A DNA stretch of 52,835 nt from positions 1 through 52,835 of the forward strand of contig JAMOOV010000061.1 in NCBI GenBank assembly GCA_027065125.1. The letters are read 5' to 3'. Below the pieces are notes generated by a model. The model did no database searches. It was not told where the DNA came from and worked only from the letters and a program-made list of their open reading frames with translations. Shown piece by piece: positions 1-52,835 of the stretch; within the stretch, counting starts at the first letter, position 1; the number at the start of each line of letters is the position of its first letter. Both the position numbers and the translations under genes were made by a program. This stretch comes from Campylobacterales bacterium. Lineage in GTDB: Bacteria > Campylobacterota > Campylobacteria > Campylobacterales > JALSKU01.

Positions 1-1404
1 GTTATGCAAATAGTGCAAACCATAGGTGGCTTTTCACTTGGCGGGGCTGATGTGGTCAGAAGAGCTATGGGTAAAAAGATAAAGTCTGAAATGGATAGGT
101 TAAAGGGAGAGTTTGCCGATGGAGCGGTAAAAAAAGGTTTTGATAGAAAAAAAGCCGAAGAGCTGTTTGATCTTATCGTTAAGTTCGCCGGATATGGTTT
201 TAATAAATCACACTCTGCTGCATATGCTATGATAACTTTTCAAACAAGTTATTTAAAAGCATACTACCCTCAAGAGTTTATGGCGGCACTTTTGACAAGT
301 GAACAAGATAATACCAATAAAATTGTGAAGTATGTGGATGAAGTTAAGAGACTTGGCATAAAACTCTCTCCTCCGGATATTAAAAAAAGTTTTGTGGAAT
401 TTTCTGCCATAAAAGAGGATGAGGAAGAAGTTATACTTTTTGGATTGGGGGCTATAAAAGGTGTTGGCAGAACTGCTATCAAAAGTATCATTGAAGCAAG
501 AGAAGAAAAACAGTTTGAAGATTTGAGTGATTTTATATCAAGGGTTGATACGACAAAAGTAAATAAAAAAGTTTTAGAATCTCTTATAAAATCTGGAAGT
601 TTGGATAGCTTTGGATATACAAGAAGAGCTTTGCTTGATGGTATTGAGCATATAGTAAATGCCGGAGCTGAATGTGCAAGAGCTAAAAAAATGGCTGAAA
701 ATTCACTTTTTGGTGATAGTGCGGAGATGGTAACGGCAAGAATAGAGATAGAACATGTTGAAGAGTTTGATCCAAGAGATATACTTGATCTTGAAAAAGA
801 AACTATGGGATTTTATATCTCAGGTCACCCACTTGATAGCTATAGAGAGGAGATAGAAAAGATACCTCATACTCTCTCCAGCGATATAGATTCTGTTGCA
901 GATGGCAGTAAAGCTCTTTTTATAGGAAAGGTAGAAGAGGTTAGCACCAAGATAAGCAAAAAGGGAAATAAGTTTGGTATTTTGAATATTATGGATTTTC
1001 ATGGCAATATAGAGTTAACCGTTTTTGAAAAAATGTTAAATAAGATAGAGGATATGGATCTCGATCAACCTCTTGCTTTTAAAGTGCAGGTAAATAAAGA
1101 TAATCAATTTACAAGAATACGAGTTTTAAAACTTATGACTCTTGAAGAGTCGAAAAAAGAGCATATTGAAACAAAGATAGAAGAAAAGCCAAAAGAGCCT
1201 ATCTTTGTAAAAATTGAATTATCTCAAAACGATAATATACTTGATAAATTGTATGAGCTTATACGAATACATAGAGGAAACAGAGAGCTAAAACTTATCA
1301 TAAGTTCAAAAAGAGAAGATGTTGTATTTGAACTTCAAGATAGGGTAAATGACTCTATCATTAATGAATTATCTTTGATAAACGGTATAGAAAAAGTAGC
1401 TTAG
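1..1404 (+). CDS. dnaE: DNA polymerase III subunit alpha, C-terminal part (5' truncated by window edge)
   Basis: This is the replicative polymerase catalytic subunit, cut by the left window edge; the frame is open from base 1. The visible 467 codons cover the end of the C-family polymerase domain (GYGFNKSHSAAYA and SYLKAYYPQEFMAALL are family signatures), the helix-hairpin-helix region (FGLGAIKGVGRTAI), the FYISGHPL segment, and an OB-fold of about 80 residues (ALFIGKVEEVSTKISKKG to VFEKML) followed by the short C-terminal domain that in this family contacts tau and the clamp. The gene meets flgS tail to tail with a 4-base overlap. No frameshift or odd codon use is visible. Identity is secure; only the N-terminal PHP and palm regions are missing. 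Confidence 0.97.
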   Translation, partial: VMQIVQTIGGFSLGGADVVRRAMGKKIKSEMDRLKGEFADGAVKKGFDRKKAEELFDLIVKFAGYGFNKSHSAAYAMITFQTSYLKAYYPQEFMAALLTSEQDNTNKIVKYVDEVKRLGIKLSPPDIKKSFVEFSAIKEDEEEVILFGLGAIKGVGRTAIKSIIEAREEKQFEDLSDFISRVDTTKVNKKVLESLIKSGSLDSFGYTRRALLDGIEHIVNAGAECARAKKMAENSLFGDSAEMVTARIEIEHVEEFDPRDILDLEKETMGFYISGHPLDSYREEIEKIPHTLSSDIDSVADGSKALFIGKVEEVSTKISKKGNKFGILNIMDFHGNIELTVFEKMLNKIEDMDLDQPLAFKVQVNKDNQFTRIRVLKLMTLEESKKEHIETKIEEKPKEPIFVKIELSQNDNILDKLYELIRIHRGNRELKLIISSKREDVVFELQDRVNDSIINELSLINGIEKVA

Positions 1405-2426
1405 TTTTGTTTTGGAATAGTTATTTTAAAACCTTTTTTATTTGTCAATAATTCAATTTTGCCATTGTGAGCATTTATGATTTCAAGAGATAAAGCAAGA
1501 CCAAGTCCTTGCCCTTTTGTTTTGGTGGTTTTAAAAGGTTCGTAAAGGATATTTTTGTCTTCAAAATCAACACCTGAATCAATAATATCAAAGATAAACT
1601 CTTTTTCGGTTTCTTTAAGTTTGATTTTTACATAACCGTTTTCATTTTCGCTCTCTTCTATGGCATCTATGGCATTAAAGAGAAAATTTTGAAGCACTAT
1701 AGAAACCAAATCAAAATCAGCTACCAATTCTATATCTTTTATATCAAAGAAAAAATTTATCTCTTTTGAAAAGCTATAATACGAGATAGCAAATTCAATA
1801 TCCGACACAAGTTCCTTGGCTTGAAAAGTGCTTAAATTTATACTGACTCCTTTTGTAAAAAGAAGAGTAGCTTTTATGATTCTCTCTACTCTCCAAATAG
1901 CTTTTTTGATCTCTTCTACAAGTGGTCTGTTTTTTGGTTGCACTCTTTTATAGAGTGTTGAAGCCATAAGCGATACGGAACCTATGGGGTTTCTAATTTC
2001 GTGTGATAAATGTGCTGCAACTTGTCCCATTGAAGCAAGTCTTTCTCCTCTTTTTTCCTGTGTTATATCTGTTGCACTGATGATAGTTCTTCCATATGCT
2101 TTGTTTATTTTTATAAGATAAAAAAAATTTTCATACTCTATTTCATCACTCTCTTTGCTAAAGTCTATCTCGTCTAAAAGTCCTTTGCATTTTTTTGCTT
2201 CGGAATTTTGTAAAAAAATATCCCTGTTTTCATCCACTACCCACAGTGCATTTGGTAAGACCTCTATGATTTGTTTAATGAAGTCTTGCAAATTTTTATA
2301 TGAGGTATTTAACTCTTTGTATTCCTTTTCAACAGCATAGGTTTGTTTTATAAGTCCCTCAAGGCTTTTTTTAAAAAACTCTTTTTCTTTTGTGTTTAAA
2401 CTATCAAGCATTTGTTTATCAATCAT
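1401..2426 (-). CDS. flgS: Flagellar two-component sensor histidine kinase FlgS
   Basis: Soluble histidine kinase of 341 residues with no membrane segment, the usual length for campylobacterial FlgS. The N-terminal about 130 residues form a coiled-coil and PAS-like sensor (IEVLPNALWVVDENRDIFLQN). The HisKA box is HLSHEIRNPIG with the phospho-acceptor at His142. The HATPase end has an N box (NFLFNAIDAIEE) and a G box (GQGLGLALSLEII). In this phylum FlgS senses the flagellar export apparatus and phosphorylates FlgR, the activator of sigma-54 rod, ring and hook genes; the flgI operon in this window has such a promoter. The ATG is preceded by AAAGG and overlaps the upstream DUF234 gene by 8 bases, so the two are probably cotranscribed. 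flgR is not in the window. Confidence 0.93.
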   Translation of the reverse strand: MIDKQMLDSLNTKEKEFFKKSLEGLIKQTYAVEKEYKELNTSYKNLQDFIKQIIEVLPNALWVVDENRDIFLQNSEAKKCKGLLDEIDFSKESDEIEYENFFYLIKINKAYGRTIISATDITQEKRGERLASMGQVAAHLSHEIRNPIGSVSLMASTLYKRVQPKNRPLVEEIKKAIWRVERIIKATLLFTKGVSINLSTFQAKELVSDIEFAISYYSFSKEINFFFDIKDIELVADFDLVSIVLQNFLFNAIDAIEESENENGYVKIKLKETEKEFIFDIIDSGVDFEDKNILYEPFKTTKTKGQGLGLALSLEIINAHNGKIELLTNKKGFKITIPKQN

Positions 2427-3303
2427 TATTTAACCTTTTAAACATTTCCAAATCAAACAATATAGTATCATCTTTTTTCTCTTTTTTAAATGTACTGCTG
2501 AAACCGTTTTTTGAAAAAAGTGCAAATTTTGTCACTTCAAAATCCATTTTTTTTACTTTACTTTGTAATTTTCTAAGGATATTTTTGCAAATTTTTTGAT
2601 TTGTCCATTTGCACTCTCCTACTATATAGTTGCCATTTATATCTTTAGAGAGCATGTCTATTTCAATATTTTTATCCCAATAACTGCCAGTTTCTACTAT
2701 ATTTAAATTAAAATATTTCTCTTTGATTAGTTCGTTTGACAACTCTTCAAAAGTCAGACTTATATATTTTTCAAGATTTTTATCTATATTTTTTATAATA
2801 TTTTCATCTTTTTGCTCCATTTTATCTTCATATGGAGAGATAAAAGTGTACCAAAATCTATGAAAATTTTTTGTAAATCTTAATTTATTCTCGGCACTAT
2901 ATCTTCTCAACTCTTTTTTTAGCGGTTTGTGTTTGGAGCTTTTAAGTATCTTTTCTCTTGTAAATTCTTTTGAAATAATTTGATTGTCAAATAACTCTTT
3001 ATACAGCATTCTGCCTCTTTTTTGTGAAAATTTTTTATTTTTGTATATGGCATACTGTTTTCTATCTCCAAGGGCTAATTTTTGAAGTATTACTTTCATA
3101 TCTTTATCATCATAAAATTCAGTTTTTAGCTTGGAAAAATCATCTATGATATATCTCTTTATATTTTCAAAGACATTTGTATTTAACTGTATATTATTTA
3201 ACTCCAATCCATCAAACACGGCAAAATTTTCGATTTGCTCTTGTATGCTTAGATAAGGAAAATGTTTGTGAAAAAGTTGAAATCTCTTTTTTAAGTTTTG
3301 CAT
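2419..3303 (-). CDS. DUF234 domain protein with PD-(D/E)xK nuclease-like C terminus
   Basis: Protein of 294 residues. The C-terminal about 110 residues match the DUF234 fold (PF03008), usually the tail of archaeal-type AAA ATPases. The restriction-endonuclease-like signature is visible as E186/E187 (TFEE), D216 (EIDMLS) and the pair E230-x-K232 in GECKW, followed by FALFSKNGFS. The N-terminal half has no P-loop, so the ATPase module that normally precedes DUF234 is absent; it is lysine-rich and probably helical. It sits directly upstream of flgS with overlapping ends, an arrangement I recall from other Campylobacterota. No Shine-Dalgarno is evident at the ATG, and a TAAAAT element ends 5 bases before it. 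Function is unknown; a nuclease or nucleic-acid role is inferred only from the motif. Confidence 0.75.
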   Translation of the reverse strand: MQNLKKRFQLFHKHFPYLSIQEQIENFAVFDGLELNNIQLNTNVFENIKRYIIDDFSKLKTEFYDDKDMKVILQKLALGDRKQYAIYKNKKFSQKRGRMLYKELFDNQIISKEFTREKILKSSKHKPLKKELRRYSAENKLRFTKNFHRFWYTFISPYEDKMEQKDENIIKNIDKNLEKYISLTFEELSNELIKEKYFNLNIVETGSYWDKNIEIDMLSKDINGNYIVGECKWTNQKICKNILRKLQSKVKKMDFEVTKFALFSKNGFSSTFKKEKKDDTILFDLEMFKRLNND

Positions 3304-3579
3304 ATATTATTTTACTGAAGTTATGGTAAAAGTAAACTAATTGAAATAAAAGAAAATCTAAAAAAAAGGAAACAAGAGGAGATATTTATATTCTCATTAT
3401 GGTAAATTTAAGTAAAAATTTAGAAGATATTCTCTTTTAAAGATTAATAAAGAGTGACAATAAATCAAAGTAGCATCCCTTCTCATAAAAGCCTAATAGA
3501 ATTAAAAAAATATTTTATCCAAAATATATAATAATTTAGCTATAATATGTTTCTTTTTATAAATCAAAAAGGTTTAATT
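3304..3579. other. Divergent intergenic region between the DUF234 gene and pyrD
   Basis: AT-rich spacer between divergently transcribed genes. It holds a -10-like TATAAT at 3541-3546 for pyrD and a TAAAAT facing the DUF234 gene. I see no RNA gene, repeat array or convincing ORF. A 13-codon ATG-to-stop reading around 3401-3442 has no supporting signal. Confidence 0.6.
3541..3546 (+). promoter_or_regulatory. Probable sigma-70 -10 element for the pyrD operon
   Basis: The hexamer TATAAT lies 33 bases before the chosen pyrD start, in a T/A-rich context without a clear -35, as is usual in Campylobacterota. An in-frame ATG at 3547 abuts this hexamer and would lie at or before the transcription start. 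This is why the ATG at 3580 is preferred for pyrD. Confidence 0.5.
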
Positions 3580-4641
3580 ATGTATCAATATCTTAAAAAA
3601 ATTATGTTTTTATTTGATCCAGAAACTGCTCACAATATAGCAGAATTTACTTTTAAAAATGGGTACAAAGCTTGTCCGTATATATTTTCAAAATATGCCC
3701 AACAACACTTTATAGTTGACGATATGATAAAACAAGAAGTTGAAGGTATTGAATTTTCAAACCCAATAGGTCTTGCGGCGGGATTTGACAAAAATGCCAC
3801 TATGATAAAACCGCTTACCGCTCTTGGTTTTGGACATATAGAGTATGGCACACTAACCCCAAAACCGCAAAAAGGCAATCCCAAACCGAGACTTTTTAGA
3901 TATCCGGAGTTCAACTCTTTACAAAATGCTATGGGATTCAATAACGACGGAGCGGATAAAATAGCCTTGAGAGTCAAAAAACTATATCCTTTTACCACTC
4001 CTCTTGGAGCAAATATAGGAAAAAATAAAACAACACCCCTTGAAGATGCTATAAACGACTACTCTTTGCTTATAGATGAATTTAAAGAGATATGTGATTA
4101 TTTCGTTATCAATATATCCTCTCCCAACACAAAAGGTTTAAGGGATCTACAAAATGAGGATTTTATCAAGTCCGTATTTGAAATGGGTCTATCCAAGACC
4201 GATAAACCTATATTTTTAAAATTGGCTCCCGATATGCCTACCGATAATGCTATAAGTTTGGCACTTACGGCAAAACAAAGCGGAGCAAAAGGTATCATAG
4301 CCACCAATACCACCATAGACTACTCTTTACTGCCGGATGCTAAAGACTTCGGCGGTATAAGCGGAGAAGTTTTGAAAGAAAAAAGTTACAATTTTTTTAA
4401 AGAGATAGCAAAAGAGCTTTTTGGTAAAATAACACTTATAAGTGTAGGCGGCATAGACTCGAGCGAAGAGGCTTACAAAAGGATAAAAGCTGGAGCTTCA
4501 CTTGTGCAGATATATAGCTCGTTCATTTTTAACGGACCAAAAGGTATCGAAGAGATAAACAGAGGCATAATCGATCTTTTAAAAAATGATGGTTTTGCTC
4601 ACATTAGTGATGCTGTCGGGATTGATTTAAAGGGAGATTGA
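3580..4641 (+). CDS. pyrD: Dihydroorotate dehydrogenase (quinone), class 2
   Basis: Membrane-associated flavoenzyme that oxidises dihydroorotate to orotate with quinone, in pyrimidine synthesis. The 353-residue product starts MYQYLKKIMF, the short amphipathic helix typical of class 2 enzymes. Visible signatures are GLAAGFDKNA (FMN binding), GFGHIEYGTLTPKPQKGNP, NAMGFNNDGAD, the catalytic-loop serine region NISSPNTKGLRDLQ, and LISVGGI near the phosphate site. The ATG at 3580 has AAAGG seven bases upstream and gives the family's usual length; the earlier ATG at 3547 overlaps the promoter. The stop shares one base with the next start (TGATG), so translation is probably coupled to the peptidase gene. 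pyrD / M16 peptidase / dapA is a conserved order in Campylobacterota. Confidence 0.95.
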   Translation: MYQYLKKIMFLFDPETAHNIAEFTFKNGYKACPYIFSKYAQQHFIVDDMIKQEVEGIEFSNPIGLAAGFDKNATMIKPLTALGFGHIEYGTLTPKPQKGNPKPRLFRYPEFNSLQNAMGFNNDGADKIALRVKKLYPFTTPLGANIGKNKTTPLEDAINDYSLLIDEFKEICDYFVINISSPNTKGLRDLQNEDFIKSVFEMGLSKTDKPIFLKLAPDMPTDNAISLALTAKQSGAKGIIATNTTIDYSLLPDAKDFGGISGEVLKEKSYNFFKEIAKELFGKITLISVGGIDSSEEAYKRIKAGASLVQIYSSFIFNGPKGIEEINRGIIDLLKNDGFAHISDAVGIDLKGD

Positions 4642-5945
4642 TGAAAAAGATTTTACTATCTATTATACTAATTACAGGAGTTTTAATGGGAAGTGTCCTT
4701 CCGAAATATTATGAAAAAACCTTGAAAAACGGTTTGCAAGTCGTCGTCATACCTATAAACAGAGGTAGCGATGTTATAACGACGGATATCTTTTACAAGG
4801 TGGGTAGCGGTGATGAGATAATGGGTAAAAGCGGTATAGCACATATGCTTGAGCATATGAATTTCAAATCCACAAAGCATCTAAAAGCGGGAGAGTTTGA
4901 CAAGATAGTTAAAGGTTTTGGAGGAGTAAACAATGCCTCTACGGGATTTGATTATACACACTATTTTATAAAAAGTAGCTCTAAAAATCTCGGAAAATCT
5001 CTAAAGCTTTTTGCCGAGCTTATGGCAAATCTAAACTTAAAAGACAGCGAATTTCAAACGGAAAGAAAGGTTGTGCTTGAGGAGAGGTATTGGAGGACGG
5101 ATAACTCCCCTATGGGTTACTTGTACTTTAGACTTTTTAACAATGCATATCTTTACAACTCATACCATTGGACTCCCATCGGTTTTATAGATGATATCAA
5201 AAGCTGGACTATTGAGGATATTAGAGAGTTTCACAAGATGTACTATCAGCCCAAAAATGCCATCGTAGTGGTTGCGGGGGATATGAAGCCCAATGATGTT
5301 TTTAAAGAGAGTGAAAAATATTTCGGCAATATAAAAAATAGTGTAGCCATAAAACGATCACATCAGACGGAGCCTCCTCAAGACGGCGAAAAAGATATAA
5401 TAGTACATAAAGATTCTCAAGTTCAAATGGTGGGTATAGCATACCATATACCTGATTTTAAAAGTCAAGATCAAGTCGCACTTTCCGTGATAGGAGAGAT
5501 ACTTGGTAGAGGAAAAAGTAGCAGACTTATAAATAACCTTGTTGATAAAAAACGGGAGGTAAATCAAATATTTGCCTACAATATGGAAAATAAACACCCC
5601 GGGCTTTTTCTTATCATCGCAGTTTGCAATCCCGGAGTTGATGCCAATATCGTAAAAAAAGATATTTTAAAAGAGCTTGAAAAGATAAAAAAATCAAGTG
5701 TAACGAAAAAAGAGCTTGAAAAGATAAAAACAAATACAAAAGCGGACTTTATATACTCCCTTGAGAGCTCCTCAAGTGTAGCATCACTATTTGGTAGCTA
5801 TTTGGCAAGAGGCGATATCAAACCTCTTCTAACTTACGAGGAAAATATCGACAAGCTCTCTACTGAAACGATAAAAGAGGTGGCAAACAGATACTTTGAT
5901 GCCAAAAACAGAACTATACTAATACTCAAAAAGGATCAAAAATGA
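4641..5945 (+). CDS. M16 family zinc metallopeptidase, secreted
   Basis: Peptidase of 434 residues beginning with a signal peptide (MKKILLSIILITGVLMGS). The inverted zinc motif HxxEH is intact as HMLEH, and the downstream glutamate region ERKVVLEERYW supplies the third ligand. This is a single-unit M16B/pitrilysin-type protein of the length expected for members that pair or dimerise. The substrate is unknown. I chose the ATG at 4641, which has AGGGAG eight bases upstream, over the TTG one codon earlier. It overlaps pyrD by one base and dapA by four (ATGA). A 22-base direct repeat (5669-5690 and 5708 onward) encodes two copies of KELEKIK in the C-terminal half; this looks like a coiled-coil duplication, not a mobile element. 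Confidence 0.9.
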   Translation: MKKILLSIILITGVLMGSVLPKYYEKTLKNGLQVVVIPINRGSDVITTDIFYKVGSGDEIMGKSGIAHMLEHMNFKSTKHLKAGEFDKIVKGFGGVNNASTGFDYTHYFIKSSSKNLGKSLKLFAELMANLNLKDSEFQTERKVVLEERYWRTDNSPMGYLYFRLFNNAYLYNSYHWTPIGFIDDIKSWTIEDIREFHKMYYQPKNAIVVVAGDMKPNDVFKESEKYFGNIKNSVAIKRSHQTEPPQDGEKDIIVHKDSQVQMVGIAYHIPDFKSQDQVALSVIGEILGRGKSSRLINNLVDKKREVNQIFAYNMENKHPGLFLIIAVCNPGVDANIVKKDILKELEKIKKSSVTKKELEKIKTNTKADFIYSLESSSSVASLFGSYLARGDIKPLLTYEENIDKLSTETIKEVANRYFDAKNRTILILKKDQK

Positions 5946-6832
5946 AATATTTTAAAGGTGCGATGACGGCACTTATAACACCGTTTAAAGATGGAAAACT
6001 TGATGAAGTTACATACGAAAAACTGATAAAAAGACAGATAAAAAACGGTATAGATGTAGTGGTGCCGGTAGGAACAACGGGAGAAAGTGCAACCCTGTCT
6101 CATAACGAGCATAAAAGATGTATAGAGATAGCGGCTTCGGTATGTAAAGGAACGGATGTAAAGGTTTTAGCCGGTGCGGGAAGCAATGCCACTCATGAGG
6201 CGGTTGATCTTGCCAAATTTGCCGAACTTCAAGGAGCGGACGGGATACTATCCGTAACTCCATATTACAATAAGCCGACTCAAGAGGGACTTTACCAACA
6301 CTATAAAACGATAGCAAATTCGGTTGAGATACCTTTGGTGCTATACAATGTTCCGGGCAGAACAAGTGTGGATCTTTTGCCAGAAACCGTTTTTAGGCTA
6401 TATGATGATATACCAAATATTTTTGCCATTAAGGAGGCTACAGGTTCAATTGATAGAGCTATAGATATCCTTAGCAAAAGACCTGGAATGTATCTTTTTT
6501 GCGGCGATGATGCTATAGATTATCCGATGTTGGCAAATGGAGCAAGAGGTATTATATCCGTTACGGCAAATCTTTTGCCAAAATTAAAAAGTGAGCTTGT
6601 TCACTCCGCTTTAAATGGTGATTTTAAAACTGCAAAAGAGATCAATGATAAACTATATCCTTTAAATAAGATACTTTTTATAGAGAGCAATCCTATACCT
6701 ATAAAAGCCGCTATGTATATAGCTGGGCTTATAGATACACTTGAGTATAGACTTCCTCTTACAATGCCGAGCAATAAAAATCTTGTTAGAATTGAAAAAA
6801 TTATGACCAATTATGATATAGAGAGATTTTAA
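5942..6832 (+). CDS. dapA: 4-hydroxy-tetrahydrodipicolinate synthase
   Basis: Condenses pyruvate with aspartate semialdehyde, the first committed step of lysine and meso-diaminopimelate synthesis, in the cytoplasm. The 296-residue protein has the full family signature: GTTGESATL near residue 44, LYNVPGRT with the active-site tyrosine, and the Schiff-base lysine in FAIKEATGS. The start overlaps the peptidase stop (ATGA) and the stop shares a base with the next gene, so it belongs to one translation-coupled operon. Nothing unusual is seen. Confidence 0.97.
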   Translation: MKYFKGAMTALITPFKDGKLDEVTYEKLIKRQIKNGIDVVVPVGTTGESATLSHNEHKRCIEIAASVCKGTDVKVLAGAGSNATHEAVDLAKFAELQGADGILSVTPYYNKPTQEGLYQHYKTIANSVEIPLVLYNVPGRTSVDLLPETVFRLYDDIPNIFAIKEATGSIDRAIDILSKRPGMYLFCGDDAIDYPMLANGARGIISVTANLLPKLKSELVHSALNGDFKTAKEINDKLYPLNKILFIESNPIPIKAAMYIAGLIDTLEYRLPLTMPSNKNLVRIEKIMTNYDIERF

Positions 6833-7617
6833 TGAGTGTTCAAAGTAGTATAGAGGGAAAAACACTTGTTATCAGCGGAGGCACAAGAGGTATAGGTAAA
6901 GCGATAGTTTATGAATTTGCTCATGCCGGAGCTAATGTGGCTTTTACATACCATTCAAATGAAGAAGAGGCAAAAAAAATAGCCGAAGATTTGGAAAAAA
7001 ATTATGGGGTTAAAGCAAGATATTATAAATTAAACATTCTTGAACCAGAAACTTATAAAGATGTTTTTAAACAAATAGATGAAGATTTTGAGCAGATCCA
7101 CTTTTTTATCTCAAATGCCATCATATCGGGTCGTGCAGTCGTAGGCGGATACGGCAAATTTATGAGACTTAAACCAAGAGGCTTAAATAATATATGGACG
7201 GCAACGGTAGTGGCTTTTGTTATAGGTGCTCAAGAGGCGGCAAAAAGGATGCAAAAGATAGGCAAAGGTAGTATCATCTCCATAAGCAGTACGGGCAATC
7301 TTGTCTATATAGATAACTATGCAGGACATGGAACCAACAAGGCCGCAGTAGAAGCTATGGTAAGGTATGCTGCTGCCGAACTTGGAGAGATGGGTATAAG
7401 AGTCAATGCAGTTAGCGGAGGACCTATCGAAACCGATGCATTAAGAGCTTTTGTAAACTATGAAGAGATTAAAGAAAAGGTAAAAGAGCTATCTCCTCTA
7501 AACCGCATGGGAAAACCGGAAGATTTAGCGGGAGCTTGTCTTTTTCTGTGTAGTGAAAAAGCGGATTGGATTACCGGGCAAACTCTTATCATAGACGGAG
7601 GGACTACCTTTAAGTGA
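6832..7617 (+). CDS. SDR oxidoreductase, FabL-like enoyl-[acyl-carrier-protein] reductase candidate
   Basis: Classical Rossmann short-chain dehydrogenase, 261 residues, with the cofactor motif ISGGTRGIG and a structural SISS strand. The catalytic tyrosine and lysine are six residues apart (YAGHGTNK) instead of the YxxxK of ordinary SDRs. A Y-x6-K spacing marks the enoyl-ACP reductases FabI and FabL, and the flanking AAVEAMVRYAAAEL, RVNAVSGGPIETDAL and GQTLIIDGG resemble the FabL branch. It would then reduce enoyl-ACP in fatty-acid elongation, possibly beside a separate FabI. The next gene, pgsA, also acts in lipid synthesis. A non-FabL SDR activity cannot be excluded. The start overlaps the dapA stop by one base. 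Confidence 0.72.
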   Translation: MSVQSSIEGKTLVISGGTRGIGKAIVYEFAHAGANVAFTYHSNEEEAKKIAEDLEKNYGVKARYYKLNILEPETYKDVFKQIDEDFEQIHFFISNAIISGRAVVGGYGKFMRLKPRGLNNIWTATVVAFVIGAQEAAKRMQKIGKGSIISISSTGNLVYIDNYAGHGTNKAAVEAMVRYAAAELGEMGIRVNAVSGGPIETDALRAFVNYEEIKEKVKELSPLNRMGKPEDLAGACLFLCSEKADWITGQTLIIDGGTTFK

Positions 7618-8150
7618 TGAATTTACCAAATATATTGGCTTTTACTCGTATCTTAATGGCTCCGTTGATGTTCTTTTTTCTTGTAGATAGAAATTTATCT
7701 ATTTTTAAAAATGTTGATGTCAGTTGGCTTGATTATTTTGCGACACTACTTTTTGTACTTGCAAGTGTTACGGACTTTTTTGACGGTTATATAGCAAGAA
7801 GTTGGAATCAGATAACAAAACTTGGAGCCATTCTTGATCCGCTTGCGGATAAGATGCTCACTCTTGCGGCATTCTTGGGTCTTATGTATATAGATAGAGC
7901 TTCTCCGTGGGCTATACTTCTTATACTTGTTAGAGAATTTTTTATAACCGGACTTAGAGTTTTAATGGCAGGCGAAAATAAAAGTGTAAAAGCATCTTTT
8001 GCGGGAAAAATCAAAACGGTAACTCAAATGATAGCCATAGGATTTTTGATGATGGATTGGCCGTATGCTACTGTACTTTTATGGCTTGCAGTCTTTTTAA
8101 CTCTATATTCCGGCTTTGAATATGTTTATACATATATAAAAGAGAGTTGA
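7617..8150 (+). CDS. pgsA: CDP-diacylglycerol--glycerol-3-phosphate 3-phosphatidyltransferase
   Basis: Integral membrane enzyme that makes phosphatidylglycerophosphate from CDP-diacylglycerol and glycerol-3-phosphate. The CDP-alcohol phosphotransferase motif is complete: D-x2-DG-x2-AR-x8-G-x3-D-x3-D, read in DFFDGYIARSW and LGAILDPLADKML. The 177 residues contain about four hydrophobic segments. The ATG at 7617 overlaps the SDR stop (TGATG); a GTG one codon earlier is a possible alternative. GGAGGG lies 14 bases upstream, rather far, which suggests translational coupling. gpsA, which makes its substrate glycerol-3-phosphate, is 2 kb away on the other strand. Confidence 0.95.
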   Translation: MNLPNILAFTRILMAPLMFFFLVDRNLSIFKNVDVSWLDYFATLLFVLASVTDFFDGYIARSWNQITKLGAILDPLADKMLTLAAFLGLMYIDRASPWAILLILVREFFITGLRVLMAGENKSVKASFAGKIKTVTQMIAIGFLMMDWPYATVLLWLAVFLTLYSGFEYVYTYIKES

Positions 8151-8151
8151 T

Positions 8152-9207
8152 ATGGGTATCTTTATCTCTATAATCATACTATCTTTACTTATCTTTTTCC
8201 ATGAGCTTGGACACTTTATCGTAGCAAAACTTTTTGGTGTAAAAGTGGAAGTTTTTAGTATAGGTTTCGGAAAGAAGTTATTTAAAAAGATATATAAAGG
8301 AACGGAATACTGCATAAGTGCCATACCGCTTGGGGGCTATGTCCAGATGAAAGGGCAAGATGACTTGAATCCTGCTGTATCAAGTCAAGATGAAGATAGC
8401 TACAATGCAAAATCCCCTTGGCAAAGGATAGGCATACTTTTAGCCGGACCCGGAGCCAACTTTTTACTTGCTTTTGTTTTATACATGGTTATTGCAAATA
8501 TCGGGGTTGACAAACTCGCTCCCGTCGTAGGAGAAGTGGCGAAAAATTCTCCTGCTTTTAAAGCGAAACTTCAAAAAAACGATAAAATCATAAAGATAAA
8601 CGGAGTTAAAATAGTAGCATGGGATGATATAAAAGATGTTATAGTACACTCTGAGGGTACTTTAAATTTACTTATACAAAGAGGGGGTAAACTCTCAAAA
8701 GTTAAAGTTATACCTCGTATAGAGAGAGTTGAAAATATTTTTAAAGAAAAAGAGAAGAGAAAAATCATAGGCATACTTCCAAAAGGAGATGTAGTTCATA
8801 TCAAATACTCCTTTCTAAACTCATTTTCTTTTGCTTACAATGAGACTGTAAATGCTTCAAAATTTATTCTTATAGGATTAAAAAAAATGGTAGAAGGAGT
8901 AGTTCCGGCAAAAGAGATGGGGGGAGTTATATCGATATTAAAAGTTACTTCACAAGCGGTATCTGTGGGCATAGTGGCACTACTCGGACTTACCGCTCTC
9001 ATATCGGTAAATCTCGGAGTGTTAAATCTTTTGCCTATTCCTGCACTTGATGGAGGACATATAGTTTTCAATCTATATGAGATTTTCTTCAAAAGAGCTC
9101 CGAGTGAAAAGGTGATGTATAGGCTCACATATGCGGGTTGGGCTATACTTTTAAGTCTTATGCTGTTTTCGACATATAACGATATAAGCAGATTGATAGA
9201 AGGATAA
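8152..9207 (+). CDS. rseP: RIP metalloprotease (site-2 protease family)
   Basis: Intramembrane zinc protease of the M50B family, 351 residues. The first membrane helix carries the HExxH site as FFHELGHFI. A PDZ domain follows (about residues 110-195, from VGEVAKNSPAFKAKLQKND), and the last helices carry NLLPIPALDGGH with the third zinc ligand aspartate. In proteobacteria these enzymes cleave anti-sigma factors or signal-peptide remnants; no anti-sigma partner is visible here. One PDZ domain instead of the two of E. coli RseP is common outside gammaproteobacteria. It starts one base after the pgsA stop. Confidence 0.92.
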   Translation: MGIFISIIILSLLIFFHELGHFIVAKLFGVKVEVFSIGFGKKLFKKIYKGTEYCISAIPLGGYVQMKGQDDLNPAVSSQDEDSYNAKSPWQRIGILLAGPGANFLLAFVLYMVIANIGVDKLAPVVGEVAKNSPAFKAKLQKNDKIIKINGVKIVAWDDIKDVIVHSEGTLNLLIQRGGKLSKVKVIPRIERVENIFKEKEKRKIIGILPKGDVVHIKYSFLNSFSFAYNETVNASKFILIGLKKMVEGVVPAKEMGGVISILKVTSQAVSVGIVALLGLTALISVNLGVLNLLPIPALDGGHIVFNLYEIFFKRAPSEKVMYRLTYAGWAILLSLMLFSTYNDISRLIEG

Positions 9208-9210
9208 AAA

Positions 9211-9882
9211 ATGGATAGGTTTGAAAAAAATTTCGACTCTGTTTGGCAAAGAGTTGAAAAGGCAAGAGTTAAAACAAATGAACATACTGTCGTCAAAATA
9301 GTAGCAGTTAGCAAATATGTAACCGACAATGAAATAAAAAGACTTTATAGTATAGGACAAAGAGCTTTTGGGGAAAATAAAGTTCAAGACTTAAAAGAGA
9401 AATCAAAAAAGTTGGAAGATTTACCGCTTGAATGGCATTTTATAGGTAGACTTCAAAAAAATAAGATAAATCATCTGCTTGATATTTCACCCGTATTGAT
9501 ACATTCTTGTGATAGTTTGGAGCTTGCTAAAGAGATAGACAAAAGAGCGAAAATTAAAAATAAAAAGCTCGATATACTTTTGCAAATAAATAGTGCCAAA
9601 GAGGAGAGTAAAGCCGGAGTTTTGCCTGAAATTGCAAAAGATACATATCTGCAAATAGAGCAAGAGTGTAAAAATTTAAACTTAAAGGGTGTTATGAGTA
9701 TAGGAGCTCATAGCGACAATAAACAAGAGATACAAAAAAGTTTTGAAACGACATATAAAATATTTGAAGATTTGCAAAAAAACGGGGCAAAAATCTGCTC
9801 TATGGGAATGAGCGGAGATTTTGAACTTGCTATCAAGTGCGGCTCAAATATGCTTAGACTTGGCTCTATCTTGTTTAAATAA
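9211..9882 (+). CDS. yggS: YggS/PROSC family pyridoxal-phosphate-binding protein
   Basis: Alanine-racemase-fold protein of 223 residues in the YggS/PLPHP family, which holds pyridoxal phosphate and maintains vitamin B6 and amino-acid balance. The cofactor lysine is in IVAVSKYV near residue 33. Other signatures are FGENKVQDL, EWHFIGRLQKNKIN, IHSCDSLELA, SMGMSGDFELAIKCGSNMLRLGS. It is the last gene of the pyrD run, starting 3 bases after rseP. It faces gpsA tail to tail across about 27 bases that contain a weak AT-only palindrome near 9899-9914. Confidence 0.94.
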   Translation: MDRFEKNFDSVWQRVEKARVKTNEHTVVKIVAVSKYVTDNEIKRLYSIGQRAFGENKVQDLKEKSKKLEDLPLEWHFIGRLQKNKINHLLDISPVLIHSCDSLELAKEIDKRAKIKNKKLDILLQINSAKEESKAGVLPEIAKDTYLQIEQECKNLNLKGVMSIGAHSDNKQEIQKSFETTYKIFEDLQKNGAKICSMGMSGDFELAIKCGSNMLRLGSILFK

Positions 9883-9909
9883 TATTAAAAAATAGTACAA
9901 TAAAATATT

Positions 9910-10797
9910 TTATTTTTCTATTAAATCCCGTAAACTATCCGAAGCTGATTTTCCATTGAGTATTTTATAAACTTCGTTTGCTATAGGGGTATATATGCCT
10001 TTTTCTGAAGATATTTTATATATAGCCATAGAGGTATCAACTCCTTCCGCTACTTCACCAAGTTTATCTAAAATATTATCCAAACTATCTCCTTGGGATA
10101 AAAATTTGCCTACTCTATAATTCCTTGAAAGTTCGCTACTTGCTGTCAAAAATAGATCTCCAGCTCCACTAAGTCCTAAAAAGGTATCTTTTTTTGCTCC
10201 AAAAACTTCTCCAAATCTACTCATTTCCACAAGTCCTCTTGATATAAGAGATGCTCTGGCATTATTACCCAACTTCAAACCATCGCAAATCCCACTTGCT
10301 ATAGCCAAGACATTTTTGTAAGCTCCGGCAATTTCAGCACCCACGACATCATCGTCAATATATGTCTTGATAAAATTTGGAAAGAATGAAGAAAATTTCT
10401 CAGATAAATTTTTATTTGTAGAGCTTATGACAAGGGCTGTAGGAAGTTTTTTTATCACTTCAGATGCAAATGATGGACCGGATATAAAAGACAAATTTTC
10501 TTCAGGTAAAAATTCGGCAAATATCTCATTTAAAAATCTTCCACTACTTGCCTCTATACCTTTTGATGCCACAAGCAACTTTTGCTCTCTGTATTTAAAG
10601 TTTTTTTTCATCCATTCTTTTGCATATTGAGCTGAAAGTGCAAATACGAGATACTTTATATTTAAAATTTCATCTAAAGAGATAAAATTTTTTATATCCT
10701 TTTTTGTTCTTGAACTTATATATGATTCATGGTTTTCCAAGAAGCTAAAGTGTAGTGCTTGTCCCCATTTACCAGCTCCTATAATACCTATTTTCAT
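9910..10797 (-). CDS. gpsA: Glycerol-3-phosphate dehydrogenase [NAD(P)+]
   Basis: Reduces dihydroxyacetone phosphate to sn-glycerol-3-phosphate for phospholipid synthesis. The 295-residue protein begins with the dinucleotide motif GIIGAGKWGQAL. It continues with LLVASKGIE, the SGPSFASEV loop, the catalytic-lysine region GAYKNVLAIASG, and LSGAGDLFLTASS. It is the last gene of the gatB / channel / RCK / gpsA run, nine bases after the RCK gene. In C. jejuni, from memory, gatB and gpsA are immediate neighbours, so the two channel genes look inserted into an older pair. Confidence 0.96.
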   Translation of the reverse strand: MKIGIIGAGKWGQALHFSFLENHESYISSRTKKDIKNFISLDEILNIKYLVFALSAQYAKEWMKKNFKYREQKLLVASKGIEASSGRFLNEIFAEFLPEENLSFISGPSFASEVIKKLPTALVISSTNKNLSEKFSSFFPNFIKTYIDDDVVGAEIAGAYKNVLAIASGICDGLKLGNNARASLISRGLVEMSRFGEVFGAKKDTFLGLSGAGDLFLTASSELSRNYRVGKFLSQGDSLDNILDKLGEVAEGVDTSMAIYKISSEKGIYTPIANEVYKILNGKSASDSLRDLIEK

Positions 10798-10806
10798 ATG
10801 ATATCC

Positions 10807-11520
10807 TTATTCTAAAATACCTTGAAGTAATTTATCTTTTAAGATTTTAATATCCTCTTTAAAGCCAAAAAGCAAAAGAATATCTCCATCATCAATTTTG
10901 TGATTTACTCCTTTTGTAATAAATATAAAATTATCGGCAACTTCTTTATCTACCAAACCCATTAAAATCAAATTGTACTCTTTTTTAAAATCTATTTCAT
11001 TAACAAATTTTCCATCAAGAAAAGAATCTTTTGGAACTTTAAGTTCAACAAAATCTATATCTGAATTAAAATATAATATATTTTCTACCGCTTCTATCAT
11101 AACGGGACTTTTTAAAATATGATATATGCCTTGAGCAGTAGCATCCATAGTATTTAATATACCTCTAACACCGGCAAGTTCCAACTTTTTTTCACTATCT
11201 TTGGATTCGCAAATTGAAATTATATCTACATTATCTTGTAGAGATTTTATAGTAATCGCAAGGTATATATTAACTTCATCGCTATCCATAGCACAAAATA
11301 TATGATCAAAATCATGAGAGACTAAAATTTGTACAATATCTTCATCATGATCAATATCTACCGTATATGCTTTATATCCATTTTTAATAGCTTTTTGAGT
11401 ATAAATATCATCATTTTCTACAATAACTACATAATAGTCATCTTTTATCAACTCTTTAGCTATTTTATCTCCATACTTTCTGTATCCAAAAAGTAATACT
11501 TTATCTTTTTCTTCTTGCAT
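10807..11520 (-). CDS. RCK (TrkA-N/TrkA-C) regulatory protein, probable second RCK of the adjacent K+ channel
   Basis: Soluble protein of 237 residues with a TrkA-N Rossmann lobe (VLLFGYRKYGDKIAKEL, then YVVIVENDD and DHIFCAMDSDE) and a TrkA-C lobe (VELKVPKDSFLDGKFVNEI to DGDILLLFG). The nucleotide loop is GYRKYG, not canonical GxGxxG, so ligand binding is uncertain. It overlaps the end of the channel gene by 20 bases in another frame, so the two are surely coexpressed. The channel already carries one complete RCK module. Together they supply the two RCKs per subunit found fused in GsuK- and BK-type gating rings. A role as the second ring layer is inference. Confidence 0.82.
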   Translation of the reverse strand: MQEEKDKVLLFGYRKYGDKIAKELIKDDYYVVIVENDDIYTQKAIKNGYKAYTVDIDHDEDIVQILVSHDFDHIFCAMDSDEVNIYLAITIKSLQDNVDIISICESKDSEKKLELAGVRGILNTMDATAQGIYHILKSPVMIEAVENILYFNSDIDFVELKVPKDSFLDGKFVNEIDFKKEYNLILMGLVDKEVADNFIFITKGVNHKIDDGDILLLFGFKEDIKILKDKLLQGILE

Positions 11521-13084
11521 GTTTAATACTACTCTTTTTTATTATAGATTTGAAATTGGTTATGCTAATGGTGTATCCCAACACAACCAATATATCTCCT
11601 TCTTTTAAAATAAAATCATCATTTGGATTAAACATAAATTCTCTTATTTTAAACTCTGTAACTCTTGAAACCCCAAGAAGGATAAGTTTGTATGAGCCTA
11701 TGTCTATCTCTTTGATAGTTTTACCTTCAATAAATGAATTATGGAGTACCTCTACTTGATCGCATCTTGCATTTCTTTTTCCTGAAAGTATGCTATTTAT
11801 AGCTTCGGTAGCTATAGGTTTATCAATTAGAGTACCGACAAGCATAGATGCCATATTCGTAGAGGATATAACTTTGTCAACCCCCGCCAATTTTAGCTTT
11901 TTATATGAATTTTTATGCCTCATTCTTGAAATTAGCATAACATTTTTAGAAATACTTCTTACACTTAAAGATATAAAGATATTTTGCATATCGTCTTGAG
12001 CCAATGTAATAACCGCAAGAACTTTTTTATTAATATCCAATTCTAAAAGTGCATTTTTGCTACTTGCATCTGCTTTGTAAGCTAAATATCCATCTTCTAT
12101 GGCTTGTTCTATCTTTTTTTTGTCGTTATCGATAATGACAAAATTATCTTTTGAATTTTTTAATTTTGCTGCAAGTAGCTCAGCTAAATGACTATATCCG
12201 CATACAAGATAATAATGGGAAAAATTATTTACCATTGTTTTTACTTTTTCATTTTTTAATTCTTCACTCTTTTCGCTAAAAGCTGATACTATGATAGAAG
12301 TAGCAAGAGAAACAAGTCCGATACCCACTAAGATAATAATTGTAGCTACACTTCTGCCTTCACTACTCACAGGTACTATATCACCATATCCAACGGAAGT
12401 GATAGTGACAAGAGACCAGTAAAAAGCATCATATAGGGTATTGATGTGTGGATTTATATGCTCTTCAAAAACATATATGCTAATTCCGGATAAAAATACG
12501 ACAAATGTAAAAAGCAATAAAAGCATAAAAAGTTCAGATTTTTTAGAAATTATAACTCTTACAAAGTGGCTTATATAGTTTGAATATCTCAATAATTTAA
12601 ATGCTCTAAAAAGTACAAATATTCTTAAAATCCTAAGTTCTCTAAAACTTGGTAATATGGCAAGAATATCAATTATTGCAGGTAGCGAAGTAATATACTC
12701 CACTTTTTTTATAACTATTCTTTTTAAAGCAATATATAGTCTAAATTTTCTCTCAAGAAAAACAGAATCTTGAAATTCTTCTATTATAATTTTATGAATA
12801 TCATCATAAACCCACATCCTCAGTATATATTCTATAACAAAAAAGAATGTTACGATATACATATCATAAAATAATAGCCAATGCTCTATGGGATGTTTGA
12901 CTTCATCGATTATAATTATAACACTTGAAATAATTAAAAAAATCATCCAATAGTTAAAATATTTATTGTATTTATAGTTGTGGTTTTCGAGAAGATTTCT
13001 AAAAAACTTTTTTATTTTATTATATCTTTTAGACTCTTCAAGAAAAAAAGAAAAATTAACAAGAGATTTTGCTATTTTATTCAT
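11501..13084 (-). CDS. Voltage-gated-type potassium channel with C-terminal RCK domain
   Basis: Six-helix K+ channel of 527 residues. S1 is near residues 43-59, S2 near 77-92, and an arginine-bearing S4-like helix near 148-166 (RELRILRIFVLFRAFKLLR). The pore loop has the selectivity filter TITSVGYGD at residues 227-235, then S6 and a full TrkA-N/TrkA-C RCK module from about residue 280 to 515. It lies in the inner membrane and conducts K+, gated by the RCK ring and possibly voltage. The RCK loop is CGYSHLAELL, a degenerate nucleotide motif. It begins 3 bases after the gatB stop and overlaps the next RCK gene by 20 bases. It is longer than the two-helix H. pylori channel HpKchA because of the voltage-sensor-like region. 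Confidence 0.9.
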   Translation of the reverse strand: MNKIAKSLVNFSFFLEESKRYNKIKKFFRNLLENHNYKYNKYFNYWMIFLIISSVIIIIDEVKHPIEHWLLFYDMYIVTFFFVIEYILRMWVYDDIHKIIIEEFQDSVFLERKFRLYIALKRIVIKKVEYITSLPAIIDILAILPSFRELRILRIFVLFRAFKLLRYSNYISHFVRVIISKKSELFMLLLLFTFVVFLSGISIYVFEEHINPHINTLYDAFYWSLVTITSVGYGDIVPVSSEGRSVATIIILVGIGLVSLATSIIVSAFSEKSEELKNEKVKTMVNNFSHYYLVCGYSHLAELLAAKLKNSKDNFVIIDNDKKKIEQAIEDGYLAYKADASSKNALLELDINKKVLAVITLAQDDMQNIFISLSVRSISKNVMLISRMRHKNSYKKLKLAGVDKVISSTNMASMLVGTLIDKPIATEAINSILSGKRNARCDQVEVLHNSFIEGKTIKEIDIGSYKLILLGVSRVTEFKIREFMFNPNDDFILKEGDILVVLGYTISITNFKSIIKKSSIKHARRKR

Positions 13085-13087
13085 AAA

Positions 13088-14515
13088 TTAACTACTAAGT
13101 CTATCTTTTAAAAGCTGATTGATTTTTGCGGGATTTGCTTTACCTTTACTTGCTTTCATGCATTGACCTACAAAAAAACCAAGAAGCTTTTCTTTTCCGT
13201 TTTTATACTCTTCTGCTTTATCAACATTTGCAGATAAAATTTTATCTATTATTTCAAGCAAAGCACCATCATCGCTAACTTGTTTTAGTCCAAGCTTATC
13301 TATAACTTCATCTACATTTGATTCATTATCCATCAAATAGTCCAAAACATCTTTGGCTGCCTTGCCACTTATAGTGCCATCTTCAATCCTTTTAACCAAA
13401 GAAGCAAGTTTTTTTGCATTTACCGGTGAAGTTTCTATGGTGAAACCATTTTTTAATCGTCCTTGAAGTTCGACACTCAGCCAAGTTGCACTATTTTTCG
13501 CTGTTGCACCTTCGTTAACCATCTCTTCAAAAAAATTAGCCATAGAGAGGGATGATGTTATAACGGCAGCATCATATTCTTTCAATTTAAACTCTTTTAC
13601 AAATCTCTCCTTCTTTTGATCGGGCAATTCTGGGATTTTTTTGCCATCTTCTATCATATCTTCACTTAGGATAACAGGTAGAAGATCCGGTTCAGGAAAG
13701 TATCTATACTCTGCACTATCTTCTTTGCCTCTCATGCTTTTAGTAGTACCACTTACTATATCAAATAGCCTAGTTTCTTGATATACCTCTTGATCGTATA
13801 CACCATCTTCCCATGCTTCAATCTGTCTTTCAATTTCATATTCAAGAGCTTTTTGTATAAATTTAAAAGAGTTCATATTTTTTATCTCTACTCTTGTGTA
13901 TAACTTTTTATCTCCTTTTGGTCTAATAGAAACATTAACATCACATCTAAAAGATCCCTCTTGCATATTTGCATCACTTATATCAAGATATCTAACTATA
14001 GAATGAAGTTTTTTGAGGTATAGTATAGCTTCTTCGATACTCCTTATATCTGGTTCACTTACTATCTCAAGAAGAGGAGTTCCAGCTCTGTTTAAATCAA
14101 CTTTGCTATATTCATCTTCATGTATATTTTTTCCGGCATCCTCCTCAAGATGTGCCCTTGTTATACCTATCCTTTTTCTGCTACCATCTTTAAAATCTAT
14201 ATAAAGTTCTCCGTCTTCTACAATAGGTATCTCAAATTGACTTATTTGGTAACCTTTGGGAAGATCCGGATAAAAGTAGTTTTTTCTATTGAATATGGAT
14301 TTTTTATGTACTGTTGCATTTATAGCATGTCCGAAACTGATAGCTTTTTTGACTGCCTCTTTGTTGAGTACAGGCAAAGCACCAGGAAGTCCTAAGCAAA
14401 CAGGACAAACATTTGTATTGGCTTTCTCTCCAAATGATGTAGGACAAGAACAAAAAATTTTAGTTTTTGTATTTAATTGTATATGAATTTCTAAACCTAT
14501 TACGATTTCAAACAT
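13088..14515 (-). CDS. gatB: Aspartyl/glutamyl-tRNA(Asn/Gln) amidotransferase subunit B
   Basis: tRNA-binding subunit of the GatCAB amidotransferase, which converts misacylated Glu-tRNA(Gln) and Asp-tRNA(Asn). The 475-residue protein has the N-terminal signature [12 protein letters not shown], the four zinc cysteines in [64 protein letters not shown], and the C-terminal YqeY-like domain ending [16 protein letters not shown]. gatA and gatC are not in the window, as expected for this phylum. It heads the run gatB / channel / RCK / gpsA. Confidence 0.97.
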
Positions 14516-14543
14516 TACAGACCTTTAATAGACCACTTGATGG

Positions 14544-14569
14544 TGGTAAAATAAGATTTTATTTTACCA
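14544..14569. terminator. AT-rich hairpin, possible terminator behind the atpB transcript
   Basis: An 11-base perfect inverted repeat (TGGTAAAATAA / TTATTTTACCA) with a 4-base loop. It sits 16 bases beyond the stop of the small membrane-protein gene and upstream of gatB. The T-run (14570-14576) follows on the plus strand, opposite to transcription of the flanking genes, so on the minus strand it lacks a U-tail. It may act as a terminator, mRNA stabiliser or operator. Confidence 0.4.
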
Positions 14570-14585
14570 TTTTTTTCTTTTAAAG

Positions 14586-14846
14586 CTAATTAATTTTACT
14601 GTTAATTTCTTCTAAAAGTTTTAATTGTTTCTCATGTATAGCTATTTTTTTATACTGCAAATCTACAAGTTCAAAAAAAGCTACAAAAAATAGTCCTACA
14701 AAAGAGCCAAATAGTGCTGCCGAAAGAGCAATAAAAAAGCCAAAAGATAGAGTATGAAGGAAGAAATATATTGCTATTATAATTACGAGTGCCCAAGAGG
14801 CACCTCGTAAAAAGTTTATTAAAATACTAAATGAAGTTTTTTGCAT
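14586..14846 (-). CDS. Small two-helix inner-membrane protein downstream of atpB
   Basis: Protein of 86 residues with two hydrophobic segments (about residues 14-30 and 34-62) and a charged C-terminal tail rich in Lys and Glu (ELVDLQYKKIAIHEKQLKLL). It follows atpB by 9 bases on the same strand. C. jejuni has a small membrane protein in the same place, so the pairing is conserved. Function is not established. A part in ATP synthase assembly is suggested only by position, and I do not recognise it as AtpI. Confidence 0.75.
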   Translation of the reverse strand: MQKTSFSILINFLRGASWALVIIIAIYFFLHTLSFGFFIALSAALFGSFVGLFFVAFFELVDLQYKKIAIHEKQLKLLEEINSKIN

Positions 14847-14855
14847 CTGTATAGT

Positions 14856-15533
14856 TTAATGTTCATCCTCTATAAGAATAGCACCTGCAAGATAAACATA
14901 AGTCAATATCATAAAGATAAAAGTTTGCAAAATTGCAGAAAAACTCATAAGAGCAAATCCGGGAAGAGGAGCAACCCACGGAGCAAGCATCAATAGTACT
15001 GCCACAAATAAATCGTCACCTTTAATATTGCCAAATAGTCGAAATGATAGAGATATAATTCTTGAAAGATGTGAAACTATCTCTATAGGAAACATCAAAG
15101 GAGCAAGCACAGGAACAGGTCCCATAAAGTGAGCAAAATAGTGAATAACACCATTTTTCTTAATACCTTCATAATTATAGTACACAAATACAATAACAGC
15201 AAGAGCCAATGTCATGTTTATATTGCCAGAAGGTGGCTCAAAACCAGGTACTATCTCCATCATATTGGCAACAAATATAAAAAGACCCAAAGTTGCCACA
15301 AGAGGAAGATACTTTTTAGCTTTTTTCTTTCCTATAACATCTGTACCCATAGATACAACACCCTGCAAATATGCTTCCATAACATTTTGCATACCTTTTG
15401 GAACTATTTGCAAAGAAGAAGTAGCCGTTTTGGCTAAAACTAGTACAATTGCAGTAGTCAAAAGAATATGTGAAACAAAAAGATAGGTATGACTATGCCC
15501 AAAGATTCCCAAAAAAGTAAAAACTTCATTCAT
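14856..15533 (-). CDS. atpB: F0F1 ATP synthase subunit a
   Basis: Membrane subunit that forms the two half-channels for protons beside the c-ring. The 225-residue protein has five or six hydrophobic helices. The essential arginine is in [15 protein letters not shown], and the final helices contain [15 protein letters not shown]. As usual in Campylobacterota, atpB is not beside the other atp genes; it is followed only by the small membrane-protein gene. About 79 bases separate it from the upstream TIGR02757 gene, enough for its own promoter. Initiation at the ATG 15531-15533 places [15 protein letters not shown] at the N terminus. Confidence 0.96.
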
Positions 15534-15612
15534 GTTTATTTTCCTATTTTATAAAATTTAGTCGAATTTTATCAAAATATCATTTAATAGTTCTTTAAAT
15601 TCAGTTCACAAA

Positions 15613-16362
15613 TCAAACAATCTTCTCTTGACCCAATCTATATATAGCAAAATCATACTTTATGGGATCATTTTTGTCAAATTTTCTTAATCTTTCAGTT
15701 AATTCAAGCACCGCTTTAAAATCATAAGTTTTTCTTTTTATTAAACCTAATTTTCTTGAAATATTAAAAGTATGAGTATCAAGAGGTATAAGTAAATCCT
15801 TTTTATTCACTTCACCCCAAATCCCCATGTCCAGATTGTCTTCTCTTACCATCCATCTTAAGTACATATTCCATCTTTTATATGTAGATTTAATATTTTT
15901 ACCAGGAGTTTTACCTATTAAAAACTCATACCCTTTAGATCTATAATCATTTGCATCATATAGAAGATTTATCAATTCTCTAATACCGTCAATAACATTA
16001 TCTTTTTTATGATAACCCATGGCAAATATTTTTTCTAAAGAGTATTTTCTGTATATTTTACTCATTGTTATAAAAAATTGTATAACATCTTCGCTATTTT
16101 GAAATCTATAATACTTTTTGTTTAAGCTTTCTCTTATCTTGCAATCATCTTCTTTTAACAAAGAATAATCCAAAGAGGATAAAAATTTTACTATTTGAGT
16201 AGCATTTCCATAAGCAAATAAAGCACATATCAATGAAATATATTCATTTTTATATTTTCTTGCTACCATAAGAGGATCCGGTTTTGTTTTGCTTAGCTCG
16301 AAAGTGGTATTTCTTTTTAAAACTTCTCTATCAAGTAAATCTTTTATGTTATTTTTATGCAA
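15613..16362 (-). CDS. TIGR02757 / DUF2400 family protein
   Basis: Protein of 249 residues matching the DUF2400 family in length and motifs: a start RNTTFELSKTKPDPLMVAR, the LICALFAYGNA segment, the central WNMYLRWMVR, and the late IPLDTHTFNISRKLGL and YDFAIYRLGQ. The family has a helix-hairpin-helix architecture recalling base-excision DNA glycosylases (DTHTFNISRKLG echoes the HhH-GPD region), but its role is unknown as far as I know. It overlaps the permease gene by 8 bases, so the two are coupled. Confidence 0.85.
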   Translation of the reverse strand: MHKNNIKDLLDREVLKRNTTFELSKTKPDPLMVARKYKNEYISLICALFAYGNATQIVKFLSSLDYSLLKEDDCKIRESLNKKYYRFQNSEDVIQFFITMSKIYRKYSLEKIFAMGYHKKDNVIDGIRELINLLYDANDYRSKGYEFLIGKTPGKNIKSTYKRWNMYLRWMVREDNLDMGIWGEVNKKDLLIPLDTHTFNISRKLGLIKRKTYDFKAVLELTERLRKFDKNDPIKYDFAIYRLGQEKIV

Positions 16363-17167
16363 AAATATTCTCTTTTTTATTGCTCTTATGCTGAAGAAAA
16401 TCAGAAATATTTATTAGTGTAAAGATAACCATAAAGATAAAAAAACCTGGAAAAAAACTCACCCACCAAGCTATATCTATAACAGCTTTCCCTTCATTTA
16501 GTATGCTACCCCAACTCATTTGAGGAGGAGTTATGCCAATGCCAAGAAAACTAAGTCCACTTTCAGCCAAGATAGCTCCACCCACTCCAAAGGTAAAACT
16601 TATAAAAAATATAGGAGCAAGTAGAGGTGCGAAGTATTTGAATATAATTTTTAAATTACTTACTTTTGCAAGTTTTAGTATTTTTATATACGGTTTTGTA
16701 GCTATTTCGAAACTCTCACTTCTTATCATCCTTGCCATGCCCATCCAACCTGTTATTGAAATAACAAATATCAAAACCCATATTGAAGCATTTATATAGC
16801 TCACAAGCGATAGAAGCAAAAAAAATGTTGGGAATGTTAAAAACAAATCTATAAGAACAATAAAAAATTTATCTACTGTTTTTTGAAAAAAGCCTGCACT
16901 TACACCTATCGTTAAACCCAATAAGCTTGTTATCAATGAACTTCCGATACCTATGGTTATAGAAATTTTCCCACCTTCTATAACTCTTGCAAGCAAATCT
17001 CTACCGAGTCTATCTGTACCAAAAGGATGGATTAAGCTTGGAGTAAGAAGTATAGAATCTTTATGTATAATATATGCAGATGTGTGATAAAAATAGTTTC
17101 CAAAATAGACAAACAATATTATAAATAGTAAAAAAAATATACTAAAATATGGAGTCTTGTCAGACAC
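16355..17167 (-). CDS. ABC transporter permease, DppC/OppC family (orphan)
   Basis: Inner-membrane permease of 270 residues with about five or six helices. It has the OppC N-terminal signature HPFGTDRLGRDLLARVIEGGKISITIG, the EAA-loop region (ARMIRSESFEIATKPYIKILKLA), and AESGLSFLGIGITPPQMSWGSIL. OppC-type permeases pair with an OppB-type permease, one or two ATPases and a binding protein in peptide or nickel import; none is adjacent here. The chosen start is GTG at 17165-17167 with AAGGCG upstream. It follows flgK by 21 bases on the same strand and may share the flagellar transcript. Substrate unknown. Confidence 0.88.
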   Translation of the reverse strand: MSDKTPYFSIFFLLFIILFVYFGNYFYHTSAYIIHKDSILLTPSLIHPFGTDRLGRDLLARVIEGGKISITIGIGSSLITSLLGLTIGVSAGFFQKTVDKFFIVLIDLFLTFPTFFLLLSLVSYINASIWVLIFVISITGWMGMARMIRSESFEIATKPYIKILKLAKVSNLKIIFKYFAPLLAPIFFISFTFGVGGAILAESGLSFLGIGITPPQMSWGSILNEGKAVIDIAWWVSFFPGFFIFMVIFTLINISDFLQHKSNKKENIFA

Positions 17168-17188
17168 TTTTCGCCTTTAATAATAATT

Positions 17189-19030
17189 TTACTGTTTTAT
17201 AGACAAGAGTGCATCTAGCATTCTATCTATTGTCGTTATAATTTTTGCATTTGCACTATATGCCGTTTGATATTTTAATAAATTTGCTAATTCCTCGTCC
17301 ATATTTACACCACTAATTGACTGTTGTTCTTGATGCACCGTATTATATATGGCTTGAGAAGTTTCCGTATTTCTTCCGCTATTTTCAGCATCAGTTGCTA
17401 TAGTTGCCGTTAAGTCTCTATAAAAACCATCCAAAGTATCTGTTGTGGCAGAATTGTCTGCATTGATAAAATCTATATCTTGATATTGCACTTGAAGCAT
17501 GTCGTTGGCAGTAGTATTATCTCCATTAATTGGAGCTTTGTAAGCATTTATCTTAGTTGGATCTTTGAGAAAATCAGATTTTAAAGAGATATTTTTTGCA
17601 CTATCTCCTATAAAATAAGAGTTTATGCCTGTAACTCCGGCAAAATTTGTACCATTGTCTTCAATGGATATTTTATATCCATTATCAATACCATTTTTTG
17701 GTTGAAACGATAAAATATTGCCATTTGTAGAGTATATAGCAGTAAAATAATCATCAATATCATTTGTGGAATTATTATCTTGATTGTCATCGGTTGATTT
17801 ATTAAATTGTGCGATTATACTGTTGTTGTTTCCATTATCCATAGTGGTATCTTCATTGATATTTATACTTTTTCTACCTATTTCATTGCCATCACCATCA
17901 TACATAACAACATCAAAACTACCTGGTTTAAAATTTTTTCCACTGTTTAAAAGTGATATATCCTTGCTTATATCAAGAATCGAAGATTCCATTTTACTCA
18001 CTGCACTTTCGGCATAAACAGAATTGGCACTCTGGATAAGAGCTTTTGAAAAAGTATCCAACCCATCAATATATTCTTGCAATATACCATCTGTAGGATA
18101 GGATGTTTTAGGATCTATATCTCTACCTCTCAAATCCAACATAGCTCCGATTTTGCCACCATTAATTTTTTCACTAATATTAATCCTTGAGCCATCTTGA
18201 CTCTCATGGTATATAGTGTAGTATGTACTTTGATTATTGTTATTATCAATTACTAACGGATGAAAAGAGGAGCCGTCCACAAATGCTTCTCCTGCAATAT
18301 TTAGATAATATTTATTGCCACCATCTGTTAATTGAGGATCAATACTCATATCGCTTTGCATATTTCCTTTAAATACGGAGATATTAAGCAATTTTGATAA
18401 AGAGAGTTCTAACTTATCCCTTTGATCTCTTAAATCGTTAGCATGGTTGTTTTTTATAGATTCTATATTTCCTATTTGAGCATTTAGATCAGCAATTTTT
18501 TTACCTATACTATTTACTTCATTTATATTTACTTTTAATTGCTCATTAAGTGAATTTTGAGTATCTCTAATCCTCTTTCTCGTATCTTTTATATTATTTG
18601 TAAAAGTTTCTGTTGATTGTACAAGAGCAGTTTTTTCAGCTGAACTCGTAGGACTTGATGCAAATGAGTTCCAACTATCAAAATAATTTTTCATATCATT
18701 TTGTAAGCCAACTCCATCGGTATCAGGAAAGTATTTCGCTATCTCTTCCAATGTTGATTTGGAAAATTGGTTATACTCAAGAGTGCTTGAACTGTTTTTA
18801 AGTCTTTCAAAAACATATTCATTGTGTATCCTTGTTATAGATCGAATACCAACACCTCTACCCACATCTCCCGGAATACTATGTAAAGGGGTTTGTGCTT
18901 GAGTTATTACTCTTTGTCTGCTATATCCCTCCGTGTTAACATTTGCTATATTTTGACTTGTTGTTCCTGTTTGTAATTGAGAAATATTTAAACCGGTATA
19001 ACCTGTATCTAAAGTGCTAAATAAACTCAT
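17189..19030 (-). CDS. flgK: Flagellar hook-associated protein 1
   Basis: Hook-filament junction protein, 613 residues, exported by the flagellar type III system. The N-terminal rod/hook helix begins MSLFSTLDTGYTGLN and includes QNIANVNTEGYSRQR; the end has the matching helix NMDEELANLLKYQTAYSANAKIITTIDRMLDALL. These are the D0 coiled-coil signatures of FlgK, with a variable, Asn- and Asp-rich centre. It is the last flagellar gene of the flgI-J-M-N-K run and overlaps the flgN stop by one base (TAATG). FlgN just upstream is its likely chaperone. Confidence 0.95.
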   Translation of the reverse strand: MSLFSTLDTGYTGLNISQLQTGTTSQNIANVNTEGYSRQRVITQAQTPLHSIPGDVGRGVGIRSITRIHNEYVFERLKNSSSTLEYNQFSKSTLEEIAKYFPDTDGVGLQNDMKNYFDSWNSFASSPTSSAEKTALVQSTETFTNNIKDTRKRIRDTQNSLNEQLKVNINEVNSIGKKIADLNAQIGNIESIKNNHANDLRDQRDKLELSLSKLLNISVFKGNMQSDMSIDPQLTDGGNKYYLNIAGEAFVDGSSFHPLVIDNNNNQSTYYTIYHESQDGSRINISEKINGGKIGAMLDLRGRDIDPKTSYPTDGILQEYIDGLDTFSKALIQSANSVYAESAVSKMESSILDISKDISLLNSGKNFKPGSFDVVMYDGDGNEIGRKSININEDTTMDNGNNNSIIAQFNKSTDDNQDNNSTNDIDDYFTAIYSTNGNILSFQPKNGIDNGYKISIEDNGTNFAGVTGINSYFIGDSAKNISLKSDFLKDPTKINAYKAPINGDNTTANDMLQVQYQDIDFINADNSATTDTLDGFYRDLTATIATDAENSGRNTETSQAIYNTVHQEQQSISGVNMDEELANLLKYQTAYSANAKIITTIDRMLDALLSIKQ

Positions 19031-19458
19031 TATGCACTAACCTTTAACAAAGAAAAACTCTTTGGATTTATTTTTTTATAATTTTCCATATCCGTAGGAA
19101 AAATTTTATCAAACAAAGAGGAATAAAATTCATTTACAATTACAACAAACTTTGCATACTCTTTGTTCAATGAGTGCAATTCCTGTAATTTTATCTTTAA
19201 TTTTTCAAGAGATTCTTTTTCATCCTTGCTTAGCACTTCAGATAAATCTTTATCTTTATTTTTCTCCATAGTTTTTAAAAGTTCACTATCCAAAAGTTGT
19301 TTTTGATTTTCAAAAAGAACTATAATTTCATCTTTTATCTTTGTCCTTTTAAAAATTTCATCATTTCTTGCATTTTTTATATCTTCAATATCATCTTTTG
19401 TCAGTCTAATAAGATCTTCAATATTGTTTATAGCACTATTTAGATAATGAGAAATCAT
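19030..19458 (-). CDS. flgN: FlgN-like flagellar export chaperone
   Basis: Soluble, almost entirely helical protein of 142 residues with heptad-like spacing, as expected for FlgN, the export chaperone of FlgK and FlgL. The sequence is too divergent for firm motif recognition. The call rests on size, helical character and position between flgM and flgK, where C. jejuni has flgN. The ATG is preceded by ATAGGAGC, a good ribosome site. Confidence 0.75.
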   Translation of the reverse strand: MISHYLNSAINNIEDLIRLTKDDIEDIKNARNDEIFKRTKIKDEIIVLFENQKQLLDSELLKTMEKNKDKDLSEVLSKDEKESLEKLKIKLQELHSLNKEYAKFVVIVNEFYSSLFDKIFPTDMENYKKINPKSFSLLKVSA

Positions 19459-19497
19459 TTTTGCTCCTATATTTTAAAGAGCTAAAGAGAGATAATT

Positions 19498-19695
19498 TTA
19501 CAGTAGAGTTTTAGCTATTTTTTCAGCACTTTTCCCTAAGTCTATTTTATAGCTTCCATCTTGTATGCTTTTTTTGATGGACTCCAACTTGTTATTCTCT
19601 TTACTCTTGCTCTTTTGAATTTCACTATTTTTTTTATTACCAGAAATTTGTAACTTGTTTATCCCAGCATTTCCAGAACTAATTCTTGAAATCAT
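19498..19695 (-). CDS. flgM: Anti-sigma-28 factor FlgM
   Basis: Short 65-residue protein, the length of campylobacterial FlgM. The lysine-rich, disordered first half is followed by a helix (KIDLGKSAEKIAKTLL) that resembles the sigma-28-binding C terminus. FlgM holds FliA inactive until it is exported through the finished hook, which turns on late flagellar genes. It lies between flgJ and flgN as in C. jejuni. AAAAGGA precedes the ATG. The 93-base gap before it may carry its own promoter. Confidence 0.85.
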   Translation of the reverse strand: MISRISSGNAGINKLQISGNKKNSEIQKSKSKENNKLESIKKSIQDGSYKIDLGKSAEKIAKTLL

Positions 19696-19707
19696 CTTAA
19701 ATCCTTT

Positions 19708-19731
19708 TGTAGTTTAACTACATATACATCG
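19708..19731 (-). promoter_or_regulatory. Possible sigma-28 -10 element and small inverted repeat upstream of flgM
   Basis: On the minus strand the motif GACGATGTA (core at 19726-19731) resembles the campylobacterial sigma-28 -10 consensus CGATWT and follows a T-rich tract. Just downstream, before the flgM ribosome site, a 5-base stem with a 5-base loop (TGTAG / CTACA, 19708-19722) could form. flgM autoregulation through sigma-28 is known in the phylum. The match is imperfect. Confidence 0.33.
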
Positions 19732-19788
19732 TCATAAAAAAAAATTTATTAACCCTTACACTTAAAAAACTCCTTTTTATTTGTAATT

Positions 19789-20085
19789 TCAATGAAAATC
19801 ATGAGAGTTTCTTTTTAAAAAATTATACAATAATTCACTAAAGCCGAATTTACCGCTAAGTTTGTCGCTCATAGCTTCATTGTACATTGATTTATAAATA
19901 TCTTCACCTGCAGATTTTGGAAAAAGGGAATTTTCACTTTTTGTTGATACATCCAATATCTCTTTTATAAAAACCGCTTCAAATTTATCTGTTTGTTCTT
20001 TTAGTTTTGCATCATTATCAGTTTTTGTAATACTTGGCATGTTGTTGGCTTTATAATTATCTAATGCTGTAGTAGTATTTATCAT
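19789..20085 (-). CDS. flgJ: Flagellar rod-capping protein FlgJ, N-terminal domain only
   Basis: 98-residue protein with the rod-protein-like FlgJ N domain: KFEAVFIKEILDVSTKS, then GEDIYKSMYNEAMSDKLSG. It lacks the C-terminal peptidoglycan-hydrolase domain of gammaproteobacterial FlgJ, which is normal in Campylobacterota, where a separate enzyme does that job. It acts in the periplasm as scaffold for rod assembly. The start overlaps the flgI stop by four bases. Confidence 0.9.
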   Translation of the reverse strand: MINTTTALDNYKANNMPSITKTDNDAKLKEQTDKFEAVFIKEILDVSTKSENSLFPKSAGEDIYKSMYNEAMSDKLSGKFGFSELLYNFLKRNSHDFH

Positions 20086-21131
20086 ATTATCTCCACATCT
20101 GCTCTTATAGCTCCCGCTTTTTTGATACTCTCTATAATGGAGATAACATCTTTCGGTTTAGCTCCCAGCTTTTGCAAAGCTCTTGCCAGATTTGATACGG
20201 TAATGCTATTTTTTTGCATATTTAAGATATCGTTTTTCATATTGACAGCCATATTTGTATCGATAAAAACACTATTCTTATCTTTTGAAATACTCTTAAC
20301 CGGCTCGATTTTTATAGTCATATCTTTATGAGTTATAACAACAGGATCAATTTTGATATTGACACCAGCTACAATAGTGCCTGTTCTCTCATCTATAACA
20401 ATCTTTTCTTTAGGTTGATAAAATATCTCAGTATCCAATATTTTTGCCATAAATGAGATAACACTCAAATCATCAGGTTTTCTAAGTTTTATAGTCTTAG
20501 GATCTATCGCAACGGCAATCTTTTCATCAAAAATCTTATTTAATCTTTTTTCTATTTCCAATGCAGTTTTAAAACTTGATTGCTTTAGTGAAAGCTTTAA
20601 ATACTTTTTGTCATATATGTCATATGCCACACTTCTTTCAACAAGTCCTCCATTTATTATGACCCCTGCAGTAGGATGATTTAATTCTCCTCTCCCTTTT
20701 CCATTTTTTCCTCCTATGCTTAAAGATCCTTGAGCCAAAGCATAAATTTTTCCATCAACACCTTTAAGTGGAGTTATAAGAAGAGTTCCTCCTTCTATAG
20801 ACTTTGCATCACCTATTGAAGATATTGTTACATCCAGCCTATCTCCCTGTCTTGCAAATGGAGGTAACTTTGCTGTTACTATGACTGCTGCTATGTTTTT
20901 TGATTTGATATCTTTGGGATCTATCTTGACATTTACAGTTTGTAGTAAGTTGGATAGCGATCTAACTGTGAAAGCTGAAGTAGTTCCATCTCCGGTACCA
21001 TTCAAACCCACTACTAAACCATACCCAATGAGCTGGTTATTTCTTACTCCTACTACACTAGCAACATTTTCTATCTTTTCAGCCAAAAGCATCGAAAGAG
21101 AAATAAAAAATAGTAACAAAACTTTTTTCAA
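20082..21131 (-). CDS. flgI: Flagellar basal-body P-ring protein FlgI (TTG start)
   Basis: P-ring subunit assembled in the periplasm around the rod. The mature part begins EKIENVASVVGVRNNQLIGYGLVVGLNGTGDGT, the family hallmark, and continues with LTPLKGVDGKIYALAQG-type sequence to RTGTIVAGVNIKI and ARALQKLGAKPKDVISIIESIKKAGA. The best start is TTG at 21129-21131: GAAGGA lies six bases upstream, and it gives 349 residues with a clean signal peptide (MKKVLLLFFISLSMLLA). A TTG further upstream would put the ribosome site inside the gene. It is the first gene of the operon, 23 bases or so downstream of the predicted sigma-54 transcription start. Confidence 0.94.
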   Translation of the reverse strand: MKKVLLLFFISLSMLLAEKIENVASVVGVRNNQLIGYGLVVGLNGTGDGTTSAFTVRSLSNLLQTVNVKIDPKDIKSKNIAAVIVTAKLPPFARQGDRLDVTISSIGDAKSIEGGTLLITPLKGVDGKIYALAQGSLSIGGKNGKGRGELNHPTAGVIINGGLVERSVAYDIYDKKYLKLSLKQSSFKTALEIEKRLNKIFDEKIAVAIDPKTIKLRKPDDLSVISFMAKILDTEIFYQPKEKIVIDERTGTIVAGVNIKIDPVVITHKDMTIKIEPVKSISKDKNSVFIDTNMAVNMKNDILNMQKNSITVSNLARALQKLGAKPKDVISIIESIKKAGAIRADVEII

Positions 21132-21164
21132 AATAAATCCTTCAGTCAAAATCTTTAAATATTA

Positions 21165-21181
21165 AGCAATTTATGTTCCAA
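21165..21181 (-). promoter_or_regulatory. Sigma-54 (RpoN) promoter of the flgI-J-M-N-K operon
   Basis: The minus strand reads TTGGAACATAAATTGCT. The invariant GG (21179-21178) and GC (21167-21166) are ten bases apart, the exact -24/-12 spacing, and the flanks fit the campylobacterial consensus. Transcription would begin near 21154, leaving a leader of about 20 bases before the TTG of flgI. FlgR, phosphorylated by FlgS, is the expected activator. Confidence 0.88.
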
Positions 21182-21249
21182 AAAATGTTTGGATTTCAAC
21201 TCTCCTCGTTTTTACAAAGAAAAGCTATAACTTGAAGAATTATAAAAGT

Positions 21250-21530
21250 TTATTGAGAGACCACTTGCTTTTCCAGTTTATCTAAAATTTCTTTTAGTTT
21301 TATTATGTCTAAAGGTTTTGATAAACAATAATCCATTTCGGATAAAATAAATCTATCTTTATCATTTTTCGGGGTATTTCCTATAAGCATTATAATTATT
21401 GTATGTTTTAAATTTTATCTTTTTCTGTCTTTTTAATCTCTTGTGTAGCTTCGATTCCATTCATATTCGGCATATTTTCATCCATTAAAATTAAATCATA
21501 AATATTTTAATCATATTCTTTCTTTTTGTT
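21250..21530 (-). pseudogene. Degraded response-regulator receiver domain (remnant of a regulator or hybrid kinase)
   Basis: Read on the minus strand, two frames together rebuild the second half of a receiver domain. First, YDLILMDENMPNMNGIEA with the phosphoryl-aspartate region ends at a stop at 21408-21410. The reading resumes one frame over as TIIIMLIGNTPKND and DYCLSKPLDIIKLKEIL, ending at 21250-21252. An in-frame stop at 21507-21509 also interrupts the copy upstream. The N-terminal half of the receiver and any output domain are gone. The switch residue normally Thr or Ser reads Ile in MLIGN. The parent could have been a hybrid histidine kinase or a stand-alone regulator. It lies in the 560-base gap between flgI and the Ehr operon; the rest of that gap has only promoter signals. 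Confidence 0.82.
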
Positions 21531-21646
21531 ATTTGTGAGACTGTTGTGCAATAGTTTTTTTAAGGTTGATTTTAAATTTCGTGGGATTTGGTTGGAATAA
21601 TTGACCTCTTAGATTTTGTTTTAACAAAAATAAAGTTTTTTTTGGA

Positions 21647-21652
21647 TATAAT
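21647..21652 (+). promoter_or_regulatory. Probable sigma-70 -10 element for the Ehr operon
   Basis: TATAAT lies downstream of a T-run and 60 bases before the first gene of the operon. No clear -35 is visible. The leader has no obvious hairpin and ends with AGGA six bases before the TTG start. Confidence 0.5.
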
Positions 21653-21712
21653 CCAGCACTTGCAAAGTTTATATCAGGACTCTCTCAAAAGCCCTATTTT
21701 TTAGGAAAAACA

Positions 21713-23593
21713 TTGTTTATTTTTGATAAATTGTCTATGCTGTTTTTATTTTTGATAATGCTTGGAGTGATTCCAAATCTTTTCTACTCTTTTGGATATC
21801 TCTCTCATATCAAGAAAAAAAGATACTACATTTTGCACTATTTTGCTTTTATCATCTCTATGGCGGGTGTTGTTGTAGCCGGAAATGCTCTATTGTTTCT
21901 TCTATTTTGGGAGTTGATGAGCTTAACCTCTTGGCAACTGATATTAACTAACATAGAGGGCAAATCCACCATAAAAGCTGCGAGATTTTACTTTTTTATG
22001 ACACATTTGGGCTTTGTTTTTTTACTGCTTTTTTTCTTGATAGTTAGCAATGGCAATTTAGAGTTAAATTTTGCTCAGATGAAAGAGATAGCCTCTCAAT
22101 TTCGATATCCTACCGTTTTATTTTTCTTTGTAGTTTTCGGATTATTGAGTAAAGCGGGTGCAGTGCCTATGCATGTTTGGTTGCCGTATGCCCACCCTTC
22201 CGCCCCGAGTCCCGTTTCGGCTCTTATGAGCGGAGTGATGTTGAAGGTTGCGATATATGCTCTTTTTAGATTTATGTTTGACATTTTGGGAGGTTGGCAG
22301 CTTGAATGGGGTGTCTTGATACTTATCATGGGTGCTTTATCAGCTTTGATAGGGGTTTTGTATGCTTTGAGCGAGCACGATATCAAAGCTCTTCTTGCCA
22401 ATCACTCCATAGAAAATATAGGTATTATTCTTATAGGTTTCGGGATGGGTATGATATTTTGGACTCTTCATCTTCCTAAACTCAGTGCTTTTGCCTTTAT
22501 AGCTTCACTTTTTCATACATTTAACCATATGAGTTTCAAATCTCTTCTTTTTATGGGTGCGGGGAGTGTGCTTTATCAGACGAATACAAAAAATATGGAA
22601 AAGTATGGCGGACTTATCAAAGCTATGCCTATAACGGCTTTTACTTTTTTGTTGGCTTCTATCAGCATATCGGCTCTGCCTCCTACAAACGGCTTTTTGA
22701 GCGAATGGATGATATTTCAATCACTTCTTGGCTCATCGGCTATAAGCGATATGTCCTTGAAACTCTCCATTCCTTTTTCAGTCTTTGCTCTGGCTCTTAC
22801 GGGAGGACTTGCGATAGCCTGTTTTGTAAAGGTTTTTGGTATAACTTTTTTGGGGCTTCATAGAAGTAGCAATGCAAAACATGCTACAAAGGTAAATATA
22901 TTGCAAAAAAGCGGTATGATTTTGATGAGTTTTGTTGTTGTCTCTTTGATGCTTTTTACTCCGTTTTTTATAAAGATTTTTGATGGGGCGATAGAACAAT
23001 CACTTCATATAAGCATATACAAGGAGATTTTTCCGACTATCTGGAATATCCACTCCATAAGCTATAATGGCGGAGTGGTTTCTCCTTTGATACTTTTGAT
23101 AGCTTTGATAGTTATAACCACTCTCTTGTATGTAGCTTATAAAGTAACGAATCCGAAAATAAGAATATTTCATACTTGGGCATGCGGATATAACACTTCT
23201 TCAAAAACACAATACTCCGCTACCGGATTTGCCGGACCTATTAGAAGATTTTTTACTTGGCTATATGATCCCAAGGAGCATTTTGATAAAAAGATATTGA
23301 AAGGACATAAGGCGAGATTTAGCGATGCAAGTTTTATCGTGCATGTTGAGCCTCTTTTTGAAAAAAGTTTGTATAGAAGTGTCGTTAAATTGACAAATAT
23401 GATAAGTTATTATGTTTACAGATTGGCTCATTTTGAGCAGAGTAGATATGCGGCTATGATATTTAATATGCTTCTTTTTGTTCTGTTTAGTTATAGGATT
23501 TTTGTGCATGAGTTCAGTTGGGCTACCTTGGCTTTAGAGTCTATTGTAATGGCAATAACCGTAAAAATTCTTCTTTTGGGAGATAGGAGATGA
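21713..23593 (+). CDS. HyfB-like antiporter-type membrane subunit of an energy-converting hydrogenase-related (Ehr) complex
   Basis: Polytopic protein of 626 residues homologous to hydrogenase-4 component B, NuoL and MrpA-type subunits. Proton-channel signatures are visible: the membrane glutamate in LLFWELMSLTSWQL, the motif GAVPMHVWLPYAHPSAPSPVSALMSGVMLKVA in pieces with its lysine, and FHTFNHMSFKSLLFMGAGS. The C-terminal quarter (TWACGYNTSSKTQYSATGFAGP) is typical of HyfB/HycC. The start is TTG at 21713 with AGGA six bases upstream; no ATG gives a complete first helix. It probably carries proton or sodium translocation. It overlaps the next gene by four bases. Confidence 0.9.
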   Translation: MFIFDKLSMLFLFLIMLGVIPNLFYSFGYLSHIKKKRYYILHYFAFIISMAGVVVAGNALLFLLFWELMSLTSWQLILTNIEGKSTIKAARFYFFMTHLGFVFLLLFFLIVSNGNLELNFAQMKEIASQFRYPTVLFFFVVFGLLSKAGAVPMHVWLPYAHPSAPSPVSALMSGVMLKVAIYALFRFMFDILGGWQLEWGVLILIMGALSALIGVLYALSEHDIKALLANHSIENIGIILIGFGMGMIFWTLHLPKLSAFAFIASLFHTFNHMSFKSLLFMGAGSVLYQTNTKNMEKYGGLIKAMPITAFTFLLASISISALPPTNGFLSEWMIFQSLLGSSAISDMSLKLSIPFSVFALALTGGLAIACFVKVFGITFLGLHRSSNAKHATKVNILQKSGMILMSFVVVSLMLFTPFFIKIFDGAIEQSLHISIYKEIFPTIWNIHSISYNGGVVSPLILLIALIVITTLLYVAYKVTNPKIRIFHTWACGYNTSSKTQYSATGFAGPIRRFFTWLYDPKEHFDKKILKGHKARFSDASFIVHVEPLFEKSLYRSVVKLTNMISYYVYRLAHFEQSRYAAMIFNMLLFVLFSYRIFVHEFSWATLALESIVMAITVKILLLGDRR

Positions 23594-24510
23594 TATTTTA
23601 TTTTATAAGTATATTTTCAATGATACTATTATCTCCTCTTTTGCTTAGTTTTATAAAGATGCTAAAGATGTTTTTGCTTTATAAAAGACCTATAAGTTTA
23701 TTGCAAGGATATAGAGATATTTTAAAGCTTTTAACAAAAGAGATAGTTATATCTAAAGAGTCAAGCTCTATAATAAAAATCGCACCTTTTTTGACTTTAT
23801 CGCCACTGCTACTTGTTCTGTTTTTTCTTCCGCCCATTGTAAAGGGAGAGTATTTTGTGGGGTTTGTGGATGCTTTTACGATAACCGGACTTATATCTTT
23901 ATCCACATTTTTTCTGATGCTCTTGGGGCTTGATAGTGCGAGTAGTTTCGGAGGACTCGGAAGCAGTAGAGAAGCTTTTATATCGGCACTTGTGGAGCCT
24001 GCAATGATACTTACTCTTTTTAGTGTCTCCATGATGGCAAATACTTTGGGACTCAACCAAGCAGGAGTAAATCTCTCAAGCCATTTTCCCATTAAACATA
24101 CGGCAAGTTTTATCTTTGCGGGTATTAGTTTTTTTATACTGCTTATGGCTGAAAACGGCAGGATACCTATTGACAATCCCGAAACCCATCTGGAACTTAC
24201 AATGGTGCATGAAGCTATGGTACTTGATATAAGCGGTTTTTATCTACTTCTTATAGAGTTGGCAAGTAGCATAAAATTTATGATTTTTGCCTCTTTGTTT
24301 GCATCTTTATTTATGCCTTTTGGATTAGAGCTTCCCGCCTTTTTGGGTGTCTTGGTATTTGTATTTAAGATATTTTTGATAGCTGCTTTGGTTGGGATAT
24401 TTGAAGTAAATACTGCAAAATTGAGGCTTTTTAAGGTGCCTAATTTATTGGGTATTGCGATAGTTTTCTCTTTTCTTTCGCTGATAACTTTTTATGTTTT
24501 GGGAGCTTAG
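23590..24510 (+). CDS. HyfC/NuoH-like membrane subunit of the Ehr complex
   Basis: Complex I subunit 1 family protein of 306 residues, homologous to HyfC, HycD and NuoH, the subunit that joins the soluble redox arm to the membrane arm. Conserved family segments include the cytoplasmic loop GYRDILKLLTKEIVI, LGGLGSSREAFISALVEPAMI, and NGRIPIDNPETHLELTMVHEAMVLD with its acidic residues. About eight hydrophobic helices are present. ATGA overlap with the upstream gene; the next gene begins directly after its stop. Confidence 0.92.
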   Translation: MIFYFISIFSMILLSPLLLSFIKMLKMFLLYKRPISLLQGYRDILKLLTKEIVISKESSSIIKIAPFLTLSPLLLVLFFLPPIVKGEYFVGFVDAFTITGLISLSTFFLMLLGLDSASSFGGLGSSREAFISALVEPAMILTLFSVSMMANTLGLNQAGVNLSSHFPIKHTASFIFAGISFFILLMAENGRIPIDNPETHLELTMVHEAMVLDISGFYLLLIELASSIKFMIFASLFASLFMPFGLELPAFLGVLVFVFKIFLIAALVGIFEVNTAKLRLFKVPNLLGIAIVFSFLSLITFYVLGA

Positions 24511-25104
24511 ATGACAAATTTATTGATAGGTCTGTTTTTGGCTACTCTTATTATCTCTTTATTTACAATGAGACTGTATAGATTGATACTTTGGTATTCG
24601 CTAAACTCTCTTGCTTTGGCTTTTTTAGCTCTTCATATAGGAAATGAGATAGGAGATAAAGCTATGGTAATTAGTGGGGTATTTACATTGCTGTTAAAAG
24701 CGATAGCGATACCCTATATCCTCAAAAGAATAAGCATTAGATTTAATCTCTTAAGAGATATCACACCGAATATCCCTATACACTACTCTATTATGCTTGT
24801 ACCGGCACTTTTGGTTTTTACATTTTATCTATCCGAGCCTATCACAAATATGATCTCATCCAATGCAAATTATGTGGCTGTTAGTATATCTTCACTTTTT
24901 TTATCTCTTTTGTTGATGATGGAGCATAAAAATATCGCTCCTAAGATTATAGGATTTTTGAGCATTGAAAATTCGCTTTTTCTTCTTGGGACTACCGCGA
25001 CAAGCGGTATGCCTATGCTTATCGAGCTTGGTATATTTTTTGATCTATTGATGGCGATAGTGGTGATCAATCTACTATTTGCCCATGAGGAGGCTACGGA
25101 GTGA
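24511..25104 (+). CDS. HyfE-like membrane subunit of the Ehr complex
   Basis: Membrane protein of 197 residues with six or so helices, resembling hydrogenase-4 component E, the NuoK/MrpC-related subunit with an N-terminal addition. Recognisable parts are WYSLNSLALAFLAL, KAIAIPYILKRI, and the end FLSIENSLFLLGTTATSGMPMLIELGIFFDLLMAIVV. These subunits line the ion path next to the antiporter-like proteins. It starts with the ATG directly after the HyfC-like stop and overlaps the HyfF-like gene by four bases (GTGA). Confidence 0.88.
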   Translation: MTNLLIGLFLATLIISLFTMRLYRLILWYSLNSLALAFLALHIGNEIGDKAMVISGVFTLLLKAIAIPYILKRISIRFNLLRDITPNIPIHYSIMLVPALLVFTFYLSEPITNMISSNANYVAVSISSLFLSLLLMMEHKNIAPKIIGFLSIENSLFLLGTTATSGMPMLIELGIFFDLLMAIVVINLLFAHEEATE

Positions 25105-26513
25105 TATATCTTTTGCTATTGCCCGCTGTTATTATGTTGGCTCTATCTTTTAGAAATATTGAAAAGATTAGATACATTTTGCCCATAACATCCTTTTTGA
25201 TACTTTTTCCATCTATAAAACTATTTTTTTTGCCAAAGCCGTATCATATATGGGGTGAGTATCTTGTTGCCGATAATTTAAGTGCCTATATCATGCTGGT
25301 CTCCTCGATAGTAGCCATATGTGTAACACTCTCTATAAGCACTATGGCTTTACATATCAAGATAAGCGACAAAGCGAATGCGAGATTTTATAGATTTTTT
25401 GCGATATTTTGGATAGGTTTGAGTATATCCATAGTGGCGAACAATATGGGTTTATATTGGATAGGTCTTGAGAGTGCAACTTTGAGTACAGTTTATATGA
25501 TAAAGACAAATCACACCTCTTTTGCCAGAAAAGAGGCTTGGAACTATATGATAGTGGGAGCTATTGCTATATCTCTTATCCTTTTTGGTATCATTTTGAT
25601 ATATGCAAGTGCCAAGCCGATACTTGGGGAAGATGCTATGAATTTTTCAGCACTTTTACTTCATGCAAAAGAGATAAAGGCTCCGTTTTTGTTTGAGATA
25701 GGTTTTGCGATCGCAGTTTTGGGAATGTTTATAAAGATGGGATTTTTTCCTATGAATTTATGGTTGGCAAATATAGAAAGAGCCTCTTTCTATCCGGTTG
25801 CCGCACTTTTTAGCGGTATTTTAGAGAGTGCCGTGATTATCGGTTTTTTTAGGTTTAGCAAAATTGCAGATGCAGTAAATCCTCTACATGTTTTTATTTT
25901 TGTCTTTATATATACGATTTTAACGATATTTATAGTCTCTTTTTTAATATATAGGGCAAAAGATTTTATGAGACTTTTTTCTCTTTCCGGTGTAGAACAT
26001 ATGGCTATCATAGCTCTTTTTTGGGCAAGTGGCGGAGTTTTTGCCGCACTTTTACACTTCGGGGCTCATGCTTTTTTAAAACCGGCTCTGTTTTTATCGA
26101 CGGGAGTATTGGAGTCAAATGGTCAATACAAAATAGCCGGTGCATTAAAGGGGTATAGAGGCATAAAAGGTAAAATTTTTTACTACTTAAGTGCTTTGTT
26201 TTTGCTCTCTATTATCTCCATACCGCCAAGTCCTATGTTTTTTTCCGAACTATACGGTTTTGGAGCTATGATAGATATGGCAAAAGAGAATAAACATCTT
26301 CTTTTGATGATAGGTGCTATCACCTTTTTGTTGCTGTTGCTCTCTGTTATATTTTACAAATTTGTCGAAATTTACCAATCTATGAAATATGAAGGAAAAG
26401 AGGAGAAAAAAGAGGTTTATGGTAATGAAGTATTGGCTCTTATTATTTTTGCTATCTCTTTGGCTCTTTTGCTGACTCCTTGGAGTTTTGAGTTTTTAAG
26501 GAGTTTATCATGA
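25101..26513 (+). CDS. HyfF-like antiporter-type membrane subunit of the Ehr complex
   Basis: Second antiporter-like subunit, 470 residues, resembling hydrogenase-4 component F and NuoM/N. Signatures are the helix LYWIGLESATLSTVYMI with its membrane glutamate, AVLGMFIKMGFFPMNLWLANIERASFYPVAALFSGILESA with the charged channel residues, and HFGAHAFLKPALFLSTGVLE. The start codon is GTG, overlapping the upstream stop; the end overlaps the large-subunit gene by four bases. With the HyfB-like subunit it gives the complex two antiporter-type units, suggesting more than one ion moved per turnover, which is inference. Confidence 0.9.
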   Translation: MIYLLLLPAVIMLALSFRNIEKIRYILPITSFLILFPSIKLFFLPKPYHIWGEYLVADNLSAYIMLVSSIVAICVTLSISTMALHIKISDKANARFYRFFAIFWIGLSISIVANNMGLYWIGLESATLSTVYMIKTNHTSFARKEAWNYMIVGAIAISLILFGIILIYASAKPILGEDAMNFSALLLHAKEIKAPFLFEIGFAIAVLGMFIKMGFFPMNLWLANIERASFYPVAALFSGILESAVIIGFFRFSKIADAVNPLHVFIFVFIYTILTIFIVSFLIYRAKDFMRLFSLSGVEHMAIIALFWASGGVFAALLHFGAHAFLKPALFLSTGVLESNGQYKIAGALKGYRGIKGKIFYYLSALFLLSIISIPPSPMFFSELYGFGAMIDMAKENKHLLLMIGAITFLLLLLSVIFYKFVEIYQSMKYEGKEEKKEVYGNEVLALIIFAISLALLLTPWSFEFLRSLS

Positions 26514-27880
26514 GAGATAGACTTATAGCGAGGTTTGGCATAGAAAATAGTGACAACTTTGAAGTTTTGACGATTTTTGATAAAAAAATAGATAGAGAGA
26601 TTTTAGATAAAAACAATCCCATTTTAGACTCTCTATCATCAAAGTATTCAACCGCCGTTTGGTTTGAAAGAAAGATGAGGGATGATTTCGGTATAGAGAT
26701 AAAGGGCAGTTTTGACAACAGACCTCTTTTGCGACACGAAAGATTTCCTGCTATCAATCCTTTAAGAAAAGATTTTGACGGCAAAAGAGTGGAGTTCGGT
26801 GATTTTAAACCGTATAAGTATGAAACCGTGAAGGGTGATGGGGTTTTTCAAGTTTCGGTTGGTCCTATTCATGCAGGTATCATTGAGCCTGGACATTTTC
26901 ACTTTTCCCAAAGCGGAGAGAGGATGCTACATCTTGAGGTGAGGCACTTTTACACATACAGAGGCATAGAAAAGTCTCTTGAGGGAAAAGATTGGTTTGA
27001 GTGCAAAAAAAGTATTGAGAGGATAAGCGGTAATGAGAGTATAGCTTATCAGATAGCATGGTTTGATATATTTACTCAAGCGACACAGCAGGAGTATCCT
27101 GTAGAGTTAAAAAAATACCACTGTATGCTTTTGGAGTTTGAGAGAGTTGCTCATCACTTGACGGATATCGGTTTTATCCCGAACGATGCCGGTTTTGGTG
27201 CCGCTTTGGCTTATGCCTCTATGATGGCTGAAGATGTAAGAGAGATGCTAAAAAAGATTTGCTCTCATAGATTTGGTTTCGAGGGAGTGGATTTTGAAGT
27301 CAAAGGTTATGATAAAGAGGCGGTTTTAAAGTTTGTAGATGAGTTGCAAGATAAAATTGAGTGGTTTGAGGATTGGATAGTGGATATCCCATCCTTGTGG
27401 GATAGATTTGATACTACCGGCATCTTAAGTAAAAAAAGAGCTTTAAAATACGGCACGGTAGGAGTAGTGGCAAGGGCAAGCGGAGTTGAGATAGATACGA
27501 GAAATAGTGAGTTTTATAAGAGCTTCGGATTTGCTTTACAAAGTGAAAAAAGCGGAGATGTTTCGGCAAGATTTAAACTTAGGATCAAAGAGATATACAA
27601 CTCCATAACTATGATAAGAAATTTTATAGGTGGTTTTGATGAGGTTGAAAAGATGGTTGATTTTAAGGATGGAGAGTATATGAGTTTTGTTGAAAGCTCC
27701 ATAGGCGAACTTTTTATGTATGTTAGATTTAAAGATAATCTTGTCGAGAGGTTTTATGTCAGAGATCCAAGTTTTATAAATTGGCAAAGTTTATATCTGA
27801 TGATGGAGAGAGATATTATAGCGGATTTTCCTCTCATCAATAAAAGTTGCGATCTTAGCTATGCAGGATGTGATCTATGA
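26510..27880 (+). CDS. NiFe-hydrogenase large-subunit homologue lacking the NiFe cysteines (Ehr large subunit, NuoCD-like)
   Basis: Homologue of HyfG/HycE and of complex I NuoC-NuoD, 456 residues. Residues 1-85 are a shortened NuoC-like domain (FERKMRDDFGIEI, LLRHERFP). The rest is the large-subunit fold (VGPIHAGIIEPGHFHF, YTYRGIEKSLEGKDW, LLEFERVAHHL, GTVGVVARASGVEIDTR). The L1 site, CGxC in hydrogenases, reads RISGNES at 171-177. The L2 site, DPCxxC, reads SCDLSYAGCDL at the C terminus, with Cys447 and Cys454 only and wrong spacing. There is also no C-terminal processing extension. It therefore cannot bind NiFe in the usual way and belongs with Ehr-type proteins between group 4 hydrogenases and complex I. 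Electron acceptor unknown; a quinone-like or other site is possible. Confidence 0.9.
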   Translation: MRDRLIARFGIENSDNFEVLTIFDKKIDREILDKNNPILDSLSSKYSTAVWFERKMRDDFGIEIKGSFDNRPLLRHERFPAINPLRKDFDGKRVEFGDFKPYKYETVKGDGVFQVSVGPIHAGIIEPGHFHFSQSGERMLHLEVRHFYTYRGIEKSLEGKDWFECKKSIERISGNESIAYQIAWFDIFTQATQQEYPVELKKYHCMLLEFERVAHHLTDIGFIPNDAGFGAALAYASMMAEDVREMLKKICSHRFGFEGVDFEVKGYDKEAVLKFVDELQDKIEWFEDWIVDIPSLWDRFDTTGILSKKRALKYGTVGVVARASGVEIDTRNSEFYKSFGFALQSEKSGDVSARFKLRIKEIYNSITMIRNFIGGFDEVEKMVDFKDGEYMSFVESSIGELFMYVRFKDNLVERFYVRDPSFINWQSLYLMMERDIIADFPLINKSCDLSYAGCDL

Positions 27881-28398
27881 TAAAGTTTTGGCAAAAGAGG
27901 ATAAAAAGCCCCTTGATGACGAGAGATATCCAAGTGGATGATGAATTGAAAGATTTAAGAGGCAGATTAAAAAATGAGATAAAAAAGAGGTTTGCCGGAA
28001 GTTTGTCTATCAGGATGGTGAGTGCCGGAAGTTGCAATGCATGTGAAGCCGAATGTAATGCTCTTTCAAATCCCTACTACGATCTTGAGAGGCTTGGTAT
28101 CCGTTTTGTAGCAAGTCCCAGACATGCCGATGTCATGCTTCTTAGCGGAGTTGTGGGAGTCAATATGTATCATCATGTATTGGATGCTTATAAGCAGATG
28201 CCAAAGCCCTCTTTTGTTATAACTCTTGGAGATTGTCCCGTTTTGGAGGGAGCTTTTAAAGAGAGTTTTGCAGTTTTTGGAGCCGATAAGCTAAATATCC
28301 CCATAGATTATCATATAGAGGGTTGTCCTCCGACTCCAAAACAGATCATAAGGGGTTTTTTAGGGTTTTTAAAGTCTATATCAATCCCCGAAAAATAG
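27877..28398 (+). CDS. NuoB/HyfI-like iron-sulfur small subunit of the Ehr complex
   Basis: Small subunit of 173 residues that carries the proximal [4Fe-4S] cluster (complex I N2). Cluster ligands appear intact: Cys53 and Cys56 in SCNACEAEC, Cys120 in GDCPVLEG, and Cys150 in GCPPTP. The Cx2C spacing is that of hydrogenases rather than the tandem CC of NuoB. The complex can therefore still carry electrons to the large subunit although NiFe ligands are missing there. No NuoI/HyfH-type or HyfA-type ferredoxin gene follows. The end overlaps the convergent methyltransferase gene by 18 bases. Confidence 0.92.
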   Translation: MIKFWQKRIKSPLMTRDIQVDDELKDLRGRLKNEIKKRFAGSLSIRMVSAGSCNACEAECNALSNPYYDLERLGIRFVASPRHADVMLLSGVVGVNMYHHVLDAYKQMPKPSFVITLGDCPVLEGAFKESFAVFGADKLNIPIDYHIEGCPPTPKQIIRGFLGFLKSISIPEK

Positions 28399-28911
28399 TC
28401 TCTTGTAGCACTCTATATCTTTGCTGAAGATTGGAGTTTTGTTTTTGTATCTTATATAATCTTCCCCGAATTTGCCGTAAGCTTCCCTCTCTTCGAATAT
28501 AAGCACCATAATGAGTATAAAAATCATCTCAAGAGGAGATATGAAGAGTATAAAGGTGGGTGAGCCGACTATAAGTGCTAAACTTAGAGGTATAAAAGAG
28601 AGTCCAAAAAGCATAGGGTGTCTAAAGCACTCAAATATACCCGATGTTACAAGCTTGTTTGTCTCGAGTCTTGGTATCTCCCCCTCTCTACCTCTTTTTT
28701 TTAACTCTCTGCCTCCCACTTTTGCGGCATTAAAGGAGAGTTTCATCATCAAAAATCCCACTACAAAAGTGATGATATGAAAAGGTATATTGAAAAAAAT
28801 CTTTCTAAAATATACAAGATCATATTTGATGCCGAAATATACTCCTCCGACAAGTATAAATATCCACAATAAAACTCTTATGACGACTGATGGGGTTGTT
28901 TTTATTTTCAT
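28381..28911 (-). CDS. Isoprenylcysteine carboxyl methyltransferase-like integral membrane protein
   Basis: Protein of 176 residues with four or five hydrophobic helices and the PEMT/ICMT fingerprint near the end: FRHPMLFGLSFIP followed by EEREAYGKFGEDYIRYKNKTP. Bacterial members are predicted SAM-dependent methyltransferases of lipids or small molecules, mostly unassigned. It is alone on the minus strand between the Ehr operon and the chemoreceptor. The ATG has no Shine-Dalgarno, and a TATAAT ends only seven bases before it, so the mRNA may be leaderless. The next in-frame ATG would remove the first helix. Confidence 0.78.
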   Translation of the reverse strand: MKIKTTPSVVIRVLLWIFILVGGVYFGIKYDLVYFRKIFFNIPFHIITFVVGFLMMKLSFNAAKVGGRELKKRGREGEIPRLETNKLVTSGIFECFRHPMLFGLSFIPLSLALIVGSPTFILFISPLEMIFILIMVLIFEEREAYGKFGEDYIRYKNKTPIFSKDIECYKRLFFGD

Positions 28912-28935
28912 AGTTATAATTATATCAAATTAATA

Positions 28936-28962
28936 TTGATGTAAATTTTAATAAGGTACAAT
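28936..28962 (+). promoter_or_regulatory. Possible sigma-70 promoter of the chemoreceptor gene
   Basis: TTGATG at 28936-28941 and TACAAT at 28957-28962 are 15 bases apart, in the short gap between the divergent methyltransferase and the chemoreceptor. The spacing is slightly short. A strong ribosome site (AGGAGGAAGG) precedes the chemoreceptor ATG. Confidence 0.4.
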
Positions 28963-28994
28963 AAGTCAAACATAAACAATAGAAGGAGGAAGGT

Positions 28995-30086
28995 ATGTTT
29001 TCCGGAGGAAGGATAAGAGAGCTTGAAAGCGAAATCGAAGCCTTAAAAGAGAAGAATCAAAAGCTTAAGAGTGAACTTCAAAAGTGTCAGGATGAAAAAA
29101 ATAGTTTACTGCACGGTAATACACAGGAAGAAGGTGGCAATGATGATGCCAAAGTAAAGATTCTTGATATTGTATTGGATAGTTATAATAGCGGAGTTGA
29201 GTTTTTGCAAGATACAATAGAGGAAAATTTATCTATGCTTAAAACCGCAGACGAATTAAACAGCGATAATGATAAAGAGATGAACGAGATAGAACAAAAT
29301 ACCGATAAAGTGGTTGAGTCTATGCAGAAGATTGAAGAGATCACTGTCGGGTTGCAAGATGATTCAAATGCTCTAAATGACCATGTAAACTCTATAGCTG
29401 ATATCATCAATCTCATAAAAGATATTAGTGATCAAACCAATCTTTTGGCATTAAATGCCGCTATTGAAGCTGCAAGAGCCGGAGAGCATGGAAGAGGTTT
29501 TGCTGTAGTTGCAGATGAGGTTAGAAAATTGGCAGAGAGAACTCAAAAGGCTACTCAAGAAGTTGAGATCAATATAAGCACACTCAAACAAAGCACTTCA
29601 ACGATACTTGGAGCTACGGAAACTTTTAGAGAAGAGTCGGCAAAAGGGGTGGAGGTTTTGGACAATTTTAAAGAAACGGCCGACAGAGCGAGAGAAAATT
29701 CCAAAAAAATTCAAGATTTGACTACAAATATAACAAGAGAGATGCATATAAGTAATGGTAAAATTGACCATATAAAACTTAAACTTAAGGGGTATCAATC
29801 TATAATAGAGAATCAAAAAATAGATATCATAGATGAAAACAGTTGCAGGTTCGGCAAATGGTTTAAAGATGAGGCTGCAAAGCTGTTGTCAAAAAATCCT
29901 CAAATAATTCATAAAATAGATGAAGACCATAAAAATGTGCATCAATTGATTAAAAAAGCACTCGATAAGTATTTTGCATCTCATAACTTGGATGAAATTA
30001 TCCCTCTAATTAAACAAACTGAGCATTATAGCGAAGAAGCATTTGAGATATTGCTAGAGGCGATTAAAGAGGTGAGAGTTTGTTGA
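28995..30086 (+). CDS. Soluble methyl-accepting chemotaxis protein with C-terminal CZB zinc-binding domain
   Basis: Chemoreceptor of 363 residues with no signal peptide or membrane helix. A coiled coil (residues 5-35) leads into a signalling domain with the highly conserved hairpin tip [19 protein letters not shown] and [18 protein letters not shown]. The end is a CZB domain: a histidine in [12 protein letters not shown], the cysteine in SCRFGKWF, and histidines in [11 protein letters not shown], giving the 3His/1Cys zinc site. The layout equals H. pylori TlpD and its relatives, cytosolic receptors linked to oxidative stress, hypochlorite or energy state. There is no ligand-binding domain at the N terminus, so sensing is probably through CZB. 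Confidence 0.92.
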
Positions 30087-30116
30087 AAATATAGGAGGTT
30101 TTCCCTCCTATATTTT
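30086..30116. terminator. Bidirectional rho-independent-type terminator
   Basis: A perfect 13-base inverted repeat (AAAATATAGGAGG / CCTCCTATATTTT) with a 5-base loop lies between the chemoreceptor stop and the stop of the convergent 62-codon gene, overlapping both by one or two bases. The A/T ends of the stem give a U-rich tail in both directions. Confidence 0.85.
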
Positions 30117-30303
30117 ATATAAGCCCATACTCGTCAGGCATATAGTCAAGTTCTACTTTGTGTCTTTTTGCTCTTATAGTTACTCCTTTTTCAGCTTTCA
30201 AATCTTCCAAAAAATCTTTTATCTTTTTATCAAGATTTTCCTCTTTTTCGATAATATCAGGATCGTATGTTATCTTTATATCTACAACTTTGTGATTTTT
30301 CAT
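30115..30303 (-). CDS. Small conserved-looking hypothetical protein downstream of acs
   Basis: Protein of 62 residues, charged and soluble, with a predicted strand (VVDIKITYDP), a helix rich in Glu and Lys (ENLDKKIKDFLEDLK), and a tail VELDYMPDEYGLI. I do not recognise the family. It is likely real: AGGAGATAAAA precedes the ATG, it starts nine bases after the acs stop on the same strand, and its stop coincides with the shared terminator, so it is the last gene of satP-acs. Confidence 0.68.
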   Translation of the reverse strand: MKNHKVVDIKITYDPDIIEKEENLDKKIKDFLEDLKAEKGVTIRAKRHKVELDYMPDEYGLI

Positions 30304-30312
30304 TTTTATCTC

Positions 30313-32253
30313 CTATCTATTTTTAAATTTATTTTCTATTTTACCGACTATGGAAGAGTCCTCTATGGTAGAAATATCTTGAGTTATCTCTTCGCCTTTT
30401 GCTATCGTTCTTAATATTCTTCGCATGATTTTTCCACTTCTGGTTTTTGGTAAACCTGGAACTATAAGTATATCATCGGCTTTTGCGATAGGTCCTATCT
30501 CTTTTATGATGAGGGCATTGATATTTTTTAGAAGTGTATCTTTTTCTATCTCTTTTTTCAGTACAATATAAGCAAATATACTCTCTCCTTTTATATCATC
30601 AGGTTTGCCGATAACAGCAACTTCCGCCACATGTTCTTCGTGTCCTATGACACCTTCTATCTCAGCGGTTCCCAGTCTATGTCCGGAAACATTGATAACA
30701 TCATCGGTTCTACCGGTTATAAAAATATAGCCATCTTCGTCATATATGGCAGCATCACCTGAAAAGTAAACCGGTTTTCCATCTTTTTTGCAATCTCCGA
30801 AATATGATTTTTTAAATCTTTCGGGATCTCCCCATATAGTTCTTATCATACTCGGCCATGGCTTTGTGATACAAAGAAGTCCTTTTTCTCCTTTAGGAGT
30901 TGGATTTCCTTCTTCATCAATGATTTCTGCTTTGATTCCGGGAAGTGGAAATGTAGCAGACCCCGGTTTTATAGGTGTAGCTCCGGGAAGTGGGCTTATG
31001 ATATGTCCACCGGTTTCAGTTTGCCACCAAGTATCTACTATCGGACATTTTCCTCTGCCTATAGTCTCATAATACCACATCCAAGCATCCGGATTGATAG
31101 GTTCACCGACGGTTCCAAGTACCTTTAAGCTACTTAGATCGTATTTTGCAGGCTCATCAGCTCCGACTTTATGTAATAGTCTTATGGCAGTTGGAGCCGT
31201 GTAGAATTGATTTACTCTAAGCTCTTCTATCATTTTCCACCATCTTCCGGCATCAGGATATAAAGGCACACCCTCGTACATTACCGTTGTAGCACCTATG
31301 GCAAGAGGTCCGTAAACTATATATGTATGTCCTGTTATCCAACCTACATCGGCAGTACACCAAAATGTATCATTTTCTTTTACATCAAAGACATTCTCCA
31401 TAGTATATTGTGCCCATAGGATATACCCCGCTCCTGAGTGTTGTACACCTTTTGGTTTACCGGTACTTCCGGAAGTGTATAGTAAAAATAGAGGATCTTC
31501 GCTATCCATCTCTTCAGCTTCGCAAAATTCGGACTCATTTTTTATAAGATCGTTATATATATGGTCTCTACCTTCGACCATATCAACTTCTTCATAATTT
31601 CTTTGAACCATTAAAACATTTTCAACACATTCACAACCCTCTTCCAAAGCTTTGTCAACTATCGGTTTTAAAAGATAAGGGTTTCCTCTTCTGTATGCTC
31701 CGTCAGCTGTTATGACAACTTTTGCTCCGGCATCTATAATCCTATCTCTTAAAGCTTCCGCACTAAATCCACCGAAAACTACCGAATGTATAGCCCCTAT
31801 CTTAGCACAAGCCAACATGGCAAATGCAGCTTCGGGAATCATAGGCATATAGATAACTACTCTATCTCCCTTTTTTACTCCAAATTGATTTTTAAGAAGA
31901 TTGGCAAATCTATTTACTCTATAATATAGTAAAAGATATGTTATGATTCTTCTTGAACCGTCTTCTCCTTCCCAGATGATAGCGGCTTTATTTTTTCTCG
32001 TATCAAGATGTCTTCCGATACATTGATGAGTTATATTTAATTTTCCGTTTGTAAACCACTTGTAAAACGGAGCATCACTCTCATCAAGAACCTTATCATA
32101 AGGTTTAAACCACTTTATCTTTTCTTTGGCAAGTTTATCCCAATATGCTTCATAATCATCATCAACCTCTGCACAAATTTCACGATATTCGCACATATTT
32201 TTTATGTTAGCCTGTTTGCTAAACTCTCTATTTGGATAAAATATTCTGCTCAT
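30313..32253 (-). CDS. acs: Acetyl-CoA synthetase (AMP-forming)
   Basis: Activates acetate with ATP and CoA to acetyl-CoA. The full-length 646-residue enzyme has [14 protein letters not shown] (phosphate loop), [32 protein letters not shown] in pieces, the hinge [10 protein letters not shown], and the catalytic/acetylatable lysine in [12 protein letters not shown] strong AGAGGAGA ribosome site precedes the ATG. It lies 31 bases after satP, the acetate transporter, so uptake and activation are coexpressed. Confidence 0.98.
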
Positions 32254-32284
32254 TTAATCTCCTCTTTTATAAATTTTGTTATCT

Positions 32285-32863
32285 TTATCTCCAAGCTTTT
32301 CCTACCGGTAAATTGACACCCGTATCGGCAAAAACTACATGAGCCATTAGGTACCAAGCTGAAAATGCACATATCATCAAATCCCAAGCAGCCAATGTGC
32401 CGAAAAATGCATTTCCTGTAAAGTCTTTCAATGTCAAACCTAAAAATCCCAAAAATAGTGTCAAAAATACAAATGCTAAAGTTCCGTTATATTTCATAGA
32501 ACCGATGAACATAATGCCGGTATATATAGTCCAAGCCAATAAAAAATATGCTACTTCCGGTGTAGTTAATTTTAATGCAGGATATGCTTTGACAATTTCG
32601 GGACTTGTGCCGAAAACAATAAAAAATGCCAATGCTATCCAAAATGCACCATAAGAAACAAAAGCACTAAATCCAAAATTATTTCCTACTCTAAATTCAA
32701 AAAAACCAGCAATTAATTGTGCCAAACCACCATAAAAAAATCCCAACCACAGCACAGGACCCACACCTATCCATCCTAAATTGTGACACTGCAATAAAAA
32801 TGTTGTCATTGCAAATCCTCCAAGACCAACTGCCGCGGGATTACCTAACTTTGTTTGCTCCAT
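32285..32863 (-). CDS. satP: Acetate uptake transporter, SatP/YaaH (GPR1/FUN34) family
   Basis: Six-helix membrane protein of 192 residues. The family start signature appears as LGNPAAVGLGGFAMTTFLL (usual NPAPLGL), followed by the FYGGLAQLIAGFFEFRVGNNFG segment seen throughout the family. It imports acetate or succinate with protons as a hexamer. It is the first gene of the satP-acs operon, with AGGAG at the ATG. About 170 bases separate it from divergent pfkA; I see no palindromic operator there. Confidence 0.9.
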   Translation of the reverse strand: MEQTKLGNPAAVGLGGFAMTTFLLQCHNLGWIGVGPVLWLGFFYGGLAQLIAGFFEFRVGNNFGFSAFVSYGAFWIALAFFIVFGTSPEIVKAYPALKLTTPEVAYFLLAWTIYTGIMFIGSMKYNGTLAFVFLTLFLGFLGLTLKDFTGNAFFGTLAAWDLMICAFSAWYLMAHVVFADTGVNLPVGKAWR

Positions 32864-33037
32864 ATTCTAATCTCCTTTTATGAATTTTATTTTAAACGAA
32901 ATATGTCTAAAATATTTAACAAAAGCAGTTTATCATATATATTTTTAAACTTTTTTTAAATTTAAAAAAAAGTTTTATAAAAGATTATTATATGTTTAGA
33001 TAAAATATTTTTCTGAAAAGATAATAAGGAGATAATG

Positions 33038-33997
33038 ATGTCAATAGCAATAATGTGTTCAGGAGGAGATGCACCGGGAATGAATCCGGCTATAAAGAGA
33101 TTTGTGGATTATGTTTATCTAAAAGGTAAAAAACCATATTTTATCTACAACGGATTGGAAGGCTTGATAGACAATAGTATAAAATTGGCAGAACATAAAG
33201 ATGTCAGCGGTATATTGCATAAAGGTGGAGCTATCATAGGCTCGTCAAGATCCAAGAGGTTTTATGAAAAGAGCTATAGGCAAAAAGCATATAAAAATCT
33301 AAAAAGATATGATATAAACTCTCTGGTTGTTTTGGGAGGTGACGGTAGTTTTAGGGCGATGGATGTGTTTAATAAAGAGTTTGATATAGATTTTATGGGT
33401 ATTCCCACTACTATAGATAATGATATTGCTCACAATGATTATTGTCTAGGGGTAGATACCGCTTTAAATGTTATAAGAGATGCAACCGATAAGATACGAG
33501 ATACCGCCTCGACATTCAAAAGAGGTTTTGTGATAGAAATCATGGGGAGAGAGTGCGGATATCTTTGTGCGGCATCGGCTATCTCTTGCGGAGCGGAATT
33601 GTGTCTGATACCGGAGGTTGAAACTGATTTGGAATTGGCTGAAAAGATACTAAAAAAGGAGATAGAGGAGGGTAGAAAATATATACTCTGTTTTGTTGCC
33701 GAAGGTACTAAAAAAAGCGATTTTATGGTGGAGTGGATAAGTGAAAGATTGGGATTTGAGACAAGAAAAAGTGTACTTGGTTATATACAAAGAGGGGGAA
33801 ATCCTACCGTTTATGATAGACTCATGGCATTTGAGTATGTAGTAAAAGCGGTTAATTCTCTTTGTAATAAAACTCATTTAAATAGTGTTGTAACCTATCA
33901 AAACGGTAGTTTTTCATACTGTAGTATAGATAAGATAGCAAACGATAAATATGAGCTTAGCCACAATATATCAGATATGTTAAATTATATCGGTTGA
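33038..33997 (+). CDS. pfkA: 6-phosphofructokinase (ATP-type by motif)
   Basis: Phosphorylates fructose-6-phosphate in glycolysis. The 319-residue protein has MCSGGDAPGMNPAI (ATP site), IGSSRSKRF, VLGGDGSFRAMD, the catalytic GIPTTIDNDI, and GYIQRGGNPTVYDR. GGDGS rather than GGDDS indicates ATP instead of pyrophosphate use; the Thr in PTTIDND replaces the usual Gly, neither ATP- nor PPi-type Lys. Two ATGs stand in tandem (33035, 33038); the second has the better six-base distance from AAGGAG. C. jejuni lacks this enzyme, so its presence points to a lineage able to run upper glycolysis. Confidence 0.93.
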   Translation: MSIAIMCSGGDAPGMNPAIKRFVDYVYLKGKKPYFIYNGLEGLIDNSIKLAEHKDVSGILHKGGAIIGSSRSKRFYEKSYRQKAYKNLKRYDINSLVVLGGDGSFRAMDVFNKEFDIDFMGIPTTIDNDIAHNDYCLGVDTALNVIRDATDKIRDTASTFKRGFVIEIMGRECGYLCAASAISCGAELCLIPEVETDLELAEKILKKEIEEGRKYILCFVAEGTKKSDFMVEWISERLGFETRKSVLGYIQRGGNPTVYDRLMAFEYVVKAVNSLCNKTHLNSVVTYQNGSFSYCSIDKIANDKYELSHNISDMLNYIG

Positions 33998-34020
33998 TAA
34001 ATTTGTTTGATATTTTATGG

Positions 34021-34026
34021 TATAAT
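34021..34026 (+). promoter_or_regulatory. Extended -10 promoter for rplI-hslV-hslU
   Basis: TATAAT preceded by TGG (TGN extended -10) lies 26 bases before the rplI ATG in the short gap after pfkA. No -35 is evident. Confidence 0.6.
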
Positions 34027-34051
34027 ATCTCAAAAATATAAAAGGTAGAAA

Positions 34052-34498
34052 ATGAAAGTATTATTAATCAAAGATGTAAAAAGTCTTGGAAAAGCGGGTG
34101 AGATTAAAGAGGTTAAAGATGGATATGGAAGAAACTTTCTTGTTGCCAAAGGTTTTGCTAAAGTTGCTACTAAAGAGGTTGTTAAAGAGTGGGAAGAGGA
34201 GCAGGCTAGACTTAAAGCCGAGCAAGAGGCCGAGATAGCAAGACTAAAAGAGATAGAGAGTAATTTAAAAGATAAGACCGTTGTTATAAAAAGAAAACTT
34301 GGAGCTAACGGCTCACTTTTTGGAGCTGTGACCAAAGAGGAGATAGCAAAAGAGCTTAAAAATCAAACAGGTTTTGATATTGACAAAAAACATGTCGAGA
34401 TAGATAAGGCGATAAAAGCTACCGGAGAGTATGAAGTGTCTTTAAAGCTTGGACATGGAATCCATGCCAAATTCAATCTTGTGGTAGAGGGTGAGTAA
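34052..34498 (+). CDS. rplI: 50S ribosomal protein L9
   Basis: Ribosomal protein of 148 residues. The N-terminal rRNA-binding domain [21 protein letters not shown] with [13 protein letters not shown], the long connecting helix ([22 protein letters not shown]), and the C-terminal domain with [11 protein letters not shown] are all present. It leads the conserved campylobacterial cluster rplI-hslV-hslU-era. Its stop overlaps the hslV start by one base. Confidence 0.98.
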
Positions 34499-35049
34499 TG
34501 TTTGAAGCGACTACCATACTTGCCCTAAAGGGTGAGAAAAAGGCGGTGATAGGCGGAGACGGTCAAGTAACATTCGGCAATACCGTCTTAAAAGGCAATG
34601 CTGTCAAGATAAGAAAGCTTTTAAATGGAAAGATTTTGGCTGGATTTGCGGGTAGCACGGCTGATGCTTTTAACCTTTTTGATATGTTCGAGGGAATTTT
34701 AGAGCAAAAAAAAGGCGATCTTTTAAAATCTGCCATAGAGTTTTCAAAACAGTGGAGAAAAGATAAGTATCTTCGTCGTCTTGAAGCCATGATGATAGTT
34801 TTAAATACTAAACATATCTTTATCTTGAGTGGCACCGGAGATGTAGTGGAGCCTGAAGACAAAACCATAGCCGCCATAGGTAGCGGAGGCAACTTTGCCA
34901 TATCTGCCGCAAGAGCTTTGAAAAAGCACTCAAACTTAAGCGATGAAGATATAGTGAGAGAGTCTTTAAATATAGCTTCGGAGCTTTGTATCTATACCAA
35001 TAACAATATAAATCTTTATACTTTAGAAGAGAAGGAAAATGATAAATGA
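34498..35049 (+). CDS. hslV: ATP-dependent protease subunit HslV
   Basis: Proteasome-like peptidase of 183 residues that forms the double hexamer of HslUV. As in other Campylobacterota the protein starts with a short propeptide (MFEA) before the catalytic threonine ([20 protein letters not shown]). The rest, [33 protein letters not shown] and [15 protein letters not shown], is canonical. The start shares a base with the rplI stop and the end overlaps hslU by four bases. Confidence 0.97.
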
Positions 35050-36371
35050 ATTTAACACCTAAGGAGATAGTTGAACATCTTGATGAGTATATTATAGGTC
35101 AAAAAGATGCGAAAAAAGCTATTGCGATAGCACTTAGAAACAGATATAGAAGAATGAAACTGCCAAAAGAGATGCAAGATGAGATAATGCCTAAGAATAT
35201 CTTAATGATAGGTTCTACTGGAGTAGGTAAAACTGAGATAGCAAGAAGATTGGCAAAGATGTTAAGTCTTCCGTTTATCAAGGTGGAAGCGAGCAAATAT
35301 ACTGAAGTCGGTTTTGTCGGAAGAGATGTAGAATCTATGATAAGAGATCTTGTAGCCGCATCTATAAATCTTGTAAAGAGTGAGCATAAAGAGAAAAATA
35401 AAGATGCTATTTTCTCATATATTGAAAAAAAGATACTTGAAAAGATACTGCCTCCTTTACCAAAGGGTGCTACGGCTGAAAAGAGAGCTGACTATGAAAA
35501 AAGTTATGAGAGAATGTTAGCTAAATTTAGAAACGGGGATCTTGATGACCTTAAAATAGAAATTGAAATCAATAAGGGTTTAGGAGAAAGTTCGGATAGC
35601 TCTTTACCTCCTGAGATTATCAAAGTCCAAGAATCATTTGTGAAAATACTTGGAAGCGGACGAGAGAAGATAAAAAAAGAGGTAACTGTTAAAGAGGCTA
35701 AAGAGATGCTCAAAAATGAGGCAAGTGAAAATCTTTTAGATATGGATATTGTAAAAAGTGAAGCTTTAAAAAGAGTGGAAAACGGAGGAATTGTTTTTCT
35801 TGATGAGATAGATAAGATAGCTGTCAGTCAAAAAAGTAGTTCAAGACAAGATCCAAGCAAAGAGGGAGTTCAAAGAGACTTATTGCCTATCGTAGAGGGA
35901 AGTAGTATCAATACCAAATATGGCACGGTTAAGAGTGATCATATACTTTTTATTGCTGCCGGAGCTTTTCACTTAACAAAGCCTAGTGATCTTATACCGG
36001 AACTTCAGGGTAGATTTCCTTTGAGGGTGGAGCTTAACTCTCTTGATGAAGAGATACTCTATCAGATACTAACAAGACCTAAAAACTCTCTGCTTAGACA
36101 GTATGAGTCTCTTCTTAAAACTGAAGGAGTGGAGCTTGTATTTGATGATGATGCGATAAGATCTATGGCTAAGATTTCTCACTTAACTAATGAAAAAACA
36201 GAAGATATAGGAGCAAGGAGACTTCATACCGTTATAGAAAAGGTACTTGAAGAGATAAGTTTTGAAGCTGATGAGCATAAAGGTGAGAAAATTATCGTCA
36301 CAAAAGAGTTGGTGCATGAGAAGCTTGATGAGGTTGTAGAGGACGAAGAGGTCTCGAGATATATACTTTAA
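35046..36371 (+). CDS. hslU: ATP-dependent protease ATPase subunit HslU
   Basis: AAA+ unfoldase partner of HslV, 441 residues. It has the N-terminal [22 protein letters not shown], Walker [16 protein letters not shown], the GFVGRDVES pore loop, Walker [13 protein letters not shown], the box [15 protein letters not shown], and the C-terminal [20 protein letters not shown] ending SRYIL, the tail that docks in HslV. The ATGA overlap with hslV implies coupled synthesis. Confidence 0.98.
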
Positions 36372-36429
36372 AAATCGGTATGGAATATTTTTTGCTTTAA
36401 ATATCATAATAAATTATTAAGGGGATAGT

Positions 36430-37323
36430 ATAGAAACTCAAGAAAAAGCCGGATTTGTTGCGGTTGTGGGTAGACCCAATAGTGGCAAAAGTTCACTTTT
36501 AAATTGGCTTATAGGCGAAAAGTTAGCACTTGTTTCTCACAAGGCTAATGCAACAAGAAAAAGAATGAATTTTATAGTGATGCATAAAAATGCACAGATT
36601 ATTTTTGTGGATACCCCCGGGATTCATCAAAAGGAGAGACTTTTAAATCAATTTATGCTCGAAGAGGCTATTAAAGCGATTGGTGATTGTGATCTTGTCT
36701 TGTTTCTAACTTCTGTAAAAGATAGTATAGAGGATTATGAAGAGTTTTTAAGAATTAATACAAAGAATAAACCACATATAGTTTTACTAACTAAAATGGA
36801 TCTTATTAGCAAAGATAAACTTTTGATAAAACTTAATGAGTATCAAAAATATCAAGACAAATATCTTGAAATTATTCCAATGTCTATAAAAAAAGGCACT
36901 AAGCAGATAAAATTGCTTGATGAGATAGCAAAATATTTACCAAATCATCCATATCTTTATGATCCAGAACTTTTGACTACCGAAAATTTAAAAGAGATAT
37001 ATAAAGAGTATGTGAGAGAGGCGATTTTTAATAATTTGAGTGATGAAATTCCATATTTAAGTGATGTAGTAGTAGAAAAAGTAGAAGAGTTGCCCGATAT
37101 TGAAAAAGTATATGCGACGATAATTACAGAGAAAAAATCTCAAAAAGGTATTATCATAGGAAAGGGCGGATCAGCTATCAAAAGAATCGGCATGGAAGCG
37201 AGAAAAAATATAGAAAAACTTTCTCAAAAAAAAGTTTTTTTAAAATTGGAAGTATCGGTTAGACCTGGGTGGAGTAAAGATAAAAAATCTTTGTCCGATA
37301 TTGGTTATAGAGTGAAAAATTAA
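36430..37323 (+). CDS. era: GTPase Era, apparent ATA start codon
   Basis: Ribosome-assembly GTPase of 297 residues: G1 GRPNSGKSS, G2 ATRKRMN, G3 DTPGIHQ, G4 LTKMDL, then a KH domain with KGIIIGKGGSAIKRIG that binds 16S rRNA. The reading frame has a stop at 36418-36420 and no ATG, GTG or TTG before the GTG at 36466, which lies inside the G1 loop and would delete its first strand (AGFVAVVG). The only start that keeps the fold and fits a ribosome site is ATA at 36430, five bases after AAGGGG, giving MetGluThrGlnGluLys. Either a rare AUA start or a base error is involved. Without it the protein would be broken. Confidence 0.93.
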   Translation: METQEKAGFVAVVGRPNSGKSSLLNWLIGEKLALVSHKANATRKRMNFIVMHKNAQIIFVDTPGIHQKERLLNQFMLEEAIKAIGDCDLVLFLTSVKDSIEDYEEFLRINTKNKPHIVLLTKMDLISKDKLLIKLNEYQKYQDKYLEIIPMSIKKGTKQIKLLDEIAKYLPNHPYLYDPELLTTENLKEIYKEYVREAIFNNLSDEIPYLSDVVVEKVEELPDIEKVYATIITEKKSQKGIIIGKGGSAIKRIGMEARKNIEKLSQKKVFLKLEVSVRPGWSKDKKSLSDIGYRVKN

Positions 37324-37419
37324 ATTTGTGGTAATGTATTTTAACTTTTGTCATATATTAAAGATTGAATTAAGCGAGAAATAAATAAAATTGCAATAAT
37401 GTAAAAAATGGGTGGAAAC

Positions 37420-38967
37420 ATGGCAAATAAAGAGATTACAAACAAAAGATATACTTCCATAGTTACAATTGATCCGGATACTCTAAAATCATATAAGTTT
37501 CAAAATAATGAGATAAAGCTAAATAAACTCTCCAGTTTTAAAAAAGAGAATTTTTATATTTCCATCATTAATTTAAAAAATTTAATTACTGACCCTATAG
37601 AAATAAGCAGAAATATTCCTGAAGAGGATCTTGATAGTGCTATAGATATACAAGTATATGATGAGTTAAATCTTGACCCGGCTGTTCAATATACTATCTT
37701 TTATAAAGAGTTTTTTGGATTTGACAATAATAGCAAAAGAAAATTTAATGTTTTTGCGATAGAAACCTTAAAAATAAAAGAAGAATTTACAAAAGTTGTA
37801 AAAAAAGTCAAATATATTGACTATATCGCTCCTGAACCTTTATTGTTTAAATCATTATATGATAAAAACTTCCTTAACAAAGATAGTATTGATTGCTTTT
37901 TGTATTTTAAGAAAAAAGATGCTTTTTTAGCTATATATTCTGATGGGGAATATTTGTATTCAAAATCACTTAGTTTTTCTTTGGAGAAAATGCACGAGAA
38001 ATATTGTGAAATAGTTGGAGAAAATATACCGTATGATGATTTTATCAATTTTATACTTTCCGGAACTTCTATAAATATTTCTCGATCAAATCAAAGACTT
38101 ATAGTGAAATTATATAAAGAGATATTTGTTTATATTAATGATATAATTTTTTATGCAAAAAGAGCATATCTGATAGAAAATATTCACAGAATATATATTA
38201 ATTCCGATGTAGGTATTTTTAAAAATATAGATAGATATATAAGAACATATATGGATATTGAGCCTCATGAGTTGAATTTTGTGATTGCTAAAAATGCAAA
38301 AGAGACTCAAAGTGAACAATTGCATAATTTGATGATATTGACCGCTTTGAATTATATAGAAGAGCCTGATGATGACTTGAATTTTTCCATATTTAAAAGA
38401 CCACCTCCTTTCAAACAGAGACCAAGTGGTAAAATGTTGTTAATATTTTTAATATCTTTAATAATTTCATTGGCATATCCAATATATGAGTTTGGATATT
38501 CTTACTTTTTGAAATTGCAATTTACTAATTTAAAAGAAAAAGAACATAAATTGTTTACTGAAGCATCATTGATCAGAAAGCAACTGATGATTTTGAATAA
38601 AAAGGAAAAAACTGTTCAAGCAAAACTTACCAAAGAATCCAATAAACTTAATTTTAAAGAAAAATTATTAAAACAAATTTACAATAAAAAAGTTCACTAT
38701 CCTATGAAAATTATGATATTAGTTGATATTTTCAAAAAAATCAATAAATATCATTCAAAACTATACAAAATGGATATAGTAACTGATAATAATCGAACAA
38801 TAATGGTCTTTTCGGTTTTTAGTAGAAAAGATAAAAACATTACTGAACTTATAAAAGCATTAACAAAAATGAAAAAATTTGAAATAAGTACAAAAGAGAT
38901 TAAAAATGACAATAAGAAGAAAATGTATTTAAGCGATATTAAGGTAGTATTAAATGATAACATCTGA
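37420..38967 (+). CDS. PilM/PilN-like (MshI-type) pilus alignment protein
   Basis: First gene of a nine-gene pilus/transformation locus. The product of 515 residues has a cytoplasmic N-terminal region of about 310 residues that resembles a diverged PilM actin-like fold (IEISRNIPEEDLDSAIDIQVYDEL, FNVFAIETLKIKEEF). A membrane helix (LLIFLISLIISLAYPIYEF) and a periplasmic coiled coil follow, as in PilN. MshI proteins have this fused PilM-PilN layout and length. I start at the ATG 37420, after GGTGGA; an ATG four codons earlier is possible. Its end overlaps the PilO-like gene by 14 bases. The assignment rests on layout and gene order more than on motifs. Confidence 0.7.
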   Translation: MANKEITNKRYTSIVTIDPDTLKSYKFQNNEIKLNKLSSFKKENFYISIINLKNLITDPIEISRNIPEEDLDSAIDIQVYDELNLDPAVQYTIFYKEFFGFDNNSKRKFNVFAIETLKIKEEFTKVVKKVKYIDYIAPEPLLFKSLYDKNFLNKDSIDCFLYFKKKDAFLAIYSDGEYLYSKSLSFSLEKMHEKYCEIVGENIPYDDFINFILSGTSINISRSNQRLIVKLYKEIFVYINDIIFYAKRAYLIENIHRIYINSDVGIFKNIDRYIRTYMDIEPHELNFVIAKNAKETQSEQLHNLMILTALNYIEEPDDDLNFSIFKRPPPFKQRPSGKMLLIFLISLIISLAYPIYEFGYSYFLKLQFTNLKEKEHKLFTEASLIRKQLMILNKKEKTVQAKLTKESNKLNFKEKLLKQIYNKKVHYPMKIMILVDIFKKINKYHSKLYKMDIVTDNNRTIMVFSVFSRKDKNITELIKALTKMKKFEISTKEIKNDNKKKMYLSDIKVVLNDNI

Positions 38968-39601
38968 TAGATTATTTGAAAAAATTGATTTAGTATTGAA
39001 AGATAAAAAAAGTAGCGAATTATCAATGATATATATTGGAATTTTTGTTATAATTGTAACGATAGTGTATTTGTATGTATTTCCAATTAGTGGGCAAATG
39101 CTGAAACAAACAAAAAGTAAAGTTGCAAATGTAAAATTAAAAATAGCAAAAGAGATAAATTATATCAATTCTAAGACTGTCAATGGAGATAAGCAATATT
39201 ATATCAAACAAGCAAATGATAAAATAAAATTTTTAAAAAATAAAATGGTTGATACGGTATATGCAAATGGTTATATCGATAATAAATTGCAAAAGTTATC
39301 ATATTTATTGTACAATGATGTAAATTGGGCTAATTTTATAGATGATATAGCAGAAAATGCTAAAAAATATAATGTAAATATAAATTATATAAAAAACCAA
39401 TTCAATGAATTAAACTATAAAAAAGTGGAGCAAATTTTAGATATAGAAGTTGATGCTAACGGTGATTTTAATAATTTGATTAAGTTTGTGAACTCTATTG
39501 AAGAGAGTAATCTTGTAGTGGATGTACATGACTTAAAAATGGATACGGATAAAAATATTCATACCAATTTTAAAATAGCAGTGTGGGGGATAAAATATTG
39601 A
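38954..39601 (+). CDS. PilO-like (MshJ-type) inner-membrane alignment protein
   Basis: Bitopic protein of 215 residues: a short cytoplasmic N terminus, one membrane helix (about residues 25-43), a lysine-rich coiled coil, and a C-terminal ferredoxin-like region (NYKKVEQILDIEVDANGDFNNLIKFVNSIEES). PilO/MshJ proteins share this plan and pair with PilN. Sequence similarity is weak, so position between the PilM/N-like and PilP-like genes carries much of the call. It overlaps the next gene by four bases (ATTGA). Confidence 0.7.
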   Translation: MITSDRLFEKIDLVLKDKKSSELSMIYIGIFVIIVTIVYLYVFPISGQMLKQTKSKVANVKLKIAKEINYINSKTVNGDKQYYIKQANDKIKFLKNKMVDTVYANGYIDNKLQKLSYLLYNDVNWANFIDDIAENAKKYNVNINYIKNQFNELNYKKVEQILDIEVDANGDFNNLIKFVNSIEESNLVVDVHDLKMDTDKNIHTNFKIAVWGIKY

Positions 39602-40029
39602 AAAAGATTCTATTGTTGGCTGGTATAGTATCTTTGTTGATGTCTGCAACGATAAATGGTTTATCTCAAAAACCTCAAATAAATATAGAAAAATATAATA
39701 CTATATTTAAACAAATAGAAACAAAAAGAGTAGGACCATCGGATGTAGAATTGAGCATGATTTATAATCCGTTTGTCAACCAACATATATTAAAGATAAT
39801 TAAAGATAAAAATGTTACAAAGTTTAGACCTGTTGTCCTACAACTTTATGGCATAATAAACAATAGAGCTAAGATCAATAAAAAATGGTACAAATTAAGA
39901 TCAAAAGTTTATGATTATAAGTTAATTAAGATTAAAGATATTAGTGTTATACTGAAAAAAAATAGAAAAAAAATAGAACTATTTTTAAGGAAAAAAAATG
40001 ATAAAATTAAAATCACGAAAAACTTTTAA
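39598..40029 (+). CDS. PilP-like (MshK/CtsR-type) periplasmic protein, TTG start
   Basis: Secreted protein of 143 residues with a signal peptide (LKKILLLAGIVSLLMSA) and a small C-terminal beta domain (VLQLYGIINNRAKINKKWYKL) like the PilP/GspC HR domain that binds secretin. GGGGGA lies seven bases before the TTG at 39598, better than the GTG at 39583. It occupies the place of ctsR in C. jejuni, directly upstream of the secretin. The overlap with the secretin gene is 32 bases. Confidence 0.7.
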   Translation: MKKILLLAGIVSLLMSATINGLSQKPQINIEKYNTIFKQIETKRVGPSDVELSMIYNPFVNQHILKIIKDKNVTKFRPVVLQLYGIINNRAKINKKWYKLRSKVYDYKLIKIKDISVILKKNRKKIELFLRKKNDKIKITKNF

Positions 40030-41506
40030 TACAATTTTATTTTTAATTTTGAGTCTATTGGCAGGTTTAAATAGTGTAAATGCAAAAAATAGTTGTAACT
40101 ATAGAGCTTTTAATATCAAAGTTCTTGATGGTGCAACTACGAATGAATTATTAAATCAACTTAGTGTGGATTGTGGATTCAGCATTTTGGTAAAAGATAA
40201 AATTGCAAAGAAACAGATAAATAAAAAGTTAAACGGAATTAATATTAACAATATGTCTTTGGATGAAATATTTGGAATACTCTTAAACGATAACAATCTA
40301 AAGTATGATTTTAATAACAATATTTTAAAAATTTCAGGTATAGAAACAAAAACTTTTAAAATTGACTATATAACTTCCGATAGAATCGGAACAGCTATTT
40401 TAAATGCTTCTGTACAATCAACAAATACAAATGATACCACCGGAGCAACTGATGAAAATCAAATAACAACGAGCGAGTCTTTTAATTTTTGGAAAGATAT
40501 ATCAAAAGATATTTTATCAATAGCAAATAGTGGATCAGAGGATTATATTGTTAAAACTCCCATAGTAAATCAAAATGCGGGTTTGATTACAGTAACGGGT
40601 ACTAAAGCACAGATAGATAGAGTAGATAAATATTTGCAAGATATTAAAAAAAGATTAAATAAAGAGGTTTTAATTGATGTCTCTATCGTTTCTGTTGAGC
40701 TTGGTAAGGCACATACAAGTGGAGTAGATTGGACTCAATTTGCTTTGGCTGTAAATAAACCTACAGGTAGCAGTGTTCCTGCTTTGAATGGTACAACCAA
40801 TGGAGCAAATACAGGAACTTTTACAGCAAATGGAGATAGACTTTTTAATTTAGCTTGGAATAATGCTTTTAGTTTTACAAATACAATTTCATTTACAATG
40901 AATGGGCTTATGAACTTTCTTAAAACTCAAGGGCATTCAAGAATTGTTTCAAACCCTAAAATCTTAACACTGAACAACCAACAAGCACTCATAACAATAG
41001 GAGATAATATAAACTATAGAGTTCCGGAAACTACTCCGGCAAATACCGGTGGAACGATAAATGTACAATCATATACAAATGAGTCTATTTTTGTAGGGAT
41101 ATTGCTCAATATTATGCCTCAGATTTCAGAAAATGATGAAATTATGCTAAGAATAAATCCGTCGATAAGCAATTTTAAATATGCGGAGGACAATATTAAA
41201 CAAACTCAACCAAGAGAAATAGCCCCAGATACTACTGAAAAAAAATTATCAACGGTAGTCAGAGTTAAAAATGGGGATACTATAATTTTGGGAGGATTGA
41301 TAGGAAAAAGTAACAATATTTCCAATACCGGAGTATCCGGTTTGAAAGAGTTGCCTATTTTGGGAAATCTATTTAAAAGTAAATCTATGTCAAATAGTGT
41401 TAGTGAGTTAATATTTATCATAACTCCAAGAATTGTTAAAAATGAGAATCATTCAAATATATCTTTAAAAGAGTTGGGATATGGTAACACAACCATTGGA
41501 AAGTAG
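39998..41506 (+). CDS. ctsD: Secretin of the type IV pilus / transformation system (MshL/CtsD-type)
   Basis: Outer-membrane channel protein of 502 residues with a signal peptide. An N-terminal STN-like domain (ATTNELLNQLSVDCGFSILV) is followed by a secretin N domain (VDKYLQDIKKRLNKEVLIDVSIVSVEL) and the secretin C domain (HSRIVSNPKILTLNNQQALITIG, VGILLNIMPQISENDEIML, GDTIILGGLIGKS, LPILGNLFKSK, ELIFIITPRIV). In C. jejuni the equivalent CtsD is needed for DNA uptake; in Vibrio MshL exports the MSHA pilus. No lipobox or separate pilotin is visible. Confidence 0.9.
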   Translation: MIKLKSRKTFNTILFLILSLLAGLNSVNAKNSCNYRAFNIKVLDGATTNELLNQLSVDCGFSILVKDKIAKKQINKKLNGININNMSLDEIFGILLNDNNLKYDFNNNILKISGIETKTFKIDYITSDRIGTAILNASVQSTNTNDTTGATDENQITTSESFNFWKDISKDILSIANSGSEDYIVKTPIVNQNAGLITVTGTKAQIDRVDKYLQDIKKRLNKEVLIDVSIVSVELGKAHTSGVDWTQFALAVNKPTGSSVPALNGTTNGANTGTFTANGDRLFNLAWNNAFSFTNTISFTMNGLMNFLKTQGHSRIVSNPKILTLNNQQALITIGDNINYRVPETTPANTGGTINVQSYTNESIFVGILLNIMPQISENDEIMLRINPSISNFKYAEDNIKQTQPREIAPDTTEKKLSTVVRVKNGDTIILGGLIGKSNNISNTGVSGLKELPILGNLFKSKSMSNSVSELIFIITPRIVKNENHSNISLKELGYGNTTIGK

Positions 41507-42308
41507 CTATACAAAAGCAAAAGATGTTTTTAGTGATAAATATAATGATGTCTATGTCAATCTTGACAGTTCTATCGTAACATATGAGAAATTGTTAGAA
41601 ATTCTTGATAAGCCTATAAAATTAGCACTATTTTATGGCAAACCCGGAACAGGTAAAACATTTCTTTTGAAAAAAATATATAGAGATTTGTTAAAAAAAA
41701 AACCGATAATATTTTTTCCAACTCCATTTTTTGATGAAGTTGAATTTGTCAAAAATATATACGAAAGATCCTTTGGCGAAAAGGCTCCTGATATAAAAAC
41801 TTTCGATTATTTTTTTCAAGTGATTATCGAAAAGGCTCAAGATATTAAAAAATCTATTCCTGTTTTTATAGATGAAGCACAATTGTATCCTCCTGATATT
41901 GTTGAGAAAATAAGACTGCTTGCTGATACTAGAAAATATAAATTTATCTTTACAGTTCATAAAACGGATCAAAAAGAAGATATATTTGTAAAAGATTATT
42001 TTAAAACAAGGATTTGGGAGAGTGTTGAACTTAAAAATATTTCTTATGATGAATTTAAGATATATATAGAGAAGAAACTTCTTCATTACAATATGTTTGA
42101 TTTTATAGGCAAGTTTACAAATAAGCACTATAAGACTATTTATAACTATAGTAAAGGAAATTTAAGAGAAACAAATAAGATAATATATAAACTTTTTGAG
42201 ATATCCGAATATTATGATATAAATGAGCCAAGCAAGATAAACAATAGACAAATAGATATGAATGTTTTATATATGACTGCTATTAGTTTGGGGTATATAA
42301 ATGCTTAA
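41481..42308 (+). CDS. ctsP: AAA ATPase, ExeA/MshM-type (CtsP position)
   Basis: Cytoplasmic ATPase of 275 residues with Walker A FYGKPGTGKTFLL, Walker B IPVFIDEAQLYPP, and the sensor region KFIFTVHKTD, typical of the ExeA/GspA/MshM family that helps place secretion machines. It lacks the long C-terminal membrane and peptidoglycan-binding part of ExeA, as MshM does. C. jejuni CtsP stands in the same place after the secretin. The start overlaps the secretin by 26 bases and the end overlaps the next gene by eight. Confidence 0.85.
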   Translation: MVTQPLESSYTKAKDVFSDKYNDVYVNLDSSIVTYEKLLEILDKPIKLALFYGKPGTGKTFLLKKIYRDLLKKKPIIFFPTPFFDEVEFVKNIYERSFGEKAPDIKTFDYFFQVIIEKAQDIKKSIPVFIDEAQLYPPDIVEKIRLLADTRKYKFIFTVHKTDQKEDIFVKDYFKTRIWESVELKNISYDEFKIYIEKKLLHYNMFDFIGKFTNKHYKTIYNYSKGNLRETNKIIYKLFEISEYYDINEPSKINNRQIDMNVLYMTAISLGYINA

Positions 42309-43137
42309 TACTCAAGAGATAAGAGATCTTGAAAATAGATTAAGACGATACAAAAATAAAAAATATATAAATCTTTCTATAAGTGTATTTGTTGCTGTTG
42401 TGATAATATCTATTTCTGCTTATATTTCTTTTTTTTATAAACCGGATAAAAGTAAAAAAGATTTTAATACTACTATTGACAAAAAGACTTTACCAAAAAA
42501 ACAGATAATAAAAGAATCCAATATGGATATACATAAAATAGACAAAAAAAACAATACATCAAAATCATCTATTGCAAATATTGAGAAAAATAGTACAAAA
42601 CTATCGATACGAAAGTCTCATGCTTTAAAAGCATCAAAAAAGAGTAATTATGAAGATGTGTTGGCACTAAATACAGATTTTATAAATAATATTTTTACCA
42701 AAACAGATACTAAAGAGATTGCAAAAAAAGATACAAGAAATAATAATATGAATTTATTAAAAAAAAGCATAATAAAAAACTCTGTAACAGAATATACAGG
42801 TATAAAAAAGCAGAAAATTTTGATTTCCAGTAAAAAAATAGATAGAATTAAGTATTTGAAAGATAGATATAAAGCAACAAGAAAAGCTAAATATGCCATA
42901 CTACTTTCAAAGGAATTTTATAAGAAGCACAACTATAAACTCTCTTTAAAATGGGCAATAATTGCTAATGATATAGATAGCACCAAAGAAGAAAGTTGGT
43001 TAATGTTTGCTAAAAATAAGGTAAAACTTGGTCAAAAGCAAGAAGCTATAAAAGCTTTAAGGATTTATTTGAGAAGTTGTAATTCAGCAAAAGTTGAAAA
43101 TCTTTTGTCTGATATAAAAAATGGAGCAATGAAATGA
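42301..43137 (+). CDS. Bitopic membrane protein with C-terminal TPR-like repeats (MshN-type)
   Basis: Protein of 278 residues: a basic cytoplasmic N terminus, one helix (INLSISVFVAVVIISISAYISFF), a long lysine-, serine- and asparagine-rich linker, and a C-terminal TPR-like part (YAILLSKEFYKKHNYKLSLKWAIIANDI, ESWLMFAKNKVKLGQKQEAIKAL). MshN has the same order of parts and lies between MshM and MshE. In C. jejuni the membrane protein CtsX lies between CtsP and CtsE and may correspond to this or to the next gene. Role within the machine unknown. Confidence 0.72.
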   Translation: MLNTQEIRDLENRLRRYKNKKYINLSISVFVAVVIISISAYISFFYKPDKSKKDFNTTIDKKTLPKKQIIKESNMDIHKIDKKNNTSKSSIANIEKNSTKLSIRKSHALKASKKSNYEDVLALNTDFINNIFTKTDTKEIAKKDTRNNNMNLLKKSIIKNSVTEYTGIKKQKILISSKKIDRIKYLKDRYKATRKAKYAILLSKEFYKKHNYKLSLKWAIIANDIDSTKEESWLMFAKNKVKLGQKQEAIKALRIYLRSCNSAKVENLLSDIKNGAMK

Positions 43138-43679
43138 AATATATTTTTCTATGTTTAATGATAGTTACATACTCTTTTTCTATTCAAAAAAGTGATATTT
43201 ATAAAGCTTATCAAAATAAAAATTACAAAACTGCTTGTATATTGGCTGCAAAAATATATTTGCACAATAAAACAGATAATGATTTTTTAACTATCTTTGC
43301 AAATTCTTGTTTAAAAGTTGATAATATTAATAGAATGGCTTTTCCCGCAATGCTGCTTATGAGAAATTCTGGAGCAAGGAGCAATAGCATATACTTTTTA
43401 ACGATACTGTATCAAAAAAAGTTGCTTTATAAGTCATTAATTGATGGTTTTGATGTTTCTAAGTACAATTTTCCAACTACAGATTATATATTATCTAAAA
43501 TTTTTGTCAAATATAGCAAAAAAGATTATCAAAAATTGGCAAATATTTATATCTTTACAGATGATAAAGATAAAGATATAACTTATAAAATGAATGTTAT
43601 CAAGGATAAAGGTGTCTATAAAATAGTCTTAAAAACATTTAAAAAAAATGTTCTATTGAAAAAAAGAATATATTGGTAG
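43134..43679 (+). CDS. Unrecognised secreted helical protein in the pilus/transformation locus
   Basis: Protein of 181 residues with a probable signal peptide (MKYIFLCLMIVTYSFS) followed by helical pairs suggesting TPR- or Sel1-like repeats (DIYKAYQNKNYKTACILAAKIYL, DFLTIFANSCLKVDN). I do not recognise the family. It has no counterpart in the Vibrio MSHA order, which runs directly from mshN to mshE. Overlap of four bases with the TPR gene and a 4-base gap to the ATPase gene show it is an integral part of the operon. A periplasmic scaffold role is a guess. Confidence 0.72.
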   Translation: MKYIFLCLMIVTYSFSIQKSDIYKAYQNKNYKTACILAAKIYLHNKTDNDFLTIFANSCLKVDNINRMAFPAMLLMRNSGARSNSIYFLTILYQKKLLYKSLIDGFDVSKYNFPTTDYILSKIFVKYSKKDYQKLANIYIFTDDKDKDITYKMNVIKDKGVYKIVLKTFKKNVLLKKRIYW

Positions 43680-43683
43680 TGAT

Positions 43684-45432
43684 ATGACAAATGTAGAATC
43701 AGATATTTTAAATTTTATTAAAAAAAATAGAATTGTTAATGAGGTAAAAGTTAATGAATTAAAAGATAAATTAGATAATGAAAAATTAAATATTAGTGAT
43801 ATATTGCTTAATGAAGTCTTTTTTGAAGAAGAGAGTTTAGTTATTTTTATTAGTGAATTAATTCAAAAAAATATTATAAATTTAAGTAATATATCAGAAT
43901 ATTTTCCGATTGCTATGGAAACTGTATTAAAAAGATTTGCAAATAGTATTAATGCTGTATATTTGGATCTTGATAATATAGATGTCAACTATAAACTTGC
44001 TTCGAAAGTGCCGTTAAACCAATTAAAAAGATATTTTACTTTACCTTTGTATGAAGATGAAATAAATATTTATATTGCTTTTGGTGAACCTTTTAATATA
44101 AAAGCTCAAGAGGCGATGCAACGATATTATCCTAAAAAATTAATAAAAACAGTTATTGCTGATCCTGCTCAAATTGAGAAATATTTCAATAAGCTTGAAA
44201 TAAGTATGGGAACAAAAGATTTAATTAATGAAATCAGAAAAGAACTTGCTACTAATGTTATAGAAAATTCTGGTGAAGCATCTGGCATAATGAAGTTAAT
44301 AGAGTCTATTATCAAGACTGCTGTACTTTACCGTGGTAGCGATATACATATAGAGCCTACTGAAAACAACTGTATTGTAAGAACCAGGGTTGATGGTATG
44401 CTTAACGAATCTTTTGTTTTTGATAAAGACATATACCCTCCTTTATCCTCAAGAATAAAACTCCTTTCTAACTTAGATATAGCCGAGAGAAGAAAACCTC
44501 AAGATGGTAGATTTTCTTTAAAAGTTATGGATAAAGAGTTTGATTTTAGGGTTTCAACACTACCTATAACAAATGGCGAATCAATAGTAATGAGGATTCT
44601 TGATAAATCAAAAGTTATAATAACAATGGACTCTCTTGGCATGAGTAAAGTTACTTATGAAAAATTTAATTATGCCATGAGAGTGCCATATGGTATTGTT
44701 TTTGTTACAGGTCCTACCGGCTCAGGTAAAACTACTACATTATATGCTGCTTTAAATGCGATAAAAAGTATTTCTAAAAAAATAATTACTGTTGAAGATC
44801 CGGTGGAATATCAGCTTAATTTAACACAACAAACACAGGTAAATGAAAAAACAGGATTGACATTTGCTAGTGCATTAAAATCAATCTTAAGACAAGATCC
44901 GGATATTATCATGATAGGCGAAGTTAGAGATCATGAGACTCTAAGAATAGCCATACAGGCAGCATTGACAGGACATTTGGTTTTTTCAACTTTGCATACG
45001 AATGATGCTATAAGTGCTATAAATAGAATAATGGATATGGGTATTGAACCATATCTTGTGAGCGGTTCTTTGATAGCTATTGAGGCTCAAAGATTGATAA
45101 GAAAACTTTGCCCATATTGTAAAAGTAAAGTAGTTTTATCACAAAAAACTATTGAAGAATTTGAGGATTTTTTGCCGGAAAATTATCAATTTTATAAAGC
45201 TGTAGGTTGCGATAAGTGTGCAGATAGTGGATATTTTGGTAGAGAAATGATTTCTGAAATATTAGTAGTTAGCGAAGAAATTCAAAGTATTATAGCAAGA
45301 GGTGGTAGTAAAGCCGAGATAGCCGAACAAGCAAGAAAAGAAAATTTTGTAGATATGCTACAGGATGGTATAATAAGAGCAGCCAACGGTGTTACAAGTA
45401 TTGAAGAAATTTACAGAGTAGTAAAATCATGA
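43684..45432 (+). CDS. ctsE: GspE/PilB-family assembly ATPase (MshE/CtsE-type)
   Basis: Hexameric ATPase of 582 residues that powers pilus or pseudopilus assembly. The N1/N2 (MshEN-like) region is followed by GSDIHIEPTENNCIVRTRVDG, Walker A GPTGSGKTTTLYAAL, the Asp box TVEDPVEYQL, Walker B PDIIMIGEVRDHETLR, the His box TGHLVFSTLHTNDA, and the zinc module CPYC / CDKCADSGYFGR. MshEN domains bind c-di-GMP in Vibrio MshE; whether the N terminus here does so cannot be read by eye. CtsE is required for transformation in C. jejuni. It overlaps the platform protein gene by four bases. Confidence 0.95.
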   Translation: MTNVESDILNFIKKNRIVNEVKVNELKDKLDNEKLNISDILLNEVFFEEESLVIFISELIQKNIINLSNISEYFPIAMETVLKRFANSINAVYLDLDNIDVNYKLASKVPLNQLKRYFTLPLYEDEINIYIAFGEPFNIKAQEAMQRYYPKKLIKTVIADPAQIEKYFNKLEISMGTKDLINEIRKELATNVIENSGEASGIMKLIESIIKTAVLYRGSDIHIEPTENNCIVRTRVDGMLNESFVFDKDIYPPLSSRIKLLSNLDIAERRKPQDGRFSLKVMDKEFDFRVSTLPITNGESIVMRILDKSKVIITMDSLGMSKVTYEKFNYAMRVPYGIVFVTGPTGSGKTTTLYAALNAIKSISKKIITVEDPVEYQLNLTQQTQVNEKTGLTFASALKSILRQDPDIIMIGEVRDHETLRIAIQAALTGHLVFSTLHTNDAISAINRIMDMGIEPYLVSGSLIAIEAQRLIRKLCPYCKSKVVLSQKTIEEFEDFLPENYQFYKAVGCDKCADSGYFGREMISEILVVSEEIQSIIARGGSKAEIAEQARKENFVDMLQDGIIRAANGVTSIEEIYRVVKS

Positions 45433-46673
45433 ATTATTTTGAAGTTACTTATTTGTTTAAAGGCAGAAAAAATACAAAGATTATAAAAGCACAAAATAGA
45501 ATGGATGCCCTTGCTACGGCAAAGATTAAATTGCCTGGTATTATTATAAAAATTATTGAGACTTCGGCTCCGGTGGAAGATCAATTTAAAGAGTTTCAAA
45601 AACAGTTTGAAAATACTCTTTTGAAGCCCAAGATAAAAATAGATAATCTTATCTCATCTATTAGGCAACTTGGTGTTATGACTAATGCAGGTATTTCTAT
45701 CCATGATAGCATTAAAGAGGTCGTAAAATCAACAGAAGATAGAAGGTTAAAAGTTATTTTTGAAAATGTTGATGATGCCTTAAATTCCGGTCAAAGTTTT
45801 ACTGAAGCTTTAAATAACTATAGATCCGATGTGGGAGATGTTACTATCGCCATGATAGAACTTGGAGAAAATACCGGTAATATGTCTGAGTCTTTATTGA
45901 AATTGGCAAAAATTTTAGAAGAAATTAGGGATAATAGGAAAAAATTTAAAAGTGCTTTGAGATATCCCATAATTGTTTTAGTGGCAATTTCTATAGCATT
46001 TACCATACTAATGGTCTATGTTGTACCAAAATTTAAGGAGATATTTGCAAAACTTCATACCCAATTGCCTATTCCTACAAGAATACTTTTATTTTTGGAA
46101 AATATTATAAATGGATATGGGTGGTATATTTTGATTTTTATTGTAAGTTCCATAGCAGCAGTAAAATTTTTATATGTAAATAATAGGGATTTCAAAAGAG
46201 AGTTTGATAAAAATATTTTAAAATTATATTTATTTGGCAAGATTATATATAATGCAACAATGTATAGATTTACTATGATATTTACTGAGCTTATAGCGGC
46301 TGGTATTCCTATTTCTGAGGCTCTTGATACTGCTGTTTTAACTATTGATAATACCATTTTGAAAGAAAAACTATTCAATGTTGCTACTTCAGTCGGGAGA
46401 GGTATGTCTTTGTCTGATGCTTTTAGAGATACCGGGCTTTTCCAAGGAATGCTTTTGCAAATGATTGGAGCAGGGGAAAAAAGTGGTACTTTGGATATGA
46501 TGTTGGATAAAGTTGCCAATTATTTCAAAATGAGATTTGATGAAATAGTTGACAATATCTCAAGTTATATAGAACCGATACTTATAGGATTTATAGCAAT
46601 TATGGTGCTTATAATGGCTCTTGGTATTTTTTTGCCTATGTGGGATTTGGCAGCTGCTGTTAAGCACGGATAA
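45429..46673 (+). CDS. ctsF: GspF/PilC-family platform protein (MshG/CtsF-type)
   Basis: Polytopic inner-membrane protein of 414 residues, the platform turned by the assembly ATPase. Two GspF repeats are visible: the first with LISSIRQLGVMTNAGISIHDSI to MIELGENTGNMSESL, the second with RFTMIFTELIAAGIPISEALDTA to MIGAGEKSGTLDMMLDKVA. Membrane helices lie between and after them (ALRYPIIVLVAISIAFTI; PILIGFIAIMVLIMALGIFLPMW). It ends the operon and overlaps the convergent helicase gene by 14 bases. No pilin gene follows. Confidence 0.95.
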   Translation: MNYFEVTYLFKGRKNTKIIKAQNRMDALATAKIKLPGIIIKIIETSAPVEDQFKEFQKQFENTLLKPKIKIDNLISSIRQLGVMTNAGISIHDSIKEVVKSTEDRRLKVIFENVDDALNSGQSFTEALNNYRSDVGDVTIAMIELGENTGNMSESLLKLAKILEEIRDNRKKFKSALRYPIIVLVAISIAFTILMVYVVPKFKEIFAKLHTQLPIPTRILLFLENIINGYGWYILIFIVSSIAAVKFLYVNNRDFKREFDKNILKLYLFGKIIYNATMYRFTMIFTELIAAGIPISEALDTAVLTIDNTILKEKLFNVATSVGRGMSLSDAFRDTGLFQGMLLQMIGAGEKSGTLDMMLDKVANYFKMRFDEIVDNISSYIEPILIGFIAIMVLIMALGIFLPMWDLAAAVKHG

Positions 46674-48687
46674 GCCCGGCTTCTTCAAGAAAGATAGAGT
46701 GTTTATATTCTATCTTTTTAATTCTATCATATTTTGCAAAAGACAGATAAAGTAATTCTTTTGCTCTTGTCGTCGCCACATAAAACAGTCTTCTTTCCTC
46801 TTCAAGAGAACCTCCCTGACTCATAAGTTTTCTGTTTGGAAATCTTCCGTCCATTAAATCTATAATATAAACTTCTTTAAATTCTAAACCTTTACTTGCA
46901 TGTATGCTAAGAAGATTGACTCCTTCTCCTTCTGTCATTTCGCTACTTCCCAAAACTAAAGCATTTAAAAATTTTTCTATATCGTGATAATTTTTCGCTA
47001 TATTGGACAGTATCCAAGCTTTTTGTATGATTTTTTGTTTTATTTCTTCGGATAACTCTTTATCTAATATACGATTTTTTTTGGTAGCTCTTTGATAAGA
47101 AATTGTCTGAGCTATAAAATGATATAGATTTGAATTGATGAGTTTTGTTATGATTTTATATGGAGATTTGGTGTTGTGGCTGTTTTTTACAAAATTATAC
47201 AATGAATAGATAAATAAAGCTCCTTCTTTGGATATTTTCGGATGTTTTAATATTGGGTTTGATAAGAATTTTTCATCAAAATTCATATCCCTAAATCTTG
47301 CTACCGAGCCAAGATTTTCAAAGTCGTCAAAAAGTCCCAGTTGGTAGTTTTGATTTTTTTTACCAAAAGGATTTTTTACTTCCGAATCAGGTTGGATTAA
47401 GCCTTTTAATGTATTTCCTTTTCCAAGTTTGTATAGTGCTTCAAAAATCTCTTTGCCGATTACTGAGCCAATTCCTTTTGCATATTCAAAAATATTGACA
47501 AAAGCCATTATATCTTTTGGGTTAATCATAAGAGAGATAATGTTTAAAAGGGATTTGATTTCTTTAGTTTCAAAAAAACTAATACTACCTTTTCTTTTGC
47601 AATTTATCCCAAGTTCTCTAAGTGTTGCCTCCATGCCATCAGCACTTGAATTGTTGCGAAATAGTATAGCGATATCCTCATTTTTACTGGATGAATATTT
47701 TATCTTTTTGGCGATTTGTTGATATTGTTCAAAAACCTCTTCAAATACAAATAATTTAGGGGGTATATCTTTATGCTCTTTTGTTACTATCAACTCTTTT
47801 TTGTAAATTCTTGGATTTTTCTTGATAACCCTATTTGCAAGTGAGAGTATTTGCTTTGTTGATCTATAGTTTTTGTTGAGTGTATATATTTTTGCATTTT
47901 TGTATCTTTGTTTGAAAGAACCTATTATATTTATGTCTGCCCCATTAAAAGCATATATACTTTGGTCATAGTCACCTACACAAAAAAGAGAATCGCATTC
48001 AAAAGAGTCTATTACTCTACCTTGTAAAGAGTTTGTATCTTGATACTCATCCACAAGTATTTCTTTAAAATTTATTTTATTTTGCTTTGACTCTTCTATA
48101 ATGTTAATCAGGAGATCGTTATAGCCAACATATCCAAATTTATTTTTTAACTCTTTAAATTCATTAAAAATATCTTCATAGATGTCTAAAAAAGGTTCTT
48201 GGTCGGGATTTTTTTTGCACAACCAGGAAGAAAAATTCTCTACGGAGCTATTTTGATAGAGTGAAAATATATCATATAGATATGAGTATTGATATTGTCG
48301 AATTTTACTGTCAATATGTGTAAAAACCCTCTTTTCATATATGCTTTTTAGTAATATTTTTAATTCTTTAGGTTGCTTTAAAACAATCTTTTTCCCACTT
48401 TTTTTCAAAAGTCTATAGCTAACCGAATGGAATGTTCCCGCCTCTATCTGTTTGACGGTTTTTTCATCGAAATAGTTTGCAATTCTCTCTATCATCTCTT
48501 TAGAGGCTTTGTTTGTAAAAGTTAGAAGCAATATATCTTCAGGTTTTACACCTTGTTTTAAAAGATAGGCTATTCTTGCTACTATTGTTGAAGTTTTTCC
48601 CGTACCTGCGGAGGCTATGATGAGATTGTATCCCAGATCAGCGGTAGCAGCATTTTTTTGCTCCTCGTTTAGCCTGCTTAAAGGCAA
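46660..48687 (-). CDS. UvrD/Rep-family ATP-dependent DNA helicase
   Basis: Superfamily 1A 3'-5' helicase of 675 residues. Motif I ASAGTGKTST, motif Ia LTFTNKASKEM, motif II LVDEYQDTN, motif III GDYDQSIYAFNGA, motif IV TLNKNYRST, motif V LSIHASKGLEFKEVYII, and motif VI RRLFYVATTRAK are intact. It would act in repair and replication restart; whether it is the functional UvrD, PcrA or Rep cannot be told by eye. It overlaps the methyltransferase gene by 10 bases upstream and the platform protein gene at its tail. Confidence 0.95.
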   Translation of the reverse strand: MPLSRLNEEQKNAATADLGYNLIIASAGTGKTSTIVARIAYLLKQGVKPEDILLLTFTNKASKEMIERIANYFDEKTVKQIEAGTFHSVSYRLLKKSGKKIVLKQPKELKILLKSIYEKRVFTHIDSKIRQYQYSYLYDIFSLYQNSSVENFSSWLCKKNPDQEPFLDIYEDIFNEFKELKNKFGYVGYNDLLINIIEESKQNKINFKEILVDEYQDTNSLQGRVIDSFECDSLFCVGDYDQSIYAFNGADINIIGSFKQRYKNAKIYTLNKNYRSTKQILSLANRVIKKNPRIYKKELIVTKEHKDIPPKLFVFEEVFEQYQQIAKKIKYSSSKNEDIAILFRNNSSADGMEATLRELGINCKRKGSISFFETKEIKSLLNIISLMINPKDIMAFVNIFEYAKGIGSVIGKEIFEALYKLGKGNTLKGLIQPDSEVKNPFGKKNQNYQLGLFDDFENLGSVARFRDMNFDEKFLSNPILKHPKISKEGALFIYSLYNFVKNSHNTKSPYKIITKLINSNLYHFIAQTISYQRATKKNRILDKELSEEIKQKIIQKAWILSNIAKNYHDIEKFLNALVLGSSEMTEGEGVNLLSIHASKGLEFKEVYIIDLMDGRFPNRKLMSQGGSLEEERRLFYVATTRAKELLYLSFAKYDRIKKIEYKHSIFLEEAGLIRA

Positions 48688-49484
48688 GGAGAACTCTCTT
48701 TATGCCAACTTATAACCGCCCAGCACAGGTAGTCTTTTTGCTCTTTTGCATTTTTGATAAATTTTGTGTAATACTCTTTTAAAAGTGATATTTGTTTACC
48801 GTTAAGCTCCCCCACACTCCAGAGAATACTTTGTATAAAAGCATTTTCATTTTTGTACTGGTTGCTTTTGCCTTCACTTTTTATATAGTTGATTGTAGGA
48901 TTGATACCCATTTGATATAGTATATTGACAGTATATATATAGTCTGGTTTTTTATTAATCTTTTTGCCAATATAGTTTAATATGTTGTCATTTAAAAAAC
49001 TACCTCCTACTTTATAAGTGAGATACACTTTTTTGTTGGCTTTGTTGTTTATTTTTTCAAGAGCATCTTTCATATTTGTTACTTCCATTGATCTTGATGC
49101 AAGAACTATATCGCAATTTGGGACACTATCCCAATTGTCTTCCCATGATAGATTTATAGGTGTGATATTTGTTATATCTCTTTTTTGCATCTCTTTTTCC
49201 AGATTTTCAAGCATTATGGTAGAAAAATCAACCACATATATCTTTTTTAATTTATTTGACATTAAAAGAGATATGTTGCCAACACCGCAACCTACATCAA
49301 GCATACTTTTGCAATTTTTTGTGTCTATTAGATTTATAAGTTCTTCATTGTAAATACTTTTGTGAATTCTATCAGATATATGAATAGCTTTTTCATCCCA
49401 CTCTTTTTTTGATTTTGGTTGAAATGTGGTGGATTGTTTTTGCTCCATATAGAGTTTGTTAAAATCAATATCGTTAATATTCAT
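48678..49484 (-). CDS. Class I SAM-dependent methyltransferase
   Basis: Protein of 268 residues with the SAM-binding motif I MLDVGCGVGNISLLM, motif II YVVDFSTIML, and a post-motif with NCDIVLASRSMEV. The C-terminal half is specific and its substrate is not recognisable; small-molecule methyltransferases of this type occur in many Campylobacterota. It overlaps the helicase start by ten bases, so both are probably on one transcript. Confidence 0.85.
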   Translation of the reverse strand: MNINDIDFNKLYMEQKQSTTFQPKSKKEWDEKAIHISDRIHKSIYNEELINLIDTKNCKSMLDVGCGVGNISLLMSNKLKKIYVVDFSTIMLENLEKEMQKRDITNITPINLSWEDNWDSVPNCDIVLASRSMEVTNMKDALEKINNKANKKVYLTYKVGGSFLNDNILNYIGKKINKKPDYIYTVNILYQMGINPTINYIKSEGKSNQYKNENAFIQSILWSVGELNGKQISLLKEYYTKFIKNAKEQKDYLCWAVISWHKESSPCL

Positions 49485-49525
49485 AACAATCTCCCGAAGC
49501 TCAAAAGGATAGTTTTCAAAAGGAG

Positions 49526-49602
49526 TGGTGGGTTCACTAGGACTCGAACCTAGGACCGCTCGGTTATGAGCCGAGAGCTCTAACCAACTGAGCTATGAAC
49601 CC
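49526..49602 (-). tRNA. tRNA with CAU anticodon (tRNA-Met, or Ile2)
   Basis: Complete cloverleaf on the minus strand: acceptor GGGTTCA paired with TGAACCC, D-arm GCTCAGTTGGTTAGAGC, anticodon stem CTCGG/CCGAG with loop CTCATAA (anticodon at 49566-49568), T-arm with GGTTCGAGTCC, discriminator A and encoded CCA at 49526-49528. The acceptor starts with a G-C pair, so it is not the initiator type. Elongator Met and lysidine-modified Ile2 share CAU and cannot be told apart safely by eye; I favour Met. Confidence 0.93.
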
Positions 49603-49649
49603 TCCATTTAAAGACTGAAATTTTATCCAATTCTTTCTTAAACTATTCT

Positions 49650-50756
49650 TTATTGTTTATATTTTATTTTCTCATACATTGTATCATATTGGAAAGAGAA
49701 TAGATTTTCTAATATCCCAAAAATTACCATAAATGTTATAAAGCTACTGCCTCCATAGCTAAAAAACGGCAAAGGTACTCCTACTACCGGAGCAAGACCT
49801 ATGGTCATAGCTATATTGATACTCATATATATAAATATCATAAAACTAACCGAACTAATCATTGATTTTAAAAAATAATCTTTTTTAAATTTGAAATTTA
49901 GAGTTATTAAGTGTATTATCAGCAGAGCATACAAAAATATAAGTCCAAAAGCTCCGAGAAATCCAAATCTTTCTACATAGTAGGCAAATATAAAATCACT
50001 TGTAGAAACAGGAAGAAATTTCAAATGAGTTTGGGTTGCCTCCTCTTTGGTTTTTCCCTTTAATCCTCCCGAGCCGATTGCTATGATAGATTGTCTAACA
50101 TGGTAGCTTTTTTTATCTCCGAGAAAATCAGTAATCCTTTTTTTTTGATAATCATGTAAATTATTGTATAGTAGGGGCATTGTCGTTATAATGGCTATAC
50201 ATAGAATTATCCATATCTTTTTATTGACACCTATGACAAATAGTGTGGCATATCCTATCAATAATAATATTAATGCGGTTCCAAGATCAGGCTCTTTTAG
50301 TATCAAGACAAAAGGCAAGATGATATAAAAGCTAAATTTAAGAAAATTTTTCCATCCATATCCATTCATCGGAGGAGGATTGTTTTTAACAAGATAAGCA
50401 AGCATAAGTAAAAATGCTGGTTTAAAAAGCTCTGAGGGTTGTATGGTAAAATTGATAAAGGGTATATCAAGCCATCTTTTTGCACCAAGTTTGGAAATGC
50501 CAAAAAAATCCACACTTATAAGTAAAATAATACTAATCCAATACAAAAAAGGTATAATCCAGTCCAACTTTCTAATAGGTATGATAAATGCGGTAGAAAA
50601 TGCAATGACACCCACACCAAAATAGACTATTTGCTTATATGCAAGAGTTTGATTTGCTTCATTTATAAGATAAAAAGATATTAAAATGATGGGAAAAATC
50701 AATATAGGTATTACAAAGTCAAAATGTGTTAATATTCTTCTATCAATTTGAAGCAA
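49650..50756 (-). CDS. rodA: Rod shape-determining protein RodA (SEDS glycosyltransferase)
   Basis: Peptidoglycan polymerase of the elongasome, 368 residues with ten or so membrane helices. SEDS signatures are LGAKRWLDIP, FTIQPSELFKPAFLLMLA, LKEPDLGTALILLLIG, the extracellular loop with IAIGSGGLKGKTKEEATQ, FLPVSTSDFIFAYYVERFGFLG, and GVPLPFFSYGGSSFI. It has the shorter RodA length and lacks FtsW extensions. The pseudouridine synthase gene is divergent from it with about 48 bases between starts. Confidence 0.95.
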   Translation of the reverse strand: MLQIDRRILTHFDFVIPILIFPIILISFYLINEANQTLAYKQIVYFGVGVIAFSTAFIIPIRKLDWIIPFLYWISIILLISVDFFGISKLGAKRWLDIPFINFTIQPSELFKPAFLLMLAYLVKNNPPPMNGYGWKNFLKFSFYIILPFVLILKEPDLGTALILLLIGYATLFVIGVNKKIWIILCIAIITTMPLLYNNLHDYQKKRITDFLGDKKSYHVRQSIIAIGSGGLKGKTKEEATQTHLKFLPVSTSDFIFAYYVERFGFLGAFGLIFLYALLIIHLITLNFKFKKDYFLKSMISSVSFMIFIYMSINIAMTIGLAPVVGVPLPFFSYGGSSFITFMVIFGILENLFSFQYDTMYEKIKYKQ

Positions 50757-50804
50757 ATTAGAGCCTTTAAATTTTTTTTTATTATATCAAAAAAAGAGGA
50801 TAGT

Positions 50805-51758
50805 GTGGAATTTGTAGCAAAAAAAGGAAGGCTTGATACTGTTTTGCAAAGCCAAATAGAACAAAGCAGAAATCAAATAGAGAAATTTATAAAAAACGGC
50901 AATGTTAAAATAGATGGGAAAACGATAAAAAAGTGTGGATTTAAATTAAAAGGTGGCGAAAAAGTATCTTATGATATAAAAGAGGCTGAAAAAGAGAAAA
51001 GTATAGATATAGATTTTGATGTTGAGATTTTATATGAAGATGATGATCTGCTTGTTATCAATAAGCCCCCGTTTTTAACGGTTCATCCCGCTCCAAGTGT
51101 CAGCGAAGCGACACTTGTTGATTGGTTGAAGCATAAAAATATCTCTTTATCCACTATAAGCGGAGAGGAGAGACATGGTATTGTCCACAGAATTGATAAG
51201 CAAACAAGTGGAGCTTTAATCGTAGCTAAAAACAACGAAGCACATAAAAAACTCTCGAAACAGCTTGAAGATAAGAGCATGGGTAGATACTATCTTGCGA
51301 TGATAGATATGCCTCTTAAAGATAATATTATAGTTGATAAAAAAATAGGAAGAAATAGAAAAAATAGATTGAAAATGGGCATAGATGAAAGAGGTAAAAT
51401 TTCAAAAACAGCTTTTTTAAAACTTCTATTGTCTAAAGATGAAAAAAATGAATTGATACTTGCAAAACTTTTTACAGGTAGGACACATCAGATAAGAGTG
51501 CATCTTGGAACAATATCAAGGCATATTTTGGGTGATGATTTATACGGTTTTAAGAGCAAAAATAGTAAAATAAATAGAGTAATGTTGCATGCATATATAA
51601 TATATTTTATACATCCAACAAGTGAAAAAAAAATATTTATAAAAGCACCTCTTTTTAAGGATTTTATTGAGGTTGCAAATGAGAAATTTGATAAGGAGAA
51701 ATTTGATGAAAAAATTGATATTGAGTATATTTTCAATACTATTGATAATTTTTGTTAG
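50805..51758 (+). CDS. RluD-type 23S rRNA pseudouridine synthase, GTG start
   Basis: Pseudouridine synthase of 317 residues: an N-terminal S4 RNA-binding domain (RLDTVLQSQIEQSRNQIEKFIKNG), then the catalytic domain with DDLLVINKPPFLTVHP, the catalytic-aspartate motif HGIVHRIDKQTSGALIVAK, and GRTHQIRVHLG. The open frame extends upstream to a TTG inside rodA's start, but GTG at 50805 has AAGAGGA at the right distance and begins just before the S4 domain. In C. jejuni a gene of this family also lies between mrdB/rodA and flpA. The RluD assignment versus RluA or RluC is by general likeness only. Confidence 0.9.
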   Translation: MEFVAKKGRLDTVLQSQIEQSRNQIEKFIKNGNVKIDGKTIKKCGFKLKGGEKVSYDIKEAEKEKSIDIDFDVEILYEDDDLLVINKPPFLTVHPAPSVSEATLVDWLKHKNISLSTISGEERHGIVHRIDKQTSGALIVAKNNEAHKKLSKQLEDKSMGRYYLAMIDMPLKDNIIVDKKIGRNRKNRLKMGIDERGKISKTAFLKLLLSKDEKNELILAKLFTGRTHQIRVHLGTISRHILGDDLYGFKSKNSKINRVMLHAYIIYFIHPTSEKKIFIKAPLFKDFIEVANEKFDKEKFDEKIDIEYIFNTIDNFC

Positions 51759-52835
51759 TGGATGTCAAAATATTACACCGCAACCTCAAAAAGTTGTTAT
51801 AGATCCGGCAATGCCGACTGTAAAAGATATAAAGATTTTAACAGATATGACAGAGGTTGCTTTTGAGTGGGATCCTGTCTATAACGAAGCTATAAAGGGA
51901 TACTATATATACAGATCCAACCCTTTAAAAAAAGATGGAAAACTTCATAGGATCGCGACGATAAGCGATAGATATATTTCTCATTATGTTGATACCAAGC
52001 TTATGCCGGGAACTGTTTATTACTATAAAATGTCAACATTTAGTGGCAAATATAGAGAATCTGAACCAAGCAAAATAGTCGAAGCCAAGACATTGCCGCT
52101 TTTATCGTCTGTACCGTATATAAAGGCTATTTCAGGTTTGCCTCATAGGATAAAGATCATCTGGAGACCGGATCCAAATCCAAGAGTATCAAGCTATATC
52201 ATACAGAGAAACGATTTAATTGATATGAAATGGAAAGATATAGCAAAGATTGATGGTAGATTAAATGCTGAATATATTGACAAAGATTTACCTGATAATA
52301 AAACTTATAGGTATAGAGTTAGAGTTGAAACCTATGATAGTATCGTCTCAACTCCAAGTAGTATAGTGGAAGGTAGCACAAAGCCTTTGCCTCCTGTTGT
52401 TTTAGATTTAAAAGCCAGTAGAGATTTGCCTCAAAGGATTGAACTTAGCTGGGATAAAAGCCCAAAGAAAGATGTAGTTTACTACAATGTATATAGAGCG
52501 ATATCTCCATATCTGTTTTATACATATCTAGCAAAGACGGCAGATACCAAATTTGATGATCTCATTGGAAAAAATGGAGTTGCAAGATACTATAAAGTTA
52601 CCGCCGTGGATAATCAGGGTCTTGAGTCTCCAAAACAGGAAAATCCTGTTATGGGAACGACTTTATCGGCTCCAAAACCACCAGTTCTTAAAAATGTTCA
52701 ACTTGTCGGTTCAAGTGTGGAAATTATTTGGGACTCTTGGGATAGTAGGGCTGTAAAATATACGGTTATTAAAAAAATTGGAAATGGGTTTAATCAAAAA
52801 ACCATAAAGTATATCAATATAAATGGCAATAAATA
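51706..52835 (+). CDS. flpA: Fibronectin type III-repeat lipoprotein FlpA (3' truncated by window edge)
   Basis: Lipoprotein starting MKKLILSIFSILLIIFVSGC, with the lipobox ending at Cys20. Repeated domains of about 90 residues follow, each opening with a beta strand and a Trp (VAFEWDPVYNEAIKGYYIYR, IKIIWRPDPNPRVSSYIIQR, IELSWDKSPKKDVVYYNVYR, VEIIWDSWDSRAVKYTVI), the layout of fibronectin type III modules. In C. jejuni FlpA is a fibronectin-binding adhesin encoded next to a pseudouridine synthase, as here. The reading frame is open at the right edge after 376 codons. The start, preceded by AAGGAG, lies 53 bases inside the synthase gene in another frame. A true adhesin function in a non-host-associated bacterium is uncertain. 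Confidence 0.88.
   Translation, partial: MKKLILSIFSILLIIFVSGCQNITPQPQKVVIDPAMPTVKDIKILTDMTEVAFEWDPVYNEAIKGYYIYRSNPLKKDGKLHRIATISDRYISHYVDTKLMPGTVYYYKMSTFSGKYRESEPSKIVEAKTLPLLSSVPYIKAISGLPHRIKIIWRPDPNPRVSSYIIQRNDLIDMKWKDIAKIDGRLNAEYIDKDLPDNKTYRYRVRVETYDSIVSTPSSIVEGSTKPLPPVVLDLKASRDLPQRIELSWDKSPKKDVVYYNVYRAISPYLFYTYLAKTADTKFDDLIGKNGVARYYKVTAVDNQGLESPKQENPVMGTTLSAPKPPVLKNVQLVGSSVEIIWDSWDSRAVKYTVIKKIGNGFNQKTIKYININGNK

Follow-up and report, generated by a model that had tools for sequence, protein, structure and literature searches.

We found that the six genes at 21713-28398 of the window (the whole 52,835-nucleotide stretch analysed) encode an energy-converting hydrogenase-related (Ehr) complex whose large subunit has lost all four NiFe cysteines. 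Conservation of the replaced motifs indicates that the former NiFe site was probably repurposed rather than decayed. Ehr is already a named, known family, and A-B-C-D-L-S is its usual form; what is new here is a set of changes specific to Campylobacterota, together with relatives that have no FeS cluster cysteines. Both lay beyond the sequence-only original prediction, whose Ehr identity, NiFe loss and likely FeS cluster stood, and whose emphasis on compactness did not.

ORF calls gave six open frames for HyfB-, HyfC-, HyfE-, HyfF-, HyfG- and HyfI-like subunits, and adjacent genes overlapped by 4 bases or had abutting ends (Table 1). The TTG start of ehrA is supported by the AGGA site upstream. 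The proteins matched the families Proton_antipo_M (twice), NADHdh, Complex1_30kDa and 49kDa, and Oxidored_q6, and the models hydrogenase-4 B, NuoH, HyfE, HyfF, NuoCD and NuoB, in agreement with the six-gene operon and subunit types that had been proposed. The Ehr gene set ehrABCDLS (two antiporter-like, one NuoH-like, one HyfE-like, one large and one small subunit) was complete. A ferredoxin-like gene was found neither in the operon nor as a conserved neighbour of the operon in relatives, as expected from the claim that no ferredoxin-like subunit is encoded. The compact form had been singled out as the most intriguing feature; it is not special, because A-B-C-D-L-S is the usual layout across bacteria and archaea: of 80 loci spread over many phyla, nearly all had this order and no separate ferredoxin gene.

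Table 1. Positions in the window of the ehr genes, motifs and residues discussed
Feature	Position	Strand	Remark
Putative ribosome-binding site AGGA of ehrA	21703..21706	+	read from sequence
ehrA	21713..23593	+	HyfB/NuoL-type antiporter subunit, 626 aa, C-terminal ND3-like extension
ehrB	23590..24510	+	HyfC/HycD/NuoH-type membrane anchor, 306 aa
ehrC	24511..25104	+	HyfE-type membrane subunit, 197 aa
ehrD	25101..26513	+	HyfF/NuoN-type antiporter subunit, 470 aa
ehrL	26510..27880	+	HyfG/NuoCD-type large subunit, 456 aa, without NiFe cysteines
EhrL Glu126 codon (= HycE Glu193, beta1-beta2 loop proton donor)	26885..26887	+	invariant
RISGNES, former L1 CGxC motif, EhrL residues 171-177	27020..27040	+	S173, G174 conserved
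EhrL Ile398 codon, canopy Arg position (HycE R478)	27701..27703	+	Ile/Leu only in Campylobacterota
SCDLSYAGC, former L2 DPCxxC motif, EhrL residues 446-454	27845..27871	+	S450, G453 conserved
ehrS	27877..28398	+	HyfI/HycG/NuoB-type small subunit, 173 aa, without fused ferredoxin domain
CNACEAEC, EhrS residues 53-60: cluster C53 and C56, extra clade-typical C60	28033..28056	+	
EhrS cluster ligand Cys120 codon	28234..28236	+	
EhrS cluster ligand Cys150 codon, GCPP motif	28324..28326	+	

The identification as Ehr was confirmed by the large-subunit tree, in which EhrL fell inside the Cys-less Ehr clade with support of 95/92 and the Campylobacterota sequences formed a clade with support of 100/100. 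Ehr complexes have been reported from Geobacter (GSU0739-45), Nitrospira, Nitrosotalea and CPR (PMC7894505, PMC10284858, PMC10432482, PMC7304191), and these papers cite Marreiros et al. 2013 and Coppi 2005 for the family. Known Ehr share with the operon the A-B-C-D-L-S order, NiFe ligand sites lacking CxxC, the GPIHAGIIEPGHF and NKSxxLSYxG motifs, the cluster cysteines and membership of one supported clade. Orthologues of 55-64% identity were present in 17 of 60 relatives, and after a clear gap the Hyf, Coo and Nuo proteins came next at 27-30%, so the operon is not a chance assembly.

Alignment with HycE placed S173, E176, S450 and G453 of EhrL at the NiFe ligands C241, C244, C531 and C534. 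Together with the orthologue comparison, this bore out the proposal that the four cysteines are not conserved; the CGxC/CxxC ligands of group 4 [NiFe] hydrogenases were absent from this group-4-type large subunit. NiFe cysteines in another register, which the original prediction had named as grounds for rejecting it, were ruled out, because C447 and C454 are not conserved (F or N/S in orthologues). EhrL ended two residues past SCDLSYAGC. The missing C-terminal extension was dropped as proof against NiFe because a partly NiFe-like large subunit (L112) also ends directly after its CxxC-type motif. The window's genome has HypD; Ehr was also present in G019 and G047, two near-complete genomes in which HypD had no match, which speaks against dependence on Hyp maturation.

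EhrL retained Glu126, H216 and E361. Since the Ni-ligand motifs are now invariant Ser/Gly and the proton-donor Glu and both pump arms are kept, the replaced motifs are best read as a selected new site. A functionless, decaying hydrogenase relic would fit the missing NiFe site and the patchy distribution (ehr in 30 of 397 good Campylobacterota genomes), and a 2026 paper terms the Geobacter complex non-functional (PMC13194489). We consider a relic very improbable in view of the six open frames, the identity of 55-70% across families, the invariance of the replaced motifs and the retention of the S gene even when 5.5 kb separate it from L.

The EhrL model (pLDDT 89.9) best matched formate hydrogenlyase (FHL) HycE (TM 0.91), followed by complex I large subunits. 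The E. coli FHL/hydrogenase 4 proteins HycE and HyfG were the best match in both sequence and structure, and the membrane subunits are homologous, but the window's Ehr lacks NiFe, HyfA/HyfH/FdhF and the C-terminal extension. Neither a formate dehydrogenase nor HyfA/HyfH-type ferredoxin subunits were found in the operon, and true FHL operons of the order (L043-L045) differed from it. Complex I (NuoB/CD/H/L/N) shares the fold and the pump residues with Ehr, which differs in having no N-module and a small-subunit CxxC in place of CC. A small complex I-type quinone reductase with ferredoxin as donor would agree with the identical chamber fold and the ranking of the structural matches. It is nevertheless unlikely, as the quinone-binding His/Tyr pair of the 49-kDa subunit (Nqo4 H38, Y87) aligned with EhrL I125 and G174, and the window's genome also carries a normal NuoD (C22).

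Pump residues were conserved in the antiporter-type subunits: E67, K147, K178 and E331 of EhrA (kept across 74 EhrA sequences), and E124, K212 and E383 of EhrD (nearly conserved across 89 EhrD sequences). EhrC had conserved K63, E153, E172 and D178. EhrB kept E128, E136, E188, E202 and E208, and the E-channel Glu was replaced by H200 throughout the clade.

The small subunit had been predicted to keep Cys53, Cys56, Cys120 and Cys150 and to be likely to hold an FeS cluster. Neither these cysteines nor C60 varied among the 16 sequences compared (15 orthologues besides the window's EhrS) or at 12 further Campylobacterota loci. Such strict conservation speaks for a functional cluster. The CxxC spacing was that of MBH, which by the criterion of PMC7684303 points to full four-cysteine ligation.

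Many Campylobacterota are sulfur metabolisers. This makes attractive a sulfane-sulfur reductase similar to Pyrococcus MBS, in which polysulfide reduction by ferredoxin would take place at the EhrS cluster and be coupled to the pumping of ions, and Ehr was indeed found in Sulfurimonas- and Sulfurovum-related genomes. MBS is likewise ion-pumping, derived from a group 4 hydrogenase and without the NiFe site. It keeps, however, two of the four NiFe cysteines, has no equivalent of the loop Glu (MbhL E21), ligates its cluster by three cysteines through a shortened loop, and comes with MbsN and Mrp modules (PMC7684303). EhrL has none of the four cysteines and does have E126, the EhrS spacing is MBH-like, and MbsN and Mrp parts are absent from the operon, so that we regard such a reductase as improbable.

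Sequence comparison shows that Campylobacterota Ehr is a distinct variant. Relative to other Ehr, with which it shares about 35% identity, it has a very long stem branch (length 2.23), Ile/Leu for the canopy Arg, a canopy Asp for Asn, and the extra EhrS Cys60. In all Campylobacterota copies, EhrA is shorter at the N-terminus than HyfB and than EhrA from other phyla: about 75 residues, comprising the first two helices, are missing. A small upstream ORF supplying this N-terminus was rejected: the upstream genes are unrelated, and some end 68 bases before ehrA.

We give about an even chance to EhrABCDLS being a proton- or ion-translocating complex of the complex I superfamily, into which a soluble carrier feeds electrons through a single [4Fe-4S] cluster. 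Judged by conserved residues, EhrA and EhrD retain the charges with which antiporter subunits pump protons, EhrB much of the acidic path towards the active-site chamber (most of its residues), and EhrL the loop Glu that passes protons to the hydrogenase active site, with NiFe binding lost; EhrS has the four cysteines to hold a single [4Fe-4S] cluster. Ferredoxin or flavodoxin, as a soluble low-potential carrier, might dock on EhrS at the HycF/MbhN position and exchange electrons with the cluster, and a small substrate might be converted in the repurposed chamber. Protonation changes of the beta1-beta2 loop would be relayed by EhrB to EhrC, EhrD and EhrA, moving ions across the membrane, and the complex would neither make nor use H2. 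Points for a redox pump are the pump residues, the fixed Ni-ligand replacements, the five EhrS cysteines, the HycE-like model, the HypD-less Ehr genomes, the 2-oxoglutarate:ferredoxin oxidoreductase (Oor) neighbours and the formate response in Geobacter; points against are the missing consistently linked donor, the cysteine-less Ehr lineages and the loss of the canopy Arg in exactly the window's clade.

Across the family, the sequences show an apparently stepwise loss of cofactors. NiFe-bearing sister hydrogenases (Selenomonas, Bryobacterales, Myxococcales and Brocadia MAGs) resemble Ehr in operon order, the GPIHAGIIEPGHF and NKSFELCYxC framework and the membrane residues, but have all four NiFe cysteines and, in nearly all, a small subunit with a fused ferredoxin domain. 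Ehr with one cluster, such as the window's, would come next. All four EhrS cluster cysteines were missing in two lineages, one of methanogens, Altiarchaeales and Dehalococcoidales and the other of Moraniibacteriota, whose complete small subunit contains one or two cysteines. Searches of the open-access literature found no account of an Ehr lacking the FeS cysteines. These lineages retained E126, S173, S450, G453 and the pump residues, and a conserved compensating cysteine cluster was not found in their other subunits. Electron transfer thus seems not to be essential to the family, and Ehr chemistry may be no redox chemistry.

A tentative alternative, to which we assign a clearly smaller chance than to the redox pump, is that acid-base or binding chemistry in the chamber (for example of CO2/bicarbonate or another anion) is coupled to the proton motive force, with the window's cluster structural or regulatory. 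Besides the two independent lineages, it is favoured by the Moraniibacteriota ehr genes directly 3' of atpG-atpD-atpC, by SulP anion transporter genes next to ehr at 6 of the 112 loci, with four phyla represented, and by TrkH and ClC genes adjoining some Campylobacterota ehr. The strict invariance of the five cysteines in the window's clade tells against it, SulP adjoins just one Campylobacterota copy, and cofactor-free lineages could have switched function. Possibly, with the same limited probability, the Ehr core function needs no redox cofactor at all: NiFe, the ferredoxin clusters and then the last [4Fe-4S] cluster would have been lost with chamber and pump kept, and the window would represent the one-cluster stage of a proton-motive-force-linked, acid-base or anion-coupled device, not a respiratory enzyme.

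Complex I physiology is electron flow coupled to ion pumping. A widespread whole-pump complex with a repurposed active site, some members of which are free of metal cofactors, would show the two halves of complex I uncoupled in nature. It would make testable the long-standing question of how the chamber of complex I-like enzymes drives the pump and whether electrons are needed; the Campylobacterota variant, alone in lacking the canopy Arg, would provide a natural mutant series for this question.

Returning to the redox pump, no consistently linked electron-donor gene was found, and flanking genes were not conserved among Campylobacterota loci. Divergently transcribed Oor genes adjoined Ehr in two genomes; Oor and other oxidoreductase neighbours were rejected as linked donors, being isolated and not recurring across families. 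In Geobacter, levels of the Ehr proteins go up on formate (PMC7894505). Outside Campylobacterota, neighbour clustering mainly turned up regulators, namely response regulators and HTH proteins of the ArsR-like and XRE-like types, plus the SulP genes.

The six genes of the energy-converting hydrogenase-related (Ehr) complex fill 21713-28398 (+), with neighbours abutting or sharing 4 bases; the names ehrA, B, C, D, L and S were borrowed from Geobacter nomenclature. A divergent gene cluster lies 5' of the operon and genes for a methyltransferase-like protein and a chemoreceptor lie 3', none of which, on either side, showed conserved linkage to the operon in other genomes.

Coordinates and layout of the ehr genes and of the loci compared with them
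Feature	Coordinates or locus	Strand	Description
ehrA	21713-23593	+	first in operon; HyfB-like antiporter subunit, 626 aa (family models)
ehrB	23590-24510	+	second; HyfC/NuoH-like anchor, 306 aa (family models)
ehrC	24511-25104	+	third; HyfE-like subunit, 197 aa (family models)
ehrD	25101-26513	+	fourth; HyfF/NuoN-like antiporter subunit, 470 aa (family models)
ehrL	26510-27880	+	fifth; fused 30/49-kDa NuoCD/HycE-like large subunit, 456 aa
ehrS	27877-28398	+	sixth; NuoB/HycG-like small subunit, 173 aa
Cofactor-free ehr with ATP-synthase genes	L063:382-10314, L094:1-10314, L098:639-10422		Moraniibacteriota-type MAGs
Cluster-less ehrS	L065, L069, L072, L075, L078		3' of ehrL
Cluster-less ehrS	L063, L094, L098		5' of ehrA
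SulP genes	L051, L091, L102, L120		upstream
SulP gene	L071		downstream
SulP gene	L089		upstream, 1.7 kb away
Half-substituted large subunit	L112:4376-5830		Desulfosporosinus MAG
Second Cys-less complex type	L042:4311-11846		G003, the window's genus
Paired ehr operons	L136:3233-19275		G356
Split operon	L026:10604-16010		ehrL and ehrS separated

Of 397 high-quality Campylobacterota genomes, 30, from 15 of 68 genera, carry a close orthologue, and HypD, which is required for NiFe maturation, had no match in the near-complete Ehr carriers G019 and G047. Scanning one genome per species turned up at least 582 relatives. The best 80 of these, nearest to the window and retrieved by two peptide patterns, span Nitrospira, Acidobacteria, Bradyrhizobium, methanogens and Nitrosotalea; several sampled loci were MAG contigs. 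Because the A-B-C-D-L-S order is nearly universal among these 80 loci, having no separate ferredoxin gene is canonical for Ehr. The compact form without an electron-input module, which the original prediction considered most intriguing, is thus the standard layout among these relatives. Published accounts already place Ehr in Geobacter, Nitrospira, ammonia-oxidising archaea, Margulisbacteria and CPR; we did not find it named in Campylobacterota in the open-access literature searched.

Alignment with HycE of the group 4 hydrogenase FHL placed its ligands C241, C244, C531 and C534 at S173, E176, S450 and G453 of EhrL, bearing out the prediction that the four NiFe cysteines are not conserved. Cysteines in an alternative register, proposed as a test, gave the same answer, C447 and C454 not being conserved. 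S173, S450 and G453 were invariant and E176 nearly so in 16 Campylobacterota orthologues. Of 83 Cys-less Ehr large subunits (from Campylobacterota, 27; from other Ehr, 48; cluster-less, 8), 81 have Ser at position 173, 82 have Ser at 450 and every one has Gly at 453. The only columns separating Ehr en bloc from its NiFe sisters (NiFe-bearing hydrogenases of the same operon order in Selenomonas, Bryobacterales, Myxococcales and Brocadia MAGs) were 173, 226, 450 and 453, with 176 besides, but variable. Since the Ser/Gly replacements are near-invariant across Ehr, the ligands were swapped for a fixed new motif rather than lost by decay.

In a tree of the large subunit only, built without the NiFe columns, every Cys-less Ehr fell into one clade (95/92) that includes the window's protein, in agreement with the predicted class assignment. 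It lies next to the NiFe-bearing hydrogenases with the common operon; Hyc/Hyf and Coo, then complex I, follow outward. As its neighbours bear NiFe and complex I is farther out, NiFe loss in Ehr is independent of that in complex I. The L112 large subunit, placed among the NiFe sisters, reads ERISGIC and NKSYELSYAC, so that in both NiFe motifs Ser stands in for the first Cys and the second is kept; it is a separate half-way state of NiFe loss.

Glu126 aligns with HycE Glu193, the proton donor of the beta1-beta2 loop, and does not vary in any Ehr or sister sequence. H216 and E361 are kept in all Campylobacterota copies, R322 (HycE R395) is Arg or Lys, and the positions of the complex I quinone-binding pair (roles in PMC7684303) hold I125 and G174. 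The HycE counterparts of H216 and E361, H284 and E437, are relay residues (PMC9474812). Because these proton-handling positions are kept and I125/G174 occupy those of the pair, the pocket, by residue placements from alignments and not structures, handles protons in a hydrogenase-like way, without metal or quinone pair. EhrL as modelled by AlphaFold from a 33-sequence alignment (mean pLDDT 89.9, pTM 0.91) matched FHL HycE best (TM 0.91) and complex I second; the model's single low-confidence segment, 119-125, is the beta1-beta2 coupling loop.

Campylobacterota Ehr grouped as a single clade (100/100) whose stem is 2.23 changes per site long, and three marker traits set it apart as a distinct variant. 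At the canopy position (HycE R478), for which PMC9474812 gives Arg or Lys in both hydrogenases and complex I, 27/27 Campylobacterota sequences carry Ile or Leu, and 65/65 other Ehr and sister sequences compared carry Arg. Their EhrA lacks about 75 N-terminal residues, which are found in nearly all other EhrA, HyfB and NuoL/M/N. The third trait is Cys60 in EhrS, seen beyond Campylobacterota in one sequence only (L109).

Every EhrS of the Campylobacterota set has C53, C56, C120 and C150, together with C60. The spacing within CxxC matches the hydrogenase MBH, whereas complex I has an adjacent pair, and the loop is not shortened, unlike that of MBS, the Pyrococcus NiFe-less ion pump. Most NiFe sisters have a ferredoxin domain fused to the small subunit; several Cys-less Ehr retain a reduced form of it, and about half, the window among them, have a core-only subunit (~170 residues). 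In Methanoregula, Methanosarcina, Altiarchaeales and Dehalococcoidales MAGs, the cluster cysteines are replaced by Asp, Thr/Ala, Asp and Asn (by eye, Ser at the second position in Methanosarcina). A second lineage consists of three MAGs, of which two bear the label Moraniibacteriota; here they are replaced by Thr/Ser, Glu, Gly and Asp/Asn, and the entire protein contains one or two cysteines. The large-subunit tree requires that the cluster cysteines were lost in two separate events. In each of these genomes the cluster-less gene is the sole high-score Ehr-like small subunit; other NuoB-like matches were absent from the Moraniibacteriota-type genomes, and no conserved cysteine set able to replace the EhrS cluster was found in other subunits. 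The large subunit and pump residues are intact in these lineages. The Moraniibacteriota-type order is S-A-B-D-L, in which the long B resembles a fusion with C, and ATP-synthase genes lie directly 5' in 3/3 genomes (atpD-atpC, beta and epsilon, in all; atpG, gamma, seen in two). We found no description of Ehr without EhrS FeS cysteines in the open-access literature searched. Taken across the family, these states form a stepwise series of cofactor loss.

EhrA E67, K147, K178 and E331 and EhrD E124 and K212 correspond to the Glu/Lys pump residues of NuoL/M/N and do not vary among the sampled bacteria and archaea (gaps aside; one Asn at K178), while EhrD E383 is Glu or Lys. EhrB has acidic-channel E128, E136, E188, E202 and E208, and His200 in place of the E-channel Glu (HycD E201) throughout the clade, NiFe sisters included; EhrC K63, E153 and E172 are invariant or near-invariant. 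We infer from these residues that the membrane arm may pump ions. A redox-linked pump, in which a soluble carrier would deliver electrons at the single EhrS [4Fe-4S] cluster and this input would be linked to ion pumping, has in our judgement an even chance of being right; we prefer it because the Campylobacterota clade keeps the five EhrS cysteines without exception. Because cofactor-free relatives exist, a core function that is not redox has to be taken seriously as a rival, which we regard as rather unlikely. MBS-like sulfur reduction and quinone reduction are unlikely, as neither agrees with the features tested.

No constant flanking gene of Campylobacterota ehr operons was found. SulP anion transporter genes occurred at 6/112 scanned loci from four phyla, one of the six in Campylobacterota, and directly adjoined the operon on the same strand at five; by our own rough estimate, given that genomes related to the window's carry about one SulP gene each, ~0.1 such adjacencies would be expected by chance. 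TrkH and ClC genes were next to several Campylobacterota operons, and these neighbours are at most a hint of ion or pH homeostasis.

Several loci depart from the usual arrangement. The L042 complex has the order B-C-D-L-S-A, a very divergent 527-aa large subunit (branch 2.71) with ERTAGTTAF and LATLGLSVAENDK, and a flavoprotein dehydrogenase-like gene 0.5 kb upstream on the same strand. L136 carries two adjacent operons, one of Campylobacterota type, whose ehrS is located past the second, and one resembling other phyla (~35% identical), which suggests lateral transfer. At L026 a 5.5 kb insertion splits ehrL from an intact ehrS. Tandem ehrA pairs in L027, L051 and L144 resemble the Geobacter EhrA-1/EhrA-2 pair.
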